DNA from: Elusimicrobiota bacterium
GTDB taxonomy: Bacteria; Elusimicrobiota; Elusimicrobia; Elusimicrobiales; UBA9959
Assembly: GCA_012517235.1 (NCBI GenBank)
Contig: JAAYVI010000107.1
Span: 1 to 39,327, forward strand
Length of the DNA: 39,327 bases
Direction: 5' to 3'
The notes under the pieces were generated by a model. The model was not told where the DNA came from and did no database searches. It saw only the letters and a list, made by a program, of their open reading frames with translations. Positions 1-39,327 of this stretch are shown piece after piece; the stretch's first letter is position 1; the number at the start of each line of letters is the position of its first letter. Both the position numbers and the translations under genes were made by a program.

Positions 1-396
1 AAGGTTTCTCAACTGGAATACGATATTTCAAAATTTCCTCAAGGACTAAATACTCAAGTGGGCAACAGAGGATTTTCGGTTTCCGGCGGGCAAAAACAGA
101 GGATATGTTTGGCGAGAGCTTTAATAAAAAATCCGGATTTTCTCATAATAGACGACGCTACCAACGCAATGGACGCTCAAACCGAAGAAAATTTTTGGCG
201 CGACTTCTCGCAGTATTTTTCTTCCTGCGGATGCGTTCTTGCCACCCATAGAACTAAAACTTTGGAAAAAAGCGATCATATAATAGTTTTGGATCAAGGT
301 AAAACGGCCGAGAGCGGAACTCACGAAGATTTGATTTCCCGCGACAGTCTTTATAAGAAGATATACGAAAAAGCAAAGATGGAAGAATCCGAGTAA
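1..396 (+). CDS. ABC exporter, C-terminal part of ATPase domain (5' truncated by window)
   Basis: The open frame runs from base 1, so the start lies outside the window. The visible 131 residues are the second half of an ABC-transporter nucleotide-binding domain: the signature loop SVSGGQKQR, then Walker B FLIIDDATNAMD, a D-loop, and the switch histidine in ATHR. The GGQKQR and DDAT wording is typical of exporter-type (ABCB-like) proteins with fused membrane and ATPase domains. The residue after the Walker B aspartate, normally the catalytic glutamate, is aspartate, as in the degenerate half of heterodimeric exporters such as TM287/288. A partner half-transporter upstream is therefore likely. 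The stop is 2 bp from the stop of the convergent AEC gene. The substrate cannot be inferred. Confidence 0.9.
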   Translation, partial: KVSQLEYDISKFPQGLNTQVGNRGFSVSGGQKQRICLARALIKNPDFLIIDDATNAMDAQTEENFWRDFSQYFSSCGCVLATHRTKTLEKSDHIIVLDQGKTAESGTHEDLISRDSLYKKIYEKAKMEESE

Positions 397-398
397 AA

Positions 399-1313
399 CT
401 AAAATAAAATATCGAATATAAAAGAATAAAGCGGCAATAAAAGAAAATAAAGCAGTGTGGTAAAAATAATACTTTTGGATACCAACTCTTCGTCCAATGT
501 CAATTCTTTTGAAACGATCAAAGCCATTACGGCGGTGGGCATGGCGTGCTGAAGCAAAGAAACCTTATAAAAGACAGTATTTTCCTGGCATAGATAAGAA
601 AAGATAAAGCAAATAAAAGGAAGCGCGATAAGTTTTATAAAAGAAATTCCCAAAAGAGGATTTATAAATCTTTTAAAGGAATATTTTCCGTAAAGAGACA
701 ATCCCAAAGTTATCAAAGAAAGAGGTATTACTGTCTTGCTTATTTCGGAAAGAATATTTTCGGTAAGACCGGTTATCTTAAAATTTAAGAAAGAAACAGC
801 TATTCCGGTCAGAGAACTTGCCAGAACCGGATTCTTGAAAGTGTGTTTCGTAAAAGAGTAAAAAGAAAAAGAATCGTCCGCTATCAGGTTTACAAGCATA
901 AGAGAAAAAGTAAAAATAACCAAATTATGAACGGCCGAAATCATTGCGGCGTATGCTATGGCGTCTTGCGAAAAAAAAGCTTCCGAGGAAGGAATGCCCA
1001 AATAAACCGTATTTCCTAAAACCGAGGTTATTATTAAAGTTCTCGCGTAATTTGCCGAGAGAACTTTAAATTTAAAAAAAATAAATACTGCGATAGATAC
1101 CGCCGTTATCGGCAAAATATTTATCATAGCGGAACAGGTATTAAAGAAACCGAGATCCATAGAAGATGTTTTTAGTATTATAATCGCCGGCAGTCCCAAA
1201 TAGTAAAGATATTTGTTTAGAAAAGACTGTATCTCGTCTTTGTTTTTATTTAAACGTCCGAAAATAAGTCCGGCTAAAATAAAAAAAATTATTTTTAAAA
1301 AAGCATTTAACAT
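399..1313 (-). CDS. AEC (auxin efflux carrier) family permease
   Basis: This 304-residue, almost wholly hydrophobic protein has about ten membrane segments and the AEC-family layout of two five-helix halves. Helix-breaking motifs include GLPAIIILK in the first half and LLQHAMPTAVMALIVSKE near the end, the latter typical of bacterial YfdV/MdcF-like carriers. AEC carriers move organic anions such as malate, malonate or amino-acid-derived acids. The open frame extends upstream into the neighbouring gene. I chose the ATG at 1313 because it begins 2 nt after the upstream stop codon and gives the normal family length. It is the second gene of a two-gene operon with another permease, suggesting related organic or amino acids. 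The exact substrate is unknown. Confidence 0.85.
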   Translation of the reverse strand: MLNAFLKIIFFILAGLIFGRLNKNKDEIQSFLNKYLYYLGLPAIIILKTSSMDLGFFNTCSAMINILPITAVSIAVFIFFKFKVLSANYARTLIITSVLGNTVYLGIPSSEAFFSQDAIAYAAMISAVHNLVIFTFSLMLVNLIADDSFSFYSFTKHTFKNPVLASSLTGIAVSFLNFKITGLTENILSEISKTVIPLSLITLGLSLYGKYSFKRFINPLLGISFIKLIALPFICFIFSYLCQENTVFYKVSLLQHAMPTAVMALIVSKELTLDEELVSKSIIFTTLLYFLLLPLYSFIFDILF

Positions 1314-1315
1314 TT

Positions 1316-2974
1316 TTATCCGGGAAAAAACAATACCAAAAGCTGAGCCGACACAATTCTTAAAAACATAACCCACGGATATACTGAGGCGTAAGAAACC
1401 GAAGCCGCCGAAGAAGGGGAAAGCGAATTGGCAAAAGCCAAAGCCGGAGGATCCGTCATAGAACCGGCCAATGCTCCGCAAAGAGAAAGATAATTGGATT
1501 TATATTTAATCTTCATTATAAGCCCCGCTCCCAAAACCGGTATAAAAGAAATCAGGAAAGCCAATGCGGCTATTTTAAGCCCCGCTCCGTATATTAGCAT
1601 ATGGAAAAAGTTTTCTCCCGATTTAAGTCCTACGCTGGCCAAGAAAAGAACTATTCCTATTTCCCTAATCATCAAATTCCCGGCCGGAGGCATATACCAG
1701 CTTATCGTGCCTATATTTTGAATATTGCTGAAAAATATCGCGGCCAAAAGAGGACCTCCGGCAAGCCCCAATTTAAGAGGTTGAGAGAATCCCGGTATAT
1801 TAAAAGGTATCGAACCGATTATGACGCCGGCTATTATGCCTATAAAAACCGGTATTAACTGAGGATGATTCAGATCTTTTGGCGAGTTACCTAACATAGC
1901 CGAAGCTTTTTTAACGTCCGACTCTTCGCCTACCAAAACTAAATTATCTCCGTACTGAAGCACGTAATCGTCGTTGACCATAAATTCCACATCCGCTCTT
2001 GCCGCTCTTGTGGCTATGACATTGTGAGAAAATATGCCGCTTTCGGAAAGAGTTTTTCCTACCATATTTTTTTTGGATACGATGACTCTCGAATGTATTA
2101 TTTTTCCCGGAAGTTTTCTCAAATCTATTTCGGACAACGAACCGACTATTTTCATAAACTTATCCAGATTTTCTTTTTCGCCTACGGCAAGAATAACATC
2201 TCCCAAAGACAAAATTTCTTCCTCGTGAGCTACCGATACTTTTTCGCCTTTCAATATCCTGGAAACCACTATGTTAAAACTGTCTATGGCGGGTATATCT
2301 TTTATCTTTACGCCGTTTAAATTTTTATTTTCCACCTTTATGCTGTAATTTTCTATTTTTGAAGAAGATAAAGGTCTGGCAAAACCTTCTATATCCGCTT
2401 CCGCTTCTTTCGAAAATAAAGATCTTATCAATATCATAGATAATATTATCGCCGCTATGGCGCCCGGATAAGCCAAAGCATAACCTACGGATATATCGCT
2501 TATCTTTTCCGCAAAAGGAGTGTTCATCATTGTCTGCTGAGCTGCGGCCAAAGAAGGCGTATTGGTTACGGCTCCGCAGTACATTCCTATCGCCGAAGGG
2601 AAATCTATATTAAAAAATTTGGATATGACAACGGTAATAAATATTCCGGAAATTATTATGCCCGTCGCCATAAGATTAAACTTTATTCCGTCTTTTTTAA
2701 AAGAAGATAAAAATCCGGGTCCCACTTGAGTTCCTACGGCGTAAACAAAAAGTATAAGTCCGAATTCTCTTACAAATTCAAGTATTTTTTCGTTGGGTTT
2801 TATTCCGAAATAGGAAAGTATTATTCCCGCAAAAAGAACTCCGGCTATTCCTATGTTTATTTTGAATATTTTTACTTGGCCTATAAATAAGCCTATGGCT
2901 CCCGCCAAAGTTAAAGCGAGAACGGCAAAAGCTACTGATTCCGGTGGGAAGAGAGAGTATATTATGGAGCTCAT
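1316..2974 (-). CDS. AspT/YidE/YbjL-type permease with two RCK_C domains
   Basis: The protein has 552 residues arranged as membrane half, two soluble domains, membrane half. Residues about 10-185 and 375-550 are hydrophobic repeats of the aspartate:alanine antiporter family (TC 2.A.81). Each carries the family's re-entrant motif, seen as CGAVTNTPSLAAA in the first half and GALAGSMTDPPALAFA in the second. Between them lie two TrkA-C/RCK_C-like regulatory domains (about 205-280 and 290-370). Length and order match YidE/YbjL proteins, which are putative amino-acid or dicarboxylate transporters. The ATG at 2974 has no Shine-Dalgarno sequence but lies 6 nt from a -10-like TTTGCTAAAAT, so the mRNA may be leaderless. 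It is followed 2 nt later by the AEC permease gene. Confidence 0.9.
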   Translation of the reverse strand: MSSIIYSLFPPESVAFAVLALTLAGAIGLFIGQVKIFKINIGIAGVLFAGIILSYFGIKPNEKILEFVREFGLILFVYAVGTQVGPGFLSSFKKDGIKFNLMATGIIISGIFITVVISKFFNIDFPSAIGMYCGAVTNTPSLAAAQQTMMNTPFAEKISDISVGYALAYPGAIAAIILSMILIRSLFSKEAEADIEGFARPLSSSKIENYSIKVENKNLNGVKIKDIPAIDSFNIVVSRILKGEKVSVAHEEEILSLGDVILAVGEKENLDKFMKIVGSLSEIDLRKLPGKIIHSRVIVSKKNMVGKTLSESGIFSHNVIATRAARADVEFMVNDDYVLQYGDNLVLVGEESDVKKASAMLGNSPKDLNHPQLIPVFIGIIAGVIIGSIPFNIPGFSQPLKLGLAGGPLLAAIFFSNIQNIGTISWYMPPAGNLMIREIGIVLFLASVGLKSGENFFHMLIYGAGLKIAALAFLISFIPVLGAGLIMKIKYKSNYLSLCGALAGSMTDPPALAFANSLSPSSAASVSYASVYPWVMFLRIVSAQLLVLFFPG

Positions 2975-2980
2975 AAATAA

Positions 2981-2991
2981 ATTTTAGCAAA
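2981..2991 (-). promoter_or_regulatory. Candidate extended -10 promoter for the permease pair
   Basis: Read leftward the sequence is TTTGCTAAAAT, an extended -10 (TG-C-TAAAAT). The hexamer ends 6 nt before the ATG at 2974. Transcription starting at the usual distance would begin at or next to the start codon. No clear -35 hexamer is visible. Confidence 0.45.
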
Positions 2992-3020
2992 TATGAAAAT
3001 TAAAGAAAAAATCCGTTCTT

Positions 3021-3026
3021 TATAAT
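3021..3026 (+). promoter_or_regulatory. Candidate -10 box upstream of the AmpG-like gene
   Basis: A perfect TATAAT lies in the 124-bp divergent spacer between the leftward permease pair and the rightward MFS gene. The -35 region is poor. If used, it would give a leader of about 70 nt with the GGAG ribosome site just before the ATG at 3099. Confidence 0.3.
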
Positions 3027-3098
3027 ATTGTTTTCGCAAAGGTTTTTAAGAGATTAAAAAATTATAAAATAATAAAATGTGTTTAATCGGAGAAAAAA

Positions 3099-4337
3099 AT
3101 GAAAACATATAATAATCCCTGGATTTTTGTGCCTACGGCTTATTTCGCGGAAGGCTTACCTTATATAATAGTTAATTCTTTAGCCGTAATAATTTACAAA
3201 AAAATGAATATTCCCAACGATATTCTGGCTTTTTGGACCAGCCTTTTATATTTGCCTTGGGCTATAAAAATGATCTGGAGTCCTTTCGTAGACATATATT
3301 CCACAAAAAGAAAATGGATACTTTCCACTCAGGTTCTAATGGCGGGCTTTATAGCTTTGGCTTCTTTTTCTTTGGACTCTTCTTCGTTTTTGCTTTGGTC
3401 TATGATAATTTTCAGCGCCTTGGCTTTTCTTTCGGCTACTCACGACGTAGCCGTCGACGGATTTTATATGATATCGATGGACGACAAAGAGCAAGCCTTT
3501 TTTGTAGGAATAAGGGCGTTTGCCTATCGTTTGGCCATGCTTTTTTCTTCGGGGGTTTTGGTCATGTGGGCGGGGAAACTCGAAGCATCTTCGGGAAGCG
3601 TCTCTTATTCGTGGAAAGTTGTTTTGGCGTCCGCCGCTTTTATCATGGCTATGTTAAGCCTTTATCATAGATTTTCTTTGCCTTTTCCCGAAAAAGATTT
3701 AGGAAGCGGTGCTTTTGATTTTTCAAAATATTTTTCTTCTATTTGGTCATACTTTAAACAAGAAAAGATTTTACTGGGAATACTTTTTCTCGTCTTTTTT
3801 AGATTCGGAGAGGCTATGCTTTTAAAAATTTCGGCTCCTTTTCTTTTGGATCCTTTGGAAAAAGGCGGCATAGGGCTTGCCACCGAGCAATACGGATTTG
3901 CCTACGGAACGGCGGGACTAATATGTCTTATAAGCGGAAATCTGATAGGGGCCTGGCTTATATCCAAATTCGGGCTTAAAAAATGCATGTGGCCTTTGGC
4001 TTTGGCTCTGAATGTTCCGGATTTGGTTTATGTTTATATGTCTTATAATTTGGATTTGCCGAAATATTTTGTTTATTTTTTAGTCGCTTTCGAACAATTC
4101 GGTTACGGACTCGGTACCACCGCTTTTATGTACTATATGATACAAATGACGGATGAAAGCAATAAAACCGTTCATTTCGCAATTTCGACGGGAATAATGG
4201 CTTTTGCCATGATGCTGCCCGGCATGGTAAGCGGTAAAATACAGGTGGCGGTAGGATATCCGACTTTTTTTGTCATAGTTTGTCTGGCTACCATACCCGG
4301 GATGCTGCTTATTCCTTTTCTTAAGTATAAAAATTAA
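3099..4337 (+). CDS. AmpG-like MFS permease
   Basis: The protein has 412 residues and about twelve membrane helices. The opening YFAEGLPY, the loop after helix 2 (LPWAIKMIWSPFVD) and the helix-4 motif ATHDVAVDG are hallmarks of the AmpG branch of the major facilitator superfamily. Escherichia coli AmpG imports anhydromuropeptides for peptidoglycan recycling, and related members in other phyla have unproven substrates. GGAG 8 nt before the ATG supports the start. Three bases separate it from the next permease gene, so the two are cotranscribed. No ampD, nagZ or other recycling gene is next to it, so a peptidoglycan role is family-based inference. Confidence 0.8.
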   Translation: MKTYNNPWIFVPTAYFAEGLPYIIVNSLAVIIYKKMNIPNDILAFWTSLLYLPWAIKMIWSPFVDIYSTKRKWILSTQVLMAGFIALASFSLDSSSFLLWSMIIFSALAFLSATHDVAVDGFYMISMDDKEQAFFVGIRAFAYRLAMLFSSGVLVMWAGKLEASSGSVSYSWKVVLASAAFIMAMLSLYHRFSLPFPEKDLGSGAFDFSKYFSSIWSYFKQEKILLGILFLVFFRFGEAMLLKISAPFLLDPLEKGGIGLATEQYGFAYGTAGLICLISGNLIGAWLISKFGLKKCMWPLALALNVPDLVYVYMSYNLDLPKYFVYFLVAFEQFGYGLGTTAFMYYMIQMTDESNKTVHFAISTGIMAFAMMLPGMVSGKIQVAVGYPTFFVIVCLATIPGMLLIPFLKYKN

Positions 4338-4340
4338 AAG

Positions 4341-5363
4341 ATGAATTTTATTTTGCCTTTTTCTTCCGCTTTGCTTTTTGCGGCCGCGGCACCCGCGTCA
4401 AAATATCTTCTTTCCCGGTTTGCCCCGTTTTTCATGGCCGGATTTTCTTATTTTTTCAGCGCGGTCGCGCTGTTTATATTTTATTTAATAAGAAAAACAA
4501 ACGAAGAAAAGATATCGTTTAAAGAAGACGGTTTAAAAATATTTTTAATAATTTTATCCGGAGGAACGCTGGCTCCCCTTTTTATGCTTAAAGGTCTGCA
4601 AATATCGCAGGCTTCCAACGCTTCTCTGCTTTTAAATTTGGAAACGGTTTTTACTTCGCTTATGGCGGTATTTTTTTTGAAAGAAAAAGGGGGAATTAGA
4701 TTCTGGATTTCTTGTATTCTGATATTTTTATCCGCAATAATTCTATCGTTCGAACCCGGAAAAGATTTTTCTTTTAATATGGGAGCGGTTTTTATATCGG
4801 CCGCGGCGCTTATGTGGGCTTTGGATAATAATCTTACCGCCTCTTTATCGCTTAAAGATCCCGTATCGATCGCTTTTATAAAAGGATTGGCCGGAGGCGG
4901 GATAAATATATTTTTTTCTCTAATTACATCCGAAGAAAACAAGCTTTCTTTTTTACCGTTCTTTTTTCTTTTTCTTTTGGGCGCTTTTTCCTACGGCTTA
5001 AGCTTGGTTTTAATGATATATTCTCAAAGAAAAATAGGGGCCGCAAGAACGGGAATAATTTTCGGGTCTTATCCGATAATAAGTTTTTTGCTTTCGATAT
5101 TATTTCTCGACGAAAAGATAAGCGGCAAAGCGGTATCGGCTTTTGTTTTGACTTGCGCGGCTTTTTATTTGACATATACGGAAAGGCATTCTCATAAACA
5201 TGTTCATGAAAAAATTTCTCACTCCCATAAACACAATCACGAAGACGGACATCACGAACACAAACATCAGACTTTTCAAGGAGAACATTCGCACGAACAT
5301 TTTCATAATTTTACGATTCACGAGCACGAACATAAAGACGACTATCATCATAAACATCATTAG
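4341..5363 (+). CDS. EamA/DMT-family permease with histidine-rich C-terminal tail
   Basis: The protein has 340 residues. Residues 1 to about 280 form ten membrane helices in two EamA repeats, as in drug/metabolite transporters such as RhaT and YdcZ-like exporters. The first repeat ends around LIFLSAIILSFEP and the second around VLTCAAFYLTYTE. The last 59 residues are a hydrophilic tail with 23 histidines in HxH, HEH and HH patterns, far longer than the family needs. Such tails bind Zn, Ni, Co or Cu ions, so the protein may transport, sense or buffer a metal. The gene begins 3 nt after the AmpG-like gene and precedes the ferredoxin. The metal link is inference, while the EamA fold is firm. Confidence 0.85.
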   Translation: MNFILPFSSALLFAAAAPASKYLLSRFAPFFMAGFSYFFSAVALFIFYLIRKTNEEKISFKEDGLKIFLIILSGGTLAPLFMLKGLQISQASNASLLLNLETVFTSLMAVFFLKEKGGIRFWISCILIFLSAIILSFEPGKDFSFNMGAVFISAAALMWALDNNLTASLSLKDPVSIAFIKGLAGGGINIFFSLITSEENKLSFLPFFFLFLLGAFSYGLSLVLMIYSQRKIGAARTGIIFGSYPIISFLLSILFLDEKISGKAVSAFVLTCAAFYLTYTERHSHKHVHEKISHSHKHNHEDGHHEHKHQTFQGEHSHEHFHNFTIHEHEHKDDYHHKHH

Positions 5364-5386
5364 TTTTTTATTTTTTAGTTTTTATG

Positions 5387-5392
5387 TATAAT
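5387..5392 (+). promoter_or_regulatory. Candidate -10 box for the ferredoxin gene
   Basis: A perfect TATAAT preceded directly by TG lies in the 58-bp gap between the permease stop codon and the ferredoxin start. It would start transcription near 5399, giving a leader of about 23 nt that contains the strong ribosome site. The -35 region is a T-rich run without a clear hexamer. Confidence 0.45.
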
Positions 5393-5421
5393 TTTATTAA
5401 GGTATTTTTTAGGAGGTGAAG

Positions 5422-5604
5422 ATGAAAGCTTCTGTAGATAAAGATACTTGCATAGGCTGCGGTTTATGCGTAAACGATTGTCCCGAGGTTTTTGAAATGC
5501 AGGGCGATAAAGCCGTGGTTAAATCGGATGTGCCCGCCGGAAAAGAAGATTCTTGCAAAACCGCGGCGGCAAATTGTCCCGTACAAGCCATTAAATGCGA
5601 ATAA
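5422..5604 (+). CDS. Ferredoxin, single [4Fe-4S] cluster
   Basis: This is a 60-residue small soluble electron carrier. Cysteines at 10, 13, 16 (CIGCGLC) and 52 (NCP) fit the four ligands of one [4Fe-4S] cluster. Cys20 and Cys45 sit where the Thermotoga maritima ferredoxin has its structural disulfide pair, and length and spacing match that group closely. The ATG at 5422 is preceded by AGGAGGTGA, the best ribosome site in the window. An in-frame GTG at 5416 overlaps that site and is rejected. The gene is followed by an intrinsic terminator, so it is mainly monocistronic. Its redox partner is not evident here, though pyruvate:ferredoxin oxidoreductase or a hydrogenase would be usual in a fermenter. 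Confidence 0.95.
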   Translation: MKASVDKDTCIGCGLCVNDCPEVFEMQGDKAVVKSDVPAGKEDSCKTAAANCPVQAIKCE

Positions 5605-5612
5605 GAGCGTTT

Positions 5613-5621
5613 TGATATAAA
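5613..5621 (+). promoter_or_regulatory. Candidate extended -10 for the cation efflux gene, just before a terminator
   Basis: TGATATAAA is an extended -10 (TG-A-TATAAA) just past the ferredoxin stop codon. Initiation about 7 nt downstream would fall near 5628, inside the left arm of the terminator hairpin. A transcript starting there would lack most of that arm and could not fold it. The -35 region is weak. Confidence 0.35.
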
Positions 5622-5622
5622 G

Positions 5623-5647
5623 AACGCCCCGAAAGGGGCGTTTTTTC
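5623..5647 (+). terminator. Intrinsic terminator after the ferredoxin gene
   Basis: AACGCCCC, a GAAA tetraloop and GGGGCGTT form a perfect 8-bp GC-rich stem, followed by a run of six T. It starts 18 nt after the ferredoxin stop codon. It ends 3-4 nt before the next start codon, which is unusually close. This is the only textbook rho-independent terminator I found in the window. Confidence 0.9.
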
Positions 5648-5650
5648 TTT

Positions 5651-6580
5651 ATGGATAGCAATTCAAAAAAAGTAAACATAGTAAAACTATCTGTTTTTTC
5701 GAATAGTTTCTTGGTAGTTTCTAAGCTTATAATAGGTATAATCATAGGTTCGGTATCGGTTATTTCCGAAGCGATACATTCCGCGATAGACCTTGTCGCG
5801 GCTTTAATAGCTTTTTTTGCGGTTAAAAATTCCAATAAACCTCCCGACGAAGAACATAGATTCGGACACGGAAAGATAGAAAATATATCCGGATTTATCG
5901 AAGCCATACTTATTTTCATTGCGGCGGTTTGGATAATATACGAAGCGGTAAAGAAATTAATATATCCAGGAAACATAGAGCAAATAGGATGGGGAATACT
6001 CGTTATGTTTGTTTCTTCGGCTTTAAATTTTTATGTTTCGAGAAAACTGATGAAAACGGCTCTGGAAACCGATTCTATAGCCATAAAAGCCGATGCCGTT
6101 CATCTTATGACGGACGTATATACTTCTTTGGGAGTGGCGGTTTCTCTTTTTATTATCTGGATTATGGAATATATTTTTAAAGGCAATCATTTTCATTGGC
6201 TCGATCCTTTATGCGCCATAGGCGTGGCATTGCTTATATTTAAAGCCGCATGGGATTTGACGAAAGAATCTTTTAAAGATTTAATGGACTCTTCTTTGGA
6301 TAAAGAAGAAATATCTAAAATAAAATCTGCCATAGATTCCTTGGAAATATCGGTCGGATATAAAAGTCTAAAAACAAGAAAATCCGGAAATGAAAAATTT
6401 GTGGAGATGGATTTGGTTTTCCCGAAAGAAGTATCTCTTCTAAAGGCTCACGAAGAGACCGATAAATTAACGGCCTCAATAAAAGAAAAAATACCCAATT
6501 CGCATGTTATAGTTCATATGGAACCTTGCCTCGATCCCTGTCCGAAATCATGCGAGCCTAATTGTAAAAAAAACGCTTAA
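5651..6580 (+). CDS. Cation diffusion facilitator (CDF) family metal efflux protein
   Basis: The protein has 309 residues: six membrane helices (about 10-205) and a C-terminal cytoplasmic dimerisation domain ending in HVIVHMEP. The metal site pairs HSAID in helix 2 with HLMTD in helix 5, the HxxxD pair expected for zinc-type CDF exporters such as ZitB or YiiP relatives. The loop FRFGHGKIE is also characteristic. An extra tail after residue 290 carries four cysteines (CLDPCPKSCEPNC), a possible additional metal site. The ATG at 5651 has no normally spaced ribosome site. GGGG inside the preceding hairpin, 11-14 nt away, is the only candidate. It lies near the histidine-tailed permease, so metal handling may be shared. 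Zinc, iron or manganese are possible substrates. Confidence 0.9.
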   Translation: MDSNSKKVNIVKLSVFSNSFLVVSKLIIGIIIGSVSVISEAIHSAIDLVAALIAFFAVKNSNKPPDEEHRFGHGKIENISGFIEAILIFIAAVWIIYEAVKKLIYPGNIEQIGWGILVMFVSSALNFYVSRKLMKTALETDSIAIKADAVHLMTDVYTSLGVAVSLFIIWIMEYIFKGNHFHWLDPLCAIGVALLIFKAAWDLTKESFKDLMDSSLDKEEISKIKSAIDSLEISVGYKSLKTRKSGNEKFVEMDLVFPKEVSLLKAHEETDKLTASIKEKIPNSHVIVHMEPCLDPCPKSCEPNCKKNA

Positions 6581-6591
6581 TTTTATCGCTT

Positions 6592-6621
6592 TTGACATCT
6601 AAAATATAATATAATTACAAT
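6592..6621 (+). promoter_or_regulatory. Sigma-70-type promoter of the HEAT-repeat gene
   Basis: TTGACA (6592-6597), 18 bp, then TACAAT (6616-6621). Two overlapping TATAAT sequences lie inside the spacer. The predicted start near 6628 gives a leader of about 16 nt with a GGGGAGGGG ribosome site. The 18-bp spacing recurs at clpB, tRNA-Lys and nuoA. Confidence 0.65.
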
Positions 6622-6643
6622 ATTCGACAACGGGGAGGGGCGA

Positions 6644-7048
6644 ATGGAAAATATAGAAAATCTAATATCTTGTTTAAAATCGGAAGATCCTAAGGTCAGG
6701 ATACAAGCGGCAAAGGATTTGGGAGCTATGGGCGACAAAGCGGCTCAAGCATCCGGTTTATTAGCCTCGGCTTTGGACGATATATGGATACAAAAAAGCG
6801 CTTTTTGGGCCTTATGCCAAATGACATCGGCTTTATCTTATTGCGTGGTAGAATTAGGGGAAAAACTTAAAAGCGAGGACGACTTTGCGAGAGAATCGGC
6901 CGCACAATTAATAGGATATTGCGGGAAAGATGCCATGCCTTACATGGATACTCTAAAGAATTTGGCTAAAAACGATTCTTCCCTATCTATTAGAGAGAAG
7001 GCCAAAGAAAGTTTTTTTAAAATAGATCCGGACGCATTGCTGGATTGA
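6644..7048 (+). CDS. Small HEAT-repeat protein
   Basis: The protein has 134 residues and no signal peptide or membrane segment. It contains three to four helical repeats of the PBS-lyase/HEAT type: ENLISCLKSEDPKVRIQAAKDLGAMG is followed by related units with DDIWIQKSAFWALCQM, DDFARESAAQLIGYCG and SLSIREKAKESFFKI. Such proteins are protein-interaction scaffolds, and no enzymatic role is implied. The purine-rich GGGGAGGGG just before the ATG and the good promoter upstream suggest solid expression as a single gene. The stop lies 4 bp from the stop of the convergent malK. The partner is unknown. Confidence 0.8.
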   Translation: MENIENLISCLKSEDPKVRIQAAKDLGAMGDKAAQASGLLASALDDIWIQKSAFWALCQMTSALSYCVVELGEKLKSEDDFARESAAQLIGYCGKDAMPYMDTLKNLAKNDSSLSIREKAKESFFKIDPDALLD

Positions 7049-7052
7049 ACTG

Positions 7053-8150
7053 TTAAGGATTTATTCTTTTTTCCGTAATGGCGTCAAATATGTGTATATT
7101 CTTGTAATTTAAAGAAAATTCGGCTTTGGCGTTGGGGGACAAGTCTCCGAAAGCTTCGCCTACCGCCAAAATTCTTTGTTCTCCCATTTTTAAATATATA
7201 TTTTCTCTATGTCCCAATAATTCTATTACTTCTACGACCGCGGAAAGTTTATGAGCATGATCTATTTTGGCCGAATCTAAAACTATGTCGTCGGGTCTTA
7301 TGCCGAGTATTACTTCTTTGCCCGAATATTTTTCGGCCTCGGGAAAAGAAAACATAGGCAAAAATATTTTCGCATCATTGTTTTCAAAATAAAAAAAATC
7401 TCCTTCGAATTTTATTTTTCCTTTTAGGAAGTTCATCGTGGGACTTCCTATAAAACCGGCGACAAAAGCGTTTTGAGGCTTTCTATAAACGTCCAAAGGG
7501 GTGCCGTTTTGTTGAACTATTCCTTTATTCATAACCACTATCCTGCCGGCCAATGTCATGGCTTCGACTTGATCGTGAGTCACGTATACTATGGTGGAAT
7601 TTAAGTTTTGGTATAGTTTGGCTATCTCTATTCTCATTTCTTCTCTTAACTTTGCGTCCAAATTGGACAAAGGTTCGTCGAAAAGAAAAACTTTCGGTTT
7701 TCTTACTATTGCTCTTCCTATGGCTACCCTCTGTCTTTGCCCGCCGGAGAGTTGTCTGGGCATTCTGTTAAGCAATTTTTCCAGCTGAAGTATGGTCGCG
7801 GCTTCTTTTACTCTCTTTTCTATTTCTTCTTTGGGAAATCTCTTTAGTTTAAGCGCGAAACTCATATTTTCCCTTACCGTCATATGAGGATAAAGGGCGT
7901 AATCTTGAAAAACCATGGCTATCTCTCTTTTGGACGGGGGTAAATCGTTAACTTTTATATTGTCTATTTCTATGTCGCCGGAAGTTATCTCTTCCAATCC
8001 GGCCAAAAGCCTGAGCAAAGTGGTTTTTCCGCATCCGCTCGGGCCCACGACGACCACAAACTCATGATCTTTTATTTCAAGATTTACATTATCCAAAATC
8101 AAATTGTCGTTATATTTTTTAACTATATTTTTAAAATTTACAGAAGCCAT
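7053..8150 (-). CDS. malK: Sugar ABC importer ATPase, MalK/UgpC/MsmX type
   Basis: The protein has 365 residues. The ATPase domain shows Walker [10 protein letters not shown] (about 37-45), a Q-loop in [12 protein letters not shown], signature LSGGQRQR, Walker [14 protein letters not shown] with intact catalytic glutamate, and switch histidine in YVTHDQ. From about residue 235 a TOBE/OB-fold regulatory region follows, with GIRPDDIVL as its landmark. It powers uptake of oligosaccharides through the MalF/MalG pair encoded just upstream. The start is set by AAGGAG, which overlaps the malG stop codon 9 nt before the ATG. It is the last gene of the operon. MalK-type ATPases often serve several sugar importers, so the symbol reflects family and context, not proven maltose use. 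Confidence 0.93.
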
Positions 8151-8159
8151 AAAATCTCC

Positions 8160-8990
8160 TTAACCTTTAACGCTTCCCAATGTCAGGCCGGAAACCAGCC
8201 ATTTGGAAGAATAAAGAAAAACCAAAAGAACGGGGACGGTCACAAGCATAGATCCCGCCGCAAACATTCCCCATTGAGTTATAAACTGACCTTGCAATTC
8301 AAAAAGCCCCAATGTCCATGTGTATTGTTTTGAACTAAACAATACTACTCTTGCTACCAAATATTCGTTCCATGCCGCCGTGAAATTAAAAAGAAAAGCT
8401 ATACTTAAAGCCGGAGTGGAAAGCGGAAGTATCACTTTCCAGAAAGCGCCGATATGTCCCGTCCCGTCCACCATAGCCGCTTCCTCCAAAGATTTGGGGA
8501 TAGTATCGTAATATCCTTTAAGTATCCATATGCTGAAAGGTAAAGACGAAACCGAATAAGCTATTATCATTCCCAAATAAGTATTCATTAAATTTAGTTT
8601 CATTATCATTAAGAAAAGAGGAAGTATTAACATTCCGGCCGGTATCATTTGAGTGGCAAGCAAAACAATCATAGCCGACCTCTTGCCGAAAAATTCGAAC
8701 CTTGAAAAAGCATATGCCGCGGTAGAAGCCAAAGAAACCCCTATGAAAGAAGTGGCTGCGGTTATTACCAGAGAATTATAAAGCCACCTCAAAAAATAAG
8801 TTTCTTTTAGAAGTTTAATATAAGACAAAAAAGTCGCCTGATCCGGTATGAGAGCCAAATCGGTGGAAATTATTCTGTCTCCCGGTCTGATCGAAACGGT
8901 AAAAATTCTGGATAAAGGGTATACGCATATCAAGGCCGCGCAAATAAGGCCGATATGAAGCAATATTTGCTTTACGGTTTCTTTCTTCAT
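8160..8990 (-). CDS. malG: Sugar ABC importer permease, MalG type
   Basis: The protein has 276 residues and six membrane helices. The cytoplasmic EAA loop (EEAAMVDGTGHIGAFWKVIL, about residues 187-206) docks to the ATPase. The C-terminal sequence WLVSGLTLGSVKG closely follows the MalG ending that reaches into the ATPase dimer. Length matches MalG and other CUT1-family inner permeases. The ATG overlaps the malF stop in an ATGA, so translation is coupled. With MalF it forms the membrane channel of a maltose- or maltodextrin-class importer. The substrate is inferred from family resemblance only. Confidence 0.92.
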   Translation of the reverse strand: MKKETVKQILLHIGLICAALICVYPLSRIFTVSIRPGDRIISTDLALIPDQATFLSYIKLLKETYFLRWLYNSLVITAATSFIGVSLASTAAYAFSRFEFFGKRSAMIVLLATQMIPAGMLILPLFLMIMKLNLMNTYLGMIIAYSVSSLPFSIWILKGYYDTIPKSLEEAAMVDGTGHIGAFWKVILPLSTPALSIAFLFNFTAAWNEYLVARVVLFSSKQYTWTLGLFELQGQFITQWGMFAAGSMLVTVPVLLVFLYSSKWLVSGLTLGSVKG

Positions 8991-10177
8991 GTTTTACCTT
9001 CTTTCTTTTCGGCAAAAAATTTCGAATAAGAAACCGAAATGGAAAAAAGTATGGCAAAAATGACCATGGCAAAAGCCGCGGAATAGCTGTACCTATTGTA
9101 GGTAAAAGCCGCTTTATATAAAGCGGAGACAAGTATGTCGGCTTGTTCGGTCCCTCCGGCTTGTCCCGTTACCAGGTATATGACATTTATATTATTAAAT
9201 GTCCAGACCGTGCCCAATGTTACCGCCGGCATAAGTACCGGTTTTATAAGCGGCATCGTTATATAATAGAGTTTTTGAAAATATCCCGCTCCGTCTATGG
9301 ATGCGGCGTCGTAATATGATTTTGATATGGATTGAAGACCGCCCAGTATTATCACTGTCATAAAAGGTATTCCCAGCCAAATATTTATTATAACGCAGGT
9401 AAGAAGAGGATAATCGCTAAGCCAATTTACCGGAGTTATTCCCAGAGAAGCGAGCCACGGGAAAATAGCCAGAGCTTTTTTTATCATTACGTTGACGAAT
9501 CCGTATTGAGAATGGAATTCGCCGCGCATTGCCAAAACCGCAACCACCTGAGGCATAGCCCAGGGTACTACCAAAAGCGTTCTGTATATGCCCTTAAAAG
9601 CTTTTACTTCCGAAAGCATTAAAGCCAAAATAAATCCGCCTAAGACATGGAAGAAAACATTGACAAAAGTCCAAGCCAAAGTTCTCCATAAAAGTTTAAA
9701 AAATCCGGTTTCCGCCAAAGGAGGAACGGTAAATACCGCGATATATTGTTTGATTCCGGCGAAAGGCAATTCTCCCGTTTCTTTCCATTTCATTATTGTC
9801 GTAAGCTTAAGATCGTGGAAAGAAAGGTATACTTGAAAAATAAAAGGATACATCAAAAGAGCGGCAAGTCCCAAAAAAGCGGGGGCGGCCAAAAGGTAAG
9901 GCAAATATTTTTTTCCTTTTAAAAGATTTTTAGAAGCGTATATCAAAAACAATTCCCAAATCAAAAAAAGAGAGAAAACTTTAACGGAAAAAAAACCGGA
10001 TAATTTAAAAACGAAAGCGAAAGCAATGCTAAAGAAAATTCCCAAAGAGTATAAAATAAGCTTTTTATTATGATACTTGAAATGAGACCATAGATATAAT
10101 TCTATTGCGGCGACGGCGGCGGCTATTAAAATTATAAAAGATATTATTTCGGCCAGAGAGGATATGACTGAGCTCAT
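8987..10177 (-). CDS. malF: Sugar ABC importer permease, MalF type, with extra N-terminal helices
   Basis: The protein has 396 residues. The core from about residue 110 (YLPYLLAAPAFLGLAALLMY onward) is the standard six-helix CUT1 permease with EAA loop YYDAASIDGAGYFQKLYYI. About 110 residues with three or four further hydrophobic segments precede it, reminiscent of the extra N-terminal helices of enterobacterial MalF, but the large periplasmic P2 loop is absent. The frame stays open upstream of the chosen start. The ATG at 10177 is preferred because AGGAG lies 8 nt before it and it overlaps the stop of the binding-protein gene in an ATGA. It pairs with the MalG-type protein encoded next. Confidence 0.9.
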   Translation of the reverse strand: MSSVISSLAEIISFIILIAAAVAAIELYLWSHFKYHNKKLILYSLGIFFSIAFAFVFKLSGFFSVKVFSLFLIWELFLIYASKNLLKGKKYLPYLLAAPAFLGLAALLMYPFIFQVYLSFHDLKLTTIMKWKETGELPFAGIKQYIAVFTVPPLAETGFFKLLWRTLAWTFVNVFFHVLGGFILALMLSEVKAFKGIYRTLLVVPWAMPQVVAVLAMRGEFHSQYGFVNVMIKKALAIFPWLASLGITPVNWLSDYPLLTCVIINIWLGIPFMTVIILGGLQSISKSYYDAASIDGAGYFQKLYYITMPLIKPVLMPAVTLGTVWTFNNINVIYLVTGQAGGTEQADILVSALYKAAFTYNRYSYSAAFAMVIFAILFSISVSYSKFFAEKKEGKT

Positions 10178-11397
10178 CTGTTCATCTCCTCTATTTTCTT
10201 TTCCACATTCTTCTGCATTTTCTCCGCCGCTTCCTCCGGCGTCATCTTTCTCGTAGTAGCCAAACCTTGATAATTTCTTGCCGTGTCCCATACTGCCCGC
10301 ATCTCAACCGCCATAGGCATGGGTTTGCCTTTTAGTATCTGAGCCATAGAAGCGGCCGAAAGAGGGTCCGAAACTATTTCTTTGGCAAATGATGCTTCTT
10401 TAAGCGAAGGAAGTCTTTTTAAAACTTTATATTGCTTTATTTGATTTTCTTTATTGGTGTAAAAAAGCATAAGTTCTTTTATGACCTTCATCTTTTCCGG
10501 ACTTACCGAAGAAGAAACTAAAAAATATTTTCCGCTTATCATAGGAGAAGGCCATAATCCCGTTTCGGAAAGTTTTGGAATTAATGCTACGCCGAATTTG
10601 TCTTTCAAGGCGGAAGAATAAGAAGACAAAGCCCAGTCTCCGTTTATAATAAAAGGCGTCTTTTCTTCTTTAAATAAAGAGTCCATGCAATTATAATCGC
10701 ATTCCGGAGGAGATATTTTCTTATCGTATTTTAAAGAGAGATAGAATTTTAGAGTTTTTATCATTGCTTCGGTATTGAGAGTGGGGGTTCTGTCTTTTAA
10801 AGGCCAGCCGCCGTAAGCTCCCAGCCAAGGCATCAGCCAAAAAGGTTCTCCCATATCGAAAGCCAAGCAATAATCGAATTTGCCTTTATTTTTAGCGCAA
10901 AAGTCGAAAAGCTCTTGAGTATTTTGCGGAGCGTTCGGAGCAAATTTTTTATTATAAAAAAGCATCAAATGATTTCCGTTTGAAATAGGAACGCCCCAAA
11001 TTTTATCTTCCAAAGCGACGGCTTCTATTACAGGCTTATTATAAATTGAAAAATCTATTTCTTTTTCTAAGTTTTTTATAAATCCGGAAATCGCATAAAG
11101 TCCGGCGGTATCGGAAGGGGAGATTAAAATATCCGGAGGCACTCCGGCCAGAGAAGCCGCCTGAAACTGCTGCCTTAAGTCTTCTCCTTGATAATGGGTC
11201 CTTGAAATAGAAGGTTTTATAGAATATTTTTTAAGATAATAATCGCAGAAATTGGTCAAGGTTTCGTCTATGTATGGGGCGACTTGAGCATCCTCCATTT
11301 CCCATAAAACTATTTCATAAGGATTTTTAGAAGAAGACGAAGGGGAACAAGAGTACGATAGAAAAGACAGAATAAGTATGGCCAAAAGCCTTCTCAT
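10174..11397 (-). CDS. malE: Maltose-type extracellular sugar-binding lipoprotein
   Basis: The protein has 407 residues. A short signal peptide (MRRLLAILILSFLSYSC) places a lipid-anchor cysteine at residue 17, followed by a serine linker. The lipobox is not classical, with serine at -3. The body fits family 1 solute-binding proteins: NPYEIVLWEMEDAQ at the start, VPISNGNHLMLFYNKKFAP in the middle, PFIINGDWALSSY near the hinge and KPMPMAVEMRAVWDTAR toward the end, the last two resembling MalE. It would deliver oligosaccharides to MalF/MalG. The frame is open upstream, but the ATG at 11397 with AAGGAGAG before it, and the ATGA overlap with the small upstream gene, fix the start. The maltodextrin substrate is inferred. 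Confidence 0.88.
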   Translation of the reverse strand: MRRLLAILILSFLSYSCSPSSSSKNPYEIVLWEMEDAQVAPYIDETLTNFCDYYLKKYSIKPSISRTHYQGEDLRQQFQAASLAGVPPDILISPSDTAGLYAISGFIKNLEKEIDFSIYNKPVIEAVALEDKIWGVPISNGNHLMLFYNKKFAPNAPQNTQELFDFCAKNKGKFDYCLAFDMGEPFWLMPWLGAYGGWPLKDRTPTLNTEAMIKTLKFYLSLKYDKKISPPECDYNCMDSLFKEEKTPFIINGDWALSSYSSALKDKFGVALIPKLSETGLWPSPMISGKYFLVSSSVSPEKMKVIKELMLFYTNKENQIKQYKVLKRLPSLKEASFAKEIVSDPLSAASMAQILKGKPMPMAVEMRAVWDTARNYQGLATTRKMTPEEAAEKMQKNVEKKIEEMNR

Positions 11398-11606
11398 CTG
11401 CTTTTTTCTCTCCTTATCGTGGTAACGGCGGTTATTATCGAAAGAAGGACGGAAAATTTTAAAGCTGTCCACCAGCTTATATTGGCGGCTATAAGATTTT
11501 GCTTTACCGCCTCGGGAAATATTTCCGGTATGGTCCAGGCCCAAAACCATTTTATAAGAAATATTCCGAAAACAAAGTAGCCTATTATAAAGGTAATTAT
11601 TTTCAT
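11394..11606 (-). CDS. Small two-helix membrane protein, first gene of the sugar importer operon
   Basis: The protein has 70 residues. A hydrophobic segment at 3-24 (IITFIIGYFVFGIFLIKWF), a polar middle and a second hydrophobic segment at about 46-63 are followed by the basic end RREKSR. I do not recognise a family. It is judged real because its stop codon overlaps the binding-protein start in an ATGA, like the other junctions of this operon, GGCGGG lies 4-9 nt before its ATG, and a promoter can be placed just upstream. It may help assemble or regulate the importer. No function can be assigned from sequence. Confidence 0.65.
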   Translation of the reverse strand: MKIITFIIGYFVFGIFLIKWFWAWTIPEIFPEAVKQNLIAANISWWTALKFSVLLSIITAVTTIRREKSR

Positions 11607-11629
11607 AAACCCGCCTGCTATATAATAAA

Positions 11630-11658
11630 AATATATATAAATAAGCCGAATTTTGCAA
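11630..11658 (-). promoter_or_regulatory. Candidate promoter of the sugar importer operon
   Basis: On the minus strand, TTGCAA (11658-11653), 17 bp, then TATATT (11635-11630). The start would lie near 11623, about 17 nt before the ATG at 11606. It is back to back with the clpB promoter, with about 20 bp between the two -35 elements. Confidence 0.4.
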
Positions 11659-11678
11659 TAATTTTATTATTAGCAGTC

Positions 11679-11708
11679 TTGACAATTATTTGCTACTTCT
11701 GTTAAAAT
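11679..11708 (+). promoter_or_regulatory. clpB promoter
   Basis: TTGACA (11679-11684), 18 bp, then TAAAAT (11703-11708) preceded by TGT, an extended -10. The start is expected near 11715, giving a leader of about 38 nt. No CIRCE heat-shock operator (TTAGCACTC and its complement) is present. Confidence 0.6.
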
Positions 11709-11718
11709 ATAATTGTCA
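11680..11718. promoter_or_regulatory. Inverted repeat over the clpB promoter, candidate operator
   Basis: TGACAATTA (11680-11688) and TAATTGTCA (11710-11718) are perfect 9-bp complements separated by 21 bp. One arm overlaps the -35 element and the other covers the predicted start site. A dimeric repressor binding here would block clpB. This is inferred from position and symmetry only. Confidence 0.4.
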
Positions 11719-11752
11719 GTTATTTGTCGCGTTTGCCAATAAAGGAGGCTCT

Positions 11753-14311
11753 ATGTTAGATTTTGAAAAAATGACCTTTAAAACACAGGAAGCGCTCAAG
11801 CTTTCAAAGGAAATAGCGTCCGATAACGGAAATCAAAGCATAGAACCGATCCACATATTAAAAGCCTGCATAGATCAGGAAGACGGAATATCTTACGGAT
11901 TACTTGAAAAAGCAGGAGCTTCTCCTTTGGAAATTTCAAAAGATTTACGCGAAAAGATTTCTTATTTGCCGAAGATAGGCAGAAAAACCGAAATATACAT
12001 ATCCGCGGAATCCGAAGAGGTTTTAAAAAAAGCTTTTGACGAAATGATAAAACTCAAAGACGAATATCTTTCCAGCGAACACATAATTTTAGCCTTGGCC
12101 GATTCTTCGAACAAAGATATAAAACAAATTTTTCTAAAACATTCTTTAAATAAGGACAAAATACTAAAAGCTATGGTCTCAATAAGAGGCTCTCATAAAA
12201 TAACAGATCCTCAGCCGGAAGCAAAATATCAAGCCATAGAAAAATATGCCAGAGATCTGACCGCTTTGGCCGCGGCCGGAAAATTGGATCCCGTAATAGG
12301 AAGGGACCAAGAGATCAGAAGAGTCATACAGGTATTATCTCGAAGAATCAAAAATAATCCGGTTCTTATAGGAGAGCCGGGCGTAGGGAAAACGGCCATA
12401 GCCGAAGGCATAGCGCTTAGAATAATAAACGGAGACGTCCCGGAATCTTTAAAAAATAAAAAGATAGCCGCTCTGGATATGGGGGCATTGATAGCGGGAG
12501 CGAAATACAGAGGAGAATTTGAAGAAAGACTTAAGGCCGTAATAAAAGAGGTGGAAGGTTCGGCCGGTAAAATAATATTGTTTATAGACGAACTTCATAC
12601 TATGGTCGGAGCCGGAGCCTCCGAAGGAGCCGTAGACGCTTCCAATATGCTGAAACCCGCTTTGGCCAGAGGAACTCTTAAGTGCATAGGAGCCACTACT
12701 TTAAACGAATACCAAAAATACATAGAAAAAGATTCTGCTCTCGAAAGACGTTTTCAAAAAGTATACATAGGCGAACCGTCGCCTGAAGACGCGATTACGA
12801 TACTAAGAGGGATAAAAGAAAAATACGAAATACATCACGGAGTAAGAATAAAAGACGAAGCGATACTATCGGCGGTAAATCTCTCGGTAAGATATATCAG
12901 CGACAGATTCCTTCCGGATAAAGCGATAGATTTGATAGACGAAGCCGCCGCAAGTCTCAGGATGCAGATCGATTCTTTGCCGTCGGAAATAGACGAGGAT
13001 CAGAGAAAGCTTACCCAATTAAAAATGGAGGAAATGGCTTTATCCAGAGATTCCGGCAAAGAAGCTCAAAAAACATTGAAAAACATAAAAAAAGAAATTG
13101 CGGATCTTTCGGAAAAAATAAAAGAAGCGAAAATAAAATGGGAAAAAGAGAAAAAAATAATATCGGAAGTTAAAAAAATAAAGGAAGAAATAGAAAATTA
13201 TAAAGCCGAAGAATCGCGAGCCCAGAGGAACGGAGATTTGGCCAGAGCGGGCGAAATAAAGTACGGAATACTTACGGAACTTGAAAAAAAACTTAAAACA
13301 GCTTCTCAAGAACTTAAAGAACTGCAAGAAAAAAGCGGATATTTAAAAGAAGAAGTCGGAGAAGAAGAGATTGCGGCCATAGTATCCAAGTGGACCGGGA
13401 TTCCGGTAAGTAAAATGATAGAAAGCGAGAGAGAAAAACTCATAAGGCTGGAGGACGAACTGAGAAAAAGGGTAGTGGGACAGGATACGGCCCTGGAAGC
13501 GGTATCAAATGCCATAAGACGCTCGAGAGCCGGAATATCGGACAAGAATAAGCCGGTCGGAGTTTTCCTTTTTCTCGGCCCCACCGGAGTAGGAAAAACA
13601 GAGCTTGCCAAAACCTTGGCGGAATTTTTATTTAACGACGAAAAATCCTTAATAAGATTCGATATGTCGGAATTTATGGAAAAGCATTCCGTGGCAAAAC
13701 TCATAGGAGCTCCTCCGGGATATGTCGGATACGAAGAAGGAGGACAGCTTACGGAAAAAGTAAGAAGAAGACCTTATGCGGTTATTCTTTTTGACGAAAT
13801 AGAAAAAGCGCATCCCGATGTCTTTAATATCTTTTTACAAATATTAGACGAGGGAAGACTGACGGACGGAAAAGGAAGAAAAGTAGATTTTAAAAATACG
13901 GTAATAATAATGACTTCTAATTTGATAACTCAAAGCGACACATATTCGGACCCTAAAAAAATAAACGAAGTTCTATTGAAACATTTTAGGCCGGAATTTG
14001 TAAACAGATTGGACGAAATAGCTCTTTTTAAATCTTTGAACAGAGAGGATATTTTCAAAATAATAGAGATACAACTGAACAAAGTAAAAAAAGAGCTCTA
14101 TCAAAGAGGGATAGATTTTTCTTTCGACAATAATGCCAAAGATTTTTTGACTCAAATAGGATTTGATCCTCAATTCGGAGCAAGACCCCTAAAAAGAGCT
14201 TTACAAAAAGCCGTTTTGGACGCTTTGGCTCTGGAGCTTTTAAAAAAACCCGGGATAAAAAGAATAGATTTAAGCGCCGAAAACGGGAAATTAAAAATAG
14301 AAACACAGTAA
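11753..14311 (+). CDS. clpB: ATP-dependent disaggregase ClpB
   Basis: The protein has 852 residues, normal for ClpB. In order it shows an N domain of double Clp_N repeats (about 1-145), AAA module 1 with Walker A GEPGVGKT at 207-214, a long coiled-coil middle domain rich in Lys and Glu (about 400-525), which separates ClpB from ClpA/ClpC, the conserved [12 protein letters not shown], and AAA module 2 with Walker A GPTGVGKT at 609-616. The C-terminal domain includes [16 protein letters not shown]. With DnaK it dissolves protein aggregates. The frame extends upstream, but AGGAGG lies just before the ATG at 11753. It is monocistronic, with its own promoter and a possible operator, divergent from the sugar importer operon. 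Confidence 0.97.
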
Positions 14312-14321
14312 AAATAAGCCG

Positions 14322-14501
14322 GGCTCGCTTGTTATCCTCGCCGCTAAAAAGGCGCTTAACAATGTCCTCAAAACTCGGCGGCCGGCAACTGTTCGCGAAA
14401 ATAATGTTTTCGCTCGTCTGACAAACCCGGTCCGTCTTCAAGAGAAGATACCCTCGTTTTTCGAACATTCGGCTTATGCGGCTCGAAAACCCAAGCGAGC
14501 C
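14322..14501. repeat. Structured dispersed repeat, copy 1, with terminal inverted repeats
   Basis: It fills most of the 247-bp gap between clpB and the convergent small gene. The ends are perfect 10-bp complements, GGCTCGCTTG (14322-14331) and CAAGCGAGCC (14492-14501). Inside are a GCGAAAA/TTTTCGC hairpin (14394-14412), a TCTTC-AAGA-GAAGA hairpin (14435-14448) and a TTTTCGA/TCGAAAA pair (14457-14489). Positions 14323-14490 match copy 2 (26137-26305) at roughly 90% identity by eye. A one-base indel shifts any reading frame partway through, so it is probably not a shared coding gene. Candidate natures are a non-autonomous mobile element (MITE-like), a REP-like element or a structured RNA. Confidence 0.75.
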
Positions 14502-14558
14502 TTTAGGAAACTACTTCCGATTTTCATTTATAAAAGTACGGCAGAGTGTTTTTTTAGA

Positions 14559-14951
14559 TTAAAGCGCGCTCCAGTCCCTTCCGTTTGGATCTTTGGCCGA
14601 AGAATCTATATAAAAAAGTCCGAAAGAAGAATCTTTATTATTGTTTACATATGCCCAGCAGCCCGTGTTTTTAACATTAAACGTATTCCTCGTCTCCGCT
14701 TTATCGCAAGCCAGTTTCCATTTAAGCTTTATTGCGGGAATAGATTCGAGATAGCCGGCTTTTATAAGCTCTTCCGGAGACATTGCGTCTTTTTTATTAT
14801 TTACTTTATATAAGGTAAAAGCCAATCTTACCGCCGAAAGTTTTCTTACTATCTGCGAAGCCGTTTGCTCGGATCTTAAGTAAACAAGAAAAGATAAAAA
14901 GGATAGCAGAAAAAATAAAGAAAAAGAGAAAATAAAAATCTTTTTTAACAT
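14559..14951 (-). CDS. Small exported or membrane-anchored protein, pilin-like C-terminus
   Basis: The protein has 130 residues. One N-terminal hydrophobic segment (about 4-26, KKIFIFSFSLFFLLSFLSFLV) is followed by a predicted helix (residues 28-50) and a small C-terminal domain. The order hydrophobic helix, MSPEELIKAGYLESIP, then a Cys-containing TGCWAYVNN and FGLFYIDSS ending recalls minor pilins or pseudopilins. The prepilin-peptidase motif (G followed by FTLIE) is missing, so the pilin relation is only a resemblance. Cys83 and Cys98 may pair. No Shine-Dalgarno sequence precedes the ATG at 14951, and a TATAAT ends 6 nt upstream. It is divergent from ackA. Confidence 0.6.
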   Translation of the reverse strand: MLKKIFIFSFSLFFLLSFLSFLVYLRSEQTASQIVRKLSAVRLAFTLYKVNNKKDAMSPEELIKAGYLESIPAIKLKWKLACDKAETRNTFNVKNTGCWAYVNNNKDSSFGLFYIDSSAKDPNGRDWSAL

Positions 14952-14957
14952 AAGACA

Positions 14958-14963
14958 ATTATA
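14958..14963 (-). promoter_or_regulatory. Candidate -10 box of the pilin-like gene
   Basis: TATAAT on the minus strand, separated by 6 nt from the ATG at 14951. Initiation at the usual distance would fall on the start codon, giving a leaderless message. Confidence 0.4.
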
Positions 14964-14967
14964 TAAA

Positions 14968-14978
14968 TTTGCTAAAAT
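14968..14978 (+). promoter_or_regulatory. Candidate extended -10 promoter for ackA
   Basis: TTTGCTAAAAT is identical to the element before the permease pair at 2981-2991. Here the leader would be about 30 nt and contains TAAGGAG before the ackA start. Confidence 0.45.
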
Positions 14979-15013
14979 GAAATTATGAGATTTTTTCTAA
15001 CTAAGGAGATTCT

Positions 15014-16366
15014 ATGAAAATATTATCTTTAAATTGCGGAAGCTCATCTTTAAAATACTCGGTTTTTGACGCCCAAAAAAATATTCCCGTTTGTTCCGGA
15101 ATAGTCGAAAGGATAGGAATATCCGGTTCTTTCTTAAACTATGAGGCGTTAGGAAAGGAAAAAATAACGATAAATAAAGAATGCTCCGATCATAAAGAGG
15201 CCATAAAACTCGTAATAGACGCTCTTACCGATAAAAACAACGGAGTTCTAAAAAATATTTCGGAAATAGCGGCGGTAGGACACAGGGTAGTCCACGGCGG
15301 AGAAAAATTCACAAAATCCGTAATTATAAACCGGGAAGTTCTTAAAACTTTTAAAGAACTTGCCGACCTTGCTCCTCTTCATAATCCTCCCAATATAATG
15401 GGAATAGAAGCCGCAATGGATCTTCTGCCTTCAGTAAAACATATGGCCATAATGGATACTGCCTGGCATCAAACTATGCCGCCTTCTTCGTATACTTACG
15501 CTTTGCCTCATTCATGGTATTCCAAATATGCCATAAGAAGATACGGTTTCCACGGAACATCTTTTCTTTATGTCGCAAAGAGAGCCGCCGTTTTACTTGG
15601 GAAAGATCCTTTTAAGACAAATCTCATAATAGCCCACATAGGCAACGGCGCTTCGATAAACGCGGTTAAAAACGGATGCTCTTTCGATACATCGATGGGG
15701 TTCACTCCTCTTGAAGGGTTGGTAATGGGGACCAGAGCCGGAGATCATGATCCGGCGATAGGTCTTTATGTTATGCAGAAAGAAAATAAAAATCCGAAAG
15801 AAATGGATTCGCTGTTAAATAAAAAATCCGGCATATTGGGGATAACCGAAAGATTCGCAGATAGAAGAGACGTGGAGATAGAAGCCGAAAAAGGCGACGA
15901 AAAATGCAAACTTGCCATAGAAATAGAAGGTTATAGAATAAAAAAATATATAGGAGCTTATGCGGCCGCTTTGGGCGGAGTAGACGCCGTAATTTTTACG
16001 GCGGGAGTAGGAGAGAAAGGTGCCATAACCAGAGAGAAAGCTTTGGAAGGTCTGGAATTTATGGGGGTAAAATTGGATAAAAATAAAAATGCGGTTTCCA
16101 AAACAAGAAATGCGGAAACGGAAATATCTTCTAACGATTCAAAAGTAAAAATTTTCGTCATTCCGACCGACGAAGAAAGAGTTTTCGTAGAAGATGTCAT
16201 AGGGCTTTTAAAAGGCAATTACGACATACATACGCGATTTTCATATTCTTTTCAAAAACCCGACTATGTAAATGCCATAAGAGAAGACGCTTTCAAAAAA
16301 GAACTTGAGGAAAAACCCAAATTGGCTTTAGTTGCGGTAAGACCGCCGGTTCAATCTAATAAATGA
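15014..16366 (+). CDS. ackA: Acetate kinase, with C-terminal extension
   Basis: It converts acetyl phosphate and ADP to acetate and ATP, the ATP-yielding step of acetate fermentation, in the cytoplasm. All main landmarks are present: NCGSSSLKYS at the start, VVHGGE, PLHNPPN, DTAWHQTMP, YGFHGTS, IAHIGNGAS, the GTRAGDHDP loop and the final PTDEERVFVED. The family usually ends near 400 residues, but this protein has 450. The last 49 residues after LLKG have no counterpart I know. TAAGGAG lies just before the ATG. No phosphotransacetylase gene is adjacent, so pta must lie elsewhere if the pathway is complete. Confidence 0.95.
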   Translation: MKILSLNCGSSSLKYSVFDAQKNIPVCSGIVERIGISGSFLNYEALGKEKITINKECSDHKEAIKLVIDALTDKNNGVLKNISEIAAVGHRVVHGGEKFTKSVIINREVLKTFKELADLAPLHNPPNIMGIEAAMDLLPSVKHMAIMDTAWHQTMPPSSYTYALPHSWYSKYAIRRYGFHGTSFLYVAKRAAVLLGKDPFKTNLIIAHIGNGASINAVKNGCSFDTSMGFTPLEGLVMGTRAGDHDPAIGLYVMQKENKNPKEMDSLLNKKSGILGITERFADRRDVEIEAEKGDEKCKLAIEIEGYRIKKYIGAYAAALGGVDAVIFTAGVGEKGAITREKALEGLEFMGVKLDKNKNAVSKTRNAETEISSNDSKVKIFVIPTDEERVFVEDVIGLLKGNYDIHTRFSYSFQKPDYVNAIREDAFKKELEEKPKLALVAVRPPVQSNK

Positions 16367-16373
16367 TTGTTTC

Positions 16374-17414
16374 TTATTGAACAGGCTCTTCGTATAAAAC
16401 TTTTGAAAGCTTTGATAATACCTGAGCCGACATATTGTCGTTGATATGATTAAAAGCGGCCAGAGACATCGTTTGGCATAACGGAGGATTTCCCAAAAAT
16501 TTTTTTATCGCCATAACATAATCGGTAACATTCCCCGGTTCCGTAAGAACTCCGTTAAAATCATGTATTATAAAATCGCTTAACCCTTTTATCCTCGGAA
16601 CCGCACAAACCACTCCGCTTGCCATGGCTTCCATAAGAGAACGAGAAATCTTAGGATTAATTTCGGTTTTAATAAACACATGAAGCATGGCCATCACTTC
16701 CGGCATATCGGTACGCCAATCTAACATATCCAATCTGTGGCTTATTCCCATCTCTCTGGCTTTTTCTCTTATCTTTTCGTATCTCGGCCCTACCATTATG
16801 AAGTCGGCATTCGAAACTTCCTCTATCGTTTTTTTTGCAATTCTAAGAAAAAAAAGGAGATTTTCTTCGTTTATTTCCCTATATGACATACCTATCTTAA
16901 AAGGTCTTTTAAGAAACATGGCCGTTTTTATAAGTTTGGCGCTTTCCCATCTGGTCATATTTAGAATCGGATAGAAAACAAATGTTTTATCACGGGTTAT
17001 GCCGGCGGAAATAAGCTCGTCTTTAAGACTTTCGCAAGCCGGTAAAATTCTATAAAAATATTTGGAGATTTCTTTCACGGAAGAAAGTATTTTTTGCGGA
17101 TAAAAATCATATATTCTCAAGAAAGATTTTCGATTATGCTTATTATTTTTAAGAAGCATCGTTTTTATAAAAAAAGAATATCCGAAATAATCGTTTATAT
17201 CCGCCGCAGGAAGACTTTTAAGACCTATTTTCAAAGCCAAACTCAAAGGATAAACCGGTATTTTTAGTTTTTCCGCTTGAGCGAAAAGATACGACCCGCT
17301 TTCGCAGAAAACCGAAACGTCTTCTCCCGATTTTTTTAAAAACAAAGACAGAACTTCCGCATTGTAAGCGGCTATGCAGTTATCATTATCAAAATTTATT
17401 ATATTTATCTTCAT
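16374..17414 (-). CDS. Glycosyltransferase, GT4-like
   Basis: The protein has 346 residues, with a GT-B-type layout. The N-terminal half starts MKINIINFDNDNCIAAYNAE and the C-terminal half carries the family-1 transferase pattern: FKIGMSYREI, DFIMVGPRYEKI, LDMLDWRTDMPEVMAMLHVF and the donor-site stretch SRSLMEAMASGVVCAVPRI followed by LTEPGNV. The acidic residue of the E-x7-E motif is partly kept (E in LMEAMASG). It probably adds a sugar to an envelope glycan or glycolipid. It is the last gene of the long tig-clpP-lon operon, overlapping the preceding gene in an ATGA, and is 7 bp from the convergent ackA stop. The substrate is unknown. Confidence 0.75.
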   Translation of the reverse strand: MKINIINFDNDNCIAAYNAEVLSLFLKKSGEDVSVFCESGSYLFAQAEKLKIPVYPLSLALKIGLKSLPAADINDYFGYSFFIKTMLLKNNKHNRKSFLRIYDFYPQKILSSVKEISKYFYRILPACESLKDELISAGITRDKTFVFYPILNMTRWESAKLIKTAMFLKRPFKIGMSYREINEENLLFFLRIAKKTIEEVSNADFIMVGPRYEKIREKAREMGISHRLDMLDWRTDMPEVMAMLHVFIKTEINPKISRSLMEAMASGVVCAVPRIKGLSDFIIHDFNGVLTEPGNVTDYVMAIKKFLGNPPLCQTMSLAAFNHINDNMSAQVLSKLSKVLYEEPVQ

Positions 17415-18115
17415 ATAAGTTGCAGATTTTTCTCCGCTATTTTAATATAAAACTCGTCTTTTGTCGTTTTCAGTATAATTTTATATATATCACGAGCCCT
17501 GTCATTGCGGCCTATTTTTTTATTTATGAAAGCGGCGGAATTTTTAAGTATGACCGGAGTATCTTCTTTTAAAGCTATTTCATACATTATTTCCGCAAGT
17601 TCTTTTCTTGTGCCCGCATTTTTGGCCGCTATGGCCGCCAGCATTTTATAATAGTCCTGATTTTTAGAATAGGATAAAACCGTTTTAATCAAAGCTATCG
17701 CTTGGTCCGGTCTGTTTAAATTAAAAGCCAGAGCTCCGCAGGAATATAAAGCGGCATTTACAAAATAAGGATCCAGAAAAAGAATTTTCTTGGAGTATTC
17801 GTAAAAAAGAGGATATTCTCCGGCGCCGAATTCCGGTTCGCCTTCGTAGTGAATATGTTTATGTCCGTGTCCGTCTTCGTGCTCAATAATTTCGGCATGT
17901 TCCGGAATTTCTGGAGTTCCGTAATATTGAAGCAAATTTATAAACAAGATACCGGCGCCGGCTTTTCTTAAACCAAAACTCAAAGAAATCATTTCGGTCA
18001 TAGGCATTACGGAATTCTGTTTGTAAAGAGACAGTGGTGGATATTTATAAACGAAAGCGTAAGAAAGCGCGAAAGTTGCGGATAAGAAAAGGAAAATAAA
18101 AATTTTTGTTTTCAT
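17411..18115 (-). CDS. Exported TPR-like protein with histidine patch
   Basis: The protein has 234 residues. An N-terminal signal anchor (TKIFIFLFLSATFALSYAF) is followed by a histidine/acid patch around residues 77-92 (EHEDGHGHKHIH). The rest is helical, of tetratricopeptide type: repeats can be seen around YPLFYEYSKKILFLDPYFVN, ALAFNLNRPDQAIALIKTVL and FINKKIGRNDRARDIYKIIL. It is probably periplasmic or membrane-tethered. The open frame is longer upstream, but AAGGAATTTTG before the ATG at 18115 and the shared TGATG junction with the permease gene fix this start. The tight coupling with the ABC-2 transporter suggests it works with that complex. The histidine patch suggests metal binding. 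Confidence 0.7.
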   Translation of the reverse strand: MKTKIFIFLFLSATFALSYAFVYKYPPLSLYKQNSVMPMTEMISLSFGLRKAGAGILFINLLQYYGTPEIPEHAEIIEHEDGHGHKHIHYEGEPEFGAGEYPLFYEYSKKILFLDPYFVNAALYSCGALAFNLNRPDQAIALIKTVLSYSKNQDYYKMLAAIAAKNAGTRKELAEIMYEIALKEDTPVILKNSAAFINKKIGRNDRARDIYKIILKTTKDEFYIKIAEKNLQLI

Positions 18116-18873
18116 CAAAATTCCTTTTTTGAAAATATAAAAGAAGAAATCAAAGATAAAACAAAAAAATAACACAAAAAATAAACGAAAGAATATCCCA
18201 GGCCTTGATATGACGCGGAATCTCTAAAATTAAAAATCTGGAAATTAGGCATAACATTCATAAAAAATAGGAAAAAAAACTTTTTGATACCTATCGATTT
18301 TTCCGCCAAAAACCTCACTTCCGACGAAAAATGACCGAAAATCCAAGCGCTAAGAGAAATAATCATTCCGGAAAAAGAAGAAGTCGTAATTAAAGAAGCC
18401 GCCAGAGCGAATAGCGACGCTATGGAAATTTTTAAAAAAGAGGCAAAAATAGCGGAAAAATATCCTTCCCCGGCGGGATATCCTTTTATCAGAAGAACCA
18501 AAATATTAACGGCGCTTACGGCAAACATTAATAAAGCGCATAAGCCGGTAAGCCCGAGAATCTTTCCGAATATGTAAGAAGTTCTCGGTACTGGTCTGGC
18601 TAAAATCAAATATACCGTTTTGGTTTCCATCTCTTTATTTACTGCCAAGGAAGACATAAACAACATAAAAGAAAAAACGGAAATTTCTCCCGCGGCCAAT
18701 CCGAAGTCTATTAAAATTTTTCTTTCTTCGTCTACCGCCATAAGACCGAGAAGAGAAGAAACATACGCCGATAAGAGAGAAAAGACCAAAAAAAAGTAGA
18801 ATAGTTTGGAATTAATTTGTTCTTTTAAAAAATTTGACGCTATGGCCGCCGCGGCCGATATTTTAAATTTCAT
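18115..18873 (-). CDS. ABC-2 type transporter permease
   Basis: The protein has 252 residues and six predicted membrane helices, beginning with FKISAAAAIASNFLKEQINS and with the cytoplasmic motif EMETKTVYLILARPVPRTSYIFGKILG that is typical of NosY/NatB-like ABC-2 permeases. It forms the channel for the ATPase encoded immediately upstream (4-bp ATGA overlap). The exported substrate is unknown. NosY-type permeases work with periplasmic partners, and the TPR-like protein encoded next could be one. Confidence 0.85.
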   Translation of the reverse strand: MKFKISAAAAIASNFLKEQINSKLFYFFLVFSLLSAYVSSLLGLMAVDEERKILIDFGLAAGEISVFSFMLFMSSLAVNKEMETKTVYLILARPVPRTSYIFGKILGLTGLCALLMFAVSAVNILVLLIKGYPAGEGYFSAIFASFLKISIASLFALAASLITTSSFSGMIISLSAWIFGHFSSEVRFLAEKSIGIKKFFFLFFMNVMPNFQIFNFRDSASYQGLGYSFVYFLCYFFVLSLISSFIFSKKEF

Positions 18874-19613
18874 TTTTTAACGGCCTCCACAAAAATATTT
18901 TCCAAACTGTCGCCTTGATCTTGCCATCTTTCCCTATTTATGCAGTCCGCAATTTTTCCGTCTTTTATTATAAGCACTCTCGAGCAAAGTTTTTCCAATT
19001 CCGATATACTGTGAGAGGAAAAGAAAAAAGTCGTTCCTTTTAAGTTAAGTTCCGCTATTAAATCCCGAAGTTCCTTTACCGCTATGGGATCAAGTCCGCT
19101 TACCGGCTCGTCCATAATAACCAGCGAGGGTTTATGTATCAAAGCTTGAGCAAAAGCCAAGCGCTGAAGCATTCCCTTCGAAAATTCCGAACATTTCGAG
19201 TTCTTTCTATCCTTAAGGCCTACTTTGTCTAAAATTTCATTTGCCGACTCGGATATTTTCTTCGCGTCCATACCCGATAAAAATGCATAATGGCATAATA
19301 CGTCGTAGGCCGAAGACAAGGGGGAGAAATATGGAAGTTCCGGAATATAACCCAAATTTTTCTTAACAGATTCTTCGCGCGGATTTTTTCCAAAAACCTC
19401 TATGATTCCGGCGTCGGGACGTATTATTGAGAAAATAGATTTTATTATCGTGGTTTTGCCGGCGCCGTTAAGACCCAGAAGCCCGACCACTTCTCCTTCG
19501 GATACGGAAAAAGATACTCCGTCCAAGGCTTTTTTTTCAAAAGATTTTATAAAACCCGGTTTTTTGTAAGTTTTGCTTACATTATCGAAAAGAAGAATAT
19601 GTTCATTCTTCAT
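18870..19613 (-). CDS. ABC-2 type transporter ATPase
   Basis: The protein has 247 residues with all motifs of an active ATPase: Walker A GLNGAGKTT (about 48-56), a Q-loop around LGYIPELPYFSPLSS, signature FSKGMLQRLAFAQAL, Walker B LVIMDEPVSGLD with catalytic glutamate, and switch histidine in SSHSISELE. The sequence style is that of CcmA/NatA/NosF ATPases. The gene overlaps the DUF885 gene by 11 bp and the permease by 4 bp. No good ribosome site precedes the ATG, so translation probably depends on coupling. Confidence 0.9.
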   Translation of the reverse strand: MKNEHILLFDNVSKTYKKPGFIKSFEKKALDGVSFSVSEGEVVGLLGLNGAGKTTIIKSIFSIIRPDAGIIEVFGKNPREESVKKNLGYIPELPYFSPLSSAYDVLCHYAFLSGMDAKKISESANEILDKVGLKDRKNSKCSEFSKGMLQRLAFAQALIHKPSLVIMDEPVSGLDPIAVKELRDLIAELNLKGTTFFFSSHSISELEKLCSRVLIIKDGKIADCINRERWQDQGDSLENIFVEAVKK

Positions 19614-21378
19614 CGCTTTTCTTTTTGGCTCTTTTTCTAAAAAGCTTCAATTGCTCCTGCGCGGAATCTATGGATAGATTTCCGAGTTGGAGAAAATCAT
19701 TATGAAAACTTCTTAAGTCAAAATACTTGTTTTCGCTTTTAAGATAATAACTTCTCATCTTATATATTTTGTCAAAACCTATGACGTAAGAAAAAGCAAT
19801 TGTCGGATTCATAGATATCGTAAGGACTTCTCTTTCCGCTTGTTTTTTACTGAAATTCATTTCCTTAACGAAAAAGCCTACGGCGTCGTCATAGTTCATT
19901 TTACCCGTATGAAATCCTACGTCCACATAAGCTCTCGCGGCCCTAATGGCGTTTACGTATACTCTTAAAAATTTAGTCCACATCGAAGAATAAAAACCCA
20001 TTTCTTCGGCTAATTTTTCGGCGTAAACCTGCCATCCGTAATACATAACCGGCTGCCATGCGTTTCTTCTTATCCTGGAATTGCTTTTTGCCACTTCGTT
20101 GGCTCTCAAATGAAGGCCGGGAACCATCATACCGGCGGTTAAAAGTTCTATATTGGCATATGAATACATGGCGGACATCATCGCTTCGTTTTTTTCTTTG
20201 CTGTCTTTTTCGTCGGGCATAAGCAGATAAAGCTCGGCTGATTTATCGTCTTCCATAGCCAAAGGTCCGGAATAATAAGCATAAGGCAAAGAGGATGATA
20301 AAAAAGCCGGCAAAGATTTTATCTGAAATCTCATCTTAGGGTATGCCACAACTTTATATTCGTCCATATGATTTGAAGCTCTTGCAACCTCGTCGGAAAT
20401 AGTTTTTATTAAATCGGAAGAAGACGGGTGATCCGGAGACATTTTTTTTAAAACCGCGGACCATCCCTGAGAAGCTTCCAGAGAAGGATCTATATTTTTT
20501 GCTTCTTTTTTAAGCTCTTTCATAGAATTCTTAAAATATTTTTTTGCGAATCTATAAGCCGAAGCGGTATTATGGTCCAAACCGTGCCATCTATCCAGGT
20601 AAAATCCGTAGGTATATTCTCCTACAAAAGGTTCGCCGTCGGATTTTTTTAAAACCTCTTTTTTAAGAAAATTTTGATATCTTTTTAAGGCCTCTTTGAC
20701 TTTTTCTACCGTTTCGTCCAGCTGAGTTTTAAGAGCCGGATCTAATCTGACATAGTTTTTAAAAAGAGGGAAAAAATCCGACATATTGTCGTATGCGTCT
20801 TGTGTTCTTTCTATGGCATACTCCGTCCAAATCTTCGGCGGATGCGAAATATTTCTTTCGGCTTGAAGAAGTATTTGAGGATAGAGTTTAAGTCTTTTTA
20901 TGGAATTTGACGCTTTTTGTATATAATTGCCGGTTTCCTTGCTCATTTGCATATATATCAATTCCAAGGGTTTAAGGTAATTTTGCGGATATTTGGAAAG
21001 GAGATTCATGTTCTTGTAATTGTAAATATCGTTTTCCAGCATGGAATTTAGCAAAAAATAATCCGCCTGAAGGTAAACATACATTTTTTCTTTATCGAGA
21101 TTTTCCAAATCGCTTTTAAGTTTTTCAAAAGATTTTATTTGTTGATTAAGAGTCTCTTGTCCTCTGTTTGTAAGCATATGATCGGAATCGTGTATGCCCA
21201 TAGCGCTCGCTCTTTCCGGATCATACATAACTATGGTGGCGATATATCTTTCGAAAACCTCGTTCATTCTGTTTTGTTCCAATGCGCCTTGTATTTGTTC
21301 GTCGGTCAAATTTTCTTCGTATGAAAAAGAAGGAGCGGAAAAGAACAGAAGAAACGATATTAAGATTTTGCCGCGCAT
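19603..21378 (-). CDS. Exported DUF885-family protein, apparently without its zinc site
   Basis: The protein has 591 residues. A signal peptide ([19 protein letters not shown]) is followed by a DUF885 domain spanning nearly the whole protein: PERASAMGIHDSD near the start, then NSRIRR, GWQVYAEKLAEEMG and RAARAYVDVGFHTGKM near the end. Active relatives carry a metallopeptidase-like HExxPGHH and a downstream EGW glutamate. Here the first motif reads GMMVPGLH (residues 416-423) and the second YGW (Tyr447), so His, Glu, one His of the pair and the downstream Glu are missing. It is probably a non-catalytic envelope protein. The start overlaps lon by 19 bp and has a purine-rich GGGGGC upstream. Confidence 0.8.
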   Translation of the reverse strand: MRGKILISFLLFFSAPSFSYEENLTDEQIQGALEQNRMNEVFERYIATIVMYDPERASAMGIHDSDHMLTNRGQETLNQQIKSFEKLKSDLENLDKEKMYVYLQADYFLLNSMLENDIYNYKNMNLLSKYPQNYLKPLELIYMQMSKETGNYIQKASNSIKRLKLYPQILLQAERNISHPPKIWTEYAIERTQDAYDNMSDFFPLFKNYVRLDPALKTQLDETVEKVKEALKRYQNFLKKEVLKKSDGEPFVGEYTYGFYLDRWHGLDHNTASAYRFAKKYFKNSMKELKKEAKNIDPSLEASQGWSAVLKKMSPDHPSSSDLIKTISDEVARASNHMDEYKVVAYPKMRFQIKSLPAFLSSSLPYAYYSGPLAMEDDKSAELYLLMPDEKDSKEKNEAMMSAMYSYANIELLTAGMMVPGLHLRANEVAKSNSRIRRNAWQPVMYYGWQVYAEKLAEEMGFYSSMWTKFLRVYVNAIRAARAYVDVGFHTGKMNYDDAVGFFVKEMNFSKKQAEREVLTISMNPTIAFSYVIGFDKIYKMRSYYLKSENKYFDLRSFHNDFLQLGNLSIDSAQEQLKLFRKRAKKKSDEE

Positions 21379-23735
21379 TTTTTTGCCCCCGTGCCTCTTT
21401 TGCCGGAAAACCCCTCTATTACCAGTTCAAAAACTTCGGACGCATTTGAAACCGGTTTAAGATTCATATCTCTTTTTATTTCTTCCGGTATTTCGGCCAA
21501 ATCCTTTAGATTAGCCTTCGGGAATATGGCATTTTTTATTCCGTCTCTGTAAGAGGCTATTAACTTTTCTTTTAATCCGCCTATGGCCAAAACTCTTCCG
21601 GTAAGCGTTATTTCGCCGGTCATAGACCATCCCCTTTTGACAGGCTTTCCGGAAATCAAACTATAAAGAGCCGTAGCCATAGTTATCCCGGCGGAAGGTC
21701 CGTCTTTGGGAACCGCACCCTCCGGTATATGCACATGGAAATCGCTTGAAGAAAAGAATTTGGCCGGCAAGCCGCAAACGGATCTTACGTATGAGAATGC
21801 CGCCGAAGCCGATTCTTTCATGGTTTCGCCTAATTTGCCGGTAAGGATAAGATTTCCTTTACCCGGAAACTTTATAGCCTCCACGGAAAGGACTTCGCCT
21901 CCGTGTTCGGTCCAGGCCAAACCTGTGGCTATGCCTACGGAATTTTCGTCGGTTTTTTCGTAGATATATTTGGGTACTCCTAAGTATTCGTGTATATTAT
22001 CCCCGTTAACCGATATTACCGAAGGATTTTCTTCGACTATTTTTCTCGCTATCTTTCGAGCCAAATTGGCTATCTCTCTTTCTAAGTTCCTTACTCCCGC
22101 TTCTCTGGCATACTCTCTTATTATTTTATCCAAAGCGGAATCGGCTATTTTTATCTCTCTTTTTTCAATCTTTATTCCGTGTTCTTTGAACTGTCTGGGA
22201 ATAAGATATTTTCTGGCTATTTCTATCTTTTCGGCATGAGTATATCCGCTGAATTCTATTATCTCCAGTCTGTCGCGCAAACTTATCGGTATACCCGATA
22301 AAGTATTGGCGGTGGCAATGAACATTACTTTAGAAATATCGAAAGGCAAATCTATGAAGTGATCGGCGAATTCGCTGTTTTGTTCCGGATCCAATACCTC
22401 CAAAAGAGCGGCCGCGGGATCTCCTCGCCAATCCATACCCATTTTATCTATTTCGTCCATTAAAAAAACCGGATTTTTGCTTTTGGCTTTTTTCATGCTT
22501 TGTATTATTCTTCCGGGCATGGAACCGATATATGTACGCCTGTGTCCTCTGATTTCCGCTTCGTCTCTAACTCCGCCCAAAGACATTCTGACAAATCTTC
22601 TACCCATGGCATTTGCTATGGATTTGGCTATCGATGTTTTGCCCACTCCCGGGGGGCCGACAAAACAGAGTATCGGGCCTTTAAGTTTTTCCGTTAATTT
22701 TGCCACGGCCAAATATTCCAAGACTCTTTCTTTGGGCTTTTTAAGACCGAAATGCTCGTCTTCCAATACTTTTCTGGCTTTTTCTATGTCTATTACGTCT
22801 TCCGTTTCTACTGACCATGGCAAAGAAATAAGCCAATCCAGATATGTTCTGGAAACCGTAGATTCGGGGGAAAAAGGCATCATTTTGGCCAGTCTGTTTA
22901 ATTCTTTTTCCGCGGCGGCTTCGGCCTCTTTGGGCATTTTGGCGGATTTTATCTTTTTTTTCCAATCCTCTATTTCTCTTGCAAAATCGTCCTTCTGATG
23001 AAGCTCTTTTTGTATGGCTTTCATCTGCTCGTTTAAATAATATTCTTTTTGAGATTTGTCTATTTGGGATTTTACTCTGTTTTGTATTTTTTGCTCTATA
23101 TCCAATATCTCTATTTCTCTCGTAAGAAAAGCTATTAGTTTTTCTAACCTTTCCTTAATGTCTAAAGTCTCTAAAATTTCCTGCCTTTCGTTTATTCTAA
23201 AAACGGTATTTGCGGCGATTGTATCGGCAAGTTTGGAGGGATCTTCCAGCTGTTCTAACATGGCGGGCGGGTTGACGGAAATTCTCGCCGCAAGTTTCAC
23301 ATACTCGTCGAATATTTCGACCAAATGACGCATTAAAGCGATTACTTCCGCATTTTTTTCTCCGCTGTCTTTCAAATATTCTATATCCGCTTCCCAATAA
23401 GTATTTTCCGCTTTTCTCAGTTCTTTGACTTTGGCTCTTCTTATACCCGTTATAAACACGCGCATAGAACCGTCGGGAAGTTTTAAAGACTGAGATATCT
23501 CGGCAAAAGTTCCTATGGAATAAAGGTCTTCTCCTTTAGGATCGTCCAAATGAGGTTTCTTTTGAGTTAAAGCCAAAATATATTTTTTATTGTCTTTGAG
23601 CGCTTTTTCTATGGCGGCCACGGATTTTGGCCTGTCTACTGCCAAAGGCAAAGGCATTTCCGGAAATACTACTACGTCTCTTATCGCTATTACCGGAACC
23701 GTCAAAGGCAAATCCGGATTTATCTCCTTACTCAT
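21360..23735 (-). CDS. lon: ATP-dependent protease Lon
   Basis: The protein has 791 residues, normal for bacterial LonA. It has an N-terminal substrate-recognition domain (about 10-200, starting [19 protein letters not shown]), a coiled linker, an AAA+ module with Walker [10 protein letters not shown] and Walker [10 protein letters not shown], and a C-terminal serine protease domain. The catalytic dyad is Ser681 (KDGPSAGI) and Lys724 ([10 protein letters not shown]), 43 residues apart as in E. coli. It degrades misfolded and regulatory proteins in the cytoplasm. AGGAGAG precedes the ATG at 23735. The gene lies between clpP and the DUF885 gene. The usual clpX between clpP and lon is absent. 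Confidence 0.97.
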
Positions 23736-23762
23736 AATTTCTCTCCTGTCCGAAAAGCAAAT

Positions 23763-24371
23763 TTATTGTTTCTTGAAATCCAGAACTCCGTCTATGAGTC
23801 CGTAGTCTTTCGCCTCTTGAGCGGAAAGATAAAAATTTCTTTCCATATCTGTTCTAAGTTTATCTTCTGTTTGTCCGGTATGTTTGGCTAAAATTCTTAT
23901 AAGTCTGTTTTTATTTTCCTGCATTTCTTTACTCTCTATTTCTATGTCGGTAGCCTGTCCCGATATGCCGCCTCCGAAAATAAGAGGCTGATGTATCATT
24001 ATTCTCGAATTGGGCAAAGCGTACCTTTTGCCTTTTGTTCCGGCGGCCAAAAGAACCGCCCCGAAAGACATAGCCATTCCCATGCAAATGGTGGATATGG
24101 GAGCTTTTATAAACTGCATGGTATCATAAACGGCCAGACCCGCCGTAACCATACCTCCGGGCGAATTTATGTAAAGATTTATATCCTTTTCGTTATCTTC
24201 GGCATCCAAATATAAAAGCTGAGCTATTATCGTATTTGCGGAAGCCGTAGAAATGGCTCCTTCGGGATCTCCGACAAAAATAATTCTGTCTTTAAGAAGT
24301 CTCGAATATATGTCGTAGCCGACCATCGCGCCGGCGCCTTTCCATGTTTCTATTATCGTAGGTATTATCAT
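23763..24371 (-). CDS. clpP: ATP-dependent Clp protease proteolytic subunit
   Basis: The protein has 202 residues. The catalytic triad is visible: serine in [14 protein letters not shown], histidine in RIMIHQPL and aspartate in [12 protein letters not shown]. The usual second alanine in GMAAS is methionine here, a mild deviation. It assembles into the tetradecameric chamber that degrades substrates delivered by ClpX, ClpA or ClpC. AAGGAGGAGC before the ATG sets the start, 13 nt after the tig stop. It sits in the tig-clpP-lon cluster, but with no ATPase partner gene alongside. No ClpX is encoded in this window, and ClpB cannot replace it. Confidence 0.97.
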
Positions 24372-24384
24372 CGCTCCTCCTTTA

Positions 24385-25647
24385 TTAAGCGTTTTCTTCT
24401 TTTATCTCGGCCTTAGACTTTATAAATTCGAAAGTCTTATTTTCGACTATCGAAGCTATTACGTAATCTTTTCTATTTTCAAACATTTCGGCGGCTTTGT
24501 CTTTTTCTTCCTGAGTTTTAAGAGAAGAAAGAGCTTTTTCCATTTCTTTTTTAAATTCTTCGTCGCCGGCGGTTATGTTCTCTTTTTTGGCTATATTATG
24601 CAAAAGATAGGTTATTCTTAAGTTTCTTTCGGCTATGGGTCTTAAAGAAGAATCATAATCCTTTATATTAAGTTTTTCCGGCTCCTGCACGTTGGCTCTT
24701 TTTTTAAATATCTCGAACAATTCCGCTATCTCTTGCTCCACTACCGTAGGAGGCAAAGGAATTTTATTGTCCTTGATAAGACTGTCTTCTATCTGTTTTA
24801 TGACTTCCCTTTCGGAATTAATATCCGCTTCGTTTTGAAGTATTTTTCTTACGTTTTCTCTCAATTCTTCTTTTGTTTTTACTCCCGCCGAAGCAAGAAA
24901 ATTATCGTCTATTTCGGGAATTACCTTTTCCTTTATTTCGTTAACTTTAACGAGAAACTTAATTTTTTTCCCGTCAAATTCCGTTTCAAATTCTTTCGTC
25001 TCTCCTTTTTTTGCGCCCAAAAGAGCCTGACTCATACCGGCTATTCCTTGAGGCGCCGACATATCTATTATCTCGCCTTTAACGTCTCCGTTTTCCGCTT
25101 TAACTCCGTTTTCAAACATTTCATAGTCGACTATTACATAGTGAGAAGACGAAACGGCGCAATCTTGCGGAACCGATTTAAGATAAGCATTATATTCTCT
25201 TATTCCCTTTATATAATTATCCACATCCTCGTCGCTTACCTTTTTTATTTTTTTTGTAACTTTTATTTTTTCATATTTCTGAGGCTCAAACTTCGGATTT
25301 GTTTCCAAAGTCAGTTTTAAAGATATTTTTTTCCCGGGTTCGTAAGACACATCGGATATTTTAGGAGGGACTACCGGGTATATTTTTTCCTGCGAGAGAA
25401 CGGCGTTAAGTATGGATCTGGCGGCTATATCCAAAGCTTCTTCCTTCACCATCGAAGGGAACTGTTGGCGTATCATTTGAGGGGGGACTTTCCCTTGCCT
25501 GAAACCGGGAAGAGAAACGGCCGATTGCAGCTTTAAAACGGCATTGGCTTCGGCTTCCACGGTCTCCTTTTCGTCGAGATAACCTTCAAAAACGGCTACG
25601 CAATCTTCTTGTTTAATTTTCTTGTATTTTTTATTTAGACCCAGCAT
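24385..25647 (-). CDS. tig: Trigger factor, ribosome-associated chaperone
   Basis: The protein has 420 residues. The N-terminal ribosome-binding domain contains the signature GFRQGKVP (about residues 50-57). A central FKBP-like domain (about 155-240, with [20 protein letters not shown]) follows, and then a long helical C-terminal chaperone domain. It shields nascent chains at the ribosome exit. An in-frame ATG at 25680 would add 11 residues but starts only 5 nt from the tRNA-Leu 3' end. The ATG at 25647, with GGAGGA just before it, is preferred. It is the first protein gene of the long leftward operon, directly behind two tRNA genes. Confidence 0.95.
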
Positions 25648-25685
25648 GGCTCCTCCGTTACTATTATTCGCATTAAACATTCTTA

Positions 25686-25769
25686 TGCCGCGGGAGAGAC
25701 TCGAACTCTCAAACCCTTGCGGGCATTAGGTCCTAAGCCTAACGCGTCTGCCAGTTCCGCCACCGCGGC
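25686..25769 (-). tRNA. tRNA-Leu (UAG anticodon)
   Basis: This is an 84-nt class II tRNA with a long variable arm. The acceptor stem pairs GCCGCGG with CCGCGGC, the D arm carries GGCAGACGC, the anticodon loop is CTTAGGA (anticodon TAG), and the T arm contains GTTCGAG. The 3' CCA is not encoded and must be added enzymatically. It lies 38 nt upstream of tig and probably shares a transcript with it. Confidence 0.95.
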
Positions 25770-25824
25770 AATTTTATCGGAACTTTGCGACATAAAATTA
25801 AATATAATAAAGAACAAAGAAAAA

Positions 25825-25896
25825 TGGGCCATACAGGACTCGAACCTGTAACCTTGCGCTTAAGAGGCGCCTGCTCTACCATTGAGCTAATGGCCC
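25825..25896 (-). tRNA. tRNA-Lys (CUU anticodon)
   Basis: This is a 72-nt tRNA. The acceptor stem pairs GGGCCAT with ATGGCCC, the D arm reads GCTC-AATGGTA-GAGC, the anticodon loop is CTCTTAA (anticodon CTT, reading AAG), and the T loop is TTCGAGT. The outermost pair of the anticodon stem is a G-A mismatch. The 3' CCA is not encoded. A 55-nt AT-rich spacer separates it from tRNA-Leu. Confidence 0.93.
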
Positions 25897-25906
25897 GTTT
25901 ATTTAT

Positions 25907-25936
25907 ATTCTAACAAAAAGAAAAGAGTAAAAACAA
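25907..25936 (-). promoter_or_regulatory. Candidate promoter of the tRNA-tig-clpP-lon operon
   Basis: On the minus strand, TTGTTT (25936-25931), 18 bp, then TAGAAT (25912-25907) preceded by TGT, an extended -10. The start would lie near 25900, only a few nucleotides before the tRNA-Lys 5' end. Confidence 0.45.
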
Positions 25937-26101
25937 ATCAAACGATCGGCTCAAAGTTATCTTAGATAAGAAGTCTTTTTATGATATGCGAATAATTAAT
26001 CTATAAACTCATCTATCATATTAAGTTTTCGGATCGAAAATATAACTCGCTTATTTACCAATCTTCCGGTTCTAATCCTCCAATCCTCTAATCATCCATT
26101 C

Positions 26102-26131
26102 TTCTATTTTGCCATACATCTACGCATCTAA
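26102..26131 (+). repeat. Flanking direct repeat, left unit
   Basis: This 30-bp sequence recurs at 26361-26390 with 24 of 30 bases identical, and its first dozen bases occur again at 26401-26412. The two units bracket repeat copy 2 with about 55 bp on the right. They look like remnants of local tandem duplication rather than a fresh target-site duplication. Confidence 0.5.
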
Positions 26132-26136
26132 TACAT

Positions 26137-26305
26137 GCTCGCTTGCTATTCTCGCCGCTAAAAAGCCGACTAACAATGTCCTCAAAACTCGGCGGCCGGC
26201 AACTCCTCGCGAAAAGCAAAGTTTTCGCTCGTCGGACAAAGCCGGTCCGTCTTCAAGAGAAGATTCCCTCGTTTTTCGGACATGCGGCTTATGCGTCTCG
26301 AAAAC
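26137..26305. repeat. Structured dispersed repeat, copy 2
   Basis: It matches copy 1 (14323-14490) at roughly 90% in the same orientation. The GCGAAAA/TTTTCGC hairpin (26210-26228) and the TCTTC-AAGA-GAAGA hairpin are unchanged. The left end GCTCGCTTG is kept, but the complementary right end is lost and replaced by CTCGCTT in direct orientation. Here it lies between divergent genes, whereas copy 1 lies between convergent ones, so it is not simply a terminator. Confidence 0.75.
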
Positions 26306-26360
26306 GCAATCTCGCTTCTTTGCCAATCTTTCAATCTTCTATTCATCTAATCGTCTATTA

Positions 26361-26390
26361 TTCTATTTTGCTATACATCCGTAGATCTAA
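26361..26390 (+). repeat. Flanking direct repeat, right unit
   Basis: Partner of the unit at 26102-26131 (24 of 30 bases identical; mismatches cluster in the second half). It lies to the right of repeat copy 2 in the same C/T-rich spacer. Confidence 0.5.
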
Positions 26391-26477
26391 GTATCCACGC
26401 CTCTATTTTGCCATATATCTTTTTGCCATATCTCTACGCCTCCCTCCATCCTTTTACGCTTGCTTGCTTTTCTAAGA

Positions 26478-26488
26478 ATTGCTACATT
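26478..26488 (+). promoter_or_regulatory. Candidate extended -10 promoter of the SpoIID-like gene
   Basis: ATTGCTACATT (TG-C-TACATT) ends 9 nt before the ATG at 26498. No Shine-Dalgarno sequence lies between them, so the message may be leaderless or nearly so. Confidence 0.35.
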
Positions 26489-26497
26489 AATAAATGT

Positions 26498-28561
26498 ATG
26501 AGTAAGATTTTTTATCTTTTTTTATGTTTAACATCTTTCTGCAATGCTTTACCTTCCGAACCTGCTCAGGTGTATAAAGAAGCGGTTAATTCATGGAAAG
26601 AAGGAAGATACGAAGATTCCATAGAGGCATACAAATATCTGGTTTATATATCTACGGCAGATAAAGACCTTATAACTTATACGAGAGATCTGGCCATATT
26701 ATTAAACGATACGGGACGCGCCGCAACGGCTAAAATATACATAGAAAAATTGGAGGCCGCCGGTTTGGAAGACCCTTATCTTAAATACGAGAAAGGATTG
26801 GCATTATACGGGTTAAAAAAATTTTACGAGGCAAAAAAGGCTTTTAACGAAGCTCCTTTGCTGACTTCCGACGAAGATTTGATTTACTCCGCAAGATTTA
26901 TGTCCGCAATGACCGAATATGAACTATCGGGACCGATGAAAGCGGCGCAGGAGTTTCAAAGTATTTATCAAAAATATCCTTACCTTTTGGCTCCTTCCTC
27001 TTATATGATAGCAGACGCTTACGAAAAAGCAAAAAAAAGAAGCGTAAGCGTAAATTTCTTAAAAGAAACTTTGGTATACGATTCGAAAAACATTCAAGCT
27101 TTCATAAAAATGGCAAAATTATACGAAGATACCGGTTATTATTTATCGGCATGGCAATCCTACTACACATTGAGCGAATTGGATCCCGAAAACAGGTATT
27201 TTATAAGCGCAAAAAAGCGGCTTCTCAAAAATGCGGCAAGAGAAAAAAATCCGGACAATCTGCTTTATTGGGCACGCCTCGCCTGGCCGGCGCATCAATC
27301 TCAGGTTGACATACCGCAAGGCAAAAAAATGAGAGTCGGACTTTTTTCCTCTTTAAAAAATCAATATGAAACGGAAGGATTCGATTTTATCTCAAACTCC
27401 GATTTTGAAGTTTTCGATTCGAAACTCGGAAAAACTTTTTCGGGGAAAAAGAATTTTCAATATTCGCTCAATTATATTTTGAAAGACAGAATATTCGAAC
27501 TTAAAGACAATGCCGGCGCAAGGGTATATACCACCAGACAAAATTTTTCCATAATACCCTCCGACAAAAATCAGGTCCTACTTATAAAGACTCCTAAATT
27601 CTCATATGAAACTCCTGGAATAAACAAAAGCGACAGAGAATTAACCGGGAATTTGGAGGTGTATGTTTCCACTTCGGGAATGAGATTGATAAACGAAACT
27701 TTTTCCGGACATATAATAACGGGAATACTCTCTAAAATGGATATTCCGAAAGAAAACAAAGAATTTTTGAAAGCCGCCGCAATAGCGCTTAGAACCGCCG
27801 TCGAAGATTATTGGACAAAACCCGTAAGTTCCAAATACGACATATGCGACTCTCAAGACTGTATGGAATACATAGGTCTGCAGTTTGAAAATCCGGCGGC
27901 GGCCGAAGCGGTAAAAAAAACGCAAGGCCAAAGATTATCGGGCGGATACGGAGATAAATTGACATTTCACAGAGCCTGCGGAGGAAAAACTTTTCTGGGA
28001 GCCGACGATAAAGCAATGAGAAATTTGGAATATACTCCATGGGGTCTGGAAAAATATTTTTCTTCCGCCCCGTCGCGCGAGACATACTGCCTTCCCGAAG
28101 ACAGTACCATGTTCAGCGAAGCGATGTGGACTATACTTTTGGAACCTTACTGGATAGAAGAAAGAATAAATCCCAAATACCCGGTCGGAAAAATTAAAAA
28201 TATTTTAATAACTGAGAGAGACGAAAAACTCCGTCCCACAGGCATTAAAATAATAGGAACGGCGGCGGATATTTCCGTCCAAGGACGCAAAGAAGTAAAC
28301 CAGGTTTTATCCGGCAATAATTTTAGATCGGAAATATTCACTATGCGCCCTTTGCTTAAAGGAAACAAAGCGGCATATTTTATAGTAAAAGGAATAGGGA
28401 CCGGAGATCTCGAAGACTTCTGTCTTTTAGGCGGATACGGTTTGGCCAAGCATCACGGTTTCACTTACGATAAGATATTAAAGCATTATTTTCCGGATTC
28501 TCAAATAACCGGCATTCCTCAATTACAAAAAAACTCTTCCCCCAAAAAAACTAAGAAATGA
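26498..28561 (+). CDS. Exported TPR-SpoIID-like protein
   Basis: The protein has 687 residues. A signal peptide (SKIFYLFLCLTSFCNA) is followed by tetratricopeptide-type repeats (about 20-250; for example AVNSWKEGRYEDSIEAYKYL and GYYLSAWQSYYTLSELDPEN), and a SpoIID/LytB-type domain (about 300-675) with YDICDSQDCMEYIG, RACGGKTF and the ending KHHGFTYDKILKHYFPDSQI. SpoIID proteins are glycan-cleaving enzymes of the cell wall. In the segment that normally holds the catalytic Glu (EMP before ALKAQAVAART), this protein has SKMDIP then FLKAAAIALRT, with Lys413 at the Glu position. The frame extends upstream, but the signal peptide fits the ATG at 26498. The next gene overlaps by 4 bp. Confidence 0.85.
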   Translation: MSKIFYLFLCLTSFCNALPSEPAQVYKEAVNSWKEGRYEDSIEAYKYLVYISTADKDLITYTRDLAILLNDTGRAATAKIYIEKLEAAGLEDPYLKYEKGLALYGLKKFYEAKKAFNEAPLLTSDEDLIYSARFMSAMTEYELSGPMKAAQEFQSIYQKYPYLLAPSSYMIADAYEKAKKRSVSVNFLKETLVYDSKNIQAFIKMAKLYEDTGYYLSAWQSYYTLSELDPENRYFISAKKRLLKNAAREKNPDNLLYWARLAWPAHQSQVDIPQGKKMRVGLFSSLKNQYETEGFDFISNSDFEVFDSKLGKTFSGKKNFQYSLNYILKDRIFELKDNAGARVYTTRQNFSIIPSDKNQVLLIKTPKFSYETPGINKSDRELTGNLEVYVSTSGMRLINETFSGHIITGILSKMDIPKENKEFLKAAAIALRTAVEDYWTKPVSSKYDICDSQDCMEYIGLQFENPAAAEAVKKTQGQRLSGGYGDKLTFHRACGGKTFLGADDKAMRNLEYTPWGLEKYFSSAPSRETYCLPEDSTMFSEAMWTILLEPYWIEERINPKYPVGKIKNILITERDEKLRPTGIKIIGTAADISVQGRKEVNQVLSGNNFRSEIFTMRPLLKGNKAAYFIVKGIGTGDLEDFCLLGGYGLAKHHGFTYDKILKHYFPDSQITGIPQLQKNSSPKKTKK

Positions 28562-29700
28562 GAATAAAAGTTCTTCATCTTATAACAAAGCTTGAGATGG
28601 GCGGTGCCCAGGGCAACACTATTTATACTTTTAAAAATTTGAATAAGGAAAAATTTTATCCTCAAATCGCCTTCGGTCCCGGAGGAATAAGAGAAAAAGA
28701 ACTTGAAAATGAAAATTCGGTTTTTAAAATAAAATCTTTGCGTAGGGAAATAAATTTTTTGGCCGACATACGGGCTTTTTTGGAGATATTTTTTTTACTA
28801 AAAAAAGAAAAACCGGACATATTGCATACCCACTCTTCAAAAGCCGGAATAATAGGAAGGTTTGCCGCCAGAGCCGCCGGAATAAAAAAGATAATTCATA
28901 CTTATCACGGATTCGGATTTAACGAAAGACAAAATTTCTTAATGAGAAATTTATATATATTTTTGGAAAAGATAGCCTCCGAATTTTGCTCAAAAATTAT
29001 TTTTGTTTCAAAATCCAATATGGAAAAAGCGAAAGATTTTAAAATAGGAAATCCCGAAAATTATATCTTAATAAGAAGCGGAGTAAAAATAAGCGAAATA
29101 AAAAAAACCGAAAAAAACAAAGAAATTTTATACTCTCTGCCTTTAAAAAAATCTTCATTTTACGCCGTAAGCGTAGGAAACCTAAAACCGCAAAAAAATC
29201 CGGAGGATTTTATTAAAATAGCCGAGAAAGCGGAAAAAGAAAATTTGGACATATCTTTTCTTTATATAGGAGGCGGAGACAGACTGGACTATTTCAAAAA
29301 AGAAACCGAAAATAAAAAAATAAGCGAAAGATGTTTGTTCTTAGGATGGGATAAAAATCCGGAAAAATACTGCGCCGCCGCGGACATATTTATTCTTACA
29401 TCTTTATGGGAGGGCCTGCCGAGAAGCTTGGTAGAAGCCTTATCTTTGGGATTAATACCTATTTGTTACGACAGCGACGGAGTAAGCGATTTGATAAAAA
29501 ACGGCGAAAACGGATATTTGATAGATCAAAAAGATTTCGAATCTTCTTATAAAGCGATAAAATCTTTGATTTCGAATCCGGATCTTTTTATGAAGCTGAA
29601 AAACGAAGTTTTAAAAACCGATTTAAGCGATTTCGACATAGATAAAATGGTAAAAGATCAAGAATCTCTTTACTTATCGGTATTATCGGAGAGCGTATGA
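28558..29700 (+). CDS. Glycosyltransferase, GT4 family
   Basis: The protein has 380 residues and a GT-B fold. The N-terminal domain starts VLHLITKLEMGGAQGNT, the common acceptor-side motif of GT4 enzymes, with ILHTHSSKAGIIGRFAAR further on. The C-terminal donor domain has SVGNLKPQKNPEDFI and the E-x7-E segment SLWEGLPRSLVEALSLG. These enzymes transfer a nucleotide-activated sugar with retention, typically building lipopolysaccharide, capsule or exopolysaccharide. The ATG lies in the ATGA that ends the SpoIID-like gene, with no separate ribosome site. It is coupled in the same way to the next transferase. The specific sugar is unknown. Confidence 0.88.
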   Translation: MRIKVLHLITKLEMGGAQGNTIYTFKNLNKEKFYPQIAFGPGGIREKELENENSVFKIKSLRREINFLADIRAFLEIFFLLKKEKPDILHTHSSKAGIIGRFAARAAGIKKIIHTYHGFGFNERQNFLMRNLYIFLEKIASEFCSKIIFVSKSNMEKAKDFKIGNPENYILIRSGVKISEIKKTEKNKEILYSLPLKKSSFYAVSVGNLKPQKNPEDFIKIAEKAEKENLDISFLYIGGGDRLDYFKKETENKKISERCLFLGWDKNPEKYCAAADIFILTSLWEGLPRSLVEALSLGLIPICYDSDGVSDLIKNGENGYLIDQKDFESSYKAIKSLISNPDLFMKLKNEVLKTDLSDFDIDKMVKDQESLYLSVLSESV

Positions 29701-30629
29701 ACCTTTCCATAGTCGTCCCCGTATACAACGAAGAGGAAAATATAACCGAATTATGCTCGGAAGTCAAAGAAAAGCTTCCGAAGAATTTGACATATGAGTT
29801 GATTTTCGTAGACGACGGCAGTACCGACGAATCCTGGCGGGAAATAAAAAAAGCCAAAAAGAATTTTAATTTTGTAAAAGGCATACGTTTTAGAAGAAAT
29901 TACGGACAAACCCAAGCTATGGCGGCGGGAATATCCGACGCTTTAGGGGAATACATAGCCGCCATGGACGCGGACATGCAAAACGATCCGGGCGACATAA
30001 AATTTATGCTGGAGGAAATAGAGAAGGGATACGATTTGGTAAGCGGATGGAGAAAAAACAGAAAAGACGATTATTGGCTTAGAATATTGCCTTCGGCCGC
30101 GGCAAATAAGCTTATATCGTGGGTTACGGGAATAAAACTTCACGATTACGGATGTACTTTGAAAATATACAGAAGAGAAATAATAAAGGAAATAGAACTC
30201 TACGGAGAAATGCATAGATTTTTACCGGCTTTAGCCGGTTATAAAGGAGCTTCCATTTCGGAAATAGAAGTAAACCATAGACCGAGAAAAGCCGGCAAAT
30301 CCAAATACGGTATTTTTAGAACTTTTAAAGTTGCCGCAGATCTTCTTACCGTCAAATTTATGGGCGATTTTATGACCAAACCGGGATACTTCTTCTCATT
30401 TGTTTCTCTATGTTTGTTCTCGGTATCTTTTCTTTTTGCGTTGATAACATTGTATTACAAATGGTATAATGGTATTTTTGTAAAAGACCAGCCGCTTTTT
30501 CTGGTCGCGATTTTTTTGGCGATAGTGGGCGTTCAAACCGGTTTAATGGGTTTGCTCGCGGAAATGACGATGAGGGTTTATATTTCCTCTTCCGGAAAAC
30601 CCTCTTATAGGATTAAAGAAAGAGCATGA
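29697..30629 (+). CDS. Polyprenyl-phosphate glycosyltransferase, GT2 (DPM1/GtrB-like)
   Basis: The protein has 310 residues. The GT-A catalytic domain has LSIVVPVYNEEENI, the nucleotide-binding DDGSTDES and the metal-binding AMDADMQNDP, followed by DYGCTLKIYRRE and EVNHRPRKAGKSKYG. Two C-terminal membrane helices (about 225-255 and 265-290) match the GtrB/PglC-like group that loads glucose or another sugar onto undecaprenyl phosphate at the inner membrane. The start overlaps the preceding gene in an ATGA, and its stop region overlaps yceD. It probably supplies lipid-linked sugar for envelope glycans. Confidence 0.9.
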   Translation: MNLSIVVPVYNEEENITELCSEVKEKLPKNLTYELIFVDDGSTDESWREIKKAKKNFNFVKGIRFRRNYGQTQAMAAGISDALGEYIAAMDADMQNDPGDIKFMLEEIEKGYDLVSGWRKNRKDDYWLRILPSAAANKLISWVTGIKLHDYGCTLKIYRREIIKEIELYGEMHRFLPALAGYKGASISEIEVNHRPRKAGKSKYGIFRTFKVAADLLTVKFMGDFMTKPGYFFSFVSLCLFSVSFLFALITLYYKWYNGIFVKDQPLFLVAIFLAIVGVQTGLMGLLAEMTMRVYISSSGKPSYRIKERA

Positions 30630-31075
30630 ACTCTTTTATTTTTAAAACGGCCGACATAAAATCGGCGCGAGAAATTAAAAGCTCTCTTAAACCGAAACCG
30701 GAAATTTTCTCGGACATATTTCCCGACGGGGAATTAAAATCCGTCGCGGTATCGGCTTCTTTTTCTTTGGGCGCAGACGGATTACTCGCGGAAATATCCG
30801 TTTCCGCAACGCTTGATTTGCAATGCTCGAGATGTCTAAAAAAAGTCGAAATTTCCGTACAAGACTCTTTCGAGGAATTTTATGAAAATCCGCCGGAAGA
30901 AATAAACATAGAAAATCCGGTCAGAGAAGCCTTGGCTATGATGTATCCTCAAAAACCGGTTTGTTTAGAAGGCTGCGACGAAACTTTTTTGAAAAAATAC
31001 TCCGCCCCCGAAGAAAGGGAAAACGGAGTTTTTTCCGAATTAAAAAAAATTAATTTCAAGAAAAAGGAGAAATAA
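30626..31075 (+). CDS. yceD: YceD-family (DUF177) protein
   Basis: The protein has 149 residues. The central LDLQCSRCLKKVEISVQDSFEEF and the later VCLEGCDE give the conserved Cys-x2-Cys and Cys-x3-Cys pairs of DUF177. YceD is required for normal 23S rRNA accumulation in E. coli and is nearly always encoded just before rpmF, as here. The start lies in the overlap with the GT2 gene. The stop is 1 nt before the rpmF ATG. The N-terminal half is weakly conserved, as usual for this family. Confidence 0.9.
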   Translation: MNSFIFKTADIKSAREIKSSLKPKPEIFSDIFPDGELKSVAVSASFSLGADGLLAEISVSATLDLQCSRCLKKVEISVQDSFEEFYENPPEEINIENPVREALAMMYPQKPVCLEGCDETFLKKYSAPEERENGVFSELKKINFKKKEK

Positions 31076-31076
31076 T

Positions 31077-31292
31077 ATGCCTAATCCAAAAAGAAAACAT
31101 ACGAGAGCCAGAAGAGATAAAAGAAGAGCTCAAAATTGGAAGCTGGAAGTAAAAAATCTTTCGGTTTGCAAAAGCTGCGGAGCAATGATTTTGCCTCATA
31201 GGGTATGTCCCGAATGCGGCGCTTACGGCGGGAAAATAGTTCTTCCCAAAAAAGAAAAAAATAAAGAACAGCAGGATGCTAAGGCGAAATAA
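31077..31292 (+). CDS. rpmF: 50S ribosomal protein bL32
   Basis: The protein has 71 residues. The basic start MPNPKRKHTRARRDKRRAQ is typical of bL32. A zinc ribbon follows with CKSCG and CPECG (two Cys-x2-Cys pairs 13 residues apart). The last 20 residues are a lysine-rich tail slightly longer than in E. coli. AAAGGAGA precedes the ATG at a good distance. The yceD-rpmF-plsX order is widespread in bacteria and links ribosome and lipid synthesis. Confidence 0.97.
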   Translation: MPNPKRKHTRARRDKRRAQNWKLEVKNLSVCKSCGAMILPHRVCPECGAYGGKIVLPKKEKNKEQQDAKAK

Positions 31293-31295
31293 TTC

Positions 31296-32330
31296 ATGAA
31301 AGTAGTAATAGACGCCCACGGGGGCGATCTCGGATTAAAGCCTAATATCGAAGGCGCATTGGATTTTTTAAAAGAAAATCCCGACGAAATTATTTTGACC
31401 GGCAGAGACTCCGAAATAAGAGAGGTTTTAAGGTCTCTGGGAATAAGTTCTTTGCCTCAAAGACTTTCGATAATAGACGCTCCTCAGATAGTAGAAATGG
31501 ACGGAGAGCCCGTCGAAGAATGCAGAAAAAAGCCTAATTCTTCCCTTGTGACCGCGGCCGATTTGGTTGCGGAAAAAAAGGCGGACGCAATGATATCCGC
31601 CGGAAATTCCGGCGCCATAATGGTCGCCGCTCTTCTTAAGATAAAGAGGATAAAAGGAGTATCGAGACCGGCCATAGCCGTTCCCTATCCGACCGAAAAA
31701 GGATATTCTCTGCTCTTAGACGCCGGCGCAAATATGGATTCTAAACCTTGGCACTTGGTTCAATTTGCCGTAATGGGATCCATTTATATGAAAAATATGG
31801 CGTCGATAGAAAATCCTAAGGTAGGCATACTTTCCATAGGAGAAGAAGAGTGTAAAGGGAACTCCCTGGTCTTAGAAACTATTCCTCTTCTAAAAAAAGC
31901 CCCTATAAACTTTTACGGACCAATAGAAGGAAGGGATCTTCCTTTCGGACTTACCGATGTGGTAGTTACCGACGGGTTTACCGGTAATGTAGCGCTTAAA
32001 CTTTCCGAAGGTCTGGCAAAGTTTCTTTTTAAATCCATAAAAGACCGAATAAAAGGAAAGTTTACCTATGCCATAGGCGCAATGCTTATGAAAAAAATTT
32101 TCTACGATATGAAAGCAAAAACAAATCCCGACGAATTCGGCGGAGCTCCGCTTTTAGGAATAAACGGAGTAGTTCTTGTAAGTCACGGCAAAACAAGTCC
32201 GAAAGCGATTAAAAACGCCGCCAAAAAAGCGGCCGGACTTGCGTCCTGCGGATATGTGGAAAAAATAAGGAAAGAAGCCGAAGCGATGAAAGAGGAAGAG
32301 CCCGAAGCGGAAAGCGGCGCTTCCGCTTAG
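31296..32330 (+). CDS. plsX: Phosphate acyltransferase PlsX
   Basis: The protein has 344 residues. It makes acyl phosphate from acyl-ACP, the first committed step to phosphatidic acid in the PlsX-PlsY route. Landmarks are VVIDAHGGDLGLKPNIEGAL at the start, SAGNSGAIMVAAL, GEEECKGN, VVTDGFTGNVALK and the final GGAPLLGINGVVLVSHGK. It starts 3 nt after the rpmF stop with only a weak AAGGCG upstream. The C-terminal 20 residues are a Glu/Ala tail. fabH and fabD, which commonly follow plsX, are missing, and fabG comes next. Confidence 0.96.
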   Translation: MKVVIDAHGGDLGLKPNIEGALDFLKENPDEIILTGRDSEIREVLRSLGISSLPQRLSIIDAPQIVEMDGEPVEECRKKPNSSLVTAADLVAEKKADAMISAGNSGAIMVAALLKIKRIKGVSRPAIAVPYPTEKGYSLLLDAGANMDSKPWHLVQFAVMGSIYMKNMASIENPKVGILSIGEEECKGNSLVLETIPLLKKAPINFYGPIEGRDLPFGLTDVVVTDGFTGNVALKLSEGLAKFLFKSIKDRIKGKFTYAIGAMLMKKIFYDMKAKTNPDEFGGAPLLGINGVVLVSHGKTSPKAIKNAAKKAAGLASCGYVEKIRKEAEAMKEEEPEAESGASA

Positions 32331-32346
32331 CAATAAAGAGGAACAA

Positions 32347-33093
32347 GTGAAATATCTTCAAGCAAAAACAGCGTTAATAACCGGCGCTCAAAAAGGGATA
32401 GGCTATGCGATAGCCGAAAAACTTGCTTCTCTCGGCGCGGATATTTTTTTGACGGACATAAACCCGGAAGGCATAAAAAAAGCCGCCGAGACTTTATCGG
32501 CCAAATATCAAGTTAAAGCCGAAGGGTTCGCTCACGACGTATCGAAAGAACTTGACTGCGAAAATGCGGTATCTTCGGCGGTTCAAATTTTCGGAAAGAT
32601 AGATATTCTCGTAAACAACGCCGGAATAACTCGAGATAATCTGGTTTTAAGAATGAAAGAAAAAGATTTTGACGATGTCATAGCGGTAAATCTTAAAGGT
32701 CCTTTTTTTATGTCTAAATCGGCATTTAAACATATGTCCAGACAAAGATCCGGAAGAATAGTAAATATCTCTTCCGTAGTAGGCCAATGCGGGCAGGCGG
32801 GTCAAGCCAACTATTCTTCTTCTAAAGCCGGCTTAATAGGACTTACAAAATCTTTGGCGAGAGAATTTTCAAAAAGAAACGTAAATGTCAATGCGGTTGC
32901 TCCCGGATTTATAGAAACAGATATGACCGCGGCATTGGAAGAAAAAACAAGACAAGCGATAATATCTCAAATACCTTTGGAAAGATTAGGAAAACCGGAA
33001 GACGTCGCAAATGCCGTAGCCTTCCTATGCTCCGAAGAAAGTTCTTATATAACGGGACAAATTATTGCGGTAAACGGCGGAATTTATATATAA
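32347..33093 (+). CDS. fabG: 3-oxoacyl-ACP reductase FabG
   Basis: The protein has 248 residues, an NADPH-dependent short-chain dehydrogenase of fatty acid elongation. The cofactor motif is ITGAQKGIG (about 11-19), NNAG lies at 90-93, the catalytic triad is Ser143, Tyr156 and Lys160 (NYSSSK), and the end is SSYITGQIIAVNGG. The start is a GTG at 32347, with GAGGAA a few bases upstream and no better ATG. It lies between plsX and acpP, which favours the fatty-acid role over other short-chain dehydrogenases. Confidence 0.95.
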   Translation: MKYLQAKTALITGAQKGIGYAIAEKLASLGADIFLTDINPEGIKKAAETLSAKYQVKAEGFAHDVSKELDCENAVSSAVQIFGKIDILVNNAGITRDNLVLRMKEKDFDDVIAVNLKGPFFMSKSAFKHMSRQRSGRIVNISSVVGQCGQAGQANYSSSKAGLIGLTKSLAREFSKRNVNVNAVAPGFIETDMTAALEEKTRQAIISQIPLERLGKPEDVANAVAFLCSEESSYITGQIIAVNGGIYI

Positions 33094-33145
33094 TTAATTT
33101 TAAACTGCGTAAATAGATTTTTTCATTTATTTTAACGGAGGTAAA

Positions 33146-33391
33146 ATGCCCGAAATAAACGTAGCAAACGAAGTAAAAAAAATAATAGCCGAAGCTCTTT
33201 CGTTGGAAGAGAATCAAATAACTCCGGACGCCAAATTCATAGACGATTTGGGAGCGGACTCTTTGGATACCGTCGAACTTGTCATGAATTTCGAAGAAAA
33301 ATTCGACATAGAAATTCCCGACGAAGACGCCCAAAAAATTAAAACGGTCGGAGAGGCTATTTCTTACATAGAGCGGAAGATAAGCAAGTAA
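33146..33391 (+). CDS. acpP: Acyl carrier protein
   Basis: The protein has 81 residues and is acidic and helical. The phosphopantetheine attachment site is Ser39 in [12 protein letters not shown], the universal ACP motif, followed by [21 protein letters not shown] lies 5-11 nt before the ATG. A 52-bp AT-rich gap separates it from fabG and may hold an extra promoter (TTTTAT-like words only). rnc follows after 13 nt, an arrangement common in bacteria. Confidence 0.97.
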
Positions 33392-33404
33392 CCGCCTTCT
33401 TGAA

Positions 33405-34082
33405 ATGTACTCCCAGCTGGAACAGAAGCTAAATCATAAGTTTAAAAACAAAAAGCTTTTGGAAGAAGCCCTCGCTCATAAATCCTACTCGGTAGAGCGG
33501 GGGTTTTCTTTTCATAACGAAAGACTTGAATTTCTGGGAGACAGCGTTTTGGGACTTTGCGCCGCGCATTATTTATTTTCAAAATATCCTTCCGTATCCG
33601 AAGGAGAACTTTCCAAAATAAAATCGAAACTCGTATCAAAAAAATCCTTGGCTTCTTTCGCAAAAATTATTTCTCTGGAAAAATATGTCAAAATAGGCAA
33701 GGATGCCAGAGAATCTTCGATATCCGGAACCGATTCGGTACTGGCCGACGCCTTCGAAGCCGTTTTGGGAGCGCTTTATCTGGACGGAGGATGGGAATCG
33801 GCTTTTTCTTTTGCAAAATCTTTTCTGGATATTCCGGTTTACGAAGACGAAGATTATAAAAGCAGACTTCAGGAAATTTCTCAGAAAAACTTTAAAACTC
33901 TTCCGGTATACGGAATAATCAAGACCGAAGGTCCGGAACATGAAAAAGTATTTACCGTAAGCATATCAATTTCCGGCAGATTTATAGCGACCGGCACCGG
34001 GAAAAGCAAAAAAGAAGCCGAGCAAGACGCCGCCGGAAAAGCGCTTGAAATTTTAAAGAGAGGTAAGAAAAATGATTTTTGA
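33405..34082 (+). CDS. rnc: Ribonuclease III
   Basis: The protein has 225 residues. The catalytic domain carries the signature NERLEFLGD (38-46), with acidic metal ligands Glu42 and Asp46 and, later, Asp115 and Glu118 in LADAFEAVLGALYLDGG. The C-terminal double-stranded RNA-binding domain (about 155-222) ends with GTGKSKKEAEQDAAGKALE. It cuts double-stranded RNA during rRNA and mRNA processing. No clear ribosome site precedes the ATG. The end overlaps the next gene by 11 bp. Confidence 0.96.
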   Translation: MYSQLEQKLNHKFKNKKLLEEALAHKSYSVERGFSFHNERLEFLGDSVLGLCAAHYLFSKYPSVSEGELSKIKSKLVSKKSLASFAKIISLEKYVKIGKDARESSISGTDSVLADAFEAVLGALYLDGGWESAFSFAKSFLDIPVYEDEDYKSRLQEISQKNFKTLPVYGIIKTEGPEHEKVFTVSISISGRFIATGTGKSKKEAEQDAAGKALEILKRGKKNDF

Positions 34083-35286
34083 ATACGACGATCTAAAAAA
34101 AGAAATTATAGATTCTTCTTCTAAATTCGCGCAAGAAAAACTTAAACCTTTAAGGTCGTTATACGACGAAAAAGAAGATTTTCCTAAAGAATTATTAAAA
34201 GATTTTTCGGAAATGGGTTTTTTCGGAATATCTATTCCGGAAAAATACGGCGGTCTTAACGGAGGAATAACCGGTTTATGCTTGGCGATAGAAGAAATGT
34301 CAAAAATAGACGCCGGACTTTCTCTGCCGGTTGCCACTTCCGCATTGGGCGCGATACCCATAATGCTTTATGCCGACGAAAAGCAAAGAGATAAATGGCT
34401 TAGCAAAGTCGCTTGCGGGGAAAAATTGGCCGCATTCGCATTAAGCGAACCGGAAGCGGGTTCCGACGCTACGGCGCAAAAAACCACCGCGGTAAAAAAC
34501 GGAGACTATTACATATTAAACGGAGTAAAACATTTTTGTTCGTCCGGCGACATATCCGATTTATACGTAGTTTTCGCATCGACAAATCCCTCCAGAGGAG
34601 CCAGAGGTATAAGCGCTTTTGTGGTAGAGAAAGGAACCGAAGGCTTTAAGATAGGCAAAAAAGAAAAAAAATTGGGGATAAAAGCAAATGCCACAAACGA
34701 GCTTTATTTTGAAAATTGTAAAGTGCCTTCCGAAAATATCCTTTTTTCCGAAGGGTTCGGACTTTTTGTTCTGCAGGAAACTTTCGACTATTCAAGACCC
34801 GGAGTTGCGGCTCAAGCCATAGGAATAGCCGAAGGGGCTTTGGCGGAAACAATTCCTTATCTGAAATCGAGAAAACAGTTTGGGCAATCGGTATCTTCTT
34901 TCCAGGCAATAGGACACATTCTGGCAGAGCTTGCTTCCAAGACCGAAGCCGCAAAAGCTCTTGTCTATTCTTTATCGTCTGCTATGGATAAAGAATTCCT
35001 TTCCGCTTTCGAAGCGGCCTGTAAAAACGGAACCGTTTTAAGAGAAGAATTGAAAAAAATTTCAAAAAAAAGGTGGACCAAACACTCGGCAATGGCAAAA
35101 TATTTGGCCAGCGAAACAGCCTTTGAAGTCGCTCAAAAATGCGTTAATCTTTGCGGAGGAATAGGATATATGAGAGACTTCCCCGTAGAGAAATTTATGA
35201 GAGACGCAAAAGTCACCGAAATATACGAAGGTACCAATCACATACAAAAAAATGAAATAGCGGCTCAACTCATAAAAGAATATTAA
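34072..35286 (+). CDS. Acyl-CoA dehydrogenase
   Basis: The protein has 404 residues, a FAD enzyme of the acyl-CoA dehydrogenase family. It shows FGISIPEKYGG, the FAD-binding AFALSEPEAGSDA, LGIKANATNELYFENCKVP, RKQFGQSVSSFQAIGHILA and LCGGIGYMRDFPVEKFMRDA. The catalytic base is Glu386 in IYEGTNHIQ. It is about 20 residues longer than usual because of a charged insert near residues 315-340. Butyryl-CoA or a similar short acyl-CoA is the commonest substrate in anaerobes, but no EtfAB, crotonase or thiolase gene is nearby. It overlaps rnc by 11 bp, with GAGAGG before its ATG. Its role in a lipid-synthesis run is unclear. Confidence 0.92.
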   Translation: MIFEYDDLKKEIIDSSSKFAQEKLKPLRSLYDEKEDFPKELLKDFSEMGFFGISIPEKYGGLNGGITGLCLAIEEMSKIDAGLSLPVATSALGAIPIMLYADEKQRDKWLSKVACGEKLAAFALSEPEAGSDATAQKTTAVKNGDYYILNGVKHFCSSGDISDLYVVFASTNPSRGARGISAFVVEKGTEGFKIGKKEKKLGIKANATNELYFENCKVPSENILFSEGFGLFVLQETFDYSRPGVAAQAIGIAEGALAETIPYLKSRKQFGQSVSSFQAIGHILAELASKTEAAKALVYSLSSAMDKEFLSAFEAACKNGTVLREELKKISKKRWTKHSAMAKYLASETAFEVAQKCVNLCGGIGYMRDFPVEKFMRDAKVTEIYEGTNHIQKNEIAAQLIKEY

Positions 35287-36389
35287 TCTATCTTTTCTAA
35301 GAAATTTTCTTTTGTAACCGTTTTATATTCCGATCCGAGTATTCCTTTTTTTTGAAGATATCCGGGGACCCATACCGGCATTGTGGCTTTCAGGTTGTAA
35401 ACCAAATAAGGTATTTCCCAAAGCTTTACCTTTTTCTTTTCGTCCGATGTCTTATTTATCAATATGACCAAATTATTGGTGCAGTTATTTGTTATGGTAT
35501 TATAATACTCGCCCTCTCTGTTAACGGCGGCCTGCAGGAGAGAATAGGAAATTAATTCTTTTTTTTGAGATTGGGAAAGATTTACCGGATATAAAACCAA
35601 TCTGTCGCTGTCTTTGTCGAAATAAACCATTCTTTCGACATAATCTTTCCAGCTTGCGAGAACCCATACTATGTTAAACTTATTTTTCATTCCTTCCGTC
35701 AAAGAATACTCTTGACCTTCTCTTAAAAAAGCCTCTATCGATAAAACTATCGAATCGGTTTCGTTTCCGAAAGAATCTATTACTCCTCCTTTCTCAAAAG
35801 TAAAAAGCATAAGAGAATGAGCGGCTATCCATTCGGGAGAAAAAGGTTTTTTGACAAAATATATGTTTTTTATTTTAGACGCGTCTATTTTAACCGAACG
35901 CCAGTCAAAATTATTCTCCGAAGGAGGCTCGGAATGCCATCTAAAATTTTGTATTTCATACGTATCTTCGATCTTAGACGTTAAAACGGGCTGTCTTCTT
36001 TTGGGAAGGAACTTAGGAGGATGAATTTCTTGAGAGGGATCGTAAAAATTTATCTCTTCGGGTTTTAAAACGGAAAGCATATCGGCCTGTAAAGCTTTTG
36101 CGTATATTTCGACCGGTTTGCCTTCGTATTCTTTGGCTTTTGAAGACTTCATATCGAGTTCGAATATTCTTCCGTCGCCGGTATAGAACAAAACCTTATT
36201 ATCGGATATTTTTATTATTCCTTTAAGAGAATAAGAAACTCCGTATTTTCTATCCGAAGGCAAATTTTGAGAACTAATAACGGCAGATTTTAGATCTTGT
36301 TGAGAATATAGGCTTTCAAAATCATAATTTGTTTGAGCAAAAGAGGAAATCGAAAAAAAAGATAACAAAATAAAAAAAGATTTTCTCAT
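35283..36389 (-). CDS. Exported DUF4105-domain protein
   Basis: The protein has 368 residues. A signal peptide (RKSFFILLSFFSISSFA) precedes a large N-terminal region of about 140 residues. The DUF4105 domain follows, recognised from AAHSLMLFTF (His191), the acidic IVLSIEAF strand and YNTITNNCTNNLVILIN (Cys303), a His/Cys pair suggesting a papain-like fold. I recall this domain being tied to lipoprotein N-acylation in some Bacteroidota, but I am not certain it applies here. AAGGAGATAAT sets the start at 36389; the frame is open further upstream. The stop overlaps the convergent acyl-CoA dehydrogenase stop by 4 bp on a shared TTAA. Confidence 0.75.
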   Translation of the reverse strand: MRKSFFILLSFFSISSFAQTNYDFESLYSQQDLKSAVISSQNLPSDRKYGVSYSLKGIIKISDNKVLFYTGDGRIFELDMKSSKAKEYEGKPVEIYAKALQADMLSVLKPEEINFYDPSQEIHPPKFLPKRRQPVLTSKIEDTYEIQNFRWHSEPPSENNFDWRSVKIDASKIKNIYFVKKPFSPEWIAAHSLMLFTFEKGGVIDSFGNETDSIVLSIEAFLREGQEYSLTEGMKNKFNIVWVLASWKDYVERMVYFDKDSDRLVLYPVNLSQSQKKELISYSLLQAAVNREGEYYNTITNNCTNNLVILINKTSDEKKKVKLWEIPYLVYNLKATMPVWVPGYLQKKGILGSEYKTVTKENFLEKID

Positions 36390-36437
36390 TATTATCTCCT
36401 TGAATTTTTTATTATTTTCGAACGATATCACACTAAT

Positions 36438-36443
36438 ATTATA
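36438..36443 (-). promoter_or_regulatory. Candidate -10 box of the DUF4105 gene
   Basis: TATAAT on the minus strand, about 48 bp upstream of the ATG at 36389, gives a leader of about 40 nt with a good ribosome site. The -35 region is weak. Confidence 0.4.
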
Positions 36444-36526
36444 GGTATAAATATGTTTCATTATAAGAATCTTAAGTCCTCATTTTAAAAATAAAAAGTC
36501 CTATCCCAAATTAGGACCCAAAAAGA

Positions 36527-36548
36527 TTGTTTAGTATTTGCTAAACAA
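36527..36548. promoter_or_regulatory. Inverted repeat over the nuo promoter, candidate operator
   Basis: TTGTTTAG (36527-36534) and CTAAACAA (36541-36548) are perfect 8-bp complements around a 6-nt centre. The right arm overlaps the proposed -35 element. The position suits a redox- or carbon-responsive repressor, but no regulator gene is nearby. Confidence 0.45.
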
Positions 36549-36567
36549 GATTTTAATTTGCTATACT
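36538..36567 (+). promoter_or_regulatory. Candidate nuo operon promoter
   Basis: TTGCTA (36538-36543), 18 bp, then TATACT (36562-36567) preceded by TGC, an extended -10. It ends 8 nt before the nuoA ATG. The predicted start is within 0-3 nt of that codon, and no Shine-Dalgarno sequence is present. Confidence 0.5.
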
Positions 36568-36575
36568 TACAAATT

Positions 36576-36926
36576 ATGGAAACCGCGGCGTTAATAATAG
36601 TTTTTCTTTTTGCCTGCGCGATAGCCGTATCTATGATAGCGGCGTCGTATCTTTTCGGTCCTAAAATAAAAAATGCCGTAAAAAATTCTCCTTTCGAATG
36701 CGGTATGCCTCCCGCTCAAAAACCGGCTCTTTATTTTTCTAATAATTTTTATAAAACGGCTTTACTTTTGATAATTTTCGACGTAGAAGCGGTCTTGATA
36801 TATCCCTGGGCTGCGGCTTTTAAAAATTTATCCGACACCGCTTTCTACTGCGGAATTTTTTTTATAGCCGCTTTAACCGCCGCCCTGTTTTATGCGGTTA
36901 AGAGAGGAATATTAGAATGGGATTAG
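36576..36926 (+). CDS. nuoA: NADH-quinone oxidoreductase subunit A
   Basis: The protein has 116 residues and three membrane helices. The loop after helix 1 contains NSPFECGMPPAQKP, the conserved ExG-type segment of NuoA with its cysteine near the quinone cavity. FYKTALLLIIFDVEAVLIYPW is the family signature in helix 2. A TTG 18 nt upstream would extend it, but the ATG at 36576 gives a normal N-terminus. No ribosome site is visible, and the mRNA may start at this codon. It overlaps nuoB by 10 bp. Confidence 0.95.
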   Translation: METAALIIVFLFACAIAVSMIAASYLFGPKIKNAVKNSPFECGMPPAQKPALYFSNNFYKTALLLIIFDVEAVLIYPWAAAFKNLSDTAFYCGIFFIAALTAALFYAVKRGILEWD

Positions 36927-37405
36927 AAACTATTTTCGGAAATTCTTTTCTTACTTCAAGAGTGGACGAAGCCGTTAATTGGGCGAGAAAATATTCTTTT
37001 TTTCAGTATCCTTTCGTAACCGCCTGTTGCGGAATGGAGTTTATGTCCGTATGGGCTTCGACTTACGACATAGCCAGATTCGGAGCGGAATTTCCGAGAT
37101 TCTCTCCCAGACAAGCCGATGTTTTATTCGTAGTGGGTACGGTAAACGAAAAACTTGCGCCTTCCCTTAAAAGGGTTTACGATCAAATGGCGGAACCGAA
37201 ATGGGTGGTATCTTTCGGAGTATGCGCCACAAGCGGGGGATTTTACGATAATTATGCGACCGTTCAAGGAATAGATAAAATAATTCCGGTAGACGTTTAT
37301 ATACCCGGATGCCCTCCTCGTCCTCAGGCTATTTTGGACGCCTTGATAAAATTACAAGAAAAGGTTTCGAAAGAAACCGTGCTTAAATATAAAGGTCTAA
37401 AATGA
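36917..37405 (+). CDS. nuoB: NADH-quinone oxidoreductase subunit B
   Basis: The protein has 162 residues. It holds the terminal [4Fe-4S] cluster N2, which passes electrons to quinone. All four ligands are visible: the tandem Cys37-Cys38 in TACCGMEFMS, Cys103 in SFGVCATSGG and Cys132 in YIPGCPPRPQAI. DIARFGAEFPRFSPRQADVL is also diagnostic. It overlaps nuoA by 10 bp and nuoC by 4 bp, so the subunits are translationally coupled. Confidence 0.97.
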   Translation: MGLETIFGNSFLTSRVDEAVNWARKYSFFQYPFVTACCGMEFMSVWASTYDIARFGAEFPRFSPRQADVLFVVGTVNEKLAPSLKRVYDQMAEPKWVVSFGVCATSGGFYDNYATVQGIDKIIPVDVYIPGCPPRPQAILDALIKLQEKVSKETVLKYKGLK

Positions 37406-37884
37406 AAGCAATAGAATCGTTAAAAGAAAAATTTTCCGATAAAATAATATCTCACGATTCTTTCGCGGGTCAAGATTTTATAACCGCAAAAAAAGAATGT
37501 CTAAAGGATATGGCCGTATTTCTTAGAGACGAGCTTCATTTTGATTTTTTATCGGATCTCACCTGCGTAGATTATAAGGGGTATCCCGGAAGAGAAAATG
37601 CCCCGAGATTCGAAACGGTTTACCATTTTTATTCTCATAAAACTAAGGAGAGGATTTCATTGAAGTTCCCCATAGAAGAGACTTCTCCCAATATAGATTC
37701 TTTAACCGGCCTTTGGCTTGCCGCAAATTGGTACGAGAGAGAAGTTTACGATATGTACGGAATACATTTCACAGGTCATCCGGATCTTAGAAGAATACTT
37801 ATGTACGAAGAATTTAAGGGCCATCCTTTAAGAAAAGATTATCCGCTTAAAGCCAGGCAGCCGAGAATTCCTCATGAGGATTAG
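37402..37884 (+). CDS. nuoC: NADH-quinone oxidoreductase subunit C
   Basis: The protein has 160 residues, the 30-kDa-type subunit of the peripheral arm. The signature lies near the end: AANWYEREVYDMYGIHFTGH, then LRRILM and GHPLRKDYPL. It starts in the ATGA at the nuoB end. NuoC and NuoD are separate here, unlike the fused NuoCD of enterobacteria. Confidence 0.96.
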   Translation: MKAIESLKEKFSDKIISHDSFAGQDFITAKKECLKDMAVFLRDELHFDFLSDLTCVDYKGYPGRENAPRFETVYHFYSHKTKERISLKFPIEETSPNIDSLTGLWLAANWYEREVYDMYGIHFTGHPDLRRILMYEEFKGHPLRKDYPLKARQPRIPHED

Positions 37885-39108
37885 ATGGAAATTTTGGAAA
37901 AAATAAAAAAAATAGCCGGAAATAATTCGGTCGAAACAACAGAAGACGGTAAAATAGTTCTTAATATGGGACCGTCTCATCCGGCCATGCACGGCATAGT
38001 GAAAATATATCTGACCTTGGAAGGGGAAAAAGTTTCCGATTGCGACGTAGAAATAGGATACCTTCACAGGGGCTTTGAAAAAACCTGCGAAAACATTAAT
38101 TATAATCAAGTAGTCCCGTATACCGACAGATTAAATTATGTTTCGCCGTTTATAAATAATGTCGGTTACGCTTTGGCCGTCGAAAAATTAATGGGAGTTA
38201 AGACGCCGGAAAGATGCGATTATATAAGAACCGTAATGAGCGAAATATCCAGAATAACAGATCATCTTACCTGCATAGGCGCCAACGCTATGGAACTGGG
38301 AGCTTTTACCGTTTATTTTTATCTTATAAACGCAAGAGAAGAGCTTTATAAACTCGGAGATTACGTGGCGGGGGGAAGAATCACTCCCAATTATACCAGA
38401 ATAGGCGGCGTAGCCAAAGATTTGCCCGAAGATTTCGCTCAAAAGACCCAAGAGGCTTTCAAGGTGCTTGAAAAAAATTTAAGCGATACGGAAAAGCTCT
38501 TAAGCAGGAACAGAATTTTTTACGACAGACTTAAAGACACGGGGAAAATAACCAAAGAAGAAGCCGTATCCTACTCTTTTACCGGCCCTATGATTAGGGC
38601 TTGCGGAGTGGATTACGATGTCAGAAAAGACAGTCCGTACTTGGTATACGACAGATTCGATTTCGAAATTCCGGTATGCTCGGACGGCGATAATTATGCG
38701 AGATATTTGGTTCGTCTGGAAGAAATAAAACAAAGCGTATCCATAGTAAGGCAAGCTTTAAAACAAATTCCCAAAGGCCCTATTTCTTCCCGGGATTTTT
38801 CCGTGGCACTGCCTTCAAAAGAAGAGACATACTCTAACATAGAAGCTCTTATGGCTCACTTTAAGCTGACATTCGAAGGTCCCAAGCCTCCGAAAGGAGA
38901 GATTTATTTTCCTGTGGAAGGAGGGAACGGAGAACTGGGATTTTATATAATTTCCGACGGTACCCACAAACCTTGGAGAGTAAGAGTAAGACCTCCTTGC
39001 TTTCCGATAACGTCGGCTCTTTCAAGGTTAATAAAGGGCGGATATGTGGCGGACATAATAGCCACTTTCGGTCAAATAAATATGATAGGCGGAGAGCTGG
39101 AAAGATAA
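37885..39108 (+). CDS. nuoD: NADH-quinone oxidoreductase subunit D
   Basis: The protein has 407 residues, the 49-kDa subunit that forms the quinone site with NuoB. It shows NMGPSHPAMHG near residue 30 (the site of the conserved histidines), EIGYLHRGFEKTCENINYNQ, PYTDRLNYVSP, the long helical core and the final RPPCFPITSALSRLIKGG. The usual C-terminal motif (FGEVDR-like) reads MIGGELER. The ATG follows the nuoC stop directly, and nuoE begins 1 nt after this gene. Confidence 0.97.
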   Translation: MEILEKIKKIAGNNSVETTEDGKIVLNMGPSHPAMHGIVKIYLTLEGEKVSDCDVEIGYLHRGFEKTCENINYNQVVPYTDRLNYVSPFINNVGYALAVEKLMGVKTPERCDYIRTVMSEISRITDHLTCIGANAMELGAFTVYFYLINAREELYKLGDYVAGGRITPNYTRIGGVAKDLPEDFAQKTQEAFKVLEKNLSDTEKLLSRNRIFYDRLKDTGKITKEEAVSYSFTGPMIRACGVDYDVRKDSPYLVYDRFDFEIPVCSDGDNYARYLVRLEEIKQSVSIVRQALKQIPKGPISSRDFSVALPSKEETYSNIEALMAHFKLTFEGPKPPKGEIYFPVEGGNGELGFYIISDGTHKPWRVRVRPPCFPITSALSRLIKGGYVADIIATFGQINMIGGELER

Positions 39109-39109
39109 A

Positions 39110-39327
39110 ATGTTAAAAGAAAATTTCAAAAAATATTTTGAAAACTTGAAAAAATCGGACAATAATTTGGAACCTCATTTACTTGCCATGCTCCATGAGA
39201 TACAAAAAGAGAACGGCCATATATGCGAAGAAGACATCGAAGAATTATCCGGTTTAACGCAATTGCCTTATTCGAGAATAAAAGCCGTTTTAACTTTCTA
39301 TACCATGTATAATCTTAAAAAAACCGG
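39110..39327 (+). CDS. nuoE: NADH-quinone oxidoreductase subunit E, 3' truncated by window
   Basis: The first 72 complete codons are visible. The helical N-terminal domain of the 24-kDa subunit is recognisable: HLLAMLHEIQKENGHICEED, then LSGLTQLPYSRIKAVLTFY and TMYNL, which match the stretch before the [2Fe-2S] ligands. The cluster cysteines lie beyond the window. It starts 1 nt after the nuoD stop. Its presence indicates an NADH-linked complex (NuoEFG module) rather than an 11-subunit ferredoxin-type one. Confidence 0.85.
   Translation, partial: MLKENFKKYFENLKKSDNNLEPHLLAMLHEIQKENGHICEEDIEELSGLTQLPYSRIKAVLTFYTMYNLKKT

Follow-up and report, generated by a model that had tools for sequence, protein, structure and literature searches.

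The repeat analysed here, two copies of which lie in a 39,327-nucleotide stretch of DNA from an Elusimicrobiota bacterium (the window), is on balance probably a non-autonomous mobile foldback element, the structured core of which would be the part that is recognised. It is present in many copies, is placed between genes, has a core of covarying stems flanked by arms that pair without conserving their sequence, and occupies individual sites in a lineage-specific manner. Taken together, these features suggest that small, mobile and structured elements of this kind form a family not described before.

The two window copies, both on the + strand and both of what is here termed type A, are 90.2% identical across 173 bp (14322-14501 versus 26137-26309 by BLASTN), with a match of 233 bits compared with a random ceiling for copy 1 of 29 bits in 20 Markov-1 random windows. 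Copy 1 (14322-14501, +), which is one of eight full own-genome copies by BLASTN and is missing as an insert from two congeners, comprises a left arm (14322-14373, +), assigned by module comparison to a module, ML, that is common to type-B copies, a conserved core (14375-14456, +; 88.3 bits, E 6.6e-20 with core model R2, filters off) and a right arm (14457-14501, +). Copy 2 (26137-26312, +), for which the BLASTN match extends to 26309 and the bounds are set by an eight-copy alignment, is similarly built, with a left arm of module ML (26137-26187, +; 96% to the ML reference), a core (26189-26271, +; 101.3 bits, E 4.1e-23 with R2, filters off) and a right arm with right end of a second module, MR (26272-26312, +; MR match at 26297-26328, 97%). 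Upstream of copy 2 lies what is likely left of a further, decayed right end (26034-26063, +; 81% to MR, E 0.012; also 26019-26096, E 4e-4), and copy 2 is preceded (26064-26136, +) and followed (26313-26475, +) by linkers that are degenerate and pyrimidine-rich in sequence, in a region missing at the orthologous site of the same two congeners (G001 and G002).

Pair counts in a 12-sequence alignment (A4) define the core stems of copy 1 as P1 (14382-14386/14426-14430), P2 (14395-14401/14407-14413) and P3 (14435-14439/14444-14448), all on +, and those of copy 2, likewise on +, as P1 (26196-26200/26241-26245), together with P1b (26193-26195/26247-26249), P2 (26209-26215/26222-26228) and P3 (26250-26254/26259-26263). 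P2 is the GCGAAAA/TTTTCGC pair, perfect in both copies and enclosing loops of 5 nt in copy 1 and 6 nt in copy 2 that are unlike in sequence; a TCTTC/GAAGA stem is also present in both. Copy 1 begins 11 bp past the stop codon of a gene of ClpB type, with a convergent ORF facing it. Copy 2 has tRNA/trigger-factor genes (-) on one side and a SpoIID-domain gene (+) on the other. The description in the earlier note, of copies about 90% identical that keep both stems with a changed first loop and lie at unlike sites, is thus borne out. Its claim of perfect terminal inverted repeats holds for copy 1, the termini of which (GGCTCGCTTG/CAAGCGAGCC) form a perfect 10-bp complement, but not for the family, in which the usual right end is GCAAGCTCGC rather than CAAGCGAGCC; the element ends given by the eight-copy alignment are GCTCGCTTGC and GCAAGCTCGC. 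The real terminal feature is the pair of long imperfect arms, each of about 50 nt, that flank the core.

Further copies, which the earlier note had proposed to look for, are numerous, and the repeat is confirmed as real, structured and dispersed, on a larger scale than first reported. In the parent genome (G000; 1.94 Mb in 140 contigs, so that all copy counts are minimum values) there are at least eight full type-A copies, with 88-100% identity by BLASTN, and at least about 18 near-complete type-B copies plus fragments, as well as 32 matches to the right end; many relatives also carry several copies. Type B agrees with type A over the ~50 bp at the left and at the right end but has a different interior, giving the own-genome copies a modular layout of ML and MR, and one copy (L135) has no interior at all. 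The type-B interior scores only 8.8 bits with model R2, and homology of the A and B interiors is therefore not claimed. Two type-B interiors (L125, L126) differ from that of L111 by a clean hairpin segment of ~55 bp, present in most type-B copies and missing from these two, which looks like the gain or loss of a small palindrome. Nearly all own-genome copies are intergenic, the rare overlaps with ORFs being short or confined to start-side extensions.

Several other features accompany these copies. Most are flanked by degenerate pyrimidine-rich sequence (ATCTAATCCTCTA/CATACATCTACGCATC-like) oriented as the element is, as also in the flanks of L102-L126. Other short palindromic repeats (e.g. AACCTCGTAGGTTATAAC, TAACCCTCGAGGTTAAC) occur in or beside copies (L127, L137, L118; L109), which suggests nested insertions. 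A sequence common to L123 in the own genome and L037 in G002, CCCCCTAGAGGAATCGGCTACAAATAAA, adjoins elements in both and is apparently another repeat family. Several copies (L107, L110, L135) are within or adjoin tRNA gene regions. In genomes like G000, moreover, many contigs stop close to a copy.

Type A is predicted to fold end to end, with the arms pairing in blocks and a branched core at the centre. The conserved core, of ~85 nt, has the three stems P1, P2 and P3 and unpaired conserved blocks before P2 (AACTCG), after P2 (CTCRAACA) and after P3 (GGATnCnCTC). In an alignment including a congener, nine predicted pairs of the whole foldback are changed on both sides with pairing kept, most of them in the congener copy; P1 by itself has both-side changes in six of its eight pairs across two genera, and homologous cores are present in G003, a member of another genus. 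Covariation in relatives, another check raised by the earlier note, is strong: in alignment A4, which was built independently of the structure, 92.6% of P1+P2+P3 cells are paired and both-side changes affect 11 of 18 pairs in 33 cells, compared with 11.1 cells in shuffles and 1-10 with slid partners. With 32 distinct matches, in an alignment fitted to the model and hence leaning towards it, both-side changes extend to all 18 pairs (143 cells). Compensatory changes supporting a shared structure are thus found, in part on the model-fitted alignment. As with Rfam structured RNA families, the covarying stems yield a covariance model that is specific for the element; by contrast with them, no Rfam 15 family matches it at the gathering score, and permissive thresholds gave no relevant weak match.

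The core model finds copies in 19 of the 59 genomes of the family (E<=0.05), the highest count in one genome being 10 and recall being limited by strict filters; many of the 59 genomes searched are without a detected core copy. The positive genomes represent about 10 of the family's 13 genera, one of which depends on a weak and doubtful match (L177; 25 bits, AT-rich), so that nine rather than ten genera remain when it is left out. A scan of the phylum (341 genomes, E<=0.01) gave 16 positives, all of this family, and none among the 282 other genomes, a result that doubles as a specificity control. The size of the element, about 180 bp in the own genome, is about 230-320 bp in some relatives. 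In G002 a second copy consisting only of the left half (L037, 3142-3221) lies in direct tandem with a full copy. Copies belonging to two genera (L169, L181, L175) have GC-rich palindromic inserts (GGCGGATCCGCCAAAGCTGTGTGGCGGA-like) in their right arm, which in L169 and L181 occupy the same place.

What is conserved among the relatives is the centre; the arm sequences differ by genus and partly by copy. The arms nevertheless pair within a copy, the duplex energy of the outer arms having a mean of -64 kcal/mol compared with -40 kcal/mol when each is combined with an arm of a different genus (Wilcoxon p 6e-9, a value that overstates the evidence because copies are not independent). The contrast is weak for the window's own genus and for that of G017 (g6); it is therefore chiefly the GC-rich genera that carry the result for the arms.

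The covarying stems also bear on a different proposal, that the repeat is a dispersed structured RNA used by the host, transcribed with its neighbours and acting through its core and long stem in mRNA processing, stability, termination or protein binding. The compensatory changes in P1-P3, the tolerance of the core for G-U pairs on the + strand as drawn and the conservation of the unpaired AACTCG and CTCRAACA blocks would all be expected of such an RNA, as would the position of many copies downstream of genes (convergent at 10 of 22 resolved sites in relatives). The own-genome copies, however, have no preferred strand relative to genes: the 26 with called genes on both sides divide into 5 same-sense, 10 antisense, 8 convergent and 3 divergent, with no strong orientation bias and few divergent pairs. 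Signals of the transcribed strand also appear, in so far as sequence can tell, to conflict. The mismatches of the outer arms on the + strand as drawn (21 G-T versus 47 A-C) would favour an RNA on the opposite strand, the z-scores of the folds do not separate the strands, and the G-U tolerance of the core is on +. Given in addition that the sites are lineage-specific and that in many genomes of the family no copy was detected, we consider a host-used RNA, although the main rival, a fairly unlikely explanation.

The case for a mobile foldback element draws on comparison of sites. With a 17-kb query syntenic with both congeners, the interval between the ClpB-type gene and its neighbour, where copy 1 lies, spans about 247 bases in the window but no more than tens of bases in G001 and G002, and at the site of copy 2 ~490 bp, i.e. 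the element and its linkers, are missing from both; the orthologous sites of both window copies thus lack the element in these congeners. A further example comes from two species of another genus. In G030 the end of one gene directly adjoins an element; in G014 the same gene end leads into unrelated sequence, and an element in reverse orientation comes about 200 bp further along. The relatives are 70-80% identical, and site junctions are accordingly not base-exact. No target-site duplication was recognised by eye, the nearest relatives being too diverged for base-exact empty sites. As judged from these alignments, the lineage-specific empty sites support mobility, while they could in principle be losses; the long-term conservation of the core could also reflect host use.

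Site gain at the window loci relative to the congeners would be expected as well if the repeat were a MITE of a DDE transposase, with the arms being terminal inverted repeats bound by the transposase and the core incidental. The long inverted arms, including those of the G003 copies that end in TGTCCGGTTAAAG/CTTTAACCGGACA, fit this proposal, and the element has in common with MITEs, among which Nezha, EFAR and others have been named (PMC3733652), its size range, inverted ends, insertion between genes and lack of coding capacity. By contrast with MITEs, its ends are its least conserved part: relatives conserve the centre, the arms vary within one genome and between genera, diverging while still pairing, and a perfect terminal inverted repeat is found in copy 1 alone. 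A matching autonomous element was likewise not found in G000 and G003, both fragmented assemblies, a result that also tells against the mobile reading in general. In the loci read, no ORF lying between element ends was recognisable as that of a transposase, the ends in G003 occur only as short elements or fragments among the matches listed, and the end matches in G000 and G003 include no full-length transposon with these ends. With no target duplication visible by eye either, in comparisons with relatives too diverged for exact junctions, a MITE origin in this sense appears distinctly improbable.

The palindromic, intergenic and multi-copy nature of the element, along with the four Y1_Tnp genes of its own genome, might also suggest a REP/REPIN-type element moved by a RAYT (Y1 HUH transposase). 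REPs are single hairpins of 20-40 bp with a terminal GTAG or CGTC tag (PMC3116915, PMC3733652), those tagged with CGTC being without a dedicated transposase (PMC3116915, PMC3733652). The element shares with REPINs and tagged REPs an extragenic position, palindromic form, multiple copies and lack of coding function, and with CGTC-tagged REPs the want of a recognised dedicated transposase. It differs in that, at 180-320 bp, it is far above the defined range of 20-40 bp (PMC3733652), and in that even the 180-bp form has a branched core rather than a single hairpin with a short loop. Its ends, GCTCGCTTGC and GCAAGCTCGC, lack an unpaired terminal GTAG or CGTC tag, the CGTC that is present lying inside the core beside P3. 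Nor is there an association with RAYTs such as characterises the GTAG class: no element is near any of the four own-genome Y1 loci, Y1 and core counts are uncorrelated across the 59 genomes (Spearman 0.001, p 0.99), and three core-bearing genomes have no Y1 match at E<=1e-4. An identity as a tagged REP or REPIN is therefore largely refuted by size, branched core, missing end tag and lack of RAYT association, and a RAYT-moved element of this type is very unlikely. Among the alternatives offered in the earlier note, a non-autonomous mobile element and a structured element have gained from the empty sites and the covariation, respectively, and a REP-like family has lost on size, architecture and want of RAYT association.

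In general form the element resembles the ERIC sequences of the Enterobacteriaceae, which are intergenic imperfect palindromes of more than 100 bp, present in multiple copies with full-length foldback and internal variants, and for which no mover is known. The likeness, one of general description, extends to intergenic position, a length above 100 bp, foldback, copy number and variants; the difference is that here a short core with three covarying stems persists from genus to genus although the arms are entirely altered.

A remnant of protein-coding or prophage sequence, to which the overlap of one 110-aa ORF with copy 2 might point, is scarcely credible. The spacing of the conserved blocks is not constant modulo 3 from copy to copy and no frame is conserved, in agreement with the earlier note, which had found any shared reading frame broken, and a coding origin is rejected on this basis. 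The covariation, moreover, is of base pairs. Phage records and IMG/VR patterns gave no matches, with no convincing relative among phage, plasmid and IMG/VR sequences, and the literature on an LFERSEF-like frame and on Elusimicrobiota repeats contained nothing relevant.

For the non-autonomous mobile foldback element that we favour, the following route may be envisaged. Each copy can fold into one long imperfect hairpin with the three-stem core at its tip, laid out as P1, then P2 within a conserved internal loop (AACTCG..CTCRAACA), then P3 followed by GGATnCnCTC. A putative protein encoded elsewhere may recognise this core, whether in RNA or in DNA that is extruded or single-stranded, and would copy the element to new intergenic sites; the arms would later diverge and exchange by recombination, so giving rise to types A and B, alike at their ends. 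Here core recognition, the mobilising enzyme and the route of movement are what we infer. More tentatively, it is possible that the identity of the element is held in the folded core and not in its ends, i.e. that a covarying structure of ~85 nt spreads within genomes and is maintained in about ten genera even as its arms are replaced yet stay complementary, and that it may move via a structured single-stranded DNA or RNA intermediate, by means of an enzyme new to such repeats.

The small palindromic repeats found in bacteria are usually classed by end sequences or tags, and for only some of them is a mover known. In the present case it is the central fold that is conserved and not the ends, and within the phylum the element is limited to one family of Elusimicrobiota. 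Recognition by structure can thus be put to the test with this family, and the core model offers a way to look for the enzyme and to follow movement at strain level in a group that is almost uncultured.
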